From the NCBI GenBank assembly GCA_024280755.1, contig JAJRPN010000022.1, positions 1-64,000 of the forward strand: a stretch of 64,000 nucleotides of DNA, written 5' to 3'. Position numbers and translations under genes: made by a program. This stretch comes from Planctomycetota bacterium. Its GTDB lineage: Bacteria; Planctomycetota; Phycisphaerae; Phycisphaerales; UBA1924. The notes beneath the pieces were generated by a model. The model saw only the letters and a program-made list of their open reading frames with translations, did not search any database and was not told where the DNA came from. Shown here in pieces: positions 1 through 64,000 of the stretch. How positions within the stretch are numbered: the first letter of the stretch is position 1; every line of letters begins with the position of its first letter.

Positions 1-178
1 AGACCTCATTCATCGCTTGGATACCGCCCACCAGCACCGGAAACTCGGATTACCCGGGTCGTCAATCACCCATCAGAGGCCTGCTCCGCTACGCTCCGCA
101 GCCCTCTGATGGGACAAAGGAACGCCGCTGCCCTAACATAGGCAGTGGTACAGAATATGGGGGCAGGCCAAGATCTAC
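1..178 (+). ncRNA. 3' part of a structured RNA, possibly RNase P RNA
   Basis: No plausible protein is encoded here. The stretch contains a long perfect hairpin (CCCATCAGAGG at about 69-79 with CCTCTGATGGG at about 103-113) and a smaller one (GCTGCC/GGCAGT around 127-150). The string ACAGAATATGGGG at about 151-163 then resembles the conserved ACAGAA..GG of the 3' half of P4 in bacterial RNase P RNA. A rho-independent terminator follows directly. The 5' part would lie outside the window. I infer rnpB only weakly; another structured RNA or a repeat remnant is possible. The string ACCCGGGT (about 53-60) is also typical of P RNA but is palindromic, so it does not fix the strand. Confidence 0.33.
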
Positions 179-203
179 AAGCCCCTGGTTAGGGGTTTTT
201 TTC
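178..203 (+). terminator. Rho-independent terminator
   Basis: Stem CCCCT/AGGGG (182-186 with 191-195) with a GGTT loop, followed by a run of seven T. It ends whatever transcript enters from the left edge. The remaining 204-362 is an AT-richer leader that should hold the promoter of the PEP-CTERM gene; I see no clear operator there. Confidence 0.7.
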
Positions 204-362
204 GTGAATACGCCAATGTTTGGTACATGGCATTAGAATGAATATTGAGTTTGGTATTGACATGGGCTTGTGAGTTCGATTACGATGGAGACAGAGGGTT
301 TGCGGGTTGTGTGCCGGGCGAATCTATGCTGAGAGTCATATATACGAAAGAGGAGATGAGAG

Positions 363-971
363 ATGAAAAAGACTATTACACTTATCGCATTCGCAGGCAT
401 CGCAGCTGCTGCCCAGGCGCAGTCGGGATCGCTCACGATTGTGCCTTCGGTGAGCACCCTTGGAACGACCGGGACATCGGGGACGATGACTCTTTCGATC
501 TATGGCGATGCTGACTTTGGTACCGCGATTTCGGGGGGTGGTTTTGGGATTTCGGCGACGAACGGGGCTTCGATCGTGGATATGAACGCTTCGACAACAT
601 TATGGGGTGCGCTTGGTTTCCAAGATTTGGGGCATGCTGGAGATGGCAATCATAATGGGTTGATCTTTGGTCAGTTGATCTTCCCGCCATTCATCCCAGC
701 AGCAGCAGAGTCACTGCTCGGCAATGGGCCTGTATTGTTGGGTTGGTTCCAGATCACCTTTGAAGCGAATACATGGCAGACCATCGATTTTACAACTACC
801 GGCGGCATTGGAGATTTCACGCTTGAGATCTTCGATGAGGCAACCGGCGGTTTTACTCAACTCACGGGTGATATATCACACGGATCAGCGTCTGTCGTGG
901 TTGTCCCCGCACCATCTTCACTCGCACTACTTGGTTTAGGCGGATTGGCAGCGGGGCGCCGCCGTCGATGA
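363..971 (+). CDS. Secreted PEP-CTERM sorting-domain protein
   Basis: A 202-residue protein with an N-terminal signal peptide (MKKTITLIAFAGIAAAAQAQ, likely cut after AQA). The Gly/Ser/Thr-rich body is of unknown fold. The C-terminal tail has the PEP-CTERM layout: VPAPSS, a short hydrophobic Leu/Gly helix, then terminal RRRR. In this family the tail is recognised by an exosortase and the protein is exported to the cell surface. No exosortase gene is in the window. A purine-rich Shine-Dalgarno (GAGGAGATGAG) just before the ATG supports the start. A terminator follows. The function of the mature domain is unknown. Confidence 0.85.
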   Translation: MKKTITLIAFAGIAAAAQAQSGSLTIVPSVSTLGTTGTSGTMTLSIYGDADFGTAISGGGFGISATNGASIVDMNASTTLWGALGFQDLGHAGDGNHNGLIFGQLIFPPFIPAAAESLLGNGPVLLGWFQITFEANTWQTIDFTTTGGIGDFTLEIFDEATGGFTQLTGDISHGSASVVVVPAPSSLALLGLGGLAAGRRRR

Positions 972-999
972 ATGGATCGGGCGATTAAAATGCAGTTTG

Positions 1000-1035
1000 A
1001 ATCCCTCGGTTGAGAATCAATCGGGGGATTTTTTC
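1000..1035 (+). terminator. Rho-independent terminator
   Basis: AATCCCTCGGTTGA pairs with TCAATCGGGGGATT across a GAA loop and is followed by T6. It separates the two PEP-CTERM genes. Confidence 0.8.
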
Positions 1036-1127
1036 ATGGGGAACCCACCAAAGAGTGGGTTGGGTTGGGGGCGTAATGTGGTACCATGATCTATGAAGAC
1101 GGGTTTTGGTTGAGGAGACCATTGACT

Positions 1128-1763
1128 ATGGCACACATACACACTGTTCGCGCATTGGGCGTTCTGGCTGGTCTTGGGTTTGGGATGCAGGCGATGGCGG
1201 AGCATACTTATATTCTTCGGATTGAAGGCGGGCCGACCCAAGTTGATACTTCGACAGGGGCGGTGATTTTTACGCTCGATGTGATTGGTGATATGGTGTT
1301 GGGTAGGGATGCCGAGTTCATGATGCGGGGGGCGTTCGGGCTCGAGACCTTCGGCTCGGCGGTTGTTGAGAATATCACATGGAACCATGCCGATTGGTCA
1401 GAGTTTAATTATGATGGCGGGTATACCCATGATGGGAACTATGCCCAGGTTGAATATGGCCAATGGGAAGGGCTGGATTGGACGCCTCGGGATGGCTCAG
1501 GGATCGGGAACCGGATTGGGAGTTTTCAGATTACGCTGGCGCAGAATGCAGATTTGAGTGGTGATTTTCGCGTGAGCCTTGTTCATGGCGTGCGGTATTC
1601 GCTCAGCACGCTCAATATTGAGACGGGCGAGTCGTATTACTCAACACCTGAATCGCTTGCGCTCGAAGGATTTACAACGAACATTGTTCCTGCGCCGGGA
1701 TCGATTGCGATGGTGATGGGGGCGGGGTTGGTGTGTACGCGAAGAAGACGCGCAAAGGCCTGA
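1128..1763 (+). CDS. Secreted PEP-CTERM sorting-domain protein
   Basis: A 211-residue predicted surface protein. The signal peptide runs to about MQAMA, the body is rich in Asp/Gly/Trp, and the tail is VPAPGS plus a hydrophobic helix plus RRRRAKA, the PEP-CTERM pattern. An in-frame ATG lies 42 bases upstream, but the start at 1128 is preferred: it has GAGGAG about ten bases upstream and gives a proper signal peptide. It shares only the two ends with the preceding gene, so they are not close paralogs. It is convergent with the META lipoprotein gene, and only about 35 bases separate them. Confidence 0.82.
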   Translation: MAHIHTVRALGVLAGLGFGMQAMAEHTYILRIEGGPTQVDTSTGAVIFTLDVIGDMVLGRDAEFMMRGAFGLETFGSAVVENITWNHADWSEFNYDGGYTHDGNYAQVEYGQWEGLDWTPRDGSGIGNRIGSFQITLAQNADLSGDFRVSLVHGVRYSLSTLNIETGESYYSTPESLALEGFTTNIVPAPGSIAMVMGAGLVCTRRRRAKA

Positions 1764-1797
1764 TATCGATTGGATGAAGAAGATTTGGTTTGTTCTG

Positions 1798-2331
1798 TTA
1801 TGGGGATTCTTCGCCTTCGAGGGTCATGAAGGAGAGGACGATGGCGCCGTCGGCGAGCAGGTTGAGTTTGTTAGGTTCGGCGTGGTAGGCATCAACTCGT
1901 TTGAGCAGATGGAAGAAGCGAGATTCTTGTTGCATGATGCCTTGGGGTTGGTCGCAGAACATTCTTGTGGTGAGTATCTCGGTGACTTTGAGCCCGGCGT
2001 CTGCTTTTCGGTTATAGCTTGCGGTGTAGTTGTTGCACCCGGCGTTGCCGTCGAGCCAGGTGTGTTGTTTGAAGTTGAGCCGAATGGTTGTTCCAGCGAT
2101 GGAGGCTTTGCCTTCGAGGGTGATGAGGTACCATTGTTCGTTTGAGATCCAGACCCAATCTTGTTCTGCTTGTTGGATGGCATTGACCATCGGGCGGGTG
2201 TCTGGGCGAGGTTCGAGTTCTTTCTTTTTATCCGCGCAGCCTGAGGCTGACATCAGCATTGAAATGGCTGTGATGCAAGCAGCATGAGCGAGCCGGGTTG
2301 ATCGAGATTTATTGCTGATAGATGGTTTCAT
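1798..2331 (-). CDS. META-domain (DUF306/HslJ-like) lipoprotein
   Basis: A 177-residue protein with an N-terminal hydrophobic segment and a lipobox-like end (LMSASGC), so probably an envelope lipoprotein. The C-terminal half matches the META/HslJ pattern: W.L.....G...AG..I.L.F, GNAGCNNYTASY and TRMFC. In E. coli HslJ this domain is linked to novobiocin resistance and stress, but its biochemical role is not established. The start is supported by AGGAG eight bases upstream. The neighbouring genes give no functional hint. Confidence 0.8.
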   Translation of the reverse strand: MKPSISNKSRSTRLAHAACITAISMLMSASGCADKKKELEPRPDTRPMVNAIQQAEQDWVWISNEQWYLITLEGKASIAGTTIRLNFKQHTWLDGNAGCNNYTASYNRKADAGLKVTEILTTRMFCDQPQGIMQQESRFFHLLKRVDAYHAEPNKLNLLADGAIVLSFMTLEGEESP

Positions 2332-2403
2332 TGCGGATGCTCCTGTTGGGGCTTTGGATAGAGAAGATCATACGGCTCGGAAAGCGGTGTGGTTCTGATG
2401 GGT

Positions 2404-2913
2404 TTATTGCTCTGGTTGTATGTTGTCAGATTCTTGATTGAGTGCGCCCATTGATGCGTTGTAGAGTTCGTGCATTTGCTTCTGGGCGATTTTTTGTCCG
2501 ATGAGTGATGCCCAATAGAGCAAGGCTGCGATCGCAATAAACACTGGGATGAGCATGAGGGTCGATGGGGGCTTGTTCATCATCCACTGGGCGACCGCGA
2601 ACATCGAGGCGAAGAAGATGAGGGTGGTCAGTGAGATATAGGCAAGCATGAACCCTGTCCATACGCTTGGATTCGGGCTAAATCGGCCATGGATTGATGA
2701 GCCTTGATCGTGCTCGTGTACTTCAATGTTGAGCCAGGGGGACCAGAAATGGCGATCGGCGGGGGGGATGACCAGCATGAGGTGTGTGCCTGCGATTCGT
2801 CCATCGATTGGGTAGTCGGCATCGTCGACGAGTTGGGCGAGCCGATCGATTGCTGCATCTGGTTTGAGCGGAAACTCGATTGTAAAGGTTGGCCTCATCG
2901 GCGGAATGTGCAT
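2404..2913 (-). CDS. Membrane protein of unknown function, two TM helices
   Basis: A 169-residue protein. About 85 soluble residues are followed by two hydrophobic helices (roughly 89-110 and 117-136) and a polar Gln-rich tail. The layout suggests a cytosolic N domain anchored by a helical hairpin. No family recognised. A GAGGAC Shine-Dalgarno sits before the ATG. It may be cotranscribed with the META lipoprotein 70 bases downstream. It is divergent from apt, leaving about 130 bases for two promoters. Confidence 0.75.
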   Translation of the reverse strand: MHIPPMRPTFTIEFPLKPDAAIDRLAQLVDDADYPIDGRIAGTHLMLVIPPADRHFWSPWLNIEVHEHDQGSSIHGRFSPNPSVWTGFMLAYISLTTLIFFASMFAVAQWMMNKPPSTLMLIPVFIAIAALLYWASLIGQKIAQKQMHELYNASMGALNQESDNIQPEQ

Positions 2914-3045
2914 CGGGTGTCCTCATCTGGGTCTCAAATCATCAATTCTTCTGCCTCAGAGCATACCAGATTTGAGCAGTTGAGTTCTCTGAAGAACCAG
3001 AAACTTCGCGTATGAACTTGTGATTGGGACGGATATGATCTGAGT

Positions 3046-3594
3046 ATGCAAACGCCCGATGCCATTCGCAAACTTTCTTCACTGATTCACGATGTGCCCG
3101 ATTTTCCGAAGCCTGGCGTTGTGTATAAGGATTTCACGCCTTTGCTTGCTGATCCGGGATCGTTGGCATTGTCGGTGGAGTTGATGGCGAATCCGTATCG
3201 TGGTCAGGGGATTGATTTGGTGGTGGGGGCGGAGAGCCGAGGGTTTATCTTTGGGATCGCGATCGCTCAATCACTTTCTGCCGGGTTCGCTCCGGTGCGC
3301 AAGCCCGGCAAGCTGCCTCGGGCGGTACATGGGATTGATTACGATTTGGAGTATGGGTCTGATCGGCTTGAACTTCATCAAGATGCAATACGCAAGGGGC
3401 AGCGGGTGTTGCTTGTCGATGATCTGCTGGCGACTGGCGGGACGATGCAGGCGAGTTGCCAGCTCGTCGAGATGACCGGGGCGGAGATTGCGGGGATTAC
3501 GGTATTGATCGAGCTTGATTTTCTCAATGGGCGAGATCTGCTTGATGGGTATAGCGAGGTGCATTCGGTGCTTCGATATGGCTCTGAGGACTGA
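3046..3594 (+). CDS. apt: Adenine phosphoribosyltransferase
   Basis: Converts adenine and PRPP to AMP and pyrophosphate in cytosolic purine salvage. The 182-residue length is normal. Diagnostic features are the N-terminal DVPDFPKPGVVYKDFTPLL, the AESRGFIFG loop, RKPGKLP, and the PRPP-binding motif VLLVDDLLATGGTM around residues 124-137. The Shine-Dalgarno is weak. It is followed by gcvP on the same strand after a gap of about 115 bases, and a functional link is not obvious. Confidence 0.96.
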   Translation: MQTPDAIRKLSSLIHDVPDFPKPGVVYKDFTPLLADPGSLALSVELMANPYRGQGIDLVVGAESRGFIFGIAIAQSLSAGFAPVRKPGKLPRAVHGIDYDLEYGSDRLELHQDAIRKGQRVLLVDDLLATGGTMQASCQLVEMTGAEIAGITVLIELDFLNGRDLLDGYSEVHSVLRYGSED

Positions 3595-3710
3595 TACTCA
3601 AAGCATTCTCGTCGAGACTCGGAGCGAGTTTTCGGCTGATGTGCGCTATGATTTCATCCCCGCTCAGGGGCATACTGACATTGTGTATTTCTGCATCTGA
3701 GGTTCCATCG

Positions 3711-6677
3711 ATGACCACCACCCCAACGCATATTCAAAAGCAAGGGCATCCGCTTATGGCCAAGTCCACACCTAGTTCTGAATCGTCGTATTCACCGATC
3801 ACGCCGAGCGATCTTGAGGCTCGGTCGATCTTCTCGACGCGCCACATCGGGCCTCGTGAGCATGATGCCAAAGCGATGCTCGAATCGATCGGATTGGATT
3901 CGCTCGATGCGTTGATGGATCAAGTGGTGCCTGCGGATATTCGGCTCGATGTTGATTTGGATTTGCCGGCGGCAAGGACCGAGTACAAGCTTTGGCATGA
4001 TCTTCAGGAACTCGCGCAGAAGAACCTGCTTTTTCGATCGTGTATTGGGATGGGATATGTCGGGACGATCACGCCTGGGGTGATTCTTCGCAATGTGCTG
4101 GAGAACCCGCAGTGGTATACGCAGTACACGCCCTATCAGCCCGAGACGGCGCAGGGTCGGCTCGAAGCGTTGTTGAACTTTCAGACGATGGTTTCGGATC
4201 TGACCGGGTTGCCGTTGACGAGTTCATCGCTGCTTGACGAAGGAACGGCGGCTGCGGAGGCCGTCGCGATGGTCGTGGCGATTGGGCGAAACAAGCGGAC
4301 AAAGTTTTATGTAGCGGATGATTGTCATCCGCAGACGATCGCGGTTGTGCAAACCCGCGGCGAGTCGATGGGGATCGAGATTGTTGTTGGCAGTGTTGAG
4401 TCGTTCGATCTGACCGATGCGAATGCAGCGGGTGTGATGGTGCAGTATCCGACGAGCGATGGGCGCGTGGAGTGCTACGAATCGCTTACGAAAACGGCGC
4501 ATGACAACGGGATGATGGTTGTTGCGGCGGCTGATTTGATGGCGTTGACGCTGCTCAAGGCGCCCGGCGAGTGGGGCGTTGATATTTGTGTGGGGTGTGC
4601 TCAGCGGTTTGGGGTGCCGATGGGCTTTGGTGGCCCGCATGCAGGATACATGTCTACACACGAAAAATATGTCCGCAAGATGCCCGGTCGATTGGTTGGG
4701 GTTTCGATCGATGCGCAGGGGAACCCGGCGCTTCGATTGGCGATCCAGACACGCGAGCAGCACATCAAACGCGATCGTGCGACGAGTAATATTTGCACCG
4801 CGCAGGTGCTTTTGGCAATCATGGCTTCGATGTATGGCGTGTATCACGGCCCGGATGGATTGAAGAATATCGCCAAGCGGATCCATGCCCAGGCGCAAAC
4901 GCTTCGGGTTGGATTGATTGAGCTCGGGCATGAGATCGCTGATGATTTGGTGTTCGATACGCTTCGGGTCAAGGTGAATGGTGATAGCGATGGCGTGCTC
5001 GGTGCGGCTCGCGCACGACGAATCAACCTGCGAGATTTTGGTGATGGAACGGTTGGGATTACGCTTGATGAAACCGCCGATCATGCGTTGCTTCATGATT
5101 TGCTCGAAGCGTTCGGTGGAACGGGCAAGGAAGATTTGAATGCGATGGCTCAAGAGGCAACGCTTGATATTCCGCAAGCCTTCCAGCGCAACACGCCATT
5201 TATGACGCATGAGGTGTTTAATAGTCATCGCTCAGAGACGGAGATGCTTCGGTATATCACCGAGTTGCAATCGCGTGAGTTGTCGTTGGCGCATTCGATG
5301 ATCCCGCTTGGGTCTTGCACGATGAAGCTCAATGCGACGAGTGAGATGTTGCCGGTGACTTGGCCGGAGGTTGCGCATATGCATCCGTTCTCGCCACGCG
5401 AGCAGTGGGAGGGCTATGCGGTTTTGTTCGATCAGCTCGAGCGTTGGCTCGCAGAAATCACTGGTTTTACAGCGGTTTCGTTGATGCCAAACGCCGGGAG
5501 CCAGGGCGAGTTCGCGGGGTTGCTCACGATCAAGGCGTATCACGAGCATGAGGGGCAAGGGCAGCGGAACATCTGCCTCATCCCTGAAAGCGCGCATGGC
5601 ACGAATCCGGCTTCGGCTATTGTCGCTGGGCTTAAGGTTGTTGCGATCAAGGTGAACGATGCGGGCGCGATTGACATTCATGATCTTCGCGCCAAGGCCG
5701 AGAAGCATAAGGATGATCTCGCAGCGGCGATGATCACTTACCCTTCGACCTGTGGCATCTTCGATGACAATATCCGCGAGATGATTGAGACTGTGCATGA
5801 GTTTGGCGGCATGGTGTATCTTGATGGTGCGAACATGAACGCGCAGGTTGGGATCTGTCGCCCGGGCGATTATGGCGCGGATGTGTGCCATCTAAACCTG
5901 CACAAAACATTCTGCATCCCGCACGGCGGCGGCGGGCCGGGCGTTGGTCCGATTGGTGCCAATGATAAGCTCGCACCGTTCTTGCCCGGGCATCCGATCC
6001 GCAACCCGGCGAGCGCTGGCGAGCATGCGGTTGGGCCGGTAAGCTCTGCGCCTGAAGGCTCGGCGAGTATTTTGTCGATCCCGTGGACCTACATCGCGTT
6101 GATGGGGCCTGATGGTTTGAAGGAGGCTTCGCAGGTCGCGGTGCTCAATGCGAACTACATGGTCGAGCGGCTCAAGGATCATTATCCGGTGCTGTTCAGA
6201 GGCTCGAAGGGGCGCGTGGCGCATGAGTTTGTGATTGATTGTCGGCCGTTTAAGAAGAGCGCGGGGATTGAGATTGATGATATCGCCAAGCGACTCATCG
6301 ACTTTGGTTTCCACGCGCCGACGATGAGTTGGCCGGTCCCAGGCACGCTGATGATTGAGCCGACGGAGTCTGAATCGAAGGCTGAGCTTGATCGGTTCTG
6401 CGATGCGTTGATTACGATCCGGGCCGAGATTGCCAAGATCGAAGCCGGCGAATATCCGCAGGACGACAACCCGCTCAAGGGTGCCCCGCATTCGATCGCG
6501 GCGGTGGGGGCCGACGAGTGGAGCCATCCATACTCACGCGATGTCGCGGCCTATCCGGCTGCGCATCTGCGCCGGTTTAAGTTCTGGTCGCCGGTGGGTC
6601 GCGTGGACAATCCGTTCGGGGATCGGAACCTTCAGTGTTCGTGCCCGAGTGTGGGGGGTATGGCGGAGCTTGAGTAA
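3711..6677 (+). CDS. gcvP: Glycine dehydrogenase (decarboxylating), P protein
   Basis: P protein of the glycine cleavage system: PLP-dependent decarboxylation of glycine with transfer of aminomethyl to lipoyl-GcvH. It is the single-chain type, 988 residues with both halves fused. The N-terminal half carries FSTRHIGPRE and LLDEGTAAAEA. The C-terminal half has the PLP-lysine region LHKTFCIPHGGGGPG near residue 730. ATG 3711 is chosen because TGAGG lies eight bases upstream; another ATG at 3756 is possible, and the longer open frame from 3639 lacks a Shine-Dalgarno. gcvT, gcvH and lpd are not in the window, and no glycine riboswitch was recognised in the leader. Confidence 0.96.
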   Translation: MTTTPTHIQKQGHPLMAKSTPSSESSYSPITPSDLEARSIFSTRHIGPREHDAKAMLESIGLDSLDALMDQVVPADIRLDVDLDLPAARTEYKLWHDLQELAQKNLLFRSCIGMGYVGTITPGVILRNVLENPQWYTQYTPYQPETAQGRLEALLNFQTMVSDLTGLPLTSSSLLDEGTAAAEAVAMVVAIGRNKRTKFYVADDCHPQTIAVVQTRGESMGIEIVVGSVESFDLTDANAAGVMVQYPTSDGRVECYESLTKTAHDNGMMVVAAADLMALTLLKAPGEWGVDICVGCAQRFGVPMGFGGPHAGYMSTHEKYVRKMPGRLVGVSIDAQGNPALRLAIQTREQHIKRDRATSNICTAQVLLAIMASMYGVYHGPDGLKNIAKRIHAQAQTLRVGLIELGHEIADDLVFDTLRVKVNGDSDGVLGAARARRINLRDFGDGTVGITLDETADHALLHDLLEAFGGTGKEDLNAMAQEATLDIPQAFQRNTPFMTHEVFNSHRSETEMLRYITELQSRELSLAHSMIPLGSCTMKLNATSEMLPVTWPEVAHMHPFSPREQWEGYAVLFDQLERWLAEITGFTAVSLMPNAGSQGEFAGLLTIKAYHEHEGQGQRNICLIPESAHGTNPASAIVAGLKVVAIKVNDAGAIDIHDLRAKAEKHKDDLAAAMITYPSTCGIFDDNIREMIETVHEFGGMVYLDGANMNAQVGICRPGDYGADVCHLNLHKTFCIPHGGGGPGVGPIGANDKLAPFLPGHPIRNPASAGEHAVGPVSSAPEGSASILSIPWTYIALMGPDGLKEASQVAVLNANYMVERLKDHYPVLFRGSKGRVAHEFVIDCRPFKKSAGIEIDDIAKRLIDFGFHAPTMSWPVPGTLMIEPTESESKAELDRFCDALITIRAEIAKIEAGEYPQDDNPLKGAPHSIAAVGADEWSHPYSRDVAAYPAAHLRRFKFWSPVGRVDNPFGDRNLQCSCPSVGGMAELE

Positions 6678-6722
6678 AGGTTAGTAGTTGGATAGTGATC
6701 AGTTTTCTGATATACTCTTGGT

Positions 6723-7781
6723 ATGTCTTTATACGAACTCACTGCTGATGAAATCCGTCCAATTCCTCAAACTACTTTTCGCGAAGCCAAGATTCAAGAG
6801 CGTGCAGATTTGCAGCGAATGCTCCGTGAGCAGGTAGATGTGATTGCGCCAGATTGTTTGGTGATTGCTGAGGAGTTTGGTGATTGGGATGAGTCTCGCC
6901 GACGAATCGATCTGCTTGCGATAGATACAGATGCAAATCTTGTTGTCATTGAGCTCAAGCGAACCGAGGACGGCGGCCATATGGAGTTGCAGGCTGTCCG
7001 TTATGCATCAATGATTTCAGCAATGACATTCGAGCAGGCTGTGCGAGCATATTCCAAGTTTTTAGAGGCATTGGGATTGCAAGTCGAAAGTGCCGAGAGA
7101 AATATTCTTGACCATCTGAAATGGGACAGCGTTAAAGAAGAGTCGTTCGCGCAGGATGTTCGAATCGTTCTTGCATCAGCGGAGTTTTCTAAAGAGTTGA
7201 CATCAGCCGTTCTGTGGCTGAATGAGCGAGGTCTGGATATATGCTGTATGCGGATGAGCCCGCATAAAGATGGAAATCGAGTATTACTTGATGTCCACCA
7301 AGTGATCCCGCTTCCTGAGGCAGAAGATCATCGGATTCGAGTGCGCGAGAAAAATCAGCGAGTGCGTGAGTCAACAAAATCTGGGCGCGATCTCACCAAA
7401 TATTTAATTACACTCGAGGGTGAGGAGTATGGTCCGTTTCCCAAGCGAGTTACTGTATTGAATGTCGTTAAACATCTTTGTGACGGCGGTGTAAATCCAG
7501 ATGATATCAAAAATGCCGGCACGGTTCGTAAGAATGTATTTAGGTCAGCGCCAGGTAAGTTTGAAACTGTCGCTGAGTTTGTTGAGGCAGCAAGCAAGGT
7601 TGATGCTGAGAGGGGGAAAAGATTTGACCCGATTCGGTGGTATATAGAGGATGAGAATCGAATTGAGTACCAAGGAAATACTTTTGTACTGTCTAATGGA
7701 TGGGGTCTTGAGGCCATGGAATGGCTAAGTGAAATCACAGCAGCATTCCCTGATTATGATGTGAAAATACAGGCTGTATAG
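6723..7781 (+). CDS. PD-(D/E)XK nuclease-like protein, DUF91/NucS-like N domain
   Basis: A 352-residue protein. Residues about 45-85 show a PD-(D/E)XK core: a conserved Glu at 50/51, D63 in RRIDLLAID, then E77-L-K79 in LVVIELKRTEDG. This matches the arrangement in NucS/DUF91-like nucleases. The C-terminal half (about 220-350) is an unrecognised domain. It could act in DNA repair or as a standalone defence or restriction-type nuclease; nothing nearby decides this. Codon usage is more A/T-ending than in gcvP and the other neighbours, which hints at later acquisition. It starts 45 bases after gcvP and no terminator lies between them. Confidence 0.75.
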   Translation: MSLYELTADEIRPIPQTTFREAKIQERADLQRMLREQVDVIAPDCLVIAEEFGDWDESRRRIDLLAIDTDANLVVIELKRTEDGGHMELQAVRYASMISAMTFEQAVRAYSKFLEALGLQVESAERNILDHLKWDSVKEESFAQDVRIVLASAEFSKELTSAVLWLNERGLDICCMRMSPHKDGNRVLLDVHQVIPLPEAEDHRIRVREKNQRVRESTKSGRDLTKYLITLEGEEYGPFPKRVTVLNVVKHLCDGGVNPDDIKNAGTVRKNVFRSAPGKFETVAEFVEAASKVDAERGKRFDPIRWYIEDENRIEYQGNTFVLSNGWGLEAMEWLSEITAAFPDYDVKIQAV

Positions 7782-7875
7782 CCGGATGCCATGCTGATGG
7801 CGTCTTCGGCGCCTGCATGTCTTCTGGAAAACAAAGACCTGCACATGCTTCGCATGAACAGGGCACCCGCATCAA

Positions 7876-8214
7876 TTAAGTATTGAAGTGGTATTTATTC
7901 TTTGGATTCTGTTTGATCTCTCGTTCAATATCCGCGGTTTCATCTCGTGTTTTGCAGGCGCAAGTTCGGTATTCGATGTCCTTGATGTGGCGGAGTAGGT
8001 ATTTTCGTTTGGCTTCGTTGTTTCGTGTGCCGGTTCCCAAAGGCTTGGGGAGCAGAGATGACATGCGGTGCGCACATCGGCCGCCTATTCCAAAGAGGAT
8101 TTGTTCTTTGGTTGATATTCGTCGCAGGTCATACACGCCTGGGCCGAGTGGGGCGTGGAGGTATTCTGATTTGCGAGGGTCAGGGTATGGGCGGAATGTA
8201 TTGAACTTTGACAT
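7876..8214 (-). CDS. Small GIY-YIG-like protein
   Basis: A 112-residue protein that I read as a degenerate or minimal GIY-YIG nuclease fold: GPGVYDLR (the GIY position), LFGIGGRCAHRM (the YIG and Arg region), then RKYLLRHIKDIEYRTC and a final ADIEREI that could supply the metal-binding Glu. Such domains cut DNA in mobile introns, UvrC and restriction systems, but small standalone versions are mostly uncharacterised. It lies beside a repeat array and next to the nuclease-like gene, possibly part of one accessory islet. The fold call is tentative. Confidence 0.55.
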   Translation of the reverse strand: MSKFNTFRPYPDPRKSEYLHAPLGPGVYDLRRISTKEQILFGIGGRCAHRMSSLLPKPLGTGTRNNEAKRKYLLRHIKDIEYRTCACKTRDETADIEREIKQNPKNKYHFNT

Positions 8215-8221
8215 GAGGTAG

Positions 8222-8606
8222 TCTATTCATCTTGGTGCCCTGTTTCATCCCGAAGGGTGAAGCAGGAACGAGTGCCGTTTGTACTACGAAGACCTGCTTT
8301 GCCCTTCCTTTGGTCGGGTCAGAAGCAGGGCACCGGGGATTTGTGGAGTTGTTTGAAGACACGGCTTGCCGGGGACGGTCAAGCCGTGGCACCCGCTTGT
8401 TTTCTCCAATACTCGCCTCCCCCGGGCCTCCGGGGGAGGTGGCTGCGCAGCAGACGGAGGGGGTCTTCGAGATGGTGTTGGTGTGACAAAATGAAGAGGA
8501 AACAAGGAAAGACCCCCTCCGCCTCACTTCGTTCGGCACCTCCCCCGCAGGCGCGGGGGAGGTGGTAAGAGACCGCTTCCTCACAGGCGGGACGCCTGTG
8601 CCACGG
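8222..8606. repeat. Mosaic intergenic repeat array
   Basis: A gap of about 390 bases with no credible gene, packed with palindromic modules. Module D (8292-8334) runs ACCTGCTTTGCCC ... AGAAGCAGGGCACC. Module C (about 8350-8394) is a CGGCTTGCCG/GGTCAAGCCG hairpin. Module R1 (8416-8563) is an inverted pair of long G/C hairpins, and module E (8582-8604) is CACAGGCGGGACGCCTGTG. The same modules recur at 21.2-21.7 kb. Short open frames reading through them (Arg/Gly/Pro-rich) are repeat translations, not genes. Confidence 0.85.
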
Positions 8607-8608
8607 GG

Positions 8609-9130
8609 TTAGGCTTTCACAAATGTACCGCGTTCGCGGTCTTTGGTGGGGCCGGGGAACTGGTGGGCGTTGCCGTGGGCGACGACATAGATTCCGGGTG
8701 CCAGTGAGCCGGTGGCGAAGATGGATTCGTTGAGGTTTTGGAGCGCGTCTGAGCGTTTCATCTCGAAGGGTCGCATCGCGCCCGTCAAGATGATGGGGAT
8801 GGTGGGGTTTTCGATTTGGTTATAGAGGTATTCGCCGGTGTCGCAGAGGGTGTCTGTGCCGTGGAGGATGACGATGCCGATGCAGTCGGTGGGGTCGTCT
8901 TTGGTGCCTGTGAGTAGGTCGACGGCTCCGGCGATTCTACGACGGTCTGAATCGGTGAAATCGAGCGAATCCTTGGACATGAGCTGGAGGGTGTTGATGT
9001 GGATGTCCTCTAATCGGAGCAGGCGGAGCATCTCTTGGACGATTGAGGATCGGTTTGTGAGGGTGCCGGCGTGTTCATCGTAGGTTTTTTCGATGGTTCC
9101 GCCGGTTGAAATGAGTGTGATCTGTCGCAT
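8609..9130 (-). CDS. Short asparaginase-family protein
   Basis: A 173-residue homolog of the N-terminal catalytic domain of L-asparaginases (Asn to Asp plus ammonia). Both Thr motifs are present: STGGTIEK near residue 7 and the HGTDTL motif near residue 88; the domain ends with GPTKDRERGTF. Classical enzymes are about 330 residues with a C-terminal domain, but standalone short forms of this length exist in many bacteria. It is therefore probably a complete short form rather than a truncation, although repeat DNA begins immediately after the stop. ATG 9130 is chosen because the family begins with this Thr motif. Confidence 0.85.
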   Translation of the reverse strand: MRQITLISTGGTIEKTYDEHAGTLTNRSSIVQEMLRLLRLEDIHINTLQLMSKDSLDFTDSDRRRIAGAVDLLTGTKDDPTDCIGIVILHGTDTLCDTGEYLYNQIENPTIPIILTGAMRPFEMKRSDALQNLNESIFATGSLAPGIYVVAHGNAHQFPGPTKDRERGTFVKA

Positions 9131-9190
9131 AGGCGTAATATTATCCCCTGTTGTGGACGATGTGTGAGCAGCAGTGAGGAGGATGCCGCG

Positions 9191-10693
9191 ATGCCGATGT
9201 TGAGCATGAAAGATGCATATGAAAACGCGAAAGCGTTGTTTGATCAAGGATCTTATCGGGCGGCGGTGCGTGCGTCTGGTGTGCTGTACAAACAAAAGCC
9301 ATATCATGTGCCTGTGGTTGCGTTGTATGTCGCTTCGCTTTTGCGGTTTCAACGGTTTGAAGAGGGTGTTCGGATCGCGACGCGCTCATTAAGGCATATT
9401 TCTCACAAGGGACATCGGATCGCGCTGATCGCGCAGCTTTGTGATGGATTGACCCAGAGCGGCAAGCTCGATGATGCGATTGCCTTGGTCAAAGCCGAGA
9501 TCGAAGCCCAGCCTGAGAAGCTTGCGTTGGCGAGTTCGTATACGCATGTTTTGGTGATGAACAATCAGCATGATCTTGCGGTTGAGTATATTGATGAGAT
9601 TCGCAGCCGGGGGATGGAGGGGCTTTCGGTTGCTGCGGTGTTTGGGCGCGCGGTGTTGCGGACAGATCGCCGCGATGAAGCGATCGATTGGATCTACAAG
9701 CTGATCGAAGAGAATCCGAATGCAAGCGGGAGCGAATTGCACCATGCGTACAACTCGCTCGGGCATTTGCTCGATCGTGCGAAGCGATATGACGAGGCGA
9801 TGGATGCATTTCAGAAATCGAATGATTATGTTCAGCCAGTGTTTGCCAATGATCGAGCGATCCAACAGGTTGATTCGATGATTGAGACTTGGACATCCAA
9901 GAAGTTTGTGAATGTCGAATCTCCCAAGCCGTTTGGTCCTCGCCCGGTGTTTATTGTCGGGATGCCCCGATCGGGAACAACACTTGCGGAGCAGATTATT
10001 GATGCGCATCCCAAGGGGTTTGGTGCTGGTGAGCTTGGATTGATTTCTGAGTTGTTCCGCGATCTTGGCGGGAGTATTCAGAACCCATATTCGATTGGTC
10101 CAGATCAGTATGATCCTGAGAAGCTTGCCAATGCTGCTCGGATCTATCGCGAAGAAACCGCAGCGATGGCCAACGATGCATCGGTTGAGGTGATTGTCGA
10201 TAAGGCGCCGATGAACTTTCATTACCTTGGGATGATCGCGATCGCGTTCCCAGATGCGAAGATTATTCATTGTCAGCGTGATCCACGGGATAACTGTTTG
10301 TCGTGTTTCTTCCAGCTGCTCAACGCGGGGCATGCGTATAGTTTCGATCTGGCGAACTGCGGGTTGTACTACCGGAACTATCGCCGAATCATGGCGCATT
10401 ACAAACAACTGCTCGCCAGCGAACCGCTCAACATGCCAATCTTTGAGAATGTGTATGAGGACATGGTCGGCGATCAAGAGAATCGCACGCGTGAGCTGCT
10501 CGATTTTATTGGGCTTGACTTTGATCCGGTATGTCTTGATTTCCACAAGACCGGTCGTGTCGCGATTACGCTGAGTAATGACCAGGTTCGTCAGCCGATT
10601 TATAAATCATCAACCAAGCGGTACGAGCGATATGCCAAGCATATTGGCCCTTTGGTCGATGCTCTTGGCGATGTGCTTGATGACACACCTTGA
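9191..10693 (+). CDS. TPR-sulfotransferase fusion protein (1)
   Basis: A 500-residue protein. The N-terminal half has helical TPR-like repeats. The C-terminal half is a Sulfotransfer_3-like domain with the 5'-phosphosulfate loop VGMPRSGTTLAEQII (about residue 255), DKAPMNFHYLG, and the 3'-phosphate motif HCQRDPRDNCLSCFFQ. Such enzymes move sulfate from PAPS to an acceptor; the TPR part probably selects a protein or glycan target, which is unknown here. Start 9191 has a strong GAGGAGG eight bases upstream, and an earlier in-frame ATG at 9164 lacks one. It is divergent from the asparaginase gene. It is a paralog of three genes downstream. Confidence 0.88.
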   Translation: MPMLSMKDAYENAKALFDQGSYRAAVRASGVLYKQKPYHVPVVALYVASLLRFQRFEEGVRIATRSLRHISHKGHRIALIAQLCDGLTQSGKLDDAIALVKAEIEAQPEKLALASSYTHVLVMNNQHDLAVEYIDEIRSRGMEGLSVAAVFGRAVLRTDRRDEAIDWIYKLIEENPNASGSELHHAYNSLGHLLDRAKRYDEAMDAFQKSNDYVQPVFANDRAIQQVDSMIETWTSKKFVNVESPKPFGPRPVFIVGMPRSGTTLAEQIIDAHPKGFGAGELGLISELFRDLGGSIQNPYSIGPDQYDPEKLANAARIYREETAAMANDASVEVIVDKAPMNFHYLGMIAIAFPDAKIIHCQRDPRDNCLSCFFQLLNAGHAYSFDLANCGLYYRNYRRIMAHYKQLLASEPLNMPIFENVYEDMVGDQENRTRELLDFIGLDFDPVCLDFHKTGRVAITLSNDQVRQPIYKSSTKRYERYAKHIGPLVDALGDVLDDTP

Positions 10694-10786
10694 TAGAACG
10701 ATATGTATTGGTTGGCCGCGTAGACTGCCAGCCGAGAGTTTGTAAGATTTCACTTGTTCCTATTTGCCCATCTTCGGGAGTGACCC

Positions 10787-12331
10787 ATGCAGCCAACAAC
10801 ACAACCAAACGCACAACAAGCCCAACCAACCCCGCAACAGGTTTTTGAAGAGGCGTATCGCTTGCTTCGGATGGGGGATGTCTTTGAAGCAGCCAAGCGG
10901 GCGGGCAAGCTGCGTCAATACTTTCCTGATGATGTTCCCATCCTCACGCTTCATGGATTGGTGCTTGCCAGAATGGGCGTTCATCCCCAAGCGCTGAGCG
11001 ATCTGATCAAGGCTGCCCAGTTGACAGAAAGCGGGCTCAAGAACGATAAAGAAGAAAACCAGGCTCGCCCTCGCATTGTTGATCAGTTGATTCGGCTTTG
11101 TGTGCAGATCTGTAAGTCGTCGACCGCTATTGGCGAGTTCAAAGCGGCACACGAAGCGATCGAGCAAGCGATCACATGGGACCCAGATCGTGGCGATGCG
11201 ATCGCAGCCAAGGCGGAACTGCTCGCAATCGAAGGCAAAGCAGATGATGCGTTGGCGTTGATTGCCCAGGGGCAAAAGGACATGCTCGAACCGATGCCGA
11301 TTGCGTTGAGCAAAGCGAAGATTTTACTCTACTCTGAAGGTACCAAGAACGATGCTTTCGAAGCAGTGATGAAAGAACTCGAAACCGAAGCCGAGGTTTC
11401 TGGGCGCAGTGCGATGGACCTTGGTGATCTTTTGCGCTCGATCGGTATGGTTGCGGATCGTCTTGGGAATTATGATCAGGCGTTTAGCGCGTTTCGTCGT
11501 GCAGCCAATCTCGGGCGAGGCACATACGACCCGCGTTCATACACCATGATGACGACCAAGATCATCAATGATTGGTCAGGCGAAACAATGAACAAGCTCG
11601 CCAAGCCAACACATGCAGGAGAGCGATTTGTGCTTGTTCTGGGCGCACCAATGTCTGGGGCACAAGAACTCGGCGATTTGCTTGGTCAACTCGAAGATGT
11701 CACGGTGCTCGGGCCTTTAGAGACACTCGCGGGGGTGTGCGTACGCAATCTCAATGCTCGTCAGGGCGTGCTTCGCCCAGTGCCGTTTGAACCGGCCAAG
11801 CTCCGCGGTGCGCAGCTCAAAGAGGCAGGTGAATCATACATCGCTCAGGTTGAGCCAATGCTCAACGAGTCGGCAACGCGAGGGGTTGATACGCATCCGC
11901 TCAATATCCCGCTCGCTGGTGCTGCGGCAACATTCTTGCCGGGGATCAACATCGTGATGTGTCGGCGAGATCCGATGGAATCAACATTGGCGTGCTACTG
12001 CGACGCGATGATCGGGAATCATCCCTACAGCAATGATTTGATTAACGCGGCTGGCTTGGTCGCCGACAGCAACCGGATGCTCGATCACTGGGCACAGACT
12101 TTGGGCGAAGATTCAATCGGAGCGAATCTTGTCGAAGTGAACTATACCGATCTGGCGAACGATCCCAAGAAGGTCGCAGCGAAGGTTGCCCGTGAGGTCG
12201 GGCTTGATGCTCGTGCGACCGCCTTCAAGCAGATCCCATCGTTTGATCGCGGACCAGGAACACATCCAGAGCAGTACGCATCGTTTACGAAAACGATCGA
12301 GGGATTTTTCTCGCCGCTTGATGCGGAATGA
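10787..12331 (+). CDS. TPR-sulfotransferase-like protein with degenerate PAPS loop (2)
   Basis: A 514-residue protein, same architecture as gene 1 (TPR N half, sulfotransferase-like C half) and 93 bases downstream of it, probably in one transcript. The 5'-PSB loop is altered: LGAPMSGAQELGDLL replaces GMPRSGTTLTEQI, so the Arg and both Thr of the PAPS-binding loop are gone. The 3'-phosphate motif is partly kept (CRRDPMESTLACY). The usual DKxPxNF segment reads VDTHPLNIP. It is likely catalytically dead or has changed activity, perhaps acting as a partner of gene 1. GGGAG precedes the ATG. The full-length open frame argues against a decaying pseudogene. Confidence 0.85.
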   Translation: MQPTTQPNAQQAQPTPQQVFEEAYRLLRMGDVFEAAKRAGKLRQYFPDDVPILTLHGLVLARMGVHPQALSDLIKAAQLTESGLKNDKEENQARPRIVDQLIRLCVQICKSSTAIGEFKAAHEAIEQAITWDPDRGDAIAAKAELLAIEGKADDALALIAQGQKDMLEPMPIALSKAKILLYSEGTKNDAFEAVMKELETEAEVSGRSAMDLGDLLRSIGMVADRLGNYDQAFSAFRRAANLGRGTYDPRSYTMMTTKIINDWSGETMNKLAKPTHAGERFVLVLGAPMSGAQELGDLLGQLEDVTVLGPLETLAGVCVRNLNARQGVLRPVPFEPAKLRGAQLKEAGESYIAQVEPMLNESATRGVDTHPLNIPLAGAAATFLPGINIVMCRRDPMESTLACYCDAMIGNHPYSNDLINAAGLVADSNRMLDHWAQTLGEDSIGANLVEVNYTDLANDPKKVAAKVAREVGLDARATAFKQIPSFDRGPGTHPEQYASFTKTIEGFFSPLDAE

Positions 12332-12374
12332 GTGTGTGAGAGTTCGGCAAAGAATCTCAGACTAATGCTCAAGA

Positions 12375-13073
12375 TCAGTGGTCATGGTTGCAGCAACCGC
12401 CGCCGTGGTCGTGTTGTGTTTGCTGAGCATCATTGGCATTGCTTTGGCATCCACATCCGCCACCGCCGCCGCCACAGCATCCGGTTTTTTCGGGGATTGG
12501 GCCGAGGAGTTTTTCGACTTTGGCGTTGAGGAACCAGGCGTGGTGCTCGAGGTGCCAGCAGTGTTGGTTTGCGATTTGGCGAACAGTTGTCGGGCCGTTG
12601 GTTGGGTGCATGCCCTGGCGGTTCCATTGTGATTCATCGAGTTGCATGAGCAATGCGATGAGCCACGAACGGGTGGTATGGATCATGGCCAGATCGCCGC
12701 CCATTGGTGGGAGCAGGTTCGAGTTTTCGGTGCAGCCATAGAGCCCGCCGTCGATGAATGCGTGTTCGTCCCAGAGGTGAAGTTCTGGATTGTCTTCTGC
12801 GATGATCTTTCGGCAACGAGTTGCAAGGACCATTTCAGCATCGGCGAGGTGCCCGATTAACACACGGATTGGCCAAGTGCCCACGCCAGCGTCTTCGAGC
12901 CATGCTTGTTCGACTTGTTGGCTGTCGAGTTCAACAACCCGTGGGTCAAAGTGTTCAAGCCCGACGAGCATGCGAGAGAGGAGCGTGTCTGCATCGAGAT
13001 CTTTGATCTCGCGCATCGATGGCTTGGGGCACAGTGGGGCAGGGGATTCGGTTGTTGGGGTGGTATTGCTCAT
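12375..13073 (-). CDS. DinB-like four-helix protein with Cys/His/Gly metal tail
   Basis: A 232-residue protein. Residues about 30-195 resemble a DinB/YfiT-like metal-binding four-helix bundle: WPIRVLIGHLADAE near the first His ligand, and HCWHLEHHAWFL with the later His pair. The last 35 residues are an unusual tail, GCC, six Gly, CGC, then QHDH, GGGCC and NHDH, with six Cys and four His. It could bind Zn, Ni or Cu. Thiol transfer is a known role of bacillithiol-dependent DinB proteins, but the substrate here is unknown. Start at ATG 13073; the upstream TTG extension is less likely. It follows the nadB group on the same strand. Confidence 0.8.
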   Translation of the reverse strand: MSNTTPTTESPAPLCPKPSMREIKDLDADTLLSRMLVGLEHFDPRVVELDSQQVEQAWLEDAGVGTWPIRVLIGHLADAEMVLATRCRKIIAEDNPELHLWDEHAFIDGGLYGCTENSNLLPPMGGDLAMIHTTRSWLIALLMQLDESQWNRQGMHPTNGPTTVRQIANQHCWHLEHHAWFLNAKVEKLLGPIPEKTGCCGGGGGGCGCQSNANDAQQTQHDHGGGCCNHDH

Positions 13074-13127
13074 GGGAAATAATAGGGAGACACAGTCCAA
13101 AAGACAGTGTTTGTAGGCAGAATCCGT

Positions 13128-13739
13128 TTAGGGCACAAACCACCGCAGGCGATAGTTTCCACGCTCGAATACGGTGTCGATCCCGATCCAATAGAGGGTT
13201 TGATTGCGGGCACGCGAGATCTGAAGCCGGAATGTGTTCCGTCCGACATTCTCAAGAAAGAGACCTGGTGTATATTCGCCCATCGGCATGAAGTAGAACA
13301 GGCGAAAGATGCTCCGCTGGCGTTTGACGAGTTCGTCGAATGCCAAGCCAGGATCGAGCCCGCGCTCATAGAACTCATCTTTGGATAAGTCGCACAATAC
13401 CTGTTCGACAAAGAGTTCTCGTTCGCCGTTCTGGATTGTGGTGGTGATGTGGGCCATGAGCTGGCGGAGGGATTTGGCGTAGAGGGTGACGGTGCCGTCT
13501 TCGTCTTCAGTGCGGATGCCTTCGTCTGGTGTGCGGAGAAAATCGGGGAGTGCTCTTCCGATTTGTTTTTCGGGGATCGTCGATGATGAGCCGTCAAGCC
13601 CTGAGAGCAGGCTCGATCGGGCGACGACCCGTTCGTAAGGCTGGCATCCCACAAGCATGGGTAATAGAAGCAGATTTGCAAACAAGCACAGGCAGGTGAG
13701 CAAGGGGTTGCGCGGAGATTTGAAGGTTGATCGGGTCAT
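13128..13739 (-). CDS. Lipoprotein of unknown function
   Basis: A 203-residue protein with a type II signal peptide (LLLLPMLVGC lipobox, Cys about 32) and no recognised domain. The C-terminal part is rich in aromatic and Arg residues. Its ATG overlaps the nadB stop (TGATG), so translation is coupled to nadB, although a functional link to NAD synthesis is not evident. Confidence 0.8.
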   Translation of the reverse strand: MTRSTFKSPRNPLLTCLCLFANLLLLPMLVGCQPYERVVARSSLLSGLDGSSSTIPEKQIGRALPDFLRTPDEGIRTEDEDGTVTLYAKSLRQLMAHITTTIQNGERELFVEQVLCDLSKDEFYERGLDPGLAFDELVKRQRSIFRLFYFMPMGEYTPGLFLENVGRNTFRLQISRARNQTLYWIGIDTVFERGNYRLRWFVP

Positions 13740-15547
13740 CAGTTCTTCGATACGCCCAGATCGGTGTTCGGTTCGCCTTTGGTTGTGGTTGAATCACAAG
13801 TTGTATTGGTTGTGTGTTCGGTGATTGGCGAGAGGGCATGGCAGTAGGAGGGCGACGATGAGCCTCGGATCCAGATCATGTGCTGATGAGCTTGGGGACA
13901 TTGTGCATCATGGGCATCAGCCGATTCGAGTGCTGGCGTATCGACGAGTGTGTGGGTTCCGATCGAGTGGGGGCGATTGAGCGCGGCGCGGGCAATGAGG
14001 GCTCCAGCGGTGAGCATGTTCTGAACCTCCCAGCCATCGGGGGTCTCGAAGACCTTGTCCAAGGTGTATCTGCCCCAGAGATCGAACATATCGCAGGCGT
14101 CGTCGAGTTTGGTCAATGTGCGTTCGATCCCGGCGTTGAACCACATGGTGGATCTGAGCGAGGAACGGACATCATCAAGATCGAGCTCGGCGTGGTTTGA
14201 ATGTTCGATTGCCGAGACGATTGAGCCCGGTGAGACCGGGGCTGTGTCTGCGCGATTCGCTGCTTCTTCGCCAGCGATCGCGCCCATGACGAGTCCTTCG
14301 AGCAGGGAGTTGGATGCCAACCGATTGGCACCATGAAGCCCGGTGCATGAGGCTTCACCAACCGCGAGCAGGTTGGGGACAGAGGTGCGGGTTTGCAGAT
14401 CGGTGCGCACGCCGCCGATGGTGTAGTGGGCTGCGGGGTGAACCGGGATGAGATCGGTTTTGGGATTAATCCCGAATGAACCAAGCGTGCGATGGATTCC
14501 TGGGAACCTTGATGGGAAGTGTTTGATATGTCGGCAATCGAGCCAAACATGCTTGCCGCCTTGGAGTGCGAGCTGGCGAACAATCGCGCTGGCGACCACA
14601 TCGCGCGGCGCGAGCTCGGCGAGTTCATGAATGGCAGGCATAAACCGATGCCCGGAGTGATCAAGCAAGAAGGCACCTTCGCCCCGGACAGCTTCGGAGA
14701 TCAATGCTCGTGCAGCTCCTGGAATGTAGAGCGTGGTGGGATGGAACTGGACAAACTCCATGTCGGCAAGCTGTGCCCCGGCGCGATAGCCCATCGCGAT
14801 GCCGTCTGCGGTGGCGACTCGGGGGTTGCTTGTTTCGCGGAAGACCTGCCCGGCGCCGCCCATCGCTAAAATTGTTGTGCGCGCCCAGATGACCTGCAAG
14901 CCATATTTAGGATGCCATGTGATCGCGCCAAGCACAGGCGAGCCCGGCTCGTTGGATTGGGTGAGCAGATCGATGACAAAGCAATGATCGAAGAGCCGAA
15001 TGTTTTCGTGCTGGTTGGTTTGGTCGATGAGTGTGCGTTGGAGTTCGATCCCGGTCGCATCGCCCCCGGCGTGATAGACGCGAGAAGCATTGTGCCCGCC
15101 TTCGCGCCCTGCGCGAAGCTCATCTTGCCCATTGCGATCGAACTTCATGCCCCAATCGATAATCTCTTGGATCCGCTTTGGGCCGAGTTTGCAGATGAGT
15201 TCGGTTGGTTCGAGATCACACAGCCCCGCGCCGGCGGTGAGGGTATCTTGGATATGGGCTTCGATGCTGTCTTGTGGATCGAGTACTGCTGCGATCCCGC
15301 CTTGGGCCCATGCGGTGTTGGTCAGATCGAGGGTGTCTTTGGCGCACACAATGACCTGCCCGCTCTGGGCAGCACCGATTGCTGAGCGAAGCCCGGCAAC
15401 CCCGGAACCAAGCACAAGCGTATCGCAAAAAATCTGAGGCAACAGCCCGGTTCGAAACGGGATCAGGTATCGGCGTGTATCGAAGATCGTGTTCAATCCA
15501 AGCTCCGGGGTGATCGGATGATCACAGGCTGATTTTCGGACGCACAT
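13739..15547 (-). CDS. nadB: L-aspartate oxidase
   Basis: FAD enzyme oxidising L-aspartate to iminoaspartate, the first step of de novo NAD synthesis. The 602-residue protein has a FAD dinucleotide loop LVLGSGVAGLRSAI near residue 45, the succinate-dehydrogenase/NadB-type segments TAWAQGGIAAVLD and HNASRVYHAGGDATG, LHGANRLASNSLLEG, and the usual helical C-terminal domain. Slightly longer than typical because of a C-terminal Thr/Pro-rich tail. nadA and nadC are not nearby. The N-terminal 35 residues precede the FAD fold and could be an over-long start. Confidence 0.95.
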   Translation of the reverse strand: MCVRKSACDHPITPELGLNTIFDTRRYLIPFRTGLLPQIFCDTLVLGSGVAGLRSAIGAAQSGQVIVCAKDTLDLTNTAWAQGGIAAVLDPQDSIEAHIQDTLTAGAGLCDLEPTELICKLGPKRIQEIIDWGMKFDRNGQDELRAGREGGHNASRVYHAGGDATGIELQRTLIDQTNQHENIRLFDHCFVIDLLTQSNEPGSPVLGAITWHPKYGLQVIWARTTILAMGGAGQVFRETSNPRVATADGIAMGYRAGAQLADMEFVQFHPTTLYIPGAARALISEAVRGEGAFLLDHSGHRFMPAIHELAELAPRDVVASAIVRQLALQGGKHVWLDCRHIKHFPSRFPGIHRTLGSFGINPKTDLIPVHPAAHYTIGGVRTDLQTRTSVPNLLAVGEASCTGLHGANRLASNSLLEGLVMGAIAGEEAANRADTAPVSPGSIVSAIEHSNHAELDLDDVRSSLRSTMWFNAGIERTLTKLDDACDMFDLWGRYTLDKVFETPDGWEVQNMLTAGALIARAALNRPHSIGTHTLVDTPALESADAHDAQCPQAHQHMIWIRGSSSPSYCHALSPITEHTTNTTCDSTTTKGEPNTDLGVSKN

Positions 15548-15799
15548 CTGAGGCTCAAAAAAGGATCTGATCCTTCGATTGCCGGGCCCGATATTCTACG
15601 CGCGGTATTGTCACAGGGATATGATGGGTGTGAGATCCTCGTTTGGGCTTCCCAAATGGGTGGTCGGGGGGATCGGAAGGATTAGCAGGGATCGGGCTTG
15701 GAGATCGGGATTGTTCCCAGATGCTCGATTGATTGAGGCCGATTCGATGCCGATATTGCCTTGAGTTAGTGTTTGGGATGTTTGGAGGGTACAGCTTTT

Positions 15800-17245
15800 A
15801 TGGCCAAGAACACACGCAAAGCAGCCGAGTACCTTGCCAAGGGGATCAAAGCGATCAACGCGGAAAACTTTGGCGTGGCCAAGATGATGCTCGTCAAAGC
15901 CAATGAGCTCGACAAGAACAATCCTGACATCCTCCTTCGGCTCGGGCAAGTTCTCATCGCTTCTGGGTTCGCACGCGATGCGGTCGAAGTTCTGCAACGC
16001 TGCGTTAAACGCAAGCCCAACTTTCCTGATTCATTGTTGCTCCTTTCGCAGGCATTGATGGAAGGAAACCGGATCGATGAGATGCACGCTGCACTCGACA
16101 AGGCGTTGGCATGGGATCCAACACACGGAGCATGCTTGCACGCCAAAGTGACGGGGTATATGAATGCTGGCGAGCTTGAACTCGCCAGCGAGGTGCTTGA
16201 TCGTGCCAAGGATATCGATCAACCACATCCGTTGATTTATATGTCGCGTGCGAAACTTGCTCGGGCACAGAAGAACTATTCTGCGGGGATCGATGCGATC
16301 AATCAACTGCTCGAACATCCCAAAGCGTTTGAGCGTCATAAGCGATCCGCTCGGTTTGAGCTTGGGCATCTCTATGATGCGCTTGGTGAATATGACAAAG
16401 CGTTCGAAGCGTTTAAGATCGCCAACGCTGGGCATATTCAGGGCAAGGTGCTGCACGCAGAATCCATGATCTCTATGTGGACTCCTGAGATGCTCAAGGC
16501 CTTGCCTGTGTCTTCAATCGAGACGGAACGGGTTGTGTTTATTGTTGGGATGCCTCGCTCGGGCACGACCCTGACCGAGCAGATTTTGGCCGGTCATCCC
16601 CAGGTTGCGGGGATCGGCGAGTGTTCGCTTACCGGGCAGATGCTCCGTCGGCGATCACCAACATCGCTTACGAGCGAGGACATGGACAGCTATGCCAAAG
16701 AGTATCTCGATCTGATCGATCAGCGTGTTGGTCCTGAACCCACGCGGGTGATCGACAAGCATATTGGGGCTGAGCGCACGCTCGGGTTTAATAGCCGACT
16801 CTTTCCACGGGCGAAGGTGATCCATTGTTTGCGTGATCCGGTCGATTCGTGCTTAAGTTCGTACTTCCAAAACTTCGGGGTCAATGTGCCTTACTCGCGT
16901 GATCTTGCCCAGCTTGGCAAGCAGTATGTCGCCCATCGGCGGGTGATGGATCATTGGTACGAGGTGCTTGATCTTGAGATCATGCAGAGTTCGTATGAGG
17001 AGCTGGTAGATGATGCCGAGCCTCGGGCGCGAGCGTTGGTCAAGCATGTTGGGCTTGCGTTTGATGAAGGTTGCCTCAAGTTTCATGAGTCGCGTGGACA
17101 TATTGCGACTGCGAGCAGCGTGCAGGTTCGTCAACCGATTTATAAAACCAGCCGACAGCGGTGGTTGAACTATAAAAAGCATCTCGGCCCACTCTTTGAT
17201 GAGCTGGGTGAATATGCTCAACAAGATTCTCTTGCTGACACCTAA
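15800..17245 (+). CDS. TPR-sulfotransferase fusion protein (3)
   Basis: A 481-residue paralog of gene 1. TPR repeats occupy residues about 1-220. The sulfotransferase domain has VGMPRSGTTLTEQIL (about residue 250), DKHIGAERTLGFN and HCLRDPVDSCLSSYFQNF, so both PAPS-binding elements are intact. The family-specific end VRQPIYKTSRQRW...HLGPL is shared with genes 1 and 4. Start 15800 is chosen because GGAGGG lies eleven bases upstream; an earlier ATG at 15773 lacks a site. The substrate is unknown; protein or exopolysaccharide sulfation is plausible. Confidence 0.88.
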   Translation: MAKNTRKAAEYLAKGIKAINAENFGVAKMMLVKANELDKNNPDILLRLGQVLIASGFARDAVEVLQRCVKRKPNFPDSLLLLSQALMEGNRIDEMHAALDKALAWDPTHGACLHAKVTGYMNAGELELASEVLDRAKDIDQPHPLIYMSRAKLARAQKNYSAGIDAINQLLEHPKAFERHKRSARFELGHLYDALGEYDKAFEAFKIANAGHIQGKVLHAESMISMWTPEMLKALPVSSIETERVVFIVGMPRSGTTLTEQILAGHPQVAGIGECSLTGQMLRRRSPTSLTSEDMDSYAKEYLDLIDQRVGPEPTRVIDKHIGAERTLGFNSRLFPRAKVIHCLRDPVDSCLSSYFQNFGVNVPYSRDLAQLGKQYVAHRRVMDHWYEVLDLEIMQSSYEELVDDAEPRARALVKHVGLAFDEGCLKFHESRGHIATASSVQVRQPIYKTSRQRWLNYKKHLGPLFDELGEYAQQDSLADT

Positions 17246-17286
17246 TCAGATACATCTTCTTGAGTCGAATACGGAGCGAAGTTTAT

Positions 17287-18729
17287 ATGTCACAGTTTAA
17301 TACCCAAAGCCCCGGGCAGCCGATGCAGACCGCGTACCAAAAAACGGTGCGCAACTGTTTTAATCTGGTTGAAGCAGGGCAGTATGACTCGGCGATCGCG
17401 TTATTGCTTGAGTGCTTGAAGCAGTCGCCTCAGGATTTGCAGGTGCTTCGGATGCTGGGCAACTCGATGATGATGATCGATCAGAGTGTCGAAGCGATTC
17501 GGTATTTGAACTTTGCGTGCAAGCTCGATCCGAAGAATCCGGATCTGCTCTGCGATCTTGCATCTGCATTGCGTCGGCTCGACGAACTCCGCAAGGCGCA
17601 CCAGGCTGTAGATACCGCGCTTAAGGTCGCGCCAAACTATCCGCGTGCGGTGATGGTCAAGGCGAGGCTTTTGCAATCGCACGGGCAGTCTCCACGGGCT
17701 TTCGAGATTGTCGAAGGCGCAATCGAAGCGAACTTTGATCCGAGGGTGCTCGGGATTTATGGTCAGCTATGCCGAGAGCTCAAATGCCAGAGCAAGGGGA
17801 TCGATGCCCTGCGCAAAGGGCTTGTGATGCCCGATATTCCACGGACCGTTCGCCAAGATATGCTCTTTGTACTCGGGCATCTGCTCGATTCTGTTGGTGA
17901 GTATGACGAGGCGTTTGAATGCTTCTTTAAAGGCAACACGATGTCTGAGGATGGTGAGCATTCTGATCTTGGAAAATATCTTGAGCGGTGGGAGCCTGAG
18001 CGGTTCGCCGAGGTGCCTTCTTCAGGGATCGATGGGTCTCGCGCCGTCTTTATCGTCGGGATGCCTCGATCGGGCACAACACTCACCGAGCAGATTATTG
18101 CGTCGCATCCAAACGCCAACGGCATCGGCGAAGGGCAGCTTATTGATGCGTTGGCCCGACGGAAAGAACTCGACGAGTTCGATCAGGCGTACATCAACAA
18201 CTCGGGCGAGGCGTATCTGAAAATGCTCGATAAAAACTTCCCCGATCAATCGATCAAACGCGTGTGTGACAAGATGCCTGAGAACTTCTACTTCTCTGGG
18301 TTTATCTCGAGGATCCTGCCGGGTTCACACATTATCCATTGCAAGCGCAATCCAATTGACACATGCTTGTCGATCTATTTCCAGCGTTTTGGTCCTCGGC
18401 TGATGTATGCAACCGATCTTGAGTCGTGCGCTCAGCAGTATGTGATCTATACCAAAGTGATGGAGCACATCACCAACAAACTCGGGATCACCATGCACGA
18501 TGCGGTGTATGAAGAGACCACATCCAAGCCAGAGGAATCCATCCGCGCGATGCTCGGGCATGTTGGATTGCCGTTTGATCAGGCGTGTATGGATTTTCAC
18601 AAGAGCAAGAAATCAGTGCATACCGCGAGCGCTGCCCAGATCCGTCAGCCGATGTATACCAGCTCAACCGAGCGGTGGAAGAACTACGAGAAGCACATTG
18701 GGCCGATGATCGAGATTCTTCGCCTTTGA
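17287..18729 (+). CDS. TPR-sulfotransferase fusion protein (4)
   Basis: A 480-residue paralog lying 41 bases after gene 3, so probably cotranscribed. TPR-like repeats are followed by VGMPRSGTTLTEQII (about residue 255), DKMPENFYFSGFI and HCKRNPIDTCLSIYFQRF, an intact PAPS site with Asn in place of Asp in the RDP motif. GGAG ten bases before ATG 17287 supports the start over the upstream frame start at 17260. It ends at a shared bidirectional terminator. Confidence 0.88.
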   Translation: MSQFNTQSPGQPMQTAYQKTVRNCFNLVEAGQYDSAIALLLECLKQSPQDLQVLRMLGNSMMMIDQSVEAIRYLNFACKLDPKNPDLLCDLASALRRLDELRKAHQAVDTALKVAPNYPRAVMVKARLLQSHGQSPRAFEIVEGAIEANFDPRVLGIYGQLCRELKCQSKGIDALRKGLVMPDIPRTVRQDMLFVLGHLLDSVGEYDEAFECFFKGNTMSEDGEHSDLGKYLERWEPERFAEVPSSGIDGSRAVFIVGMPRSGTTLTEQIIASHPNANGIGEGQLIDALARRKELDEFDQAYINNSGEAYLKMLDKNFPDQSIKRVCDKMPENFYFSGFISRILPGSHIIHCKRNPIDTCLSIYFQRFGPRLMYATDLESCAQQYVIYTKVMEHITNKLGITMHDAVYEETTSKPEESIRAMLGHVGLPFDQACMDFHKSKKSVHTASAAQIRQPMYTSSTERWKNYEKHIGPMIEILRL

Positions 18730-18770
18730 TGAAGAAGTGAACCGGGCTGAACCAGAGAGAGATGAGACAG

Positions 18771-18803
18771 AAAAAAACGCCGAGCAATCGCTCGGCGTTT
18801 TTT
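18771..18803. terminator. Bidirectional terminator
   Basis: Perfect stem ACGCCGAGC/GCTCGGCGT with an AATC loop, A7 on the left and T6 on the right. It sits between the convergent sulfotransferase and OmpH-like genes and can stop both. Confidence 0.9.
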
Positions 18804-18829
18804 GATGTTGAATCAGAGCGATAGAGTGC

Positions 18830-19558
18830 TTATTCGTCTTCGGTGACGGGCACTTCGACTGCTGGTGTGACTGCTTCTGGTGCAGTTGCTTGAGCATCTG
18901 TTTGCGTAGTTGTTTCAGTTGTTACTTCATCTTCGACTACTGGCTCGGGTGCCTTTTCAGGATATCCGAGCTTGACGCGAACGAGTTCGGTCAGGTCGGT
19001 GCCATTTGGCGGGGTCATCAATGGGCGAGCGAGGATTTCTTGGGTGATGCCTGTGATGGTATCGGTTTGGATTAGTTCGCCATCGGCTCGTGTTGCGAAG
19101 ACAAACGCGAACCCTTCTTGTGCACCGATCTCATTGGCCGCCGCATAGATCTCGCGGTATCCTTTGGTGATCTGCTGAGCGATAAGCGTCTGGTAGCTCG
19201 CGCTGATTTGTTGGCTTGCATTTTGGAGTTGCCCAGAGAATGCCTGGTACTGCTGATAGACAGCCGCCCCGTTTGGATCGTCGGGCTGCATGGTGTTGAG
19301 TTGGATTTCCAGCTGGGAGATCTGCTCTTTGAGTTCGGCGAGTGCTTCGGTCGATTTGGTGTTGAACTCTGCTCGGGCGGTTGCCATGTCTTCAACAAGC
19401 AATGCCTTGTCGATGAGGTTGAAGACATCGACGAATGCGATATCACCCGTTTCGATCGAATAGCGTTTGTTCGCGTCTGCGGGCGAAACGATCATGGTGA
19501 TGACGATGGTCGCGAGGATCGCGGTGGTCAGGGTGAAGAGTTGCGTCGTGCGCTTCAT
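18830..19558 (-). CDS. OmpH/Skp-like periplasmic chaperone
   Basis: A 242-residue protein with an N-terminal signal or anchor helix (about 8-28), then IAFVDVFNLIDKAL, a long coiled coil (about 60-140), and QITKGYREIYAAANEIGAQEGFAFVF. This is the OmpH/Skp pattern, with the coiled-coil arms replaced by a Gln-rich helix pair. The tail of about 40 residues is Glu/Val/Thr-rich and low in complexity. Skp-type proteins hold unfolded outer-membrane proteins. A GGAG Shine-Dalgarno precedes the ATG. bamA and lpx genes, common neighbours elsewhere, are absent. Confidence 0.8.
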   Translation of the reverse strand: MKRTTQLFTLTTAILATIVITMIVSPADANKRYSIETGDIAFVDVFNLIDKALLVEDMATARAEFNTKSTEALAELKEQISQLEIQLNTMQPDDPNGAAVYQQYQAFSGQLQNASQQISASYQTLIAQQITKGYREIYAAANEIGAQEGFAFVFATRADGELIQTDTITGITQEILARPLMTPPNGTDLTELVRVKLGYPEKAPEPVVEDEVTTETTTQTDAQATAPEAVTPAVEVPVTEDE

Positions 19559-19710
19559 ATTGGATACTCCGTTTGGATCAAAAAACTGTGTGAATCGCGC
19601 CGAGCGCGTATAGTTTGGTCACAACTGTACGGCTGCGATCTCGGTTCGTGTTCATAGTGGATACGAAAAACAGCCCAGTTGTTCATTTTTCTGCTCGATT
19701 GGAGCCCATG

Positions 19711-20853
19711 ATGCGCGATCAACGCCTTGATAAACTTGCCGATGTCATTGTTCGATACTCAACAAAGATCAAAAAAGGCGATCTGGTCGCAATCGGTGCC
19801 GATCCCATCGCCATGCCCATGGTCGAGGCCACCTTTGAAGCCGTCCTCAAGGCCGGCGGAAATCCGTTCTGGTCGATGCGCAACTCCACCTTCGCCGACA
19901 TCCTCTTTGAGCACGGGACCGACGAGCAACTCAAGTTTCTCAACCCCGTCGAGATGTATCTTACCGAGACGGTCGATGTGAGCATTGGGCTTTGGGCCGA
20001 TACCAATACCAAATCGCTCTCGCGTGTGGATTCAAAGAAGGTCGCGATGAACCGCGTCGCCAATGGCCCGCGGATGGACACCTTCCTCAAACGCGCAGCC
20101 GACGGGGATCTTCGTTGGTGCGGCACGCTCTATCCGACCCTCGCTTCCGCCCAAGATGCTGAAATGTCACTCGCCCAATACGAAAAATTCGTCTTCGAAG
20201 CCGGGCTTCTTCATCTGCCCGATCCAGTCGCTGCGTGGGAACAGATCCACGCCCGCCAACAACTCGTGTGCGATTTTCTCCAAACCAAAGACGAGCTTCA
20301 TTTCAAAGCACCCGCCCGCGACGGGCACGACGGCACCGACCTTCGCGTGAATGTCGATAAGAGCAAGTCCATCTGGATCAACTGCTCCGGCGGCGAGAAC
20401 TTCCCCGACGGCGAAGTCTTCTGTGGCCCACAAAGCGCAGACGGCCATGTCAACTACACCTTCCCCGGGGTTTACAACGGACGAGAGGTTGAGGGGATTC
20501 GCTTGGAGTTCAAGGACAACCGGGTCGTCAACGCGAGTGCAACAAAGAACGAGGAGTTCTTGATCGCCATGCTCGACCAAGACGAGGGGGCCCGTAACAT
20601 GGGCGAGATCGCCATCGGCACCAATTATTCGATCAAAGAGTTCTCCAAGAACACCCTCTTCGACGAAAAGATCGGAGGCACCTTCCACGCCGCCTGCGGC
20701 ATGGGCTACCCAGAATCCGGCTCAACCAACGAGAGCGCCCTCCACTGGGACATGGTCTGCGATCTCCGCGAAGGCGGCACCATCGCAGCGGATGGCGAAG
20801 TCTTCCACAAAGACGGTAAGTTCCTGAATTCAGCTTGGCCGGGGAATGAGTGA
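19711..20853 (+). CDS. M29 family aminopeptidase (AmpS-like)
   Basis: A 380-residue dinuclear metal aminopeptidase. Likely ligands are visible: Glu in SGGENFPDGEV, Glu in GEIAIGTN, His in GGTFHAACG, and His/Asp in ALHWDMV. The N-terminal segment LADVIVRYSTKIKKGDLV is typical of M29. It releases N-terminal residues from peptides in the cytosol. ATG 19711 has GGAG six bases upstream; the longer frame from 19615 has none. Codons are more C-ending than in flanking genes, perhaps reflecting high expression or another origin. Confidence 0.93.
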   Translation: MRDQRLDKLADVIVRYSTKIKKGDLVAIGADPIAMPMVEATFEAVLKAGGNPFWSMRNSTFADILFEHGTDEQLKFLNPVEMYLTETVDVSIGLWADTNTKSLSRVDSKKVAMNRVANGPRMDTFLKRAADGDLRWCGTLYPTLASAQDAEMSLAQYEKFVFEAGLLHLPDPVAAWEQIHARQQLVCDFLQTKDELHFKAPARDGHDGTDLRVNVDKSKSIWINCSGGENFPDGEVFCGPQSADGHVNYTFPGVYNGREVEGIRLEFKDNRVVNASATKNEEFLIAMLDQDEGARNMGEIAIGTNYSIKEFSKNTLFDEKIGGTFHAACGMGYPESGSTNESALHWDMVCDLREGGTIAADGEVFHKDGKFLNSAWPGNE

Positions 20854-20856
20854 GCT

Positions 20857-21195
20857 ATGAGTTGTGGCCCGATCGTTTCGATTAATTGCTCATTGATTGT
20901 AAATCGTGATACTTTTCATGATGTGTTTCAGGAAGCATTTGGTTTCCCAGCTTTCTACGGCAGGAATATGGATGCCTGGGTCGATTGCATGACTTATCTT
21001 GATGAAGAAGACGGCATGAGGTCAGTGACCATCAAGCCGGGTGAAGTGCTAACTCTCCAACTTGATAGCTACAAAGAGTTCAAGACCCGGTGTCCTGATA
21101 TTGCTCAAGACATTATTGAGTGCAGTGCATTTGTGAACTGGAGACGAAACGACACAGGCGAAAGCTCTGTGTTGGCTCTTTCGTTTTATAGTTAG
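20857..21195 (+). CDS. Barstar-family protein (orphan)
   Basis: A 112-residue protein matching the barstar (barnase inhibitor) fold: FHDVFQEAFGFPAFYGRNMDAW is the characteristic helix-loop that plugs the RNase active site (about residues 20-41). Barstar neutralises secreted or contact-delivered RNases. No barnase-like gene is adjacent, so it may be an orphan immunity gene. It starts three bases after the aminopeptidase stop, is lower in G+C than its neighbour, and is followed directly by repeats. Confidence 0.8.
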   Translation: MSCGPIVSINCSLIVNRDTFHDVFQEAFGFPAFYGRNMDAWVDCMTYLDEEDGMRSVTIKPGEVLTLQLDSYKEFKTRCPDIAQDIIECSAFVNWRRNDTGESSVLALSFYS

Positions 21196-21744
21196 TATGC
21201 CGGGTGCCACGCCTTGACCGTCTTCGGCAAGGCGTGTCTTTCAATGCTGGCTGTATACTGAGAACACTGCTTGCCGAAGACGGTCAAGCAGTGGCACCCT
21301 TACTGCTATTGGTGCCTCGACTCGCCCTCTATGGGCGCAGTCGGGATCGGTTGCGCCGTTTTTAATGACCTCATTGCGCCGAAGACGGCGAGTAAGGGCA
21401 CCCAGATTACGCGATATCCAGTAGATCCAGATCCGGCATCTGTGCCCAACTCGCCTCCCCCGGGCCTCCGGGGAAGGTGTCGCGCAGCGACGGAGGGGGT
21501 CTTATTCTTCCCTCTTCCCTAATTGCCTATTGCCTTCTTTCAAAGAAGACCCCCTCCGCCTCGAAGACTCGGCACCTCCCCCACAAGCGTGGGGGAGGCG
21601 AATGATGGCCGGGTACCCTGGCAGGAACGGAGACTATCCGCGAATCAAAGACCTGCTTTGCCCTCCCGTTGGTCGGGTCAGAAGCAGGGCACCAAAAGAA
21701 GAGATGAAGATCACAGGCGGGACACCTGTGCTACCAAGAGGGAT
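21196..21744. repeat. Second mosaic intergenic repeat array
   Basis: About 550 bases without a credible gene. It contains two C-type hairpins (21204-21237 and 21271-21298, the GACCGTC/CGGCAAG type), an R1 inverted pair (21454-21598), a D module (21651-21693) and an E hairpin (21712-21734), all shared with the 8.2-8.6 kb array. The order differs (C-C-R1-D-E against D-C-R1-E). The E module ends about ten bases from the stop of the zinc-ribbon gene. Confidence 0.85.
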
Positions 21745-22149
21745 TTATAGTTTCGTACCATCGCGCATTGTTCGGCGAGCAGTGTGGGAATCGAGGTTTT
21801 GGCCGCATTCTGGGCAGGTGGTGGGCTTGGGGAGGTTGGTGACATCGTATTGGCAGAAGAAGCAATGCCCGTCGAGGGTGATGGCGCGTTGGTAGTCTTC
21901 GAGGATCGCATCCCAGATGCCTGCGATTGATTCGTTGGCGATTTGGTGCTGGATCGGAGTGGGGGATTCAAGGATAATGAGGAATCGGTCTTTGCGTTTG
22001 GTATACGATTCGACGGCTTTGGCGCGGACGCCTCGGATAGATAAGCCGTAGAGAATCTGAGCAACATCGGATGCCGCGTTGGCAGTGGTGATGACAGATG
22101 ATGGATCGATGATGGGTTCTTGCACGGATGAGGATAGGAAGATCGCCAA
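21745..22149 (-). CDS. Small protein with C-terminal zinc ribbon
   Basis: A 134-residue protein. Residues about 15-85 look like a small alpha/beta domain of the kind seen in DUF2007-like signal proteins (tentative). They are followed by a CFFCQYDV...CPECG zinc ribbon and a short basic tail. Function unknown. It is divergent from rsmH with only 15 bases between the start codons, so the promoters must overlap coding DNA. Confidence 0.72.
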   Translation of the reverse strand: MAIFLSSSVQEPIIDPSSVITTANAASDVAQILYGLSIRGVRAKAVESYTKRKDRFLIILESPTPIQHQIANESIAGIWDAILEDYQRAITLDGHCFFCQYDVTNLPKPTTCPECGQNLDSHTARRTMRDGTKL

Positions 22150-22164
22150 GGTCTATCCTCCCGT

Positions 22165-23136
22165 ATGGCTGATGAACTGAACCATATTCCTGTGCTGCCC
22201 AACGAGGTGGTTGAACTGCTCGATCCGCAACCCGGCGAGGTCTTTGTTGATTGCACCGCCGGGCTTGGCGGGCATGCGGCGTTGATCGCCGCCAAGATTG
22301 GGCCAACGGGCACCATTGTGCTCAATGATCTCGATCAAGGGAACTTGGATCGTGCGAAGTCGTTTGTTTCCAGTGTGTTATGTCCTGATGATCCGAGTTC
22401 AGCCAAGGTGCATGCGATCTGTGGGAACTTTGCCGATCTGCCCGCCAAACTCAAAGCGATGGGCATCTCGGCGGACATGATTTTGGCCGATCTTGGGTTT
22501 GCGAGCACGCAGGTGGATGATCCTGAGCGAGGATTAAGTTTTCGTTTTTCTGGGCCTTTGGATATGCGATTGGATCAATCGACCCCCATCACGGCAGCAG
22601 AACTGGTCAATACGCTCCCAGAAGCCGATTTGGCGGACATCATCTGGCGATATGGCGAAGAAAAATCGGCCCGTCGGATTGCATCTAAACTTGTTGAAGC
22701 CAGAGAGATTGAGCCGATTACAACGACTGATCGGCTTGCTGAGATTATTCGTTCTGCAAGCCGCGGACCACGCGGTTCGATCAATCCCGCAACAAAGACC
22801 TTCCAGGCGTTGCGGATCGCAGTCAATGACGAGTTGGGCAGCCTTGATGCGCTGCTCCGGGTCATGGGTATCGCGATTCGTAAACAATCCCAGTCGGGGA
22901 ACGGAAGTGAACCAAGCTGGATTGGCCAAGGCGCACGGGTCGCGATTATCGCGTTTCATTCGCTCGAAGATCGTCCGGTCAAACGGGCGTTCGGGGAGTG
23001 GGCGAAGTCGGGATGGATCAAGCCGATCACTCGGGGCGTGGTCATCGGGAGCGATTCCGAGATCAGGTCCAACCCGCGGTCGCGCAGTGCCAAGCTGCGG
23101 GTATGCAAGTCGGTTCGTGGAGACGCGAACGGATAG
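22165..23136 (+). CDS. rsmH: 16S rRNA (cytosine-1402-N4)-methyltransferase RsmH
   Basis: SAM-dependent methylation of C1402 in the 16S rRNA P site. The 323-residue protein starts HIPVLPNEVVELL, has the SAM loop VDCTAGLGGHAAL, the family signature NPATKTFQALRIAVNDEL, and FHSLEDRPVKRAF near residue 260. First gene of the division and wall cluster. The Shine-Dalgarno is weak. A later ATG is unlikely because the conserved N terminus would be lost. Confidence 0.96.
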   Translation: MADELNHIPVLPNEVVELLDPQPGEVFVDCTAGLGGHAALIAAKIGPTGTIVLNDLDQGNLDRAKSFVSSVLCPDDPSSAKVHAICGNFADLPAKLKAMGISADMILADLGFASTQVDDPERGLSFRFSGPLDMRLDQSTPITAAELVNTLPEADLADIIWRYGEEKSARRIASKLVEAREIEPITTTDRLAEIIRSASRGPRGSINPATKTFQALRIAVNDELGSLDALLRVMGIAIRKQSQSGNGSEPSWIGQGARVAIIAFHSLEDRPVKRAFGEWAKSGWIKPITRGVVIGSDSEIRSNPRSRSAKLRVCKSVRGDANG

Positions 23137-23239
23137 ATTCAGATTGTGTTATTGCTCCGGGTCAAGGATCGACTCTGGGTAGGTCTGCATATTTGATAGT
23201 TGATGCTCCATATCTCCTCTTAGCCGCAAGGAAGCGATC

Positions 23240-24037
23240 GTGACCAGAGAAAGCAAACTCGCCCTCATCATCGGATTCGTTCTCGTACTCGTCGTTGGCG
23301 TTTTGGTCAGCGATCATTTTTCGCAGGCCAACACGATGATGCTCGATCAGCAAGCATCGAATGAAGAGCGGATCGCAGCCGGGCCAATCACCCAGCTTGG
23401 TCAGCGCGAACAAGAGGGGATCAAGAAGGCTGTTGGCTCGGCGTTTGGTACTCCACAGAGGACATCTGCCCCCGTCCAACAATTCGCACCCGTTGAGATT
23501 CGCAATGGCCGCAGCAGTGTCGCAACAAACTCGAACGCGCCTGGCTCGATCCTCGATCGTGCATTGAACCATGTGCAAGAGACCGAGTTCCCGCAGGCGG
23601 CTCAAAGATCACAGCGTTCGCACCAGCCCAAGAGCCGACCATTGCCAGGATCTACAACGATCAAGCATGATCTGTACAAGGTTGTTGCGGGCGATTCGCT
23701 CATCAAAATCGCACGAAAAAAACTCGGCGATGGTCAACGCTGGAACGAGATCCACACGCTCAACGCCGATGTGCTTGGTCCAGACGCGATTCTCAAGATC
23801 GGGGTTTATCTCAAGTTGCCAGCCGATGCCAAGCAGGATGGAACACGCTCGGGCACAACCCAGTCAAGATCAACATCGCCGACAAGTTACAAGGTTGTTT
23901 CGGGCGATACCCTCGGGCAGATCTCGATGAAGTTTTTAGGCACATCAAAGCGTGCAGATGAGATCGCGGAGTTAAACGGGCTAGAGAGTGCCAACTCGAT
24001 TCGTATCGGGATGACGCTCAAGATCCCGGCCAAGTAA
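23240..24037 (+). CDS. Membrane-anchored protein with two LysM domains
   Basis: A 265-residue protein: one TM helix (about 7-25), a long Gln/Ser-rich linker, then two LysM peptidoglycan-binding domains (about 145-195, YKVVAGDSLIKIARKKLG; and about 215-262, YKVVSGDTLGQISMKFLG). It probably binds the wall near the division apparatus, in keeping with its place between rsmH and ftsI. No catalytic domain. GTG start with AAGGAAG five bases upstream. Confidence 0.88.
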   Translation: MTRESKLALIIGFVLVLVVGVLVSDHFSQANTMMLDQQASNEERIAAGPITQLGQREQEGIKKAVGSAFGTPQRTSAPVQQFAPVEIRNGRSSVATNSNAPGSILDRALNHVQETEFPQAAQRSQRSHQPKSRPLPGSTTIKHDLYKVVAGDSLIKIARKKLGDGQRWNEIHTLNADVLGPDAILKIGVYLKLPADAKQDGTRSGTTQSRSTSPTSYKVVSGDTLGQISMKFLGTSKRADEIAELNGLESANSIRIGMTLKIPAK

Positions 24038-24065
24038 TGTACAAACGAGTGTGTGGAGTCTGATT

Positions 24066-24440
24066 GTGTTTATCAAGTTGGTGGTTTTGATTCTGGTATG
24101 CGGGAGCAGTGGGGTGGGTTTGCTCTCGGTGCGCCAGTCTAGGTTGCAGGCAGCCCATGAGATGGCCGAGGCTCGCCATCGCAGCCAAAGGCTCGACGAG
24201 CGGGTCGGCGAGATCCGAACACAGATCGCCCAGTCTTGCACACCCCAACGCGTGATCGAGATGCTCGCGCTTCAACACGAGCAGGATCAAGGCTACGATC
24301 CCGCGGTGCATCACCCGGTCCGGTTTACGAAGGCTCAGGATATGGAAGCTGTGGTCGAGGCTGATGCGTTGGATCCAAACGACCCGGCATGGATGGATGA
24401 GGCTTTCCGAACCGAGCATTCATGGATTCTTGAAGATTGA
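24066..24440 (+). CDS. FtsL-like small bitopic division protein
   Basis: A 124-residue protein: a TM helix near the N terminus, then a coiled-coil-like Arg/Glu-rich stretch (about 30-70) and an acidic tail. The size, topology and position just before ftsI are those of FtsL, which links FtsQ/FtsB and FtsW/FtsI. Sequence similarity cannot be judged because FtsL diverges quickly. GTG 24066 has GGAG seven bases upstream; an earlier GTG at 24051 is possible. The call rests mainly on context. Confidence 0.65.
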   Translation: MFIKLVVLILVCGSSGVGLLSVRQSRLQAAHEMAEARHRSQRLDERVGEIRTQIAQSCTPQRVIEMLALQHEQDQGYDPAVHHPVRFTKAQDMEAVVEADALDPNDPAWMDEAFRTEHSWILED

Positions 24441-24485
24441 TCACAGTGTAGTTCTGCACTCAAAATAGACACCGAAGGCTATCCC

Positions 24486-26594
24486 ATGCTCAATGAACGC
24501 GACGCACTGATGGAACCATCGCCTGCTGATTCTCAGCAACGATCTCGTAGCAGCCAGATCGCATGGATGCTCCGAATCGGGACGCTCCTCGGGCTAGCAA
24601 TCGTACTCGGGCGCGTGGTTCAGCTTCAACTTGCGCCAAGCGAACAACTCCAAGGCTTTGTCGCTTCACGAACAACATCGCAAACGCTCAAATCAGTCCG
24701 AGGCGATATCCTCGATCGCCGAGGGCGCGTATTGGCGACCACCCGTGTGGGCTATCGCGTGGTTGTCGATCCCGTTGGTTTGTATGATGCGATGAAACGC
24801 AATCCATCAGCGATTGATCTGGTCATCGTCAACTTGGGCAGCGTGATCGATCTGCCAACCGATCAGATCGCGGCAAGATTGATCCGCAAGATGGTGCGCA
24901 ACGACGAGATCCGTGCCTCGGGGAGTACAAAGCCAACAACTCAGAAAGCGTCAGTTGTGGGTATCGCAACGATTGGCACACCAGATGGTGCGACCAAGGG
25001 GAAGGCGTTAAAGCTCTCTCGGTATCTGCCGATGGGATCGGTGCTCGATCAAGAACAGACCCAACGGGTTCGAGACTTGAAAAAGGCGGGTAAGCTGCCG
25101 AGCGTTACGCTTGAGCATACCCCTATGCGTGTACAAACCGGCGAAGCACTCGTCGGCTCGATCGTGGGCAAGTTTGGCTATACACCAACGGGCACCGAGC
25201 GGACAGGTGTGCTTGGGGCTGAGAAACTCTTTAACGATCGACTTGTCGGCGAAGACGGCTCAAAGACCTATGTGCGCGATCATAAAGGACGCCCGCTGTG
25301 GGTCCAACGCGGAGCATGGATCGAAAGTGATAAAGGGCAAGATGTTCGGCTCAGTATCGATCTCGAACTTCAACGCATGGTCTATAAAGAACTTGTCAAA
25401 GGGGTCGAGGAGGTCGATGCTGCGGGCGGACGCGCGATCGTGCTCAACCCACACACCGGCGAGATCTTGGCGATGAGCGATGTGCTTCGTGAGATCCCAG
25501 ATCTCGAAACCGTCCAATGGTGGGATCCAAAGTCAGATATCCCGCGCCCGCGGATGCCAAGGGTCGAAGATCAACCAAGGTACAAGGTGCTTCGTGATGA
25601 TCCCAACCGAGAGATCGAGCCCGCACTGGCGTACAACAGATGCCTGCAAGATATCTACGAGCCCGGCTCAACCTTCAAACCCTTCGCATGGACACTCGCC
25701 AAGACCAAAGGGTTGCTTCCTGACGACGAAGTGCTTGATATCAAGAAGATATCTATTCGCAATGAATACAACCGGGTGATTACTGATGTCTATACCTATG
25801 ACGATCTCGATAACTGGGATGCGGTGCTGCGGTATTCATCCAATATCGGTATGTCGATGGCGACCGCTCGGCTGAGCCATGAACAGTTGCGAACAGCCGT
25901 TCGGGCGCTCGGGTTTGGAAATAAAACCGGGATCGGGCTTGCTGGCGAATCGACGGGCATCGTGCAGTCAGAGAAGAACTGGGATAAATATACGCAGACC
26001 TCTGTCGGGATGGGATACGCTGTCGCGGTGACACCTATTCAGATGGTGCGTGCGTTTTCTGTATTTGCGCGCAAGGGTGAACTGGCGGGAACGCTCCCCG
26101 AGGTTCGGCTGACCGCAGATGGTGATCGGAGCAGGCCGGGTATGGTTGGCGACGAGATCATCATCGAGCGTGTGTTTTCTGCCCAAGCTGCCCAGCGCAC
26201 GATTTCGCCTATGCGCGAGGTTGCCAGGCGGATGGATCTCAACAGGGCTCGTCAATATCCAGATGAGCCTGAGTCGATGTATTCGATGTTTGGTAAATCC
26301 GGTACATCGCAGATTGCCCTCGTTCCTCCACCGGGCATGCTTGCACCCAAGACCAAGAAAGCGTATTACGAGAAGCAGCACCATTCGAGTTTCATTGTGG
26401 CAGCTCCTGCGGAGAATCCGCAGATCGTGGTGCTTGTGGTACTCGACGACATCGGCCCAGAACGCGTCCGCCAACGCCATCACTACGGATCTTGGGTGGC
26501 CGGCCCGGTTGTTCGGCGAATCGTCGAAAAAGCGCTACCCTATCTTGGGGTTGAGTCAGATTTGAATGACGATCAGGTCACGCAAGCCGAGTGA
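24486..26594 (+). CDS. ftsI: Septal peptidoglycan transpeptidase (FtsI/PBP3-like)
   Basis: Penicillin-binding transpeptidase that cross-links peptidoglycan at the septum. The 702-residue protein has an N-terminal TM helix (about 28-48), a dimerisation domain starting RGDILDRRGRVLA, and a transpeptidase domain with S395 in PGSTFKPF, YSSN near 451 and KSGTSQ near 603. There is an extra polar insertion around residues 150-180. Some planctomycetes keep a peptidoglycan wall, and this gene with rsmH and LysM supports that here. murE and other dcw genes do not follow. Confidence 0.93.
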   Translation: MLNERDALMEPSPADSQQRSRSSQIAWMLRIGTLLGLAIVLGRVVQLQLAPSEQLQGFVASRTTSQTLKSVRGDILDRRGRVLATTRVGYRVVVDPVGLYDAMKRNPSAIDLVIVNLGSVIDLPTDQIAARLIRKMVRNDEIRASGSTKPTTQKASVVGIATIGTPDGATKGKALKLSRYLPMGSVLDQEQTQRVRDLKKAGKLPSVTLEHTPMRVQTGEALVGSIVGKFGYTPTGTERTGVLGAEKLFNDRLVGEDGSKTYVRDHKGRPLWVQRGAWIESDKGQDVRLSIDLELQRMVYKELVKGVEEVDAAGGRAIVLNPHTGEILAMSDVLREIPDLETVQWWDPKSDIPRPRMPRVEDQPRYKVLRDDPNREIEPALAYNRCLQDIYEPGSTFKPFAWTLAKTKGLLPDDEVLDIKKISIRNEYNRVITDVYTYDDLDNWDAVLRYSSNIGMSMATARLSHEQLRTAVRALGFGNKTGIGLAGESTGIVQSEKNWDKYTQTSVGMGYAVAVTPIQMVRAFSVFARKGELAGTLPEVRLTADGDRSRPGMVGDEIIIERVFSAQAAQRTISPMREVARRMDLNRARQYPDEPESMYSMFGKSGTSQIALVPPPGMLAPKTKKAYYEKQHHSSFIVAAPAENPQIVVLVVLDDIGPERVRQRHHYGSWVAGPVVRRIVEKALPYLGVESDLNDDQVTQAE

Positions 26595-26664
26595 GGGCCT
26601 GAAAACACGGTTTTGTCCTGTTTTTGGACAAATTTGAGTGTTTTGGACTTGCTGGCTCTTGCAT

Positions 26665-26685
26665 GAGAAACAAGTTTCGTATATC
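26665..26685 (+). promoter_or_regulatory. Shared palindromic upstream motif, copy 1
   Basis: GAGAAACAAGTTTCGTATAT(C) contains the inverted repeat GAAAC-AA-GTTTC. The same 21-base string, with one change, precedes the next PEP-CTERM gene at the same distance (about 90 bases from the ATG). Candidate operator or alternative promoter. Confidence 0.55.
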
Positions 26686-26775
26686 GTGAGCGTTGTCTAT
26701 TCACCCTACTCTGGGGGTTGAAGAACATCATCACCATGCGCACACCTGTGCGTTTGTTTAGAAGAGGAGAGAACA

Positions 26776-27492
26776 ATGCGCAAAGCATTACTGACAGCTG
26801 CAACACTCGCGATGATCGTGGGCGGGGCGCAGGCGGATGTGTATACCGATGCAACCGATGATATTCATAGCTCGTTTGGGGGCGTTGACAATCTCAACAT
26901 CACTTCGGTGGAAGTGACCAATGACGCCAATTTTCTCTACTTTGCGATCAGCATGGTGGGTGATCTCGATGCGTCCAACTGGGGTAAGTACATCATTGGT
27001 ATGGACACTGGGGCAAACGCTGGTGATAATGGAAACCCTTGGGGCCGAAATGTTGATTGGGGACGCGGAATTACGAATTTCGTAGGCTCATGGGCTGATG
27101 ATGGCGGCAGTGGTGCCGGCGGGGAACTGTATTCATGGGATGGTTCAGCTTGGGGATTGGACGATGCGACCAACGCCGCGGGAACCGATATTACAGGCGA
27201 TGATTCTGGACATGCTTCGGGCATCCAAATGCTTGCGATTTCACTCTCCTCATTAGGGTTGAGCAACGGTAGTGTCCTTGAGTTCGATGTGTTTTCAACC
27301 GGCGGCGGCGGCGCTGATTCAGGTGTTGATCACCTGAGCCGAGGCGATTACGCGACCGATGATTGGTCGAACACTTCCGTAGCGGGAGAGTTCTTGACAT
27401 ACACAATCCAGATTGTCCCGATTCCAAGTTCGGCAGCCTTTGCATTGCTTGGTCTTGGTGGTTTGGCAACGATCAAGCGTATTCGTCGCTGA
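26776..27492 (+). CDS. Secreted PEP-CTERM protein, tandem paralog A
   Basis: A 238-residue protein with a signal peptide ending AQA, and a beta-rich Asp/Gly domain including ITSVEVTNDANFLYFAIS, which vaguely recalls CBM9/DOMON-type surface-binding folds (tentative). The PEP-CTERM tail has VPIPSS, a hydrophobic helix and KRIRR. It is about 50% identical by eye to the next gene, including NPWGRN.DW and DDGGSGAGGEL. AGAGGAGAG precedes the ATG. It has its own terminator and upstream motif, so the pair is duplicated with its control region. Confidence 0.85.
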   Translation: MRKALLTAATLAMIVGGAQADVYTDATDDIHSSFGGVDNLNITSVEVTNDANFLYFAISMVGDLDASNWGKYIIGMDTGANAGDNGNPWGRNVDWGRGITNFVGSWADDGGSGAGGELYSWDGSAWGLDDATNAAGTDITGDDSGHASGIQMLAISLSSLGLSNGSVLEFDVFSTGGGGADSGVDHLSRGDYATDDWSNTSVAGEFLTYTIQIVPIPSSAAFALLGLGGLATIKRIRR

Positions 27493-27523
27493 AAGTGTGC
27501 TGAGATCGCATAGATGAGTTTTA

Positions 27524-27557
27524 CAACGCCTCAAACCTTTGGGTTTGAGGCGTTTTT
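27524..27557 (+). terminator. Rho-independent terminator
   Basis: ACGCCTCAAAC/GTTTGAGGCGT stem with a short CTTTG loop and T5. Confidence 0.9.
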
Positions 27558-27666
27558 CGTTGGAATGATGGAATTGCCGACTAAAGAGCGAACAGAAAGA
27601 GTTTCGTGGAATAATATCCCAAAATTGGGAGAAATTGATGTTTCTTTGGGATCTTTCTCGTTGTGA

Positions 27667-27687
27667 GAGAAACAAGTTTCGTGTATC
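27667..27687 (+). promoter_or_regulatory. Shared palindromic upstream motif, copy 2
   Basis: Same string as at 26665 with GTGTATC for GTATATC, ending 93 bases before the ATG of paralog B. The GAAAC-AA-GTTTC inverted repeat is fully conserved, while most of the flanking leader sequence differs. Confidence 0.55.
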
Positions 27688-27780
27688 CTTTACCCGGACC
27701 GCAGGCTCATCAGTTGGGCCTGTAGAGAGACTTCGCAAATCGCACACTGGTGCGAAGCTAAAAAAATGGAGAACAAAGAG

Positions 27781-28506
27781 ATGCGGAAAACACTTACAGC
27801 AGTTGCAGCACTCGCGATGATCGCAGGGGCAGCACAAGCAGATGTTTATTCAGACAATAGCGGCTGGCATGTCAGCGGCGGCGACTTGCATGACTTCTTC
27901 TTCCAGCAGTCATTCGATCACCTCGATATCGCTTCTGTAGAAGTGACCAACGATGCAACCAACCTGTACATCGATATCACCACAGTTGGTGATTTAGATG
28001 CGACCAGCTGGGGTAAGTACCTTGTTGGTATAAACACTGGTGTAAACGCTGGTTCAACAGCAGGCGCTTGGGGACGCAACATTGACTGGGCTGGTGGGCT
28101 TACTCACTTCGCAGGCACATGGGCAGACGATGGCGGCTCGGGCGCCGGCGGCGAGCTTCACTCATACGATGGTGCTGCATGGAGCATGATCGATGCAACA
28201 TACCTTGCGGGCACAGAAATCCAGGGTGATGACTCAGGTCATGCAGGTGGTACGCAGGGTATCGTCATCTCGCTTGCATCTCTCGGGCTCTCAGTTGGTG
28301 ACACATTCACCTTTGATGTAGCATCCACCGGCGGCGGCGGCGGCGATCCAGGTGTTGATCACCTGAGCCTCTCAAGCTTCGCAACCGATGACTGGGCCAA
28401 TGGCTCTACTTCAGGTGCTTTCTTGTCATACACCGTTGTTCCTACTCCAGGTTCAATGGCCATCTTGGGTCTCGGCGGTCTCGTCGGACTCCGTCGTCGT
28501 CGCTAA
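27781..28506 (+). CDS. Secreted PEP-CTERM protein, tandem paralog B
   Basis: A 241-residue close paralog of the preceding gene: signal peptide ending AQA, the same domain (IASVEVTNDATNLYIDIT, NIDWAGGLTHF, DDGGSGAGGEL), and tail VPTPGS, hydrophobic helix, LRRRR. It has more C/A-ending synonymous codons than copy A, so the two have drifted or one is more highly expressed. ATG 27781 is chosen because GGAG lies about nine bases upstream and the signal peptide then starts as in copy A. Confidence 0.86.
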   Translation: MRKTLTAVAALAMIAGAAQADVYSDNSGWHVSGGDLHDFFFQQSFDHLDIASVEVTNDATNLYIDITTVGDLDATSWGKYLVGINTGVNAGSTAGAWGRNIDWAGGLTHFAGTWADDGGSGAGGELHSYDGAAWSMIDATYLAGTEIQGDDSGHAGGTQGIVISLASLGLSVGDTFTFDVASTGGGGGDPGVDHLSLSSFATDDWANGSTSGAFLSYTVVPTPGSMAILGLGGLVGLRRRR

Positions 28507-28538
28507 GACAACGGCTTCAAACAACTTGTTTGATACAC

Positions 28539-28577
28539 CGCACCCGAGCATTTTGCTCGGGTGCGCTCTTTTTTGTA
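28539..28577 (+). terminator. Rho-independent terminator
   Basis: GCACCCGAGC/GCTCGGGTGC stem with an ATTTT loop and a T6 run. A second hairpin (ATCGCTCG/CGAGCGAT) lies just beyond, inside the 3' end of the convergent gene. Confidence 0.9.
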
Positions 28578-28592
28578 CGGTGTATCGCTCGT

Positions 28593-29633
28593 TTAGCGAG
28601 CGATGGGCGACTTGCCCATGACGATGCGATTGCGCGAGCCTACCCGGACAAGCTGAGTGATGAACCGTTGGTATTCAAGATCAAGCTGGCCAAGGGTGGT
28701 GCCTTCGGGGAGATAGGTGAGCAATGTTGCTGGGCCTGTGCGTCGGGTATTGAACTGGCGGAGGGCAGGCAGGTCGAGTTTGGATCGGAAGTTGCCCAGA
28801 GCGGTATCGCTGAGGAGGGCATCGAGCGAAGCTTTATATCGTCCGCCTTGTCCTTCATTGAGAAAATGGATCAATGCCCAGACCTGTGCGTAGTAGGTGA
28901 GTGCGGTCGGTTGCCCAGTTGAGCTGCCCATTAAGTCTTGTGGGCGCAGCGAGAGCAGCGAATGGATCGGCATGAGCGTTTCGCTGTTGTATGCACTGCG
29001 GAGCTGATCGAACCGTTCGGTGTTTGCCCAGGCCATGAACCGGGGATGATCAGGGAACTGATCGTCCCACCGGAACCCCTCCATCATACACGCAACGCCC
29101 TCGTCGAGCCAGACGGGCATGGGGTCTTTGAATGTCGAGTGGGAGTATTGATGCCAGCCTTCGTGGGCGCAGATGACGAAGGAATCTTTGGGGCCGATGT
29201 CATAGAAGACACCGATTTGTTTGGCGGAGTAGCCACCGCGTTCGATGGAGAGGTAGATGCCGGCGCGATCGCCCATGAGCGAGCGGGTGAGGGTTTCCCA
29301 TTGGTTGCGGGTGTCGAAGAAGTAGGTTTCGATGGGTTCTGCTGGGCGAGGCAGGCGGGTGATGTCGCTTTGGTAGTGGAGGATCGAGAGTTCTACAAAC
29401 GGCGGCAAGCGTTCGAGAATCTTGCGATCAGTGGAGGTTGTACGGATGATCGAGTTGGGGGTATAGAACGCCCAGCCGCGATCGCCTTTGAATGTCCAAG
29501 GCTGACGGTCGGCGACGAAACGACCGATGTCGGCACTGGGATTCGTGGCTGGTTTTATCTGGCGTACCGGCGCAGAACCACACCCGGCGAGCGCAGCGAA
29601 TGAGAGTCCAAGAGCAACCAATCGAATAATCAT
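28593..29633 (-). CDS. HExxH (gluzincin-like, DUF1570-type) lipoprotein
   Basis: A 346-residue lipoprotein (ALAGCGS lipobox). The central AHEGWHQYSH motif followed by VWLDEGVACMMEG gives the HExxH plus downstream Glu arrangement of gluzincin metallopeptidases, as in planctomycete DUF1570 proteins. Probably an envelope-facing peptidase; substrate unknown. Its ATG overlaps the valS stop by four bases (ATGA), so it is translationally coupled to valS. Confidence 0.82.
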   Translation of the reverse strand: MIIRLVALGLSFAALAGCGSAPVRQIKPATNPSADIGRFVADRQPWTFKGDRGWAFYTPNSIIRTTSTDRKILERLPPFVELSILHYQSDITRLPRPAEPIETYFFDTRNQWETLTRSLMGDRAGIYLSIERGGYSAKQIGVFYDIGPKDSFVICAHEGWHQYSHSTFKDPMPVWLDEGVACMMEGFRWDDQFPDHPRFMAWANTERFDQLRSAYNSETLMPIHSLLSLRPQDLMGSSTGQPTALTYYAQVWALIHFLNEGQGGRYKASLDALLSDTALGNFRSKLDLPALRQFNTRRTGPATLLTYLPEGTTLGQLDLEYQRFITQLVRVGSRNRIVMGKSPIAR

Positions 29634-32600
29634 GCGAGTTTGTCCAACGCGGACTTGGTCGCATCGCGGTCTTTGATAAGCCCGGCGAGCTGGTCGCGGG
29701 TTTGTTGGACGAGATGAGCCGGGGCTTTGTCGGTGTAGCCCGGGTTGGAGAGCCGACCTTCGATGCCTTTGATTGACTTTTCGATGCCTGCGAGTTCTTT
29801 TTCGAGGCGCTCCTTCTCAGCGCCTTCGTCGAGTGCGTCGGCAAGGTTCGAGAGTTGGTACTCGCTGCCTTCAAAGGTGAAGCTGGCAGCTTGCCCGTCT
29901 GGGGTATTAGCCGAGATGGATTCGACACCCGCAAGGGTTTCGACGAGCGGCGACCAGCGTGCGATGTCGTCGGCGAGTTCGCCCGATGCGTGCAGTACGA
30001 TCTTGCGTTTGGGGGCGACATTGGACTGGGCACGGATCTCGCGGATGGTGGAGACCAATGAACGCACGCGCTCGTAGGCTTCCTCGGCGACCTCATCACG
30101 CAGCTCGTCGATCGGTTCTGGCCAACCGGATTGGCAGAGGGTTTCGTTGGTGCGGGTGTGTGCGAAGTTGAACCCGGTGATCTCGGGCATCGGGATGTCG
30201 GCGAAGCGTTCGCTCAGGGTTTCGGTGATGAAGGGCATGACCGGGTGCATCAGGCGGAGAATCGCCTCGAAAACAAGGCGCAAGACCGCACGCTGATTTG
30301 GATTGTCGGCGATGGTGGGCTTGATGGATTCAAGGTACCAGTCGCAGAAGTCGCGCCAGAACAGGTCGTACAAGGTGTCGGCGTAGTCCTTGAACATGTA
30401 GTTGCGTTGGGCGGTGTTGATCTTGTTGGTCGCATCAACAACGCGCGAGAGCATCCAGCGATCAATCAGGGTAAGTTCTTGTGGGTCGATCGGCATGCCG
30501 GCGGGTGGTGGTGTTTTGTCGAGCATCATCATCGAGAACTTGGCGGCGTTCCAGAGCTTGTTGCACAGGTTGCGTCCGAGATCGAACTTGGGCGAGGTGT
30601 TCTTGCCGGTGGCTTCGTCGTGCTCGACGGGCATGCGGACATCTTGGGTCTGCGTGGTCATCTGGCAGAGGGTGAAACGCATGGCGTCGGCGCCGTGGGA
30701 GTGGATGATGTCGAGTGGGTCTACGCCGTTGCCCAGCGACTTGGACATCTTGCGTCCTTCGCCATCTTGGATCATGGCGTGGATGAAGATTTCTTTGAAG
30801 GGTGCGGGGCCAACGAGCCGCGCGTGTGAGCAAGCGGTCTTATCGGTGGGTTCGGAAGACCGCTCCCTTACGGTCGCGGCTCGTTGGGAGTCGGCTTGTT
30901 CAGAGTTGGTTTGTTGGGAATCTTCGCCGAGGAAATAGCGGTTGAACATGGTCATCCGGGAGACCCAGAGGGTGATGATTTCGCGGGCGGTGGTGAGGAC
31001 GGATGATGGGTTGAAGGCCGCGAGCATGGACTCGAAATCTTCGATGCCCGAGGAAGCTTTGGCCGCGGTTGCATCTGGCCAGCCCATTGTCGAGAGCGGC
31101 CAGAGCGCGGAGGAGAACCAGGTGTCGAGGACATCGGGGTCTTGGGTGAAACCACTTGATTCTAACGCTTGAATATTCTTGTTTGACGATCCATTTGTGC
31201 AAACAAAGAATGTATAAATACGATCCTTTCCTTCGTCAACAATCGTTACTTCGTTAAGGGCGACGGATTGGCCAAGCTCGTCTTGTGCAAATGCAGCAAA
31301 ATTTGTGCTGACTCCTTGCAGAATTTCAATCAATCCTGAAGCTCCCGCCTCGCCAGCATCAAATGGTTCACCGGCGGGTATTGTAATTGTTGCACTCCAA
31401 ACGGGAATCCGATGCCCCCACCAGAGCTGGCGGGAGATGCACCAGTCGCGGAGGTTGTCGTGCCAGGTTTCGTAGGTTTTGGCGTAGCGTGCGGGGAAGA
31501 AGGACATTGAGCCGTCGGTTGATTGTGAGGTGTCTGTATTGAACGAGCCGCGACCGTGAGGGAGCGGTCCCCGGACGGTTGCGCCCAGATCACTGCCCTG
31601 TTCATCGAGGACATATTGGTTTGCTGCGTTGAATGAATCTTGTGTGTTGAGGTATCTTGTGCTTCCGTGACGGGTCCAAGACCGCTCCCTTACGGTCGCG
31701 GCTCGTTTGGTTTCCTCATTTTCACGGAGGTGTCTTGTTGCGTAGGACTTGAAGTCGTTCATCACTCGCTCGGGAGTGTCACTCGCGCCCACGACGACAT
31801 GGACATGGTTTGTGCGTACATTGCAGGCGTGGAGTGTCCAGCTTCGATGCTGGCAAACTTCGATGATTGCTTGAAGAACGACTTTGCGTTCGCACTCATC
31901 GAGTGTGACGGGTGGGTGTTTGAGGGTTTGTTCTTCTTTATCTTCTCGTTGAGTATCTGGCGAGAGGTATGGTGTTCCGGGGAGGTTGTGGTTTCTATCT
32001 GCAGAACCGTTTTCGTTTCCGTGGAGCCATGTGCCATAGGTTGTGTAGGTGATGAGGTAGGTTGTTTGGGGGGGGTGAAGACCGCTCCCTGACGGTCGCG
32101 GCTCGTTGGGAGTCGACTCGGGCCAAGCAGCGAGGGAGGATTCTGTTCGTTGGTTGGGAACCAATGCGCGTTGGGCGTTGCCTCGGAGTTTGTCGTCGGT
32201 GACTTTGCAGTACCACTGATCGCTCAGGTACGGCTCGATCGCGGCGTGGCTTCGATACGAATGACCAACGGCGTGGGTGTATGGTTTCTTGGCTTCGAGT
32301 AATCCTGCGTCGTCGAATGCTTTTTCGATGGCGATTCTTGCGTCTTCACGCGATAAGCGTACGAACTGTTCGCCGCCCTCTTTATTCGATTCGCGTTCCC
32401 AGCCGTGCTGGTCGGAGATGGATGCATCGGGGGCCATGATGTTGATGACTTCGAGGTCGTGGCGCAGCCCGATCATCCAGTCGTTTGGATCGTGGGCCGG
32501 GGTGACCTTGAGGAAGCCTGATGCGTATTGGGCTTTGGAATCTGAGCTGTTTGGATCTGCCATGACGACATAGTCATCGCCGATGACGGGGATGATTCGG

Positions 32601-33430
32601 CCGACGAACGGGAGTTTGACGCGCTGGCCGATGAACTGCTTGTGCTTTGGATCATTGGGGTTGACGGCTACACCCGTATCACCCAGGTATGTTTCTGGGC
32701 GGGTGGTGGCGACGGTGACGAACTCGCCGGTCTCGTTGTCGGCGTCGTCGACGACTGGGTACTTCATGTACCAGAAGAATCCTTCGACATTTTCCATCTC
32801 CACTTCGTCGTCAGCAAGTGCGGTTTGGGTGACGGGGTCCCAGTTGACGAGGCGTTTGCCTCGATAGATGAGCCCGTCTTTGAAGAGTTGGAAGAAGGCT
32901 TCGCGGACGGCGCGGGCGCAGATGTCGTCCATCGTGAAGCGTTGGCGATCCCAGTCGCATGAGCAGCCCATTCTCATGAGTTGCTCGGTGATGCGAGCTT
33001 CGTATTCGTCTTTGAAGTTGTGGACGAGCTTCAAGAACTCTTCGCGGCCGGGCTTGCCTTCGAGTTCCATTTTTTTGTAATCCGCGATCCCGGGTTTGCC
33101 TGCTTCTTTGAGTTTTCTGTCGACCATTGTTTGGGTGGCGATGCCGGCGTGGTCGGTGCCGGGCATCCAGAGGGTTTCATAGCCCTTCATTCTGTGCGCA
33201 CGGATGAGGATGTCTTGGATCGAGTTGTTCAGGGCGTGTCCGAGATGCAGGGCTGCGGTGACATTTGGAGGCGGGATGAGGATGGAGTAGGGCTGAGCCT
33301 CGCCAGAAAGCACACGCGCAGGATCGGCATGGAATGCACCAGAAGCCATCCATTTGTCCCAGATCCGGGTTTCGTGGTCGCTCGGGGTGTATGACTTGCT
33401 CATTGGTTCTTGTGCAGCATCGGTTGGCAT
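29630..33430 (-). CDS. valS: Valyl-tRNA synthetase with in-frame RAYT transposase insertion
   Basis: Class I aminoacyl-tRNA synthetase charging tRNA-Val. ATG 33430 has AAGGATG upstream; the open frame runs further but without a Shine-Dalgarno. Residues 62-65 are HLGH (HIGH), TTRPETYLGDTGVAV marks the CP1 editing domain, DWCISRQLWWGHRIPVW follows, KMSKS lies near 892, then the anticodon domain and a C-terminal coiled coil. The protein is 1266 residues against about 880-1000 usual. The excess is mainly residues about 439-630, between NAQRALVPNQ and FFPARYAKTYETW, which encode a whole Y1 transposase plus REP-derived peptides. A smaller REP-derived insert occupies about 847-873. The frame is unbroken throughout and all synthetase motifs are intact, so it is probably functional. 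Confidence 0.93.
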   Translation of the reverse strand: MPTDAAQEPMSKSYTPSDHETRIWDKWMASGAFHADPARVLSGEAQPYSILIPPPNVTAALHLGHALNNSIQDILIRAHRMKGYETLWMPGTDHAGIATQTMVDRKLKEAGKPGIADYKKMELEGKPGREEFLKLVHNFKDEYEARITEQLMRMGCSCDWDRQRFTMDDICARAVREAFFQLFKDGLIYRGKRLVNWDPVTQTALADDEVEMENVEGFFWYMKYPVVDDADNETGEFVTVATTRPETYLGDTGVAVNPNDPKHKQFIGQRVKLPFVGRIIPVIGDDYVVMADPNSSDSKAQYASGFLKVTPAHDPNDWMIGLRHDLEVINIMAPDASISDQHGWERESNKEGGEQFVRLSREDARIAIEKAFDDAGLLEAKKPYTHAVGHSYRSHAAIEPYLSDQWYCKVTDDKLRGNAQRALVPNQRTESSLAAWPESTPNEPRPSGSGLHPPQTTYLITYTTYGTWLHGNENGSADRNHNLPGTPYLSPDTQREDKEEQTLKHPPVTLDECERKVVLQAIIEVCQHRSWTLHACNVRTNHVHVVVGASDTPERVMNDFKSYATRHLRENEETKRAATVRERSWTRHGSTRYLNTQDSFNAANQYVLDEQGSDLGATVRGPLPHGRGSFNTDTSQSTDGSMSFFPARYAKTYETWHDNLRDWCISRQLWWGHRIPVWSATITIPAGEPFDAGEAGASGLIEILQGVSTNFAAFAQDELGQSVALNEVTIVDEGKDRIYTFFVCTNGSSNKNIQALESSGFTQDPDVLDTWFSSALWPLSTMGWPDATAAKASSGIEDFESMLAAFNPSSVLTTAREIITLWVSRMTMFNRYFLGEDSQQTNSEQADSQRAATVRERSSEPTDKTACSHARLVGPAPFKEIFIHAMIQDGEGRKMSKSLGNGVDPLDIIHSHGADAMRFTLCQMTTQTQDVRMPVEHDEATGKNTSPKFDLGRNLCNKLWNAAKFSMMMLDKTPPPAGMPIDPQELTLIDRWMLSRVVDATNKINTAQRNYMFKDYADTLYDLFWRDFCDWYLESIKPTIADNPNQRAVLRLVFEAILRLMHPVMPFITETLSERFADIPMPEITGFNFAHTRTNETLCQSGWPEPIDELRDEVAEEAYERVRSLVSTIREIRAQSNVAPKRKIVLHASGELADDIARWSPLVETLAGVESISANTPDGQAASFTFEGSEYQLSNLADALDEGAEKERLEKELAGIEKSIKGIEGRLSNPGYTDKAPAHLVQQTRDQLAGLIKDRDATKSALDKLA
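30811..30892. repeat. Inverted REP pair inside valS
   Basis: AACGAGCCGCG...AAGCGGTCTT (30812-30841) faces AAGACCGCTCCCTTACGGTC plus GCGGCTCGTTGGGAGTC (30856-30892). It is the same REP type as around the RAYT, read in frame as ATVRERSS...SHARLVGPA just before PFKEIFIHAMIQDGEGRKMSKS. Confidence 0.85.
31542..32114 (-). mobile_element. RAYT (REP-associated tyrosine transposase) domain inside valS
   Basis: In the valS reading frame, the segment from about 32070 down to 31585 encodes a recognisable Y1_Tnp/RAYT domain. It begins YLITYTTYGTWLHG, continues VVLQAIIEVCQHRSWTLHAC, carries the HUH motif TNHVHVVV (31793-31813), the candidate catalytic Tyr in NDFKSYATRHL, and the family end WTRHGSTRYL...AANQYVLDEQG. 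REP copies flank it in opposite orientation (32088-32114 and 31542-31570) and a third lies inside (31678-31707). RAYTs are single-strand HUH transposases thought to move REP sequences. No start codon with a Shine-Dalgarno introduces it, so it is made only as part of ValS. Confidence 0.88.
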
Positions 33431-33510
33431 CGCGTCATCCTTACATATATCACTTGATAAATCGTGATTCGTTGAGCAATAAGTGTACGCGTGGTCGATA
33501 TCGTGTGTGT

Positions 33511-34587
33511 ATGGAACATCGATCAAACATGAAGAATCCGCCCCGTTTGTACACGCTCCGAGCCGGAAGTGGGACCCTTGGCGGGGCACTGCTCGGGATC
33601 GGGGCACTGGTCGCGGGGTGTGTCGCGGCTTATGCGATGTGGACACTTGTTCAATCGCCAACTCCGGGGACTGAAGATTCTGAATCTCACGAGGTGAATC
33701 CATTGGAGCTTCAAGGGATCGCAGCGACGGAGACCATTGAGGAAATATTGGGCGCGGTGCAGGTGTATGTTCGCAATGAGCAGTTCGGGCAGGCGACGAC
33801 GGTGCTTGAGCATGCTGCTCGGCAGTATCCTGGTGATCAGGAGTTGCATTTGGCGCTTGGTGATCTGTACATGCTTCAGAAAATGTATGACGATGCGTAT
33901 GGGCAGTATGTTGCGGGGATCGAGATTGGTCCGAGTACCGCAGAAGCAGAGTTTACCGCGGGGACACTCGCCAATATGCTCGATCGACTCGAACTTTCGC
34001 AGGCGCACTATGTGGCTTCGATGAGGCTCGATCCGAAGAATCCAGATACGCCGATCTATCTTGCTGCGATCCAGATCAAAATGAATCGGCTGACGGATGC
34101 CAAGAAGAACCTTGCGGTTGCGGGGCTGATGGCTCCTGAGCGTTCGCAGATTTATGCGATGCGTTCTGAGATCGCGATGCGCGAGAATAACCTGGTGATC
34201 GCGCTCGAGCAGATCCATAAGGCGATAGACATCAACCCGAGAGAAATCGCATGGGTGCTTCAAGAAGCGCGCGTACTCAAGCGGAGCGGCAAGGCTGAGG
34301 ACGCGATCAATCTGCTCGCGTCGTTGACCGACGAGGAACTTGAACAGCCTGAAGCGGCGTATATATTGGCAGATTGCTATGGGATGCTTGGTCGCCCTGG
34401 TGATGCGGCGAGCCGATTGATGGATGTTGCACAGAGAAAACCTCAAGATGCGAGGCTCGCCTTTGATATCGCGTTGTGGCTTGAGCGGGCGGATGAACGA
34501 TCGGCTGCGATTGAATGGGCACACAAAGCGATTGCTTTGGGGCATGAGCGGGCAGAGGCTTGGATCGAGTCATTGCCCGAGCCTTAA
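33511..34587 (+). CDS. Membrane-anchored TPR protein
   Basis: A 358-residue protein with a TM helix near residues 20-45, then about eight TPR-like repeats (for example AEFTAGTLANMLDRLELSQAHY and AYILADCYGMLGRPGDAASRL). A scaffold for protein contacts, probably facing the periplasm; partners unknown. It starts at ATG 33511 or 33529, and neither has a good Shine-Dalgarno. It is divergent from valS with 80 bases between them, and its 3' end is followed within 15 bases by a composite repeat. Confidence 0.82.
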   Translation: MEHRSNMKNPPRLYTLRAGSGTLGGALLGIGALVAGCVAAYAMWTLVQSPTPGTEDSESHEVNPLELQGIAATETIEEILGAVQVYVRNEQFGQATTVLEHAARQYPGDQELHLALGDLYMLQKMYDDAYGQYVAGIEIGPSTAEAEFTAGTLANMLDRLELSQAHYVASMRLDPKNPDTPIYLAAIQIKMNRLTDAKKNLAVAGLMAPERSQIYAMRSEIAMRENNLVIALEQIHKAIDINPREIAWVLQEARVLKRSGKAEDAINLLASLTDEELEQPEAAYILADCYGMLGRPGDAASRLMDVAQRKPQDARLAFDIALWLERADERSAAIEWAHKAIALGHERAEAWIESLPEP

Positions 34588-34602
34588 ATCGAGATCCATC
34601 AC

Positions 34603-34847
34603 CTAGGCCGTGCCTGACGGCTCTGTTCCACACAAGAACGCCCTCTTTATCTCCTCCCCCGGGCTTCCGGGGGAGGTGGCTGCGCAGCAGACGGAGGGGG
34701 TCTTGAAGAAGGCAATGGGCAATAGGGAATAGGCAATGGGGAAGATATAAGAAAGACCCCCTCGGCCTCACTTCGATCGGCACCTCCCCCGGAAGCCCGG
34801 GGGAGGTGAGTTTTTGATGAAAATACGAGCCGTCAGGCATGGCCTAG
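34603..34847. repeat. Composite inverted-repeat element, copy 1
   Basis: Outer arms CTAGGCCGTGCCTGACGGCT(C) at 34603-34623 and GAGCCGTCAGGCATGGCCTA(G) at 34827-34847 enclose an R1 inverted pair (34653-34807). The element is 245 bases long and MITE-like, with no open frame of its own. The right arm supplies the stop codon of the small membrane protein gene. Confidence 0.85.
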
Positions 34848-35119
34848 TCGTCATTGGGATCGATCTCGGTGATCGAGTTGTCGAATCGGCGTCCAGATTC
34901 TGCCCATGCGTCGACATGTTCGGTTGGGGCAGGTTTAGGTGCAGCTTCTTTCCGCCTTCGGTTTCTACGGATCACGACAATAAACGAGAGTGTCATGATC
35001 AGCAAGATGCACAAAATGGCGAACATCAAGGTGAGCGACGAGACCTGGCGGTAGGCCTCTTGGGGGATAGACTCGCTTGAAGCTTGTGCGAGATTGAAGA
35101 TGGGGTATGAGTTGAACAT
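34844..35119 (-). CDS. Small single-pass membrane protein
   Basis: A 91-residue protein with a TM helix at about 29-50, a basic patch RRNRRRKE after it (cytosolic side), and a Pro-rich acidic tail. Family not recognised. Its TAG stop lies inside the right arm of the composite repeat, so the last residues may derive from the insertion. It is divergent from prfB. Confidence 0.65.
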   Translation of the reverse strand: MFNSYPIFNLAQASSESIPQEAYRQVSSLTLMFAILCILLIMTLSFIVVIRRNRRRKEAAPKPAPTEHVDAWAESGRRFDNSITEIDPNDD

Positions 35120-35208
35120 TGCCTGTATTGTACGGGCAAAGTCGGCTGTGGGATGCTAGAGTTGTCACCAAGTTTAGAGGTCCCGATGAGCGGGATTGAG
35201 GAGTAACG

Positions 35209-36319
35209 ATGCATTTTGAAGCACATCACAATGTGATTAGCGAGCTCGAGGCGCGGATTTTAACAATCCGTGAGTCTCTTTGACTATGAAAACAAACGAT
35301 CGAAACTCAAAGATCTCGAAGGAGTGATGGGTGAGGCAGATTTCTGGAACAACCAGGAAGAAGCCAAGAAGATCATCACCAAGCTCAAGCTTATCAAAGC
35401 CCAGACCGATCCGATCAAGGCGCTCTATGAAGAGTTCGAGGACGCCAAGCTCGCCTATGAGATGAGCCGAGAGGATAACGATGCTGAGCTGCTTGAAGAA
35501 GCAGACGGGCAACTCTTTCTTCTGAACAAACGAATGGGCAAGATCGAGACGCAGTCATTGCTCTCGGGCAAGCACGATCTCAAGGATTGCTTCTTCACGA
35601 TCTCGGCTGGTGACGGCGGGACCGAAGCCAACGACTGGTGCGAGATGCTCTTCCGGATGTACCTGTACTTCTTTGAGAACCAAGGCTGGAAGATCGAAGA
35701 GGTTGAAAAATCCTTCGGCTCAGAAGTTGGGCTCGATTCGGTCACGCTCCATGTGCAAGGGGCGTACGCCTTTGGATATTTGGGTTGTGAACGCGGCACG
35801 CATCGGCTCGCACGGGTGTCGCCATTTAACTCTCAGGGCAAACGCCAAACCAGCTTCGCGACGGTGGATGTGATCCCTGAACTCGAAGAGACCGAGCTTG
35901 AGATCCCAGCAGCTGATTTGGAGATCAGTTGCTTTGCGCGGGCTTCGGGTCCGGGTGGTCAGAATGTGAACAAGGTCGCTTCGGCGGTTCGGTTGATCCA
36001 TAAGCCGACGGGGATCATGATCCTTGCTTCGACGCATCGTGAGCAGCAGCAGAACCGCAGGCAAGCAATGGAGATTCTGACGGCCAAGCTTGAGCAGATC
36101 GCAGAAGATAAACGCGCAGCGGATATCACCGAAGCAGCGGGCGGCAAGATCGAGCATCGTGGGTGGGGCGCGCAAATTCGCAGTTATGTGCTCTATGACA
36201 ACCGCGTGAAAGATCACCGGACCAATGTCGAAGCGAACCCGACGACGGTGCTTGATCGTGGTGAGTTGGATCAGTTTATTGACGCCGAGCTCAAACGCAA
36301 GCGGGCCGAGCGGGGGTAG
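35209..36319 (+). CDS. prfB: Peptide chain release factor 2, programmed +1 frameshift
   Basis: RF2 recognises UAA and UGA stops and triggers peptide release. The true start is ATG 35209 (GAGGAG Shine-Dalgarno at 35198-35203). The first 24 codons end in CTT TGA C (35278-35284), and a +1 shift joins them to the main frame to give a 369-residue product. The main frame has SPF (RVSPFNSQGK, stop codon recognition) and GGQ (ASGPGGQNVNKV, hydrolysis). Low RF2 favours the shift and so restores RF2: autoregulation. A GTG just upstream of the shift in the main frame is not the real start. Confidence 0.95.
35278..35284 (+). other. prfB +1 recoding site
   Basis: CTTTGAC, the canonical slippery Leu codon plus UGA-C context. 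The upstream stimulatory Shine-Dalgarno-like element is weak here (CGTGAG instead of AGGGGG). Confidence 0.9.
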
Positions 36320-36324
36320 TGCTC

Positions 36325-36621
36325 ATGGGTGATCCGCATTCGACCATCATCGAGCAGGCTCGTGAGATGAAGCCATATTGCTGTGGCCGATGTGGATATT
36401 CACTTGATGGAGCGCCTGTTGATGAGGTTCATTCTGTTGTGTGCCCGGAGTGTGGGTATACGATGCGGTTTGTGGTGAGCGTTCGGCTCGCTGCTGATGA
36501 TCCTGAGTATGATCGCAAAGTGCGTCAATCACTTGGGCGGACAGAACGGGTGATTACACGGATTGCGATGTTGATTCTTCTGGTTGTCTGTGTATCGGCA
36601 TTGGTCGTGATTTTATTTTGA
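36325..36621 (+). CDS. Small zinc-ribbon membrane protein
   Basis: A 98-residue protein with a zinc ribbon CCGRCGYSL...CPECGYTMRF (about 20-58) and one C-terminal TM helix (about 77-97). Typical of planctomycete small CxxC membrane proteins; role unknown. ATG 36325 has GGGGG about eight bases upstream and follows prfB by five bases, so it is likely cotranscribed. Confidence 0.75.
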   Translation: MGDPHSTIIEQAREMKPYCCGRCGYSLDGAPVDEVHSVVCPECGYTMRFVVSVRLAADDPEYDRKVRQSLGRTERVITRIAMLILLVVCVSALVVILF

Positions 36622-36629
36622 ATCGATGG

Positions 36630-37073
36630 TTAGCGATCTTTCTTTGGCGGGTCTCTAAACATTTGCAAGGGGCGCGGGCCGCCGCACATGCCGGTGGGGC
36701 AGCCGTCGTTGTTGCAGCAGCCGGAATCTTCATCAGACTCTGAATCGAAGCCGCCGTTTTCGCGGGCGTCTTCCATTGCGCTGAGCACCGCACCAGCGAA
36801 GATGGCGAGGAAGCTGAGGATGGGGACGGTGGGCGAGAGGCGGATGCCGTAGTAGGGCAGGACGATGTAGAAGATGACGCCGAGGAAGGTGATGAGGATC
36901 AGCGCGATGAAGAGTCGGCGGGCGAGTTTTACAGATTCTTTGTTGTTCGCATCTTCATTATGAATGCGCTCGCGTGCTTCGTTGAGCAGCGATGCAGGAT
37001 CTGTCGGCATTCCGGTTGGCATATCCGGGCCGATCAAGAACTGAGGTTGGTTGTCACGGTGATCTGAAGACAT
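36630..37073 (-). CDS. Membrane protein with Cys-rich tail
   Basis: A 147-residue protein with two TM helices (about 53-75 and 83-104) and a C-terminal CCNNDGCPTGMCGG segment that could bind metal. Unknown family. The start is uncertain: ATG 37073 is chosen, but longer forms from 37097 or 37160 remain open. Convergent with the zinc-ribbon gene, with eight bases between the ends. Confidence 0.65.
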   Translation of the reverse strand: MSSDHRDNQPQFLIGPDMPTGMPTDPASLLNEARERIHNEDANNKESVKLARRLFIALILITFLGVIFYIVLPYYGIRLSPTVPILSFLAIFAGAVLSAMEDARENGGFDSESDEDSGCCNNDGCPTGMCGGPRPLQMFRDPPKKDR

Positions 37074-37169
37074 GCGAGATGATATGGATGCAAACATGGG
37101 ACTGGTAGAACTAGTCCTATGAAAATTTATTCGAGTTGTGCAAGTAGTTCGTTTATACAAGCAGCCAGC

Positions 37170-37224
37170 AAGACTCCCCTCCGTCTCACTTCGTTCGACA
37201 CCTCCCCCGGAGGCCCGGGGGAGG
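37170..37224. repeat. Single R1 hairpin unit
   Basis: AAGACTCCCCTCCGTCTCAC ... ACCTCCCCCGGAGGCCCGGGGGAGG: one half of the R1 inverted pair. It lies right after pdhC and may act as its terminator or RNA-stabilising hairpin. Confidence 0.8.
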
Positions 37225-37245
37225 CGATATGAGGGATCGATTGAG

Positions 37246-38595
37246 TTATACCAGCAAGGATGCCGGGGCTTCGAGCAGTTTCTTGACCGTATTGAGGTAC
37301 GCCGCGGCCATGGTGCCGTCGATGATGCGGTGATCGGAGGAGATGGTCATGGACATTTCGGAGCCGATAACGAGTTCTGCATCGCCGTTGGCGTCGTACT
37401 CAACGAATGGCTTGTCGATCGCTTTACCAACCGCAAGAATTGCTGCGTTTGGTGGATTGATGATTGCGGTGAAGTGTTCGACACCGAACATGCCAAGGTT
37501 GGAGATGGTGAAGGTTGAGCCGGTGAGTTCTGCCGGGGCGAGTCCCTTATCGCGGGCTTTGGCAGCGAGGCGCTTGGTCTCTGCACTGATCTGACGCAGA
37601 CCGGCTTGGTCGGCGTTGTTGATGGTTGCGACGACCAAACCTCCGCCTTTTTCGGGTGGAAGCGAAACCGCGACGCCGATATTCACATGCCCGTGGAGCT
37701 GGATGGCCGGACCTTGATCAATCCATGATGAGTTGATGAATGGATGCTGGTGCATCGCGATGGCACAGGCGCGAACGAGGAAGTCATTGACCGAGAGTTT
37801 TACGCCTTGGGGTGCGAGCTGCTCGTTGAGTTCGACGCGGAGTGCGTTGAGCGAATCCATGCGTGCGCTGATGGTGACTTGGTAATGCGGGATGGTGGTT
37901 TTGGATTCGACCAATCGCTTGGCGATGACGGTTCGCATCGTGTTGAGCGCGACGGTCTTGGATTCGAGGACTGCGCCGACTGCGGGCAGTGGGGCGGGCA
38001 TCGGCATTGGTGCCGGCGCGGCTGGTTGGGCGGTCTGAGCCGGAGTTGGTGCCGGAGCGGATGCTGCTGCTGGTACACCATTGGCGAGTGCGGCTTGGAC
38101 ATCCTTCTTGGTGATCCTGCCGGAGGGGCCCGTGCCGGAGATGGCTGCGAGGTTGATGTTGTTTTCGTCGGCGATCTTGCGAGCCAAAGGCGAGACGAAG
38201 ATGCGTTCGCTTGAACTTGAACCAGCCGATGCTGGTGGTTCGGCAACTGCGGTTGCAGATGGGGAGGCAACATCTGAGCCACCGTTTTGGGCGGCTGCGG
38301 GAGCCGATGATCCAGACGAAGCACCTGCTGATGCAATCGCATCTTCGGTGCTTTCGCCTTCTTCAGCGAGGACGATGATGGTCTCGCCGACATTGATCGC
38401 TTTGCCCTCTTCGATTGCGAGGGTGGCGACGATGCCGTCGTCGAATGATTCGAGTTCCATGGTGGCTTTGTCGGTTTCGATGTCAGCGATGACATCTCCC
38501 GTGTTGACGGTGTCGCCGGCATTGACATGCCATTTGACGACAGTGCCTTGTTCCATGGTGTCAGACAGGCGGGGCATGGTAATGTTGATAGCCAT
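37246..38595 (-). CDS. pdhC: Pyruvate dehydrogenase E2, dihydrolipoyl acetyltransferase
   Basis: Transfers acetyl from lipoyl-lysine to CoA in the pyruvate dehydrogenase complex. The 449-residue protein has a lipoyl domain with K43 in IETDKATMELE, an Ala/Pro/Ser-rich linker, a subunit-binding domain (VSPLARKIA...GPSGRITKKDV, about 135-175), a second Pro/Ala linker, and a catalytic domain ending SSDHRIIDGTMAA (His/Asp active site). A GGAG Shine-Dalgarno precedes the ATG, five bases after the preceding gene. Acts with pdhA and pdhB upstream. E3 is not in the window. Confidence 0.95.
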   Translation of the reverse strand: MAINITMPRLSDTMEQGTVVKWHVNAGDTVNTGDVIADIETDKATMELESFDDGIVATLAIEEGKAINVGETIIVLAEEGESTEDAIASAGASSGSSAPAAAQNGGSDVASPSATAVAEPPASAGSSSSERIFVSPLARKIADENNINLAAISGTGPSGRITKKDVQAALANGVPAAASAPAPTPAQTAQPAAPAPMPMPAPLPAVGAVLESKTVALNTMRTVIAKRLVESKTTIPHYQVTISARMDSLNALRVELNEQLAPQGVKLSVNDFLVRACAIAMHQHPFINSSWIDQGPAIQLHGHVNIGVAVSLPPEKGGGLVVATINNADQAGLRQISAETKRLAAKARDKGLAPAELTGSTFTISNLGMFGVEHFTAIINPPNAAILAVGKAIDKPFVEYDANGDAELVIGSEMSMTISSDHRIIDGTMAAAYLNTVKKLLEAPASLLV

Positions 38596-38599
38596 CAGT

Positions 38600-39154
38600 T
38601 CATTCTCCGTTCACTGCCAGTTGTTGGCCGGAAAGGTATGTCGGGTTCATCAATGCGTCATTGTATTCGCGTCGCGTGCGGAAAGGCCAGATGCGATCGT
38701 CAATGAGTTCTTGCTTTGCGAGTATGTCTTCGATTCGTTCTTGTTTCTTTTTTTGGTCGCGTGCTTTTCTAGAAATGCTTGCGAACAGGATCTGATTCAA
38801 GTTGCTCGTTCCCCTGCGTTGCCTCGCCCAGAGCCACTTTGCATCTGAAGACCATTCGTAAGGCAAGTCTGTGCGTAGGAACAACACACAACGGGCAAAT
38901 ATTTGCCTTTGTAGTTTGCTCAGCCGGTGAGGGCCACGAAGTTTGTGCTCGTCCATATCATTGTAGAATGAATAGGCAAAGCCGAAGAGTTCATCCACTG
39001 CTCGATCGTCGTTGCCAATATCAGCCAGTTCAAATTGGTCGTTGGTGATTCGTCCCGAAGCGAGTTGGCGCATCGCCTCGGCCAGAATGATTCGATCTGG
39101 TCGATCGTCAGGCTCAATATTTGCACTCGAAAAGAGCCAATCAAACAGTTTCAT
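38600..39154 (-). CDS. Unknown protein between pdhB and pdhC
   Basis: A 184-residue soluble, charged protein: LFDWLF at the N terminus, a helical middle (ELFGFAYSFYNDMDEH), and a basic coiled-coil-like stretch RKARDQKKKQERIEDIL near 130-145. No family recognised. Its ATG overlaps the pdhB stop, and pdhC starts five bases later, so it is locked into the PDH operon. It could be a regulatory or assembly factor, or a passenger. Confidence 0.75.
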   Translation of the reverse strand: MKLFDWLFSSANIEPDDRPDRIILAEAMRQLASGRITNDQFELADIGNDDRAVDELFGFAYSFYNDMDEHKLRGPHRLSKLQRQIFARCVLFLRTDLPYEWSSDAKWLWARQRRGTSNLNQILFASISRKARDQKKKQERIEDILAKQELIDDRIWPFRTRREYNDALMNPTYLSGQQLAVNGE

Positions 39155-40227
39155 CAGAGCATCTTCCTTACCGCATCGACGATTCGTTCTGGATTGGGCA
39201 AGTAATCATATTCCAACCCCTTCGCATATGGCGTGGGGACATCGGCGGTGTTCAATCTTGCTGGAGCCATGTCGAGCCAGTCGAAGCAGGTTTCGCAGAT
39301 TTGGGCCATCACTTCACTGGCGATCGAGGCGAATGGCCAGGATTGGTCGACGACGAGGACCTTGTTGGTGACCTTGACGCGTTCGATGATGGATTCGATG
39401 TCCAATGGGCGGATGGTTCGCATGTCGAGGACATCGACTTCGATGCCTTCGGCTGCCAAGGTTTCGGCGGCTTCAAGACAGAAGTTGACTGGACGACCGA
39501 AGCTGACCAAGGTCACGGCGTCGCCTTCGCGTGCGAGTCTTGCTCGACCAAATGGGATGTAGTATTCTTCTTCGGGGACATGGGCTTTGTCGCCGAGCAT
39601 TCGTTCGGACTCCATGAAGAAGACCGGGTCTGGATCGTTGATTGCGGTTTTGAGCAAGCCCTTGGCGTCGTATGGGTTCGATGGGATGGCCATCTTGAGC
39701 CCTGGGACATTGGCGTAGAGTGCTTCGACACACCAGCTATGGGTGGATGCGAGCTGACCACCTGCGCCGTCGTTGCCACGGAAGACGATCGGGCAACCGA
39801 ACTGGCCGCCGGACATGTAGAGCATTTTGGGTGCGTTGTTGAGGATCGGGTCGGCTGCGACGAAGGAGAACGACCATGACATGAACTCGACGATTGGACG
39901 CAAGCCGGTCATCGCTGCGGCGATGGCCATGCCTGCGAATCCGTTTTCGGAGATCGGTGTGTCGATGACCCTCTTTGGCCCGAACTCATCGAGCATGCCT
40001 TGGGAGATTTTGTAGGCGCCGTTGTACTGTGCGACTTCTTCGCCACAGAGGAAGACGCGTTTGTCTTTGCGCATCTCTTCGGACATGGCTTCTTTGAGTG
40101 CCTCACGGTATTGGATGATGCGATCGCCGACGCGTGATGGCATTTGGTCTTCGGGAACGAAGACTGGCAGCGGGGGGTTATCGACTGCTGGATGAATATC
40201 GGATTCGATCATTGGCATAGTGGTCAT
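39154..40227 (-). CDS. pdhB: Pyruvate dehydrogenase E1 beta subunit
   Basis: With PdhA forms the ThDP-dependent E1 that decarboxylates pyruvate. The 357-residue protein has YREALKEAMSEEM, FLCGEEVAQYNGAYK, DTPISENGFAGMAIAAAMTG, and a transketolase C domain (VDVLDMRTIRPLD, VLVVDQSWPFA). An N-terminal extension of about 35 residues precedes the usual start. The reading frame overlaps the preceding thioredoxin-like gene by four bases. Confidence 0.95.
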   Translation of the reverse strand: MTTMPMIESDIHPAVDNPPLPVFVPEDQMPSRVGDRIIQYREALKEAMSEEMRKDKRVFLCGEEVAQYNGAYKISQGMLDEFGPKRVIDTPISENGFAGMAIAAAMTGLRPIVEFMSWSFSFVAADPILNNAPKMLYMSGGQFGCPIVFRGNDGAGGQLASTHSWCVEALYANVPGLKMAIPSNPYDAKGLLKTAINDPDPVFFMESERMLGDKAHVPEEEYYIPFGRARLAREGDAVTLVSFGRPVNFCLEAAETLAAEGIEVDVLDMRTIRPLDIESIIERVKVTNKVLVVDQSWPFASIASEVMAQICETCFDWLDMAPARLNTADVPTPYAKGLEYDYLPNPERIVDAVRKML

Positions 40228-40637
40228 GGTGTTCTCTCGCTGAGTTGTGCGATCAATGTGTTTGTATCGGGAAGGCCGTCGGAATATATACGACAGCTCA
40301 TGGTCGGTGATTGGGGGACAGGCATATCAAAGAGATCGTGCCCATCGAGAAGTATGGTCGGTGAGCCGTAGCCCCGGCGGATGTCGTTTTCGGGGAGCTT
40401 CGTGAGGTCGATGAGTGTATATGTTGTGTGGATTTGTCGTGCTGCTTGGTCGAGTGATTCTTTGAACGGTGGTGTGTTTGGGCACCCGTCAAAGTACAGC
40501 AGCTCGATTTGTGCTTGCTGATGCTTTGTGTCCATGTGTGATTGCTCGCTCGGGTGAGATGTAGAGACACTCGATGCGCATCCGACGAGGCAAATGGACG
40601 GAATCAAGATCAGGATAAGGCGTGCGATGGGGATCAT
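40224..40637 (-). CDS. Thioredoxin-fold-like lipoprotein
   Basis: A 137-residue protein with a lipobox ICLVGCASS. The soluble part reads LLYFDGCPNTPPFKESL...GYGSPTILLDGHDLF, which resembles the small thioredoxin-like domain found near mercury and alkylmercury genes. Only one Cys of a CxxC pair is present, so redox activity is doubtful. ATG 40637 is preceded by AAGGA and overlaps the methyltransferase stop by four bases; the ending overlaps pdhB by four bases. Confidence 0.72.
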   Translation of the reverse strand: MIPIARLILILIPSICLVGCASSVSTSHPSEQSHMDTKHQQAQIELLYFDGCPNTPPFKESLDQAARQIHTTYTLIDLTKLPENDIRRGYGSPTILLDGHDLFDMPVPQSPTMSCRIYSDGLPDTNTLIAQLSERTP

Positions 40638-41227
40638 TTTGAGTTGATTCCTTTCACATGCCAGTAGATTGCTTGCATGGGGTGCTTGGTCCAGTGTGCT
40701 TTGTCTGGTCGGAGGTATTGGGCCCACCAGTCGAAGGGGCGGATGGTGCGGTGGACATTGTCGCCGAAGAGATCGATCGCGGATGCTTCACGCAAGGCGA
40801 CCGAGCACATGATCGTCGCGCCCGGGCGGGCGACTCGGCGGAGTTCATTACAGAACTGTTCGACTTCATGTTCGTCGATGTGTTCGAGGACATCGAAGCA
40901 GGTGACAAGATCAAACGAAGCATCGTCATAGGGTAGGGTTGAGCCGTCCGAGAGTTTGATTCGATCTTGGCTATTGCGATTTGACGCTTGTTCTACAACT
41001 GTCGGACTGACATCGGTGCCGTGGGCTTCGAAACGGTATGGGTAGGTGTTGAGCAGTTCGACCACAAACCCTACGCCGCAACCTACATCGAGGGATCGCC
41101 CTTTGAGATGCGAGATCTCTGTCGCGTTCTCAAGCACCGCCTTAAACCCGGGCGATTGTTCCGCTTGGGAGTAACCGGGATTGGTCTCGGTTTGGTGGTT
41201 ATAGATGGCGGCGTAATCGGTGGTCAT
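40634..41227 (-). CDS. Class I SAM-dependent methyltransferase
   Basis: A 197-residue protein with SAM motif I SLDVGCGVGFV (about residue 45), acidic motif II HGTDVSP, and FDLVTCFDVLEHIDEHE, typical of Methyltransf_11/UbiG-like enzymes. Substrate unknown. Coupled to the next gene by an ATGA overlap. It lies among the genes separating pdhA from pdhB. Confidence 0.85.
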   Translation of the reverse strand: MTTDYAAIYNHQTETNPGYSQAEQSPGFKAVLENATEISHLKGRSLDVGCGVGFVVELLNTYPYRFEAHGTDVSPTVVEQASNRNSQDRIKLSDGSTLPYDDASFDLVTCFDVLEHIDEHEVEQFCNELRRVARPGATIMCSVALREASAIDLFGDNVHRTIRPFDWWAQYLRPDKAHWTKHPMQAIYWHVKGINSK

Positions 41228-41265
41228 GGTGTGGTGTGTGTGTTTCTTGTGCGGAGAAAGGAATA

Positions 41266-41628
41266 TCAGTCTTGTGGTGGTTCTGGGATCAGGGTAGTGA
41301 TTTGATCAAGTATTTGGGGGATGTGGAGTGTGGCAATTTTCCAGATGATGTCATTTTTAATGGAATCGTATCCATGAACAATCCGGTTTCTTGCTGCGCG
41401 GGCTTCTTGGAATGGGATTTCTTGGTGCGTCTGCTTGAAATCATCGCTGAGATTGCCGACCGCTTCGCCGATGACATTTATGTTCCAATAGACGGCGTTC
41501 TGAATGAGCGAGGAGGATTGAAAATCCTCGGACGAGATGCCTTCAAGGTGTGTTTGCATCTGCCGACATGCACGCTGGATATGCCAGAGGAAGGTGAAAT
41601 CAGGATTGAGTTCATGATCATGCGGCAT
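41266..41628 (-). CDS. hepT: HepT-like RNase toxin (DUF86)
   Basis: A 120-residue HEPN-family protein with the RNase motif Rx4HxY as RNRIVHGY (about residues 80-87), plus the family helix YWNINVIGEAVGNLS. In known HepT/MntA modules the toxin cleaves RNA (often tRNA ends) and is silenced when MntA adds AMP to its Tyr. Its start overlaps mntA by 11 bases with an AGGAAATCT ribosome site inside mntA. Confidence 0.9.
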   Translation of the reverse strand: MPHDHELNPDFTFLWHIQRACRQMQTHLEGISSEDFQSSSLIQNAVYWNINVIGEAVGNLSDDFKQTHQEIPFQEARAARNRIVHGYDSIKNDIIWKIATLHIPQILDQITTLIPEPPQD

Positions 41629-41929
41629 AGATTTCCTGCCGTGAGTTGAGGATAGAGTGCCTCATGAACGGGTTTATTATCCGATTACGCTCGATAAGAT
41701 CAATCTCGCGATGATCGAACAACTCGCTGAGTTCATCCTGAATTTTTAGCCAGTCATAGAAATGATCAAGCGTTGCATCATCGGCAAGCACGATCATCAC
41801 ATCAACATCAGACTCTGGCGTGAAATCATCACGCAGGACCGATCCAAACAACGACAACTCCACGATTTTCCATCGTTTGCAAAGCTCAACGAGCTTGTCC
41901 ATCGGGATGTCTATGCGTGGGGTGGTCAT
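41618..41929 (-). CDS. mntA: MntA-like minimal nucleotidyltransferase antitoxin
   Basis: A 103-residue minimal nucleotidyltransferase with the GSx10DxD signature (GSVLRDDFTPESDVD, about residues 29-43). In characterised modules MntA AMPylates HepT. Placed immediately upstream of hepT with overlapping frames, the classical arrangement. No promoter of its own was identified; it may rely on the PDH transcript or on a site in the preceding gene. Confidence 0.9.
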   Translation of the reverse strand: MTTPRIDIPMDKLVELCKRWKIVELSLFGSVLRDDFTPESDVDVMIVLADDATLDHFYDWLKIQDELSELFDHREIDLIERNRIINPFMRHSILNSRQEIYAA

Positions 41930-41949
41930 AGGAGTTGCATTCTTTGAGA

Positions 41950-42492
41950 TCAGTTGTTGTTTCTATTCGAACCAATTTTGAGTGTCTGTCCCTGTCCAAT
42001 TGGTTGGTAGCCTTGAGTGGACTCAACATATCTGCCTGGAAGTTTTGACAATGTTTCGTTGAGCTGGAAGTCGGCAATTTTCTTTCTGGCCTCTTCAGTG
42101 GTAATTTTAGCGGCAATTTTGCGTTGCTCGCTTTGCTGTCGTTGTCTTTGTATAACAAACTGTTTTTTAAAATAGTCGATGCGTTTGCGGATGCCCGCAG
42201 TTGTTTGGGTTGCAATCAGTTGTGATTTAGGAGTCGAGCTAAATCGCCCTTCGCCAATTTGATCGAGTAAATCCAATGCGTTTGGTATTAAATCCAGTTC
42301 CCATTTGTATCTTTGATTCTTAGATTGTTTTCGGTGGAGCGTGATGGATTTAGTCAGTCTTTTAATCATTCCTTTAATACGGGGGGGTGTTTTTCGATTG
42401 CTGGATCTTTCGGCCTTAGCGATAGCTTTTAATGCTCCTAATGCTTTAGGAACATGCCCATTCGGTCCAAAATATTGCTCATGTATATTCAC
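41950..42492 (-). CDS. Unknown basic protein after pdhA
   Basis: A 180-residue, Lys/Arg/Gln-rich, mostly helical protein with no recognised domain. The likely start is a GTG overlapping the pdhA stop (GTGA), with the protein beginning NIHEQYFGPNGHVPKALGALK. The coding DNA is clearly more A/T-rich than pdhA or pdhB, suggesting acquisition together with the adjacent toxin-antitoxin pair. A longer frame reading back into pdhA is an overlap artefact. Confidence 0.65.
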   Translation of the reverse strand: MNIHEQYFGPNGHVPKALGALKAIAKAERSSNRKTPPRIKGMIKRLTKSITLHRKQSKNQRYKWELDLIPNALDLLDQIGEGRFSSTPKSQLIATQTTAGIRKRIDYFKKQFVIQRQRQQSEQRKIAAKITTEEARKKIADFQLNETLSKLPGRYVESTQGYQPIGQGQTLKIGSNRNNN

Positions 42493-43631
42493 ATCAATGG
42501 GTTCTTGGTCCCATGCGTGTAGGTCGCGGTGGGGGAGAGGTTCTTTTGGGGGTTGGCGTAGACATCGGTGTAGAGCTCGCTGGCTTCGGGGATCGGGGCG
42601 GCTTCGGCGTGCTCTACGGAGGCGCGGACGATGTCGCTGATCTCTTTGCGCATGGACTTCCACCCGGCTTCGTCGATGTGACCCATGTTCATCAGGTCTG
42701 AGCAGAGCTTGGCGATCGAGTCTTTGTCCTTGTAGGTGTCAACCTCTTCCTTTGTCCGGTACTTTTGTGGGTCGGACATGGAGTGACCCTGGTAGCGGTA
42801 GGTCTTGAGATCGATGAACGCTGGACGCGAGTTCTCGCGGCATTCATCCACAATGGGTTTGAACTCGTTGTAGATGTTCATGATGTCGAGCCCGTCGATC
42901 TTGGCGGCTTTGATGCCGTAACCTTTGGCGCGATCGATGAGGTTTTCGGCGTTTGCGGTGTGGCGGTGGATGGCGGTGCCCATCGAGTAGCCGTTGTTTT
43001 CGAGGATGTAGATAACCGGGAGATCCCAGAGCGAGGCGAGGTTTTGTGCTTCGTGGAAGCAGCCTTGGTCGAGTGCGCCGTCACCCATGTAGCAGAGGGT
43101 GACTTTCTTTTTGCCGGTGCCCATGACTTCGTTTTCATACTTGGCAGCAAATGCAAAGCCTGCCCCCATTGGTGTTTGTGCACTGACGATGCCGTGGCCG
43201 CCGAAGAGCCAGTTTGGTCGATCGAACATGTGCATCGATCCGCCTTTGCCTTTGGCACAGCCTGTGGTCTTGCCAAACATCTCGGCCATGCATGCGTTGG
43301 GGGTCATGCCTCTGGCGAGTGCGTGCCCGTGATCGCGGTAGGCGGTGATGACTGGATCGTCGTGGTTGGTGCATCCGATGGTGCCGACGGCTACGGCTTC
43401 TTGGCCGGTATAAATATGACAGAACCCACCGATTTGGGCTTGCTGGTAGGCTTGCATGGTGCGGTTCTCGAACTCACGGATGAGCTGCATGTCGTAGAGC
43501 CATTTGACGAGGACTTCCTTTGGAAGCTCGGCGGCGGTCTTGGCGGTTGGTGCGAGACCGGATGCTGGCGAATCTGCTTTCGCGGTATTCATGGTTGATT
43601 GCTCGTTGGAGGCGGCGGTTGCCTGGGTCAT
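42489..43631 (-). CDS. pdhA: Pyruvate dehydrogenase E1 alpha subunit
   Basis: ThDP-binding E1 subunit. The 380-residue protein has FENRTMQAYQQAQIGGFCH, the ThDP motif MGDGALDQGCFHEAQNLA...LENNGYSMGT (about 195-235), and the phosphorylation-loop-like YRYQGHSMSDP. ATG 43631 is chosen because AAGGA lies seven bases upstream; ATG 43649 is an alternative. First gene of the operon; five genes then separate it from pdhB, which is unusual for this complex. Confidence 0.95.
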   Translation of the reverse strand: MTQATAASNEQSTMNTAKADSPASGLAPTAKTAAELPKEVLVKWLYDMQLIREFENRTMQAYQQAQIGGFCHIYTGQEAVAVGTIGCTNHDDPVITAYRDHGHALARGMTPNACMAEMFGKTTGCAKGKGGSMHMFDRPNWLFGGHGIVSAQTPMGAGFAFAAKYENEVMGTGKKKVTLCYMGDGALDQGCFHEAQNLASLWDLPVIYILENNGYSMGTAIHRHTANAENLIDRAKGYGIKAAKIDGLDIMNIYNEFKPIVDECRENSRPAFIDLKTYRYQGHSMSDPQKYRTKEEVDTYKDKDSIAKLCSDLMNMGHIDEAGWKSMRKEISDIVRASVEHAEAAPIPEASELYTDVYANPQKNLSPTATYTHGTKNPLM

Positions 43632-43863
43632 GGCGTCGTCCTTGATCATGCATGATCATATGTTGGTTCGCCGCCAATACATACACGCGGTGGATGCGTG
43701 AGAGGCGGGTGTGTCTACCAATATCAACCGAACATTGGTGTTCGGCTGACTTATCACAGAGTATAGGAAGTCTGTTGAGTTCATGCCAACTGGGCGGGTG
43801 AAGAATCAGCATGTGTTTTTTGCCGGATATGGGGGATTGGATCACAGAGTGCCCATTTTATCA

Positions 43864-43895
43864 CGAAAAAACGCCATCCGGGTGGGATGGCGTTT
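43864..43895 (-). terminator. Terminator after the S41 protease gene
   Basis: ACGCCATCC/GGATGGCGT stem with A5 on the plus-strand left side, giving a T-run on the minus strand. The 43632-44206 gap otherwise holds the pdhA leader, this terminator and an R1 repeat cluster; no gene is seen. Confidence 0.75.
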
Positions 43896-43948
43896 GGGTG
43901 ATTTAGGTTGTATGAAATATTAGACCATTTGCCAAGGTGTCGCTTGTC

Positions 43949-44160
43949 CCTCCCTGCGCCCCGCGGGGAGGTGTCGAACGAAGTGAGACGGAGGGGTGTC
44001 TTGGTGTTTCTTCTCCTGATGACTTCCAAGAAATAAGAAGAAGACACCCCTCCGTCTGCTGCGCAGCCACCTCCCCGCGGGGCGCAGGGAGGGGCGAAGA
44101 AAATACAGACCCCCTCCGTTATTCTGCGCATGACACATCCCCCGGAGGGCCGGGGGATGT
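43949..44160. repeat. R1 repeat cluster (three units)
   Basis: Left unit 43949-44002, inverted partner 44041-44094, and a third unit 44106-44160 of slightly different sequence. The units carry CTCCCTGCGCCCCGCGGGGAGG hairpin arms instead of the CCCCCGGGCCTCCGGGGG version, so this is a subfamily shared with the copy at 48.3 kb. Confidence 0.82.
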
Positions 44161-44206
44161 GAGGGTGTGATGTATTTGGTGAATTCGTGAACTGGTCAGA
44201 TTCGGC

Positions 44207-46510
44207 TTAATCCATCATAGTGGTTTTGGTGTTGTTCACCGTGGTCTGGGATTGGAGCAGCACGAGTGCTGTTTGGACTTGTAGATCGGTGCCATCGGTG
44301 ATGAGGGTGTTTGGGTCTGGTCGTTCTGCATCGACGATGATGTCGCCGTTCTCATCGAGGGGGAGGACATCTGCGCTTCTGCGGAGCAAAAGGGCATCTG
44401 CCTGTTGGCTTGGGAGCATATCGACGACGAGGTCTGGGTCGATCCCCCATTGGGTTGCGCCGGGGACTTTGTGGATCATGCGTGGTGCATCGATTTTGTA
44501 GTAGTTGGTGGTGACCTTCATGGCTGCTGAACCACCGGGGAGGAGGTAGACATTCTGGACTGATCCTTTACCAAAGCTGCGATGCCCAAGGACGAGTGCT
44601 TGGGTCTTGCCTTGATGGGCGGATGCCTGGATGGCACCGGACAAGATTTCGGAAGCGGAGGCGCTGCCCTCGTTGACGAGCACGACGACGGGGATGTCGG
44701 CGACTGATTTGCGAGGGGAGACTCTTCGTGCGTCGTCGATGGAGTTGGTGATACCTGAGCCGTCAACTGTTTTGACGATCATGCCCGAGGGTATGAATCG
44801 TGAAGCGAGGTTGACTGCTTGGTCGAGCAGGCCACCGGGGTTGTAGCGGAGATCGAGGATCAGTGCGTTGAGCCCTTCTTGCTTCATGGCTTTGATGGCT
44901 TGGTCGAACTCTTTGGTGGAGTCTTGTGTGAAGCCGGTGAGGCGGAGGTAGCCGATGCCTGCGTCTTGATCGATGAAGTAGTTCCAATCTTGGTCGCCGG
45001 CGCCGGTCTTTGACCAGCCTTTGACGGATGGGAGATCGATTTTTTGACGGATGATGGTGAACTCTTTTTCGATGATCTCGCCGGCGTCTGCTTCGCGCTC
45101 GACGGTGATGACGACCTTGGTGTTTGCTGGTCCTGTGATGATGTCTACTGCTTGGTTGAGTCCGAGCCCGACCGCGGTGATGCCGTCGATCTTTTTGATG
45201 ATGTCATCGCTTTGAACGCCTGCTCTTTGTGCGGGTGTTCCTTCGAGTGGTGTGACGATTTTGATGTTCTGGAACTCATCGAGCTGGATTTGTACCCCGA
45301 TGCCGATGAACTCGCCTTGGGTGCTTCTGCGGAAGCGCGCGAGTTCGTCTGGCCAGATGATGGCGGTGTAGTCATCGAGTGCGGACATGGCGCCGTTACC
45401 GAACTCATGGAGTAGGGCGTTTTCTTGGATGCCTACGAACTGTTGTCCTGCGATGAGGATCGAGTCGAGGGCTCGGCGAAGGTCGTAGCCCGATGCGGTG
45501 TGCTCTTTGGCTTGGATCTTTGCTTGTTGTGCGTGGATGACATCGAGGAACTTGTTTCGGTTTGATTCTTTTTCGAGACCATCGAAGGCGACAGCGAGGT
45601 CGGTGGTTGTGGCCATGGTTTCGATGGCGTTGATCCCTGAGAGGATCAGATCGTTCATGTTGATGCCTTGGGGATGTCTGCGTGTTTTGCGTCCGACATG
45701 TTGGTCTGCCGAGCGTTGGATGGCCGTGCGCACGGTGATCGAGTTGATGCCTTTGAGTTTTTCGTGGAAGTCGTCGCCATAGGCGTTGTAGGGGGGGAGC
45801 GGTTCCATTTCTTCGTCGATCCGTCGTTGGTTTCGAATTTCCCACAGGCGTTGTGGGGCATATAGGCGGATCATGGCGAGCCGACGGGTGAGTCGTTTGA
45901 GATCTGGTTTGTAGATGCCGCTGGGGTCATGGATGGCGTTGAGGCGGTAGTAGAGTTCGGAGGCGATCATCCAGTCGCCGGTGTTTTCTGCGAGCTTGGC
46001 AGCGTTGACCGAGACATTGATTGCTTTTGAAACACTTGCGTCTGCGAAGAACTTATCGTCGTTGTTGAAGAGCATCTGGAGTTCGACGGCTGCGGCGAGT
46101 GCTTTGGAGAGGTGGAGTCCGGAGTTTGTTTCGTTGTAAGATTCGAGTTGTTCGAGCAGGCGGGTGTTTGCGTCTTCGATCTGCTCTTGGCGGGTTACTT
46201 CGCGTTGGGCGATGTTGGTTTGGAGGAGTTCGATGGATTCGATGAGGTCTGCGTTGAGTGCGTTTCGTTCCCAGTTTGACGGGGTGAGCAGGGTGTTGAG
46301 GGTTGCCGAGTCGCCAGCGATTGCAGCATCCCAGATGGAGCTTGGCGATGCGTGGGGGGAAACCTCGGTGATTGAGGACCCGGGTTCGCTGTTGGCAGCG
46401 AGGGCGGTGCCTGAGAAGGTGGTGAGGAGGCCAATGATCCCAATAGTGCCAATGGTGCCCAGGGTTGTCGCTCGCTTTGTCCAACTCATCTGCTTTGTGC
46501 AACTCGTCAT
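44207..46510 (-). CDS. S41 (C-terminal processing) peptidase with PDZ domain
   Basis: A 767-residue exported protein. It has a signal or anchor helix (about 18-40), a long helical N-terminal region, a PDZ domain (GEFIGIGVQIQLDE...PAQRAGVQSDDIIKKIDG), and an S41 catalytic domain with Ser in NEGSASASEIL and Lys in GHRSFGKGSVQN. Cleaves proteins near C termini in the periplasm (Ctp/Prc type). The 300-residue N-terminal extension is longer than in Ctp and of unknown role. ATG 46486 is an alternative start. Confidence 0.92.
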   Translation of the reverse strand: MTSCTKQMSWTKRATTLGTIGTIGIIGLLTTFSGTALAANSEPGSSITEVSPHASPSSIWDAAIAGDSATLNTLLTPSNWERNALNADLIESIELLQTNIAQREVTRQEQIEDANTRLLEQLESYNETNSGLHLSKALAAAVELQMLFNNDDKFFADASVSKAINVSVNAAKLAENTGDWMIASELYYRLNAIHDPSGIYKPDLKRLTRRLAMIRLYAPQRLWEIRNQRRIDEEMEPLPPYNAYGDDFHEKLKGINSITVRTAIQRSADQHVGRKTRRHPQGINMNDLILSGINAIETMATTTDLAVAFDGLEKESNRNKFLDVIHAQQAKIQAKEHTASGYDLRRALDSILIAGQQFVGIQENALLHEFGNGAMSALDDYTAIIWPDELARFRRSTQGEFIGIGVQIQLDEFQNIKIVTPLEGTPAQRAGVQSDDIIKKIDGITAVGLGLNQAVDIITGPANTKVVITVEREADAGEIIEKEFTIIRQKIDLPSVKGWSKTGAGDQDWNYFIDQDAGIGYLRLTGFTQDSTKEFDQAIKAMKQEGLNALILDLRYNPGGLLDQAVNLASRFIPSGMIVKTVDGSGITNSIDDARRVSPRKSVADIPVVVLVNEGSASASEILSGAIQASAHQGKTQALVLGHRSFGKGSVQNVYLLPGGSAAMKVTTNYYKIDAPRMIHKVPGATQWGIDPDLVVDMLPSQQADALLLRRSADVLPLDENGDIIVDAERPDPNTLITDGTDLQVQTALVLLQSQTTVNNTKTTMMD

Positions 46511-46659
46511 TTTGACTCCAATCGTGAGCGTCGTGGTTCTGTGAACCAGTCTGCGGTGAATCTGTCTATCTGCCTATTCTTCGGCGGTTCGTATACCCCT
46601 GGGTGAACCTCCGGGAGGATCAGTTCATTCCATCGGGGGGTATCGGGCGTCGTAGCTCC

Positions 46660-46683
46660 CACAGGCGGCATAACACCTGTGCC
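46660..46683. repeat. E-type hairpin
   Basis: CACAGGCGGCATAACACCTGTGCC, third copy of the E hairpin (others at 8582 and 21712), in the gap between the MFS and S41 genes. Confidence 0.7.
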
Positions 46684-46736
46684 CCTTGTTGTACGAGCGA
46701 TCCGATAAGAAGTTTCTGAATTTGGGGGTTGGATGG

Positions 46737-48038
46737 TCAGAATGAGCTGGTGTGGATAAGTTTGGAGCGATCGCGTCGGATCAAAGCCCAGCCGAGCAAG
46801 GTAGATACGACGACGGATGCACTGACGAGGAGAATCACCCATATGCGGAAGGAATCTGGGTCGCCGTCGGAGATTCCGAGACCTGCCAGCCCGCAGAGCG
46901 GACCGAGTGTATAGCCCAACCCGATGACGGCTTCGTGCTTGCCGGCAGCTTTGACCTGATCGTTTGTTTGATGGTTGGCTTGATCATCAGTCTTTGCATT
47001 GCCGACTGCCATCGCGTAGTAGAGTGCGCCGTAGTAGGTGATAGCGATGCCGATACCCATGATGATCAGCCCAGCCATGAGTGTGGCGAGCCCGAAGTTG
47101 GAGACCATCGGCGAGCCCATGCACGCGCTGAACCCGAGGAGCATCAAGCCCATCCCGGTCCAAGGTGTCCACCACTTGCCGTGCCAGCCGTGCCAGCGCT
47201 CGAAGAAGATGAACAGGAACACACGCGAGGTGAGCCATGCGCTTGCCAGTGGGGTCTTCCAGTGAACATTGATGCCCAGCTTGTCCTCGATGATCGGGAG
47301 CAGCGGGGCGAGGGCCGAGAGTACGATGTACGACGCGATGAGCATCACCCGGAACATGGTGAGCAAGGGGATGTAGATATCGGGGTGAGGCTCATGATGT
47401 TCGGGGAGGTGGGTCGGTGGGTGTGATGGGAACCAGACGAGGACGATGCACATGAGCAGTTGGAGGATGCCAAGCAGGGAGATGATGAGGAACGGGTTGT
47501 GCCCGAGTAGCGGGGCCATCGCCCAGAAGGAAAGCACGAGTGCGCTCGACCAGACGATATTGAATCGTCCGATGGCTGATCGGAGTCGTTTTCCTGATCG
47601 CCCGCCTGAGAGGTAGGTTTCTACGATGGGCCAGAAGATGCCTGTGGCGGGCGAGAAGATGATGATGAACATCCAGAGTGCACGCTCGGTTTGATCAGGT
47701 GCGAAGTGTTGTGCGAGGATCGGAAGCTGGCAGGCGAGGGCGATGATGAGCAGTGCGATGGCGAGCAGGGCTTTGGGGGTGAGGCTGGTTTTACGGAGGG
47801 TGAGCTTGGCGACAAGCCGGGCTGCGAGCAGTGCGCCGACGATGTAGGTTGCGCCCAAGATGAGTGCGAGGAGCAGGTTCATCTTTCGGCCATAGCCCAA
47901 GCCTTCTGAGGCGATGAAGGAGAACCCGTTGGTGACGGCCCCGGTGCCCATCGAGCCCAGAAATGTGAGCACGAGCACGGCCCACAAAGGGGTTGGGGCA
48001 GTAGGAGTCTCAGAGTGTTTGTGTGGGATCGTTGCCAT
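46737..48038 (-). CDS. MFS-type transporter
   Basis: A 433-residue polytopic protein with about twelve hydrophobic helices in two halves separated by a His/Pro-rich cytosolic loop (PSHPPTHLPEHHEPHPD, about 205-222), and an Asn/Gln/Asp-rich insert between the last helices (about 355-372). Major facilitator layout; substrate not predictable. No neighbouring pathway genes. Confidence 0.82.
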   Translation of the reverse strand: MATIPHKHSETPTAPTPLWAVLVLTFLGSMGTGAVTNGFSFIASEGLGYGRKMNLLLALILGATYIVGALLAARLVAKLTLRKTSLTPKALLAIALLIIALACQLPILAQHFAPDQTERALWMFIIIFSPATGIFWPIVETYLSGGRSGKRLRSAIGRFNIVWSSALVLSFWAMAPLLGHNPFLIISLLGILQLLMCIVLVWFPSHPPTHLPEHHEPHPDIYIPLLTMFRVMLIASYIVLSALAPLLPIIEDKLGINVHWKTPLASAWLTSRVFLFIFFERWHGWHGKWWTPWTGMGLMLLGFSACMGSPMVSNFGLATLMAGLIIMGIGIAITYYGALYYAMAVGNAKTDDQANHQTNDQVKAAGKHEAVIGLGYTLGPLCGLAGLGISDGDPDSFRIWVILLVSASVVVSTLLGWALIRRDRSKLIHTSSF

Positions 48039-48102
48039 TTGGGATAGGCGATCGTAGACTCATTGCTGCTTGCGAGGAAACTTGCGAGCGAAACACGATT
48101 TT

Positions 48103-48176
48103 GGTCCCGTAGCTCAACTGGATAGAGCGTTGGCCTCCGAAGCCAGAGGTTCTGAGTTCGAATCTCAGCGGGATCG
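48103..48176 (+). tRNA. tRNA-Arg (CCG anticodon)
   Basis: Cloverleaf present. The acceptor GGTCCCG pairs with CGGGATC (one G-T), the D arm AGCTCAACTGGATAGAGC and anticodon arm TTGGC-CTCCGAA-GCCAG give anticodon CCG, and the T arm is TTCGAATC-type. CCA is not encoded. A terminator follows. Confidence 0.95.
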
Positions 48177-48186
48177 TTTGAAGAGA

Positions 48187-48233
48187 AGCCTCCAACCTTT
48201 GATTATTTAGATCATGGCTGGAGGTTTTTTCGT
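48187..48233 (+). terminator. Terminator after tRNA-Arg
   Basis: CCTCCAACC/GGCTGGAGG stem with a long AT-rich loop and T6. Confidence 0.75.
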
Positions 48234-48252
48234 GGAGTGTGGGAGTTCTTTG

Positions 48253-48408
48253 CCCCTCCCTGCGCCCCGCGGGGAGGTGGGCCGACGAAGTCGGGTCGGA
48301 GGGGTGTCTTCTCTTGAAGAAGGCAGTGAGTAGTAGGCAATGGGAAGAAATAGAAGACACCCCTCCGTCTGCTGCGCAGCCACCTCCCCGCGGGGCGCAG
48401 GGAGGGGC
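48253..48408. repeat. R1 inverted pair
   Basis: Two facing units of the CCCCGCGGGG subfamily, separated by GAAGAAGGCAGTGAGTAGTA-like spacer DNA that is also found in the 34.7 kb copy. Confidence 0.82.
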
Positions 48409-48469
48409 AAGAGGGTGAGCGATGAGATTGGAGCACCCAGAGAAACTGGTTTGGTGATTCGCCTAATAT

Positions 48470-49831
48470 ATGGTTATGAAGAAAGTTATTCTGTTTGTAT
48501 CATTGTGTATTGTGCTGATGCTTGTCGGCGTAGGTCTCTGGGCGTACTTCGCATTCCTGTACACCAAGCCTTTGAGCAAGTCCGAGCTTGCACAGCTCAC
48601 CCCAGACTGGTCGGTGGTGACGCATGGCAACTGGTCGCCTTGGTTTACCGAGGCGGACGGCTCCCAAACCTGGAACCCGGCCGCGAGTTTTAATGCGTGG
48701 TTGGCGACGGTGCCCGAAGAGGACAAGGCGTGGCCGGTGTTGGTGGATGTGCAGTATGCGGGGTATGAGCTTTACAACAACCTTGAAGTGGGGAAGTTTC
48801 CTGAAGATGTCGAAGATTGGCAGAGCATGGTTGCTTTGTGCGCACTCGATGAATCGAAAGAGATGATCGATCGGCTCAAAGAAGCACTCGGGCGCCCGGT
48901 GATCGGGGCAATGCTCTATGAAGGGACGATCCCAGCGCCAAACGGCAGAAATATTGATACGAACTACACCAGAGATCCGGTTGAGTTCGCAGTGCTCGAA
49001 AAGCACGGGATCGAAGATATTGAGTTTGTAGAGAGTACAAATCCAAACATCAATCTGATCGGCGTTGGCTTGCCGACACTTGGCAAGCAGAGGTGGATGG
49101 CGAATTTATTTCGCACCTACGCCATCTATGAATTTGAGCGGGGCCATGTCGATGAGTTTGTGGAGTTGGTGACCATCTCGATGGATTCGGCGGACATCGC
49201 TCCCGCGTTGAACACGCTGATCGGGCAACTCGTTGCCATTGCGATTGAACAACAAGGGAATACAACAGTTCAATGGGCTTTGGAGCACTCTCCAGAGCAG
49301 TTCTCTGATCAACATCTTCTCCAACTCGATCAGCTCATTGCCCGTCATCAGAATCGGACACTTCTCTGGCAAGGCGAGGCGATGTCATTTCACGATTCCA
49401 TTCGTCGCATGGTGAATGATCGTGGTGCCCTCGTGCCGGGGGGCGCTCGATCACTCCAAGGCGGCGGCGCATCGTTTGAGTTGCCAACAAGTTTGCCAGA
49501 TAAACAGTTGCATGCTTCATCGCAGCGGACTTTGTTGGTCTACAACAAGATGCTCGAACAAGCTCAAGTTGAATCGATCTATCCGCTCCTCTCAACGGGA
49601 ACGAATATGAACCAGGCACTCGTTCAAGCAAAGAAGGATCTCAATGCGATCGGCTATCTGTTCCTTGATATACTGACACCCGCAACGAGCAGTGCATCAC
49701 AACGATTCCGACTTCTTCAGCAAGAATCCATCGAGATCCGCCTCACCATCGCCGCCCACCGCCACGCACTGCGTCATGGCGAAATACCAGCATCAAACGA
49801 GGAGATCGATCAGGATCTCTTGCCGGATTAA
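48470..49831 (+). CDS. Membrane-anchored protein of unknown function
   Basis: A 453-residue protein with one N-terminal TM helix (about 5-27), then a soluble, mostly helical extracytoplasmic region. Recognisable stretches such as DDWQSM-like and YPLLSTGTNMN do not identify a family, although proteins of this layout (TM plus long helical domain) are common in planctomycetes. No Shine-Dalgarno. Convergent with nth. Confidence 0.78.
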   Translation: MVMKKVILFVSLCIVLMLVGVGLWAYFAFLYTKPLSKSELAQLTPDWSVVTHGNWSPWFTEADGSQTWNPAASFNAWLATVPEEDKAWPVLVDVQYAGYELYNNLEVGKFPEDVEDWQSMVALCALDESKEMIDRLKEALGRPVIGAMLYEGTIPAPNGRNIDTNYTRDPVEFAVLEKHGIEDIEFVESTNPNINLIGVGLPTLGKQRWMANLFRTYAIYEFERGHVDEFVELVTISMDSADIAPALNTLIGQLVAIAIEQQGNTTVQWALEHSPEQFSDQHLLQLDQLIARHQNRTLLWQGEAMSFHDSIRRMVNDRGALVPGGARSLQGGGASFELPTSLPDKQLHASSQRTLLVYNKMLEQAQVESIYPLLSTGTNMNQALVQAKKDLNAIGYLFLDILTPATSSASQRFRLLQQESIEIRLTIAAHRHALRHGEIPASNEEIDQDLLPD

Positions 49832-49836
49832 TCCAT

Positions 49837-50592
49837 TCACTTCTTCGCCTTCTTCTTGTTTTTCACAGGCAACACCTCGCCACACCGCACCCCGAACTTC
49901 ACGCACATCGGATGATCGTGCTTGCAGTTGGATCTTGCTGTGCAGTTGTATCGGCCGTGGAACACCAGTTGGTGCCCGAGCCGAGACCAGTGCTCGCGTG
50001 GGAAGATGGCCATGAGTTTCTTTTCGATGATCGCGGTGTTGGTCTTTGCATCGTCGGTGATCCCGAACCGCCATGCGAGGCGTTGGACATGGGTATCAAC
50101 GGTGAACCCATCGTTGATTCCGAACGCGTTGCCGAGGACGACATTGGCCGTTTTGCGGGCGACGCCTCGCAGTTTGAGCAGGTCTGTCATGTTCCCGGGC
50201 ACCTGCCCATCAAAGTCCTCAACAATCATGCTCATCGAAGCATGGATCGACTTGGCCTTGTTGCGGAACAAGCCGATGGTCTTGATATACGGCTGAATCT
50301 TCTCAGGCGTAGATTTGGCATAATCCGCAGGCGTCTTGAACTTGGCAAACAACCCAGGCGTCGCCTTGTTCACGCCTGCATCGGTCGATTGCGCACTGAG
50401 AATCGTCGCGATCAACAGCTCATGCGGGTTCGAGAACTCAAGCTCGCAATACGCATCCGGGTAACCTTCTTGGAGGGCCGCGTCGATGCGTTTGGCGAGC
50501 CGCTTCTCGGCTGGCGTCACTTCTGGAAGCGCAAAGGGAATGTCCCTGAGCCCGCGTGGATTGTCTTTGCCTTTGGGGTGTACTTCAGTCAT
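49837..50592 (-). CDS. nth: Endonuclease III
   Basis: DNA glycosylase/AP lyase for oxidised pyrimidines. The 251-residue protein has HhH LLKLRGVARKTANVVLG with the catalytic Lys and VDTHVQRL with the catalytic Asp. The C-terminal Cys cluster is C-x5-C-x6-C-x6-C (CTARSNCKHDHPMC...C), whereas E. coli Nth has C-x6-C-x2-C-x5-C, so iron-sulfur binding may differ. There is an N-terminal extension of about 25 residues. Its start overlaps the upstream gene by eight bases. Confidence 0.93.
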   Translation of the reverse strand: MTEVHPKGKDNPRGLRDIPFALPEVTPAEKRLAKRIDAALQEGYPDAYCELEFSNPHELLIATILSAQSTDAGVNKATPGLFAKFKTPADYAKSTPEKIQPYIKTIGLFRNKAKSIHASMSMIVEDFDGQVPGNMTDLLKLRGVARKTANVVLGNAFGINDGFTVDTHVQRLAWRFGITDDAKTNTAIIEKKLMAIFPREHWSRLGHQLVFHGRYNCTARSNCKHDHPMCVKFGVRCGEVLPVKNKKKAKK

Positions 50593-51178
50593 TGGTTGGT
50601 GTCTCTTTTGGTGCAGCGGTGAGTGTCCACCCTGCGAGGATGATATTGATGAGCACAGCGATGGTGAGCGTCCCGAGGATTCTCGATGCAGCAGTGTGTG
50701 ATGCGAGGAACTTGTCCTTGAAGATATCCGCCTGGGTCGTATCACCCGCAGCTGCGAAGTCCCAGTACCCACGCAACGAGAGCATCTGCTCAGGCATGAA
50801 GATAAATAGGTGATAGCTCAACAACGCAAGCGTCGCGCACAACACCATGATGCGAAGCAGCCGCCCGATTGTGTTGATGCTGTACCCAGTCACGATCATG
50901 ATGACCAGCGTTGCAAGGGCCAACGAAGCACACACAAACTGGATGGTATCGACAGCGAGGAACACGCTCGATGCGAGCCGACCGCCCGCGAGCATCGCAT
51001 GATCACCTTCATAGTCTGGATAGCTCGCCAGCGTTGGTTCGAGCGTGCGCATGAGTGGAAACACGATCGCCGCGACTACGCCGGACATCGCCACCGAGCC
51101 AAGCCAGATCGAGAGCGCGACAAGGTGAATGATCTGAGCGATCCGACAGACTGTTCGGGAAAAACATGCACGGTTCAT
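50585..51178 (-). CDS. Four-TM membrane protein
   Basis: A 197-residue protein with four hydrophobic helices (about 8-40, 70-95, 100-122, 165-187). The opening IAQIIHLVALSIWLGSVAMSG resembles DUF4149/copper-resistance-D-like integral proteins. Function unknown. Overlaps nth by eight bases and is divergent from the TIM-barrel-like gene. Confidence 0.75.
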   Translation of the reverse strand: MNRACFSRTVCRIAQIIHLVALSIWLGSVAMSGVVAAIVFPLMRTLEPTLASYPDYEGDHAMLAGGRLASSVFLAVDTIQFVCASLALATLVIMIVTGYSINTIGRLLRIMVLCATLALLSYHLFIFMPEQMLSLRGYWDFAAAGDTTQADIFKDKFLASHTAASRILGTLTIAVLINIILAGWTLTAAPKETPTND

Positions 51179-51235
51179 GCTGTGATCGTAGTAGCTCCGA
51201 TGCCCGCAGGACAAAAAGACACTACTATCCCAGCC

Positions 51236-52006
51236 ATGTTGGGTCTGCCAGAAATCTCGATCAGTGCCGCCGGGTTTATTGCTCGCTCCCCTTCGCCCAA
51301 AGCAGCGATCGAGGAGATCCACGCGATGGGCGTGCGAGCCATCACGCTCGATGCGTCCGCACCCGATTTTCGACCACGCACATTGAGTCGCTCAGCCCGT
51401 CGAGACCTCGCGGCATCGCTCCGCCGAAGAGAACTCGAGTTCACCGGCGTAGACCTGTGGATCCCACCCGAACACTTTGTCGATGCAAGCAACGCGCACC
51501 GAGCGATTGATGCGGTATCGCAGGCCGCCGAGATGAGCAGCGAACTGGCAACACTCGTCGGCGGCAGGTCGCGCCCGGTGGTGTCGGTGCTCTTGCCAAC
51601 CGATATGAACCAAACCGATCGACTCGCCATCGGTGCCAACGCCCAGCGAGTCGGCGCGATCATCTCCGACCATCAACCAGAGTTTCTTACGCAAGAGCAA
51701 ACCGAACATGTCGCGGGGATAAGCATTGGTGTAGATCCTGCGTTGGTCTTGATGAATGGCAACTCACCAGGCAAAGCCGTCACCCATGCGGGCGAACACC
51801 TCGCTTCGGTTCGGCTCAATGATTTGAATGCGATGGGGCGCTGCACAGTCGGTGCCCCGGGCGCCAAGCTCGATATCAAAGGCTACGCCGGCGCATTGAT
51901 CGTTGCTGGGCAAGAATGGGTCACGCTCGATGTGCGCGAGATGCCCGAGCCGAGTGTTGCGTATCAGCAGGCAAGGCAAGCTTGGTCAGATGCCGTGGCG
52001 GGGTGA
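51236..52006 (+). CDS. TIM-barrel-like (sugar isomerase/epimerase fold) protein
   Basis: A 256-residue protein whose pattern (AIEEIHAMGVRAITLDA, LRRRELEFTGVDLWIP, HLASVRLNDL, GYAGALIVAGQEWVTLDVRE) resembles xylose-isomerase-like TIM barrels common in planctomycetes. Metal ligands cannot be assigned, so activity is uncertain. The start is ambiguous: 51236 or 51200, neither with a Shine-Dalgarno. Confidence 0.7.
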   Translation: MLGLPEISISAAGFIARSPSPKAAIEEIHAMGVRAITLDASAPDFRPRTLSRSARRDLAASLRRRELEFTGVDLWIPPEHFVDASNAHRAIDAVSQAAEMSSELATLVGGRSRPVVSVLLPTDMNQTDRLAIGANAQRVGAIISDHQPEFLTQEQTEHVAGISIGVDPALVLMNGNSPGKAVTHAGEHLASVRLNDLNAMGRCTVGAPGAKLDIKGYAGALIVAGQEWVTLDVREMPEPSVAYQQARQAWSDAVAG

Positions 52007-52028
52007 ACCAGCGTCCAACACCAGCGTT

Positions 52029-52499
52029 CTAAAACACGATCGGCTCCAGGTCCGCCCGCAAGTACAACGGATGCTTGGGGAATCCATGCTTAGTAATTGC
52101 TAGACACATCGGTGTGCAAACGGGCTTGAGCAACTCAAGCACCTGCGTATGGCGATCGTTGAGGGCGCTGTGTGTGCCCCAGCCGATGATCACAAGATCG
52201 GCGCGTTTGGCAAGTTTCACAATCGCCGCATCGTTGCCTGGGCCGTTGGGATCTTCGACTTTCTTGAGCCCTTTGGGATCGGTGGATCTCAAGGCGAAGA
52301 TATTGGTGACATCCATCGTGTTGAATCCCCAAGAAACAGCATACCGATGACATCGTGTCAGGGTTGGATCGAGGACTTTGGCATCTGCGGTGGAGGGGTT
52401 GAGCAGGCAGAAGCACACCCGTTTGCCTCCCGGAGCCCAGCGTCGCCCGAGGGTATAGCGGTAGGCCTTAGAATCATCAAATGTAGCCCAGCCTCGCAT
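52029..52499 (-). CDS. DUF1643 protein
   Basis: A 156-residue protein matching DUF1643: YRYTLGRRWA, LLNPSTADAKVLDPTLTRC, VTNIFALRSTDP, VIIGWGTHS. Biochemical role unknown. The short start at ATG 52499 fits the family; the longer frame from 52622 would extend across the start region of the divergent esterase gene. Confidence 0.88.
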   Translation of the reverse strand: MRGWATFDDSKAYRYTLGRRWAPGGKRVCFCLLNPSTADAKVLDPTLTRCHRYAVSWGFNTMDVTNIFALRSTDPKGLKKVEDPNGPGNDAAIVKLAKRADLVIIGWGTHSALNDRHTQVLELLKPVCTPMCLAITKHGFPKHPLYLRADLEPIVF

Positions 52500-52562
52500 A
52501 GGGTAGGATATGTGCAATAGTCCGCTTGGGTGTGCGTTGGGCAAGAAGAAAAGGGGAATGCT

Positions 52563-53465
52563 ATGTTCACAATAATAATCGCGGGATTGACACTGTTGAT
52601 GGGGAGTCCAGAGCCGACACAAGATCAGACAATTGACACCAAAATCGATGCCACACCAACGATGCTCGTTACGCGGGGAATCAAATATATCGATCGACCG
52701 GGAACCTTGGATTTCTTCACGAGCCTAGATGTCTATCAACCTGCAACTCAATCAAAGACCAATCGACCGATCCTCATCTATGTCCATGGTGGGGGGTGGG
52801 CGATTGGGGACAAATCTCGGGTTCACGAAAAAGCAGATTGGGCGTTCGAGAATGATTGGATTCTCGTGAGTGTCAACTATCGCCTGACCCCCCAAGTGAT
52901 GCACCCGGAACACGCAAGAGATGTCGCTGCGGCTGTGGCATATATCCATGAACACGCCCACGAGATCGGTGGTGATCCAGATCGGATAGTGCTCATAGGA
53001 CATTCCGCAGGGGCGCACCTCGCGGGGATCGTTTCGAGTGATGAACAACTGCTCGGTGAGTTCGGGCTTGCTCCGTCGAACATCTGTGGGACGGTGTTGC
53101 TCGATGGCGCGGGGTACAACATTCCTCAACAAATGAAATCGCTATTGTTAGTCGGGAAGTCGCGAGCAATGTTTGAGGCCGCCTTTGGGTTCGATCCGGA
53201 ACTCTGGATTCAGGCATCGCCAACCCTTCAGGCAATGCCCGGCGATGATCTGCCACCCTTGTTTGCAGTGCATGTTCCAAGGCTGCGATCGACTATCGAA
53301 TCCAAAGAGATCGTTAAGGTATGGAACACCACAGGCGCAGAAGCGACTCGACACTTTGCGCCCAACAAAGATCACGCATCGATCAATCACACAATGGGCA
53401 ATAGAAACGACCCCGATACCCAGGCTGTAGAAGAGTTTATTCGATCAGTGTTGAATCAAGACTGA
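52563..53465 (+). CDS. Alpha/beta hydrolase (esterase/lipase family)
   Basis: A 300-residue exported hydrolase: N-terminal hydrophobic segment, oxyanion motif VHGGGWAIGDK (about 78), nucleophile GHSAGAH (about 150), and a late DHASINH for the catalytic His. HGGG-type esterase family; substrate unknown. ATG 52563 follows AAGGGGAA. Its 3' end is followed within 20 bases by a composite repeat. Confidence 0.88.
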   Translation: MFTIIIAGLTLLMGSPEPTQDQTIDTKIDATPTMLVTRGIKYIDRPGTLDFFTSLDVYQPATQSKTNRPILIYVHGGGWAIGDKSRVHEKADWAFENDWILVSVNYRLTPQVMHPEHARDVAAAVAYIHEHAHEIGGDPDRIVLIGHSAGAHLAGIVSSDEQLLGEFGLAPSNICGTVLLDGAGYNIPQQMKSLLLVGKSRAMFEAAFGFDPELWIQASPTLQAMPGDDLPPLFAVHVPRLRSTIESKEIVKVWNTTGAEATRHFAPNKDHASINHTMGNRNDPDTQAVEEFIRSVLNQD

Positions 53466-53484
53466 TACACTTACTCAAGATTGG

Positions 53485-53710
53485 CTAGGCCGTGTCTGAT
53501 GGCTTTGTTCCACACAAGAACACCATCCTTTTCTCCTCCCCCGGGCCTCCGGGGGAGGTGGCTGCGCAGCAGACGGAGGGGGTCTTTTGATGCTGAAACA
53601 AAGGGCAAAGTCGAAACAAGACCCCCTCCGCCTCACCTCGTTCGGCACCTCCCCCGGAGGCCCGGGGGAGGAGAGTATGTGATCAAACACGAGCGTCAGG
53701 AACGGCCTAG
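53485..53710. repeat. Composite inverted-repeat element, copy 2
   Basis: Outer arms CTAGGCCGTGTCTGATGGCT (53485-53504) and GAGCGTCAGGAACGGCCTAG (53691-53710) enclose an R1 pair (53535-53671). It is a sister of the 34.6 kb element, including CCACACAAGAAC after the left arm. The right arm encodes the last residues and the TGA of yebC. Confidence 0.85.
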
Positions 53711-54460
53711 GTCTTCGATGTTAAAGTCGGCGTTTGAATAGACCTTCTGCACATCATCGTTATCTTCGAGCGTATCGATCAGGTTCATCACCTTGCGGAC
53801 ATCATCGCCAGCAACGGGGACGGTGTTCTCTGGGATACGAGCGATCTCCGCTTCGAGAATCTCGATGCCGTCGGCTTCGAGTGCTTCCTTGACCGTAATG
53901 AACTCTGTTGCATCAGTGAGGACAGTCCATACGCCTGGATTTTCTTCGTCGGCACTTTCGGGAGCTTGCACATCATCCGCGCCGGCTTCGAGTGCTTTGT
54001 CCATGATGGTGTCTTCATCATATTTGGATGCGTCGATGATGATCTGTCCTTTGGTCTGGAACATAAACGCGACAGCCCCCGCGTTGCCCATCGAGCCGCC
54101 CCTTTTCTTGAAGATATTGCGGACATCGCCAACGGTGCGGGTGTTGTTGTCGGTAAGGGTGAGCACGAGGATCGCGGTGCCGCCGGGGCCATAGCCTTCG
54201 AAGACGACATCTTGATAGTCTGCTCCGCTGGTATCGCCTGAGCCCTTGGCGATTGCACGCTTAATGGTGTCCTTGGGCATGTTGGCATATTTCGCTTCGT
54301 CGATCGCGTAACGGAGCGAGAGGTTGGTCTCGGGATCGCCCCCGCCCATTTTGGCAGCAACCATGATCGCTTTGGAACACTTCGACCAGATCTTGCCCTT
54401 TTTGTTATCTTGGGCTGCTTTGCGATGCTTGATGTTCGACCATTTACTATGACCTGCCAT
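53696..54460 (-). CDS. yebC: YebC/TACO1-family protein
   Basis: A 254-residue protein beginning MAGHSKWSNIKHRKAAQD, with GYGPGGTAILV and GAVAFMF, diagnostic of YebC/TACO1. Members act as translation factors easing ribosome stalling at proline stretches, and some were described as regulators. AGGAG precedes the ATG. The last codons (LGRS-stop) lie inside the composite repeat arm, so the C terminus is partly repeat-derived. Confidence 0.95.
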   Translation of the reverse strand: MAGHSKWSNIKHRKAAQDNKKGKIWSKCSKAIMVAAKMGGGDPETNLSLRYAIDEAKYANMPKDTIKRAIAKGSGDTSGADYQDVVFEGYGPGGTAILVLTLTDNNTRTVGDVRNIFKKRGGSMGNAGAVAFMFQTKGQIIIDASKYDEDTIMDKALEAGADDVQAPESADEENPGVWTVLTDATEFITVKEALEADGIEILEAEIARIPENTVPVAGDDVRKVMNLIDTLEDNDDVQKVYSNADFNIEDLGRS

Positions 54461-54578
54461 ATTCGGGCTCCTGTATCGTTTGCTGCACTTGGGCAGGTTC
54501 TTTGTACGGTATTCTTCGTCTACATTGTTAGGCGAGAACGCCCAGATTTCAGATAGTTTGGCGATCGAGTTGATGAGT

Positions 54579-57500
54579 TTACGGATCGGGTGTTTTTTCA
54601 GAGGCGTAGCCCTTGCCCAAGGGGGCGATTGTCGGGCGTCCGGTCGATTCGGCGTCTTGAAGCCGATACCGGATCTCGCGGAGTTCAGCGCTCATCGCGT
54701 CGATCGCTCGCTGGTTTGGATTCGCTTGGCTGCTGAGTTCGCGGATGCGTGAGCGAGCGATATCTTCTGCCCCGATCCATGCGTTGCTCGCCCGTTCGAT
54801 GTAACCACCACGCCAGAGCGCATCGCCAAGATGAAGCATGATCGTCGCGTTCTGGCGATCGACATCAAGCTCGTTGGCCCGCTCAAGCAATGAGATCGCG
54901 CCTTGTGTTTTGGGCTGGCCCTCACCCTGTTCAATGTCATCGAAGATGCCCATTTTGTAACGAACCCAAGCGAGTGAATCGATGACCGAAGCTTCGTTTG
55001 GAAGCGAAAGAACAGCTCGTTCAAGCAGTTCAACCGCATACTCCATCCGATCGCCAATCTCGGCGAGCATGTAGCCATAGTCGTTGTTCGACCATGCGTG
55101 ATTGATATCGTAGGAGAGGGCGAGCTGGTAGTAGGACTCAGATTGATCGTTTCTATCAAAGGCCGTTGCCATGACCGCAGCGGTGTACGCAAGGTCGGCC
55201 CGTTGCTCATCGAGTGTAATCGCGGGCTTGCTGCGAGCAGGCGTGCCAAGCTGGTTGGTGGTCAGTTCGATCGCCTGCGCCAACATCCCGTCATGCTGGG
55301 TATAGAGATCAAGCACCCCAAGCATGTCGGCGTTGTTCCCAACCATCCCAAGCAAACGATAGGTCTCGACGACAAAATCGGCATTGAGTGAGTCCGATTC
55401 AATAGAAAGCCTGCTCAGCAACGCGATCGCTTCGTGCGTTCGTCCTTCGCCAAGGAGCGATTGGACAGGCAGGGTCAAGAGTTGATTCCGTTCGAGTTCC
55501 TCATCAACCTGGGCAGCCGATGCCTGCATGACTCCGATGAGTTGATCAAGATCAAGCTCGTGTTGCTGTGAAAGCAACAGCACTTGAACACGGGCGAGAT
55601 GAAAACCAAGCTCAGGCGTGTGGCTTTCGATCAGCGAAATCAGATCGAGAATACTCGATTCACTATGCAGGGTTTCGATCGAATCGACAAGTGCAAAAAC
55701 AAGTTGGGTGAGTTGGTTTTTTTGTGCAGGAAGGAGTTCGATTTGAACCCCTTGAGCTTGGAACGATGTGTGCAGCCGGGCAAGCAGATCATCGATGGCC
55801 TCTTGTGTTTGAAGGGTTGCCAAGAACACAGCATATTCGATGGCCGGATCAATGCCTTCGAGCTTGCTCAGCCGATCGATTGCATGGTCGCGTGCCTCTT
55901 TGGGTTGTTCCATCGGCCCATCAAGCATGAGTTCGATCGTGCGTCCGAGTTCGAAGGAACCAGTGCGTGCGTAGCCATCAACAAGCGTTTGATAGCTTCG
56001 TTGAGACTCTTTGAGTTCGAGCAAACCCTGGGCGGTTTTAATGATGCCTTGGATAGAGTTCGGGTCGGATTGTATTCGACCCTCGAGCCACTCAACTCCT
56101 TTGACAAGCGCGTTGGGATAGTTCGTGGTGCTTTGGGTTTTCCAGATGCTCAGCAGCAGATCGTAGCCAATCTCACGCTGAGGATAGCGGGTGTTGAGAT
56201 CGATCAGCAAGATCTCGGCTTCGGTGATGAGATTGTTTCTTGCCAGTTCGCGGGCACGCAAAAGCCCAAAGAGCGTTGATCGTGGGCGTGTGCTTGAGAG
56301 CTGACGGACGATGAGCCCGAGTTCTTCCACATCTCCGGTCGGTGATGATGGAGAACGGAGCATGAAGAGTTGCTCGATGATCTTTTCGTTGAACGGATCA
56401 ACTTGAGAGGCTCGTTCGAGATAAGAAACAGCTGCTTCAAAGTCTTGGCGGGTTTGTGCGATCTGGGCACCAAGAAGAAGATCCTCGACCTGCGCATCCG
56501 CATCATTGGCCAACGGCTCGATGACATCCCAAGCAGCAGTTGCCTGCTGGGCGACGACGAGTGTCGATGCAAGCTGACGCGAAGCTTGGGGATTATCATC
56601 GTGCGTGTGTTGTTCAAGTTTTGCGATGAGTGTCGATGCGTTTTTCCATTGGCCGACAAGTGCAAACGCTTGGGCATGGGCAGCGAGCCAGTGGGAGGTG
56701 TGTAACTCGGTGAGGTTGAGTGTGAGATTTGAATCGAGGTATCCGATCAAATCTGCACGCCCAAGCCCGAGTCCCATCGCAGTGAGGAGCAACTCTTGGG
56801 CCTGTGAACTCGGTTCGGCGTGTGAGCCAATGAACTCAACTGGGTGATCGAGCGTGCGGAGAAATCCAGAAGCAACCGCTCGAGCAATGGATGGATTGGC
56901 TTGAAGAATCAAACTCGCAGCGTCAAAGCGTTCGTCCTCATCTTCGATCTGGCTTAAAACTTGCAAGCACAAAATCGGATCGTTAGCAATCGATCCCGCA
57001 TTGGCAAGTCTGTAGATTCCTTGCTCAGCATCGAGCGCTTCGAGTTCTACGCCTAAGAGTGATCGCTGGACGGAGGGCTGAAGGTTTGGGCGGGTGCTGA
57101 GTTCGTTGATCGAGTTGGCAAGCACATCGCTGATGCCCTCAAATGATGCGAGGGTGTTGGCCCAATGGTGTTCCTCGGCTCCCAGGTCTGTAGCACTGCC
57201 TTCGAGGTGGCTCAAGAAGATCAACGACGCGCCCGCGGGGCGCCCTTGGCGTAAGGCCGATCCGATCTGACGGGCGACGAGGGCGAGGGGCGATTGTTGT
57301 GAGTTCGCGTCGGCATAGGCATAGGCATAGGCGTCTTGAGCGCGTTGGTGGGCACCGATCGAAGCCCACGCATCGCCCGCTAAAATCCACAGCGATGATC
57401 GCTGGCTCATGATTCCGATGATCTCACGCTTCCATCGCAGATCACGCGAGGTAGTATCAAACGACGACAGCGATTCTTCGAGGGTCAACGCGCCTGCTTT

Positions 57501-58256
57501 GAGATAGCCCGAGTTGATTTGTGCGCTTCCAAGAAGCACGCCGATGATCGAACGGGCCATCGGATGTTTTTCGATCGCGTGGTCTGCCAACGCGGTGCTG
57601 CCCAACCAGAGAACACGAGAATCATCGCCTCGCGTAGATGCGTCGCTCGCAAGATGCACCAAAGCCCTTGGCGAGCGATTACCAAGTTCGATGGCGTGCT
57701 CATATGCGTTGATCGCGCCAACCCGATCGTTTGCGAGAATCAATGCGTCGCCAAGTTCACGGAAGAGCGAGCCTGCGAACGGGTCGAGTTGTGAAGCTTG
57801 TTTGAGCAGCTCGATTGCTTCGGCGGTGTTCCCTGTTTGGCGGAGCGTGCGTGCTTGGGTATAGAGCTTCACCGCCTGCGATTTTCGGCTCCGATCTATC
57901 TTGTCGTGAATAGTCTTGCCATGATCAGTTTGGCCTTGGACATCGCCTGAAGCAAGTGCGTCGGCAGCAACCTGCGCAGGGTCGGTCAAGGCGCGTTGAT
58001 ATCCCGGCGAACCCGGCAAGAGTTCATTGAGTGCATCGGGGGCGATTGTTCGTAAAACATCGTCCGATGCAGGGTCCATCGGGCTGAGCAACTCGAGTTC
58101 CGCCCGTGCTTCGAGTGTTCGCAGCGGGCTCTCGATATGCTCGGTGATCTCGATCAATCGTTCTTGTTTGGTTTGTTGTTGCGTGCAGGCAGGAAGTGAT
58201 GCAAGGGCAGATCCTGCGATGATGGTCAAGAGCAACGATCGAGGATGGTCATGCAT
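54579..58256 (-). CDS. Giant TPR lipoprotein
   Basis: A 1225-residue lipoprotein (SLPACTQQQ lipobox) made almost wholly of TPR-like helical repeats from about residue 120 to the end, including ELGDALILANDRVGAINAYEHAIEL and YQLALSYDINHAWSNNDYGYMLAEIGDRMEYAVELLERA. Probably an envelope scaffold; partners unknown. Its ATG overlaps the stop of the preceding HhH-like gene (TGATG), so it belongs to the nusA-infB-rbfA transcript. Confidence 0.85.
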   Translation of the reverse strand: MHDHPRSLLLTIIAGSALASLPACTQQQTKQERLIEITEHIESPLRTLEARAELELLSPMDPASDDVLRTIAPDALNELLPGSPGYQRALTDPAQVAADALASGDVQGQTDHGKTIHDKIDRSRKSQAVKLYTQARTLRQTGNTAEAIELLKQASQLDPFAGSLFRELGDALILANDRVGAINAYEHAIELGNRSPRALVHLASDASTRGDDSRVLWLGSTALADHAIEKHPMARSIIGVLLGSAQINSGYLKAGALTLEESLSSFDTTSRDLRWKREIIGIMSQRSSLWILAGDAWASIGAHQRAQDAYAYAYADANSQQSPLALVARQIGSALRQGRPAGASLIFLSHLEGSATDLGAEEHHWANTLASFEGISDVLANSINELSTRPNLQPSVQRSLLGVELEALDAEQGIYRLANAGSIANDPILCLQVLSQIEDEDERFDAASLILQANPSIARAVASGFLRTLDHPVEFIGSHAEPSSQAQELLLTAMGLGLGRADLIGYLDSNLTLNLTELHTSHWLAAHAQAFALVGQWKNASTLIAKLEQHTHDDNPQASRQLASTLVVAQQATAAWDVIEPLANDADAQVEDLLLGAQIAQTRQDFEAAVSYLERASQVDPFNEKIIEQLFMLRSPSSPTGDVEELGLIVRQLSSTRPRSTLFGLLRARELARNNLITEAEILLIDLNTRYPQREIGYDLLLSIWKTQSTTNYPNALVKGVEWLEGRIQSDPNSIQGIIKTAQGLLELKESQRSYQTLVDGYARTGSFELGRTIELMLDGPMEQPKEARDHAIDRLSKLEGIDPAIEYAVFLATLQTQEAIDDLLARLHTSFQAQGVQIELLPAQKNQLTQLVFALVDSIETLHSESSILDLISLIESHTPELGFHLARVQVLLLSQQHELDLDQLIGVMQASAAQVDEELERNQLLTLPVQSLLGEGRTHEAIALLSRLSIESDSLNADFVVETYRLLGMVGNNADMLGVLDLYTQHDGMLAQAIELTTNQLGTPARSKPAITLDEQRADLAYTAAVMATAFDRNDQSESYYQLALSYDINHAWSNNDYGYMLAEIGDRMEYAVELLERAVLSLPNEASVIDSLAWVRYKMGIFDDIEQGEGQPKTQGAISLLERANELDVDRQNATIMLHLGDALWRGGYIERASNAWIGAEDIARSRIRELSSQANPNQRAIDAMSAELREIRYRLQDAESTGRPTIAPLGKGYASEKTPDP

Positions 58257-58951
58257 CAGGATGATCCCTTTGCGTTTGATTTGCTGAGTGCTGCCTTTGA
58301 GTTGGCGATCTTTGAGACCCGCTGATCAGAAGCCCAATGTTCGAGCAGCGTGTAGTATTTCAGGGCGTCATTCGCACGGACCATTTTTTCCATGCGTTGG
58401 GTCTGCTGATAGATATTGAGTGTTGTATCGGTGATTTGCTCACGGGCGAGTTGCTTGGCGAGCCAATCATCGATCGGGAAGGCGTGCCACCCGAGCCCAA
58501 GTAAGATCACACGCGACGATACGAATGGCGGGAGCCCGTCGATCACATTGAAGTAATGGATCACATCGCGTTTGTTCATCTCTCGCAATCGATTCAGCGA
58601 AAGCTCGTTTTCTGAAGCGAACACGGAGTTCAATATTCCAATCAATCGCTGGCTGCGTTCGAGGCTTCTCGGATAGCGCGAGGGCAAAATCGCGGTAAGT
58701 TCTTCGGGCGTGCAAACACGCAGTTCGTGGAGGTCAATCAGATCGGCCTTGATACATTCGACCGCACGCTGGGCATGCTCGATCGAGCTTTCCCAGACCA
58801 GCATCGAGAAGACAAGCTCGCTGATCAGTGGGTCGGCAGAGATGATCGTGTGATCCATGAGATCCGCGCATCCGACGCCGCCAAGGCTGGCGAAGGATTG
58901 TTCAAGCTTGCGCATGAACTTGCTCATGATGTCAGGATCTGGCGTACTCAC
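58256..58951 (-). CDS. HhH/endonuclease III-like protein without iron-sulfur cluster
   Basis: A 231-residue protein. The middle resembles the HhH-GPD glycosylase fold: EELTAILPSRYPRSLERSQRL, then a hairpin-like VIDGLPPFVSSRVILLGLGW and FPIDDWLAKQL, matching the place of the catalytic Asp. The catalytic Lys position holds Ser/Arg, and no Cys cluster exists. The GTG start overlaps the rbfA stop (GTGA). It may be a DNA-binding relic or a monofunctional glycosylase. Confidence 0.68.
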   Translation of the reverse strand: MSTPDPDIMSKFMRKLEQSFASLGGVGCADLMDHTIISADPLISELVFSMLVWESSIEHAQRAVECIKADLIDLHELRVCTPEELTAILPSRYPRSLERSQRLIGILNSVFASENELSLNRLREMNKRDVIHYFNVIDGLPPFVSSRVILLGLGWHAFPIDDWLAKQLAREQITDTTLNIYQQTQRMEKMVRANDALKYYTLLEHWASDQRVSKIANSKAALSKSNAKGSS

Positions 58952-59412
58952 CCGTTGGTGTCCTCTTGTGGTTCCGTAGTTTGTGGTTCCGTGGTCGTTT
59001 TTAAATCTTCGTCTGGTGTCATGTCTGGGACTGATGGGGTCTGGGACCATTTTGAAGAGGATTTGGCATCTTGTTCTTGACGATCTTGTTCGAGGATCGA
59101 GAACACTTCTTGCTCGGCTTTGTGCCCTTCGTCATAGATGAGCTTGAGCGTGGGCATCTCTTTGATATGGATGCGTTCCATGACATCTCGGCGCAGCCGC
59201 TTGGTGGCAGCGGTCAAGCCGTGCATGGTGAGGCTGGCGCGTTCTTCGGGCAAGATCGAGATATACGCCTTAGCGTTCTTAAGATCATCCGAGACTTCGA
59301 CTTTGGTCACGGTGACAAGCCCACGGATGCGCGGGTCATTCAGCCCACGCGCCAAGCGTTTTTGCAGTTCTTGTTGGATATTGGATGCGATTTGCAGGCT
59401 TCGGCGTCTCAA
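58948..59412 (-). CDS. rbfA: Ribosome-binding factor A
   Basis: 30S maturation factor. The 154-residue protein starts at a TTG with GGAG eight bases upstream; RRRSLQIASNIQQEL and DPRIRGLVTVTKVEVS are typical, and the KH-like core ends near residue 110. A Thr/Glu/Pro-rich tail follows. Downstream of infB after a hairpin, so its level may be reduced relative to infB. Confidence 0.92.
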   Translation of the reverse strand: MRRRSLQIASNIQQELQKRLARGLNDPRIRGLVTVTKVEVSDDLKNAKAYISILPEERASLTMHGLTAATKRLRRDVMERIHIKEMPTLKLIYDEGHKAEQEVFSILEQDRQEQDAKSSSKWSQTPSVPDMTPDEDLKTTTEPQTTEPQEDTNG

Positions 59413-59446
59413 GCGATCATCTCCGAGATGGAACAGGTATGGAATT

Positions 59447-59479
59447 AAAACGCACGCCGATGGTTACATCGGCGTGCGA
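59447..59479 (-). terminator. Partial terminator between infB and rbfA
   Basis: CGCACGCCGATG/CATCGGCGTGCG with a 4-base loop and TTTT on the minus strand; the short T-run suggests attenuation rather than a full stop. Confidence 0.7.
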
Positions 59480-59493
59480 TGGGGGAACTGGTA

Positions 59494-62382
59494 TTAGTCG
59501 TCGAGCGTACGCGCGACTTCGATCGTCTTGTAGCATTCAAGCACATCGCCCGACTTGATATCGTCGTAGCCTTTGATCTTCATGCCACATTCCATGTTGG
59601 CGCGAACCTCTTTGGCATCGTCCTTGAACCGCTTGAGCTGTTCGAGCTTGCGGCCATTTTCGATGACCACGCCATCGCGTGTCACGCGGATAAGCGCGTC
59701 GCGTTGGACGGTGCCGTCGGTGACGAAACAACCCGCGATGGTGCCGACCTTTGAGACCTTGAAGACCTCGCGGACCTCTGCATGTCCAATGACCTCTTCG
59801 CGGATGTCCGGCGAGAGCAAGCCCTCGACAGCCTTCTTGATATCGTCGACGATGTGGTAAATAACCTGGTAGTTTCGAATCTCGACGCCCTTGTTCTCGG
59901 CGAGCGAGCGACCCTTCGAGTTGGCGATGACATTGAACCCGATGATGATGGCTTTGGATGCCTCGGCAAGCAAGATGTCCGATTCGGTAATCCCACCAAC
60001 TGCTTGGTGAATCACGCGAACCTTGACCTCTTCGTTGCCAACCTTCTGGATTTCAGATTTAAGCACATCGACTGAGCCTTGGACATCCGCCTTGAGCACC
60101 ACAAGGATTTCCTTGAGTTCCGAATCGGCGATCTGTGTGAACATATTGTCCAAGGTGAGCTTGGGAATCGCGAGCAATGCTTCGCGCTCACGCTCTCGGC
60201 GTTGTTCGGCAGCCTTCTCTGCTTCCTTGAGTGAACTCAAGCAATAGAACTTATCGCCCGCATCAGGAAGCGAGTTGATACCCGAAATCTGGACAGGCAT
60301 CGGCGGGAGTGCCTTCTTGAGCTTGTTGCCGCGATCGTCGGTGATGTCACGCACACGCCCAAAGGCACGCCCCATGACGATGAAATCGCCAATCTTGAGT
60401 TCGCCCTCTTGGATGAGGATATTGGCAACATTACCACGCCCGCCTTCTGGACGAGCCTCGATGACGGTGCCTTGTGCCTGGCCAGCAAAGTCGCTCTTGA
60501 GTTCAAGGATCTCTGCTTGGAGATCGAGGATTTCGAGCAAATCTTGGATACCAATATCTTTGGTCGCACTTGTTTTGACGACTTCGGTGTCGCCGCCCCA
60601 TGCGGTTGGGTTGAGCCCATGCTCGGCGAGCTGCCCATAGATCCGTTGGATATTGTCTTCGGTCGCTTGTTCCTTATCGATCTTGTTGAGTGCAACGATG
60701 ATCGGTACGCCCGCAGCTTTTGAATGCGAAATCGATTCCGCCGTCTGAGGCATCACGCCGTCGTCTGCTGCAACAACCAACACCACGATATCGGTCACAT
60801 TGGCGCCACGCGAACGCATTGCCGTGAACGCTTCGTGACCGGGGGTGTCAATAAAGGTAACAAACTTTTCGGTATCGCCGGTGGTGACGGGCACACGGAA
60901 TGCGCTTGTTGCCTGGGTAATCCCGCCGGCTTCGCCGTCGGCGACATTGGCTTGACGGATTCTGTCCAAGAGCGAGGTCTTGCCGTGGTCGACATGACCA
61001 AGGATCGTGACGATCGGGCCTCGGGATCGTTCGTCTTTTCGTTCGCGTGCTTTGAACTGCTCAGCAACCTGCTCTTCAGCACCCTTGGCTTCGATGACTT
61101 CGAGTTCGATGTCCCAATCGATCATGATCTCTTGGGCTTTTTCAGATTCGATACCCGAGTTGATTGTCGCCATGACGCCCGACATAAAGAGCTTCTTGAC
61201 GATGTCGGCGCCCTTGACGCCGGTGGCTGCCGAAAGGTCCTTAATCGAGAACGGAGCTGTAATCTCCACCTTGCCACCGATTTTCGCGGGTGTCTGGGCA
61301 GCGTTTGCTGATGATCGCATCCGCATCTGCTGTTGCTTGAGATAGCCACCGGATTGTTTGAGCCTTGCATCGCGCTCGGCCAAATCTGCAGCGGTCCATC
61401 CGCGTCCAGGTCCAGAGTCTGGGCCCGAGCGTTGGCCGCCATCGCGTCGACGCGCGTTGCCGCCACCGCCGCCGCCACCACCACCGCGTGGTGGTCGCCC
61501 TTCCATAGGCATTCCGCCTCCGCCTCCGCCGCCAGGTCCGCCGTAACCACCTGCGCGAGGTGGACGACGCCGAGGTGCCTCGACATGTTCGGCCGCCTCG
61601 ATGCGAACAACCTTGGGTCCAGAAAGCTTGATCTGGGTCTTCTTCTCAAGCTGACGCCCAACTGGCCCTGTCGCTGTTGGGCGTGTAGGGACATTCATCT
61701 CTGGTGGTTTGCTTGGGCCTGTAGTCTTTGGTTCCGGCGCTCGAACAACACGCTGCACAGGTTTTTCTGTTTTCGTAGCTGGTGCTGATCGGGCTGCTGG
61801 TGCATCTGGTTCTTTGAGCTTTGGTGCATGCGCAGAGAGCCCAGCAGGAACATGAAACGCCTTGATCTTCACCGGAGCAGGAGCTGCTGATGGTGGCGTA
61901 GGAGCAGGCGCAGCGGGTGATGCTTTGGTTGCGGTCGCTTTGGTCGCGGTTGCCTTGACAGCAGTCGCTTTGGGAGCAGCAGTCGCTTTGGGAGCCGTTG
62001 GTTGTGCAGGCGTTGCCTTGACAGCCTTGGTTGCTTTGGCAGGCGCCGGTGGTGGTGGGGCGATTGCGGTCGCCGTGTCTGTATCGCCATCGGCTGAGTC
62101 TGTATCAGACTCAGCCTTCTTGGCTTTGGTTGCTCTCTTTTTGGTCTCACGAACCTTCGAGATATCAACCTTCTCGGCTTGCTCCACCGCAGTATGCGAT
62201 GAATCTGCCGAATCATCGACAGTAAACCATTCGCGGATGGTTTGTTCAAGACCAATCGACACCGTCGACATGTGGTTCTTGATCACATCTTTGGGCAAGC
62301 CCTCTGCGTGACATTTTTCCACAATCGCTTTGGACTTGATGCCCAGGTCTTTTGCGATTTCAAAGATTCGTGTATTGGCCAA
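59494..62382 (-). CDS. infB: Translation initiation factor IF-2
   Basis: GTPase placing initiator tRNA on the 30S subunit. About 962 residues: N-terminal IF2N (ANTRIFEIAKDLGIKSK), a long Ala/Pro/Lys linker, a striking Gly-rich stretch near 285-330 (runs of seven to nine Gly between Arg clusters), then the G domain (GHVDHGKTS, about 460; NKIDKE) and domains II-IV. TTG 62382 is preferred, since GGAG lies six bases before it; TTG 62394 would put that site inside the gene. Confidence 0.95.
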   Translation of the reverse strand: MANTRIFEIAKDLGIKSKAIVEKCHAEGLPKDVIKNHMSTVSIGLEQTIREWFTVDDSADSSHTAVEQAEKVDISKVRETKKRATKAKKAESDTDSADGDTDTATAIAPPPPAPAKATKAVKATPAQPTAPKATAAPKATAVKATATKATATKASPAAPAPTPPSAAPAPVKIKAFHVPAGLSAHAPKLKEPDAPAARSAPATKTEKPVQRVVRAPEPKTTGPSKPPEMNVPTRPTATGPVGRQLEKKTQIKLSGPKVVRIEAAEHVEAPRRRPPRAGGYGGPGGGGGGGMPMEGRPPRGGGGGGGGGNARRRDGGQRSGPDSGPGRGWTAADLAERDARLKQSGGYLKQQQMRMRSSANAAQTPAKIGGKVEITAPFSIKDLSAATGVKGADIVKKLFMSGVMATINSGIESEKAQEIMIDWDIELEVIEAKGAEEQVAEQFKARERKDERSRGPIVTILGHVDHGKTSLLDRIRQANVADGEAGGITQATSAFRVPVTTGDTEKFVTFIDTPGHEAFTAMRSRGANVTDIVVLVVAADDGVMPQTAESISHSKAAGVPIIVALNKIDKEQATEDNIQRIYGQLAEHGLNPTAWGGDTEVVKTSATKDIGIQDLLEILDLQAEILELKSDFAGQAQGTVIEARPEGGRGNVANILIQEGELKIGDFIVMGRAFGRVRDITDDRGNKLKKALPPMPVQISGINSLPDAGDKFYCLSSLKEAEKAAEQRREREREALLAIPKLTLDNMFTQIADSELKEILVVLKADVQGSVDVLKSEIQKVGNEEVKVRVIHQAVGGITESDILLAEASKAIIIGFNVIANSKGRSLAENKGVEIRNYQVIYHIVDDIKKAVEGLLSPDIREEVIGHAEVREVFKVSKVGTIAGCFVTDGTVQRDALIRVTRDGVVIENGRKLEQLKRFKDDAKEVRANMECGMKIKGYDDIKSGDVLECYKTIEVARTLDD

Positions 62383-62487
62383 CTGCTGCTCCAACGCGTG
62401 ATGCGGTTCGTATCGTTCGTGTCGTATTCGGTCTTAATCGTTCGTACCCAAGCATGTGCACACATGCTTGGGCGATGTTCTTTACTC

Positions 62488-63876
62488 TCAATCGCCGCCG
62501 AGGATATCGGCTGCTCTGTTCTCCGATGCCTTGTCAGGTTCTGCTGAACCTGTCTCGGAATCGGTTGGTGCATCTGTTGCGATCGCACCAAGGATTGCAG
62601 CGGCTGCAACCTCGGGCGAAGCATCGCCAGATGCGCCTCCAGAAAGAATCGCCGATGCGGCTTGTTCTTCTTCTGCCTTGCGTGCTGCTGCTTCGGCTTT
62701 GTCGATCTCTTGCTGAGCAGCGACTTCCTTGGCTTTGGTCGCACAAAGCTCGATGGCTTGGGCTGAGAGTTCTTCGCTGAGTTCGAGTTCGGTGAGTAGC
62801 ATTTCTTCGCCAACCTCTTCGATATCGAACACCGAGATCATGCCGAGCGCTGCCAAGCGATCGACCATTTCCACGGTGATGCCTTCGACCTGCTGGAGGG
62901 TTTCTGACAAGATCGTCAAGCCCTTGGTAAACTCTTCAGGGGTTAAGATATCAACATCCCAACCTGTCAAACGAGCAGCCAGGCGGACATTTTGCCCACG
63001 CTTACCGATCGCCAGCGAGAGCTGATCATCACGAACAACAACCGTCGCGCGTCCAAGCTCGAAGCACAACGAAATCTCGTTAACTTCTGCCGGCTTGAGT
63101 GCGTTGGCGATGAGGATCTGTGATGATTCGTTCCAGCGAACGATGTCAATTTTTTCGCCGTTGAGTTCTTCAACGATCGTCTTGATTCGTGAACCACGAA
63201 TACCAACACATGCACCGACCGCGTCGATCTTCGAGTCAATCGAAGAGACCGCCATCTTGGTGCGATACCCAGGCTCGCGAGACATCGCTTTGATCTCGAT
63301 GGTGCGTTCCATGACTTCAGGAACCTCGACCTCAAAGAGCCTACGGATGAAGTCTGGATGCCCGCGGGAAAGGTAGATCTTGACTTGTGCGCCCATGTCC
63401 TTCACATCAAGGATCATCGCACGAACCCGATCGCCGGGCATGAACTGCTCGCCTGGAATCTGTTCCGAGCGGAGCATAATGGTCTCTGCACGATCAACCT
63501 GAACAACCAACGCACCCCGGTCGTATCGTTGAGCGATGCCGGTCACAAGTGTGCCAACGCGTGTGGAATATTCTTCCATAAGTGATTGGCGCTCGTCATC
63601 ACGGAAGCGTTGGATCATGACCTGCTTAAAGGTTTGTGCTGCGATTCGTCCGAAATCAGCGGGGTCCATATCCATCGGCTCGTTATAACGGAAGAGCTGG
63701 ATCTCGCCGGTGATTGGATCGACAGTACACTGAAACTCATCAGCATCGAGTGTGCCAAAGAACTTTCGACATGCCGAGACCATCGCGGTCTCGAGATCCG
63801 AGATCAACAGGCTCTTATCGACATTACGATCGCGTGCGATCGAATCGAGGATTCGCATCATTTCTGCTGTGTTCAT
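62488..63876 (-). CDS. nusA: Transcription termination/antitermination factor NusA
   Basis: Binds RNA polymerase and nascent RNA. The 462-residue protein has an N-terminal RNAP-binding domain, S1 (GTLVTGIAQRYDRGALVV), KH1 (GACVGIRGSRIKTIVEELNGE), KH2 (LSLAIGKRGQNVRLAARLTGW) and a helical C-terminal acidic repeat domain. A low-complexity Ala/Glu/Gly tail follows. GGAG precedes the ATG. First visible gene of the nusA-infB-rbfA operon; rimP, usually before it, would lie beyond the window edge. Confidence 0.96.
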   Translation of the reverse strand: MNTAEMMRILDSIARDRNVDKSLLISDLETAMVSACRKFFGTLDADEFQCTVDPITGEIQLFRYNEPMDMDPADFGRIAAQTFKQVMIQRFRDDERQSLMEEYSTRVGTLVTGIAQRYDRGALVVQVDRAETIMLRSEQIPGEQFMPGDRVRAMILDVKDMGAQVKIYLSRGHPDFIRRLFEVEVPEVMERTIEIKAMSREPGYRTKMAVSSIDSKIDAVGACVGIRGSRIKTIVEELNGEKIDIVRWNESSQILIANALKPAEVNEISLCFELGRATVVVRDDQLSLAIGKRGQNVRLAARLTGWDVDILTPEEFTKGLTILSETLQQVEGITVEMVDRLAALGMISVFDIEEVGEEMLLTELELSEELSAQAIELCATKAKEVAAQQEIDKAEAAARKAEEEQAASAILSGGASGDASPEVAAAAILGAIATDAPTDSETGSAEPDKASENRAADILGGD

Positions 63877-64000
63877 AGCTTGCTCCGGCTTCTTTCGTGC
63901 CCGCGTCTATGCGAGCGTTTTTTGGATGTTTGGTTGCTGAGATGTTAAGTTTTTTGATACTATCTGACGAGCATCTCATCCGAATCTGGATAAGATGCAA

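Follow-up and report, generated by a model that had tools for sequence, protein, structure and literature searches.

The window, i.e. the whole stretch of 64,000 nucleotides that was analysed, contains a valS gene, encoding valyl-tRNA synthetase (ValS), at positions 29630..33430 of the minus strand, with its ATG at 33430 and its stop at 29630. The frame, which the sequence-only reading had described as open between these two positions, encodes without any stop a protein of 1266 amino acids that carries a transposase domain in frame. Pfam recognised tRNA-synt_1, Anticodon_1 and Val_tRNA-synt_C in this protein, plus a Y1_Tnp domain (residues 515-593, E 1.9e-7) placed between the editing domain and the DWCISRQ segment. 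The fusion reached 787.7 bits with the NCBIfam valS model (cut-off 612.1), and the HLGH and KMSKS motifs are both present. The genome to which the window belongs (3.02 Mb in 41 contigs, 94.4% complete; hereafter named G000) was searched for a second intact valS, the finding that the sequence-only reading had singled out as contrary to its own; none was found in this 94.4% complete genome, where the other matches fell below the valS cut-off. The insert lies in the surface loop between the editing domain and the DWCISRQ segment (hereafter named the ValS loop). Measured from (S)DQWY to DWCISRQ, this loop comprises 259 amino acids in G000 versus 70 in most insert-less members of the genus. The net increase is 189 codons (567 nt), in agreement with the approximately 190 extra residues noticed initially.

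Since the 567-nt gain of the loop is practically the size of the 566-nt REP-to-REP element (31542..32107, minus strand), the limits first proposed for this element (31542-32114) were right within a few bases. In the element, a Y1 transposase domain with no ATG of its own is enclosed by two REPs in inverted orientation. The upstream REP core (32082..32101, minus strand) is translated as NEPRPSGSG, in a frame that requires C or T at the variable base to stay open (C in G000), whereas the downstream core is inverted (31548..31567, plus strand) and is translated as GPLPHGRGS. The flanking inverted copies reported previously are therefore present, but valS contains four copies, two of them additional to the flanking pair and both in frame: one within the transposase domain (31682..31701, minus strand; translated RAATVRERS), and one in the loop of ValS before the FKEIFIHAMI segment (30860..30879, minus strand). 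The valS gene of G018, another member of the genus, carries REPs at the same four positions, including these last two. The four copies of the REP core CCGCGACCGTNAGGGAGCGG in the window were all exact in a search that allowed up to two mismatches (0.01 in shuffled sequences), and 57 copies were found in the G000 genome with at most one mismatch (0 with the reversed pattern used as control).

The transposase domain (HUH/Y1; 31583..32071, minus strand; 163 amino acids) bears the signature of TnpAY1 class 3 with a RAYT/IS200 fold, and is the sole PF01797 (Y1_Tnp) match in the G000 genome. In the accessible part of Quentin et al. (2018, PMC6006769), TnpAY1 class 3 is characterised by the motifs NHVH, W[TA] and Y....Q. 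The insert presents NHVH, WT and YVLDEQ, with extended N-terminal conservation, and its class was assigned by these motifs. The HUH motif (NHVH; 31799..31810, minus strand) had been recognised correctly from the start, and both of its His residues are invariant in the 15 class-3 ValS inserts described below. The catalytic Tyr, however, had been assigned to FKSYATR, and this assignment did not hold. The Tyr of FKSYATR is equally invariant in the class-3 inserts, yet it lies outside the described Y motif; the predicted catalytic Tyr is that of YVLDEQ (31613..31615, minus strand), invariant in 15/15 inserts and coincident with the class-3 Y motif in the accessible text of PMC6006769. The designation of the insert as a complete RAYT domain was correct as regards a Y1 transposase with a RAYT-like fold, but the domain belongs to class 3 and scored below the cut-off of the NCBIfam RAYT model REP_Tyr_transpos, NF047646 (30.7 versus 80 bits), as did the insert of G018 (32.8 bits). 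With the NCBIfam model transpos_IS200 the G000 insert also remained below the cut-off (31.6 versus 55 bits). Judged by sequence, the class of the G000 insert is placed between IS200 and the canonical RAYTs.

The predicted model of the insert (mean pLDDT 73.4) gave as best PDB match the RAYT 4er8 (E 1.1e-5, TM 0.49-0.52), a structure in which the RAYT is bound to a REP hairpin, followed by IS200/IS605 transposases. When sequence profiles were compared with solved structures, class 3 gave a weak match (2f4f, E 0.008) and class 2 a better one (4er8, E 2.6e-11). A model of the fusion (1000 amino acids; mean pLDDT 74.0, pTM 0.65) had the ValRS of T. thermophilus (1gax) as its top PDB match, and the segments 441-455, 465-495 and 623-638, located beside or within the insert, showed pLDDT values below 50, as in flexible linkers. 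The predicted structure thus supports the retention of the ValS fold despite the insert.

One important question is whether the insertion is confined to the genome of the window. The ValS loop was readable in 19 of the 21 genomes of the genus; a Y1 domain was present in eight of them (8/19) and absent in 11/19. It belongs to class 3 in G000 and G018, and to class 2 in G001, G008, G011, G014, G015 and G016. The 33 PF01797 matches of the genus were distributed between frames of 1131-1440 amino acids (eight, all valS) and frames of 161-367 amino acids (25). The family sample comprised 100 genomes, of which 97 had a ValS match; a Y1 domain occupied the loop in 21 of the 97, representing 19 genera. 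Inserts were flagged in this sample by a gap of at least 450 bp in ValS, and all 21 were read and found to hold the domain. Three further contigs, those of G084, G114 and G140, end within the ValS loop. Of the 89 genomes with a match that were sampled from the order's other families, 14 had the domain; in the phylum survey outside the order no ValS gap of at least 450 bp was observed among the matches listed. In total, this loop of ValS contains a Y1 domain in 41 genomes, of class 3 in 15 and of the RAYT-like class 2 in 26. Insert-bearing assemblies with few contigs include G110, G145 and G165 (one contig each) and G051 (two contigs), and named relatives with the insert include Phycisphaerales bacteria UBA1910, UBA3190 and NORP244, and Planctomycetota bacterium PNC21. 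The ValS loop was also seen without transposase, with tandem repeats or other inserts (L058, L104 and L217) or with REP-like peptides alone (L039 and L057).

The anatomy of the unit was similar in these genomes. An inverted REP pair (up to three mismatches in 20) surrounded 39 of the 41 ValS inserts, versus 0/123 in shuffled controls and 0/41 when the flank of the other class was used; at the inserts of G014 and G112 no pair was found in the flank stretches searched. The class-2 pairs are palindromes of the GGGC..GCCC type, many with a GTGG or GTAG foot, and the class-3 pairs share ACGAGCCGCGACCGTnAGGGAGCGG. The class-3 REP is readable in most frames, and its hairpin folded no better than shuffled sequences (z -0.07 to -1.09). 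Copies of the REP core in the genus genomes numbered 57 in G000, 47 in G014, 37 in G016, 22 in G015, 13 in G001 and in G006, 12 in G018 and 0-4 in the rest. A link between REP copy number and the resident class-3 gene failed on these counts, since the copy-rich G014, G016 and G015 have a class-2 RAYT in ValS and G018, with class 3, has 12 copies; earlier residents, since replaced, could be behind these counts.

An ATG between -25 and +8 codons of the domain start was found in 3/16 embedded class-3 domains (the 15 of ValS plus one C-terminal fusion, L114) versus 16/18 free ones, and in 13/55 embedded class-2 domains versus 6/12 free ones. Third-position GC was lower in the insert than in the ValS core in 39 of the 41 cases, equal in one and higher in one. 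The HUH motif is intact in 40/41 ValS inserts (the exception, G120, reads DHVL), and the catalytic Tyr, which in G131 was located by eye, is kept in 40/41 (Ser in G023). In the 10 of 12 pairs whose dS was unsaturated, the dN/dS of the insert was 0.09-0.29, with 0.07-0.46 in the ValS flanks, values that are rough because many dS exceed 1. These ratios indicate purifying selection on the transposase part.

In order to find out whether other enzymes host such units, the family sample was searched with profile A2, which was built from the class-2 ValS inserts and favours embedded relatives; the genomes with embedded class-2 units also hold many free RAYTs that belong to other subclasses. The occurrence of RAYTs inside other housekeeping genes, already raised by the sequence-only reading, was clearly seen: 45 of the 46 strong class-2 matches (E < 1e-35) lie in frame within such genes, namely ValS (18), RdgB (12), LeuS (12), MiaA (1), an HscA/DnaK-like Hsp70 (1) and Kbl (1), and the remaining match lies at a contig end where the host was not readable. 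The LeuS units occupy two sites, ten in the editing domain and two near the YLRY segment, and G069 carries units in ValS, RdgB and LeuS. The 11 weaker class-2 matches are in frames of 180-365 amino acids. Host identities were read by eye and then checked with NCBIfam and Pfam. All 12 LeuS hosts scored above the NCBIfam leuS cut-off, the MiaA host was above its own, and the Hsp70 and Kbl hosts were matched by their models; the 12 RdgB hosts were all matched by RdgB/XTPase models below the cut-offs, as expected for a protein split by an insert. An inverted REP pair (up to two mismatches) bounds 25 of the 27 units in these other enzymes, L287 and L111, with 4 and 5 mismatches, being at chance level. 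The NCBIfam REP_Tyr_transpos cut-off of 80 bits was passed by 19 of the 27, and by the one class-2 ValS insert that was scored (L042, 96.8 bits).

Outside the order, other RAYTs were found in frame within AlaS (L316) and PurH (L327); the hosts of L305, L315, L321, L323, L326 and L329, also outside the order, were labelled by eye only. Several candidates were discarded. The host of L325, which by eye seemed NuoF-like, contains an N6_N4 methylase in that frame according to Pfam. The 786-amino-acid Y1 frame of G120 (L109) resembles a free RAYT gene in a GC-rich open frame, and so do the frames of 300-680 amino acids L112, L113, L117-L122, L300 and L301; none of these, L109 included, was counted as an insertion.

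The history of the inserts was analysed by comparing them with their hosts. Amid free class-3 genes, the 15 inserts of this class in ValS group as a single clade (94/81; recovered in 96% of 200 bootstrap trees). All 12 host labels taken together require 16 changes on the class-2 tree, against an average of 37.8 for shuffled labels, which were as low in 0/200 cases; the pattern is one of loyalty to the site combined with switching. Counted singly, the label ValS requires seven changes (four of them forced by starred branches), RdgB three and the editing site of LeuS five. On a quick ValS tree (83 rows, loop removed) 30 changes of insert state are required (34.7 on average for shuffled labels, with 6/200 as low), which is an upper-side estimate, because ValS is a recombining gene and the tree is a quick one. 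Closely related hosts carry unlike inserts: G001 and G008 share 93% in the host versus 51% in the insert, and G016 and G014 91% versus 38%. Host and insert distances were not significantly correlated in Mantel tests (r 0.18, p 0.11; r 0.10, p 0.25). Pure vertical descent thus received no support from either the Mantel tests or the sister-host comparisons; it is a possibility for class 3. Differences at four-fold sites did not indicate that the inserts are generally younger than the hosts (only the pair G001/G016 leans so, with overlapping intervals), and direct transfer is consequently not dated by them. The recent arrival considered by the sequence-only reading found no confirmation either, in view of the single class-3 clade of 15 genomes, the REP positions common to G018 and the low dN/dS.

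Within the valS of G000, the editing domain (about 230 residues, as far as the informative site nearest to the insert on its upstream side) is of the G001/G008 type at 47 sites versus 5, whereas the G005/G013 type prevails at the N-terminus (4 versus 0) and over most of the sequence that follows the insert (30 versus 4). The G001/G008-like stretch spans approximately 32200..32890 (minus strand) and ends at the insert. The valS gene itself thus recombines, and the G000 insert lies on the border of a recombined stretch, where co-conversion would be expected to place it; this editing-domain type, however, also occurs in insert-less members of the genus such as G017 and G004.

Taken together, the most probable reading, in which we have fairly good confidence, is that the insert is an intragenic REPtron, i.e. 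a mobile in-frame unit that would use the host enzyme as an expression platform and would change genomes and host genes. The unit is composed of a REP, a Y1 transposase domain, mostly without its own start, and an inverted REP; the frame stays open throughout, and the site is a surface loop within an essential enzyme. On this reading, the ribosome would read ValS through the insert, giving one protein in which short, flexible linkers translated from the REP hairpins tether a separately folded transposase domain to a ValS whose own fold is preserved. The tolerated surface-loop insertion with both activities kept, as proposed by the sequence-only reading, agrees with the ValS motifs, the intact HUH and Tyr residues, the purifying selection and the predicted ValS fold, and the activities themselves are predicted from the sequence. 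Like TnpA-REP, the tethered transposase may nick and rejoin REP hairpins in single-stranded DNA, and in this way it may serve the REPs scattered in the genome. Occasionally it might transfer the whole unit into the corresponding loop of a different valS allele, or the unit might spread by homologous recombination through the conserved flanks; it might also move to in-frame loops of other genes, such as leuS, rdgB, miaA and others. We infer that residence in frame in an essential gene would benefit the element: it would be expressed, and its loss would be difficult, as any removal that is neither exact nor in frame would harm the host. The sequences themselves show the in-frame location, the REP ends, the intact catalytic residues, the purifying selection, the missing ATG, the recurrence in several enzymes and the repeated changes of state in the ValS tree, and from these the single translated protein, DNA cleavage, movement of the unit and the advantage to the element are deduced.

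Several other explanations have to be weighed against an intragenic REPtron. An assembly or annotation artefact, to be feared when nearly all the genomes are MAGs and three contigs (G084, G114 and G140) end in the ValS loop, is of negligible probability in view of 41 assemblies, single-contig ones included, each with a different insert that is always in frame and diverges with a synonymous bias. The inserts read in relatives rule out a one-off oddity or artefact; the single curiosity first described was thus confirmed as an observation, but it exemplifies a recurrent behaviour that extends to other enzymes. The residence in frame in an essential gene, the sporadic distribution and the site loyalty recall inteins, so that the insert might be excised from the protein, or the ribosome might bypass it. 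Pfam and NCBIfam scans of the fusion, however, revealed no splicing domain, the ends are REP-encoded linkers and the loop accepts other peptides, which makes an intein-like or bypassing element very improbable. It might also be thought that REP/RAYT DNA inserts anywhere and that only the in-frame cases in tolerant loops survive, with the transposase as dead cargo. The transposase-less inserts (L058, L104 and L217) and REP-like peptides (L039 and L057) in the same loop, together with the loss of HUH in one insert and of Tyr in another, would fit such a neutral passenger, which we nevertheless consider improbable, because dN/dS is well below 1 and HUH and Tyr are each intact in 40/41 inserts.

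That same conservation of the catalytic residues under strong purifying selection could indicate domestication, i.e. the recruitment of the Y1 domain as a functional part of ValS and of other RNA or nucleotide enzymes (for instance, for nucleic-acid binding or regulation), and the hosts are often tRNA or nucleotide enzymes (ValS, LeuS, MiaA and RdgB, with AlaS and PurH outside the order). But most relatives lack the domain (11/19 in the genus), two unrelated classes occupy one loop, Kbl and Hsp70 are hosts as well, and the REP ends are maintained as in a mobile unit; domestication is accordingly a doubtful explanation. More weight has to be given to an ancient tolerated insertion, in which a Y1 gene entered the ValS loop of the order early and was then inherited, lost and occasionally overwritten, the unit being immobile today. 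The class-3 ValS inserts are one clade, arranged mostly by family (for example, the four f1 members, G203/G207, G047/G043 and G149/G044), all four REP positions are common to G000 and G018, and the synonymous divergence of the inserts resembles that of their hosts; a single class-3 clade fits one old entry with many losses as well as it fits site-specific spread. Against this, class 2 entered the same loop at least four times by the starred branches (seven by parsimony), sister hosts carry unrelated inserts with Mantel tests that are not significant, and the same class-2 clade is found in at least six other sites or genes. We therefore regard the ancient insertion as possible, although rather unlikely.

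There is an even chance that the in-frame units deserve a class of their own, and equally balanced is the broader proposal of a Planctomycetota mobile-element class formed by unspliced, start-less in-frame domains of essential enzymes. These would be homing-like RAYT units with REP ends that shuttle among allelic and new loop sites (ValS, LeuS, RdgB and MiaA; elsewhere AlaS and PurH), the host enzyme acting as promoter and as insurance against loss. The long persistence of RAYTs, single genes with no apparent use, still calls for an explanation, and a clade residing in frame in essential enzymes would provide a concrete one. If the proposal is true, the movement of REPtrons as units becomes testable, and mobile nucleases would have a route into essential genes without introns or inteins. 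The inserts also provide a natural inventory of the places where loops of aminoacyl-tRNA synthetases and of other enzymes can accommodate an entire folded domain. They are a warning, too, that fusions of this kind may be discarded by length filters and annotation pipelines.

Inteins with homing endonucleases are mobile nucleases located in frame in essential genes, with a sporadic distribution and loyalty to their sites. The ValS unit resembles them in all these respects, but it has no self-splicing part, its domain would stay in the host protein, its nuclease is of the HUH/Y1 type, its ends are REP hairpins and it occupies a variable loop, whereas inteins lie in conserved catalytic parts. With the RAYTs or REPtrons (TnpAY1 class 2) the inserts share the HUH and Y motifs, the GT[AG]G-type REP foot in many class-2 inserts and the fold match with 4er8; the known ones, however, are free genes, and here the transposase forms an inner part of housekeeping enzymes in many genomes, mostly with no start of its own. 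The sequence-only reading knew of no described synthetase of this kind, and a search of the open-licence PMC literature likewise yielded no aminoacyl-tRNA synthetase described as containing a transposase domain. TnpAY1 class 3, as presented in the accessible part of PMC6006769, coincides with the G000 type in NHVH, W[TA] and Y....Q, in its presence in Planctomycetes and in its many atypical REP-like repeats; it differs in that those transposases are described as free genes with a CnGA foot, embedding in ValS forming no part of the description in that portion of the text. A 5' CnGA foot was not identified in the class-3 REPs analysed here, whose shared sequence is AACGAGCCGCGACCGTNAGGGAGCGGTC. 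REP palindromes in frame within genes, including those of tRNA synthetases, are known from the consulted part of De Nocera et al. (2013, PMC3733652). These intragenic REPs and the Rickettsia palindromic elements share with the present units the in-frame location of the palindromes, tRNA synthetases included; according to the same part of that work they are repeats of 20-80 amino acids without transposase, whereas here it is the autonomous transposase itself that lies in frame.

The ValS proteins of three genomes belonging to the same genus as that of the window contain a class-2 (RAYT-like) transposase, and 47 (G014), 37 (G016) and 22 (G015) copies of the class-3 REP were counted in these genomes. 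The analysis of G014 revealed no class-3 gene, and the class-2 match in ValS was the only match found in G016. An additional in-frame REP copy, translated as QRAATVRERSS, was located within ValS at positions 30860–30879 of the window and at about position 3521 of locus L046. This copy, which occupies the loop preceding the FKEIFIHAMI segment, is common to the genome of the window and to its congener G018.

The valS gene of the window is a mosaic, in which the editing domain (about 32200–32890) is that of a different allele than the remainder, and one of the allele borders lies at the transposase insert. The valS genes of G018 and others also have a mosaic appearance; besides the window, this observation concerns loci L020, L040 and L041. 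Regarding other contents of the ValS loop, tandem repeats were observed in L058 and L104, inserts of another type, without transposase, in L217 and L038, a REP-dimer-like peptide in L039 and one REP-like peptide in L057. In G084 (L108), G114 (L105) and G140 (L106 and L107) the contig ends within this loop, as if a repeat there had interrupted the assembly.

In G103 (L114, 822–2216), a PseF-like cytidylyltransferase carries on its C-terminal side an in-frame fusion with a class-3 Y1 domain. Outside the Phycisphaerales, in-frame RAYTs were found in an alanyl-tRNA synthetase (L316, G258) and in PurH (L327, G374), both hosts being identified by Pfam and NCBIfam, and, as judged by eye, in restriction-type methylases (L321, L326, L329 and L305).
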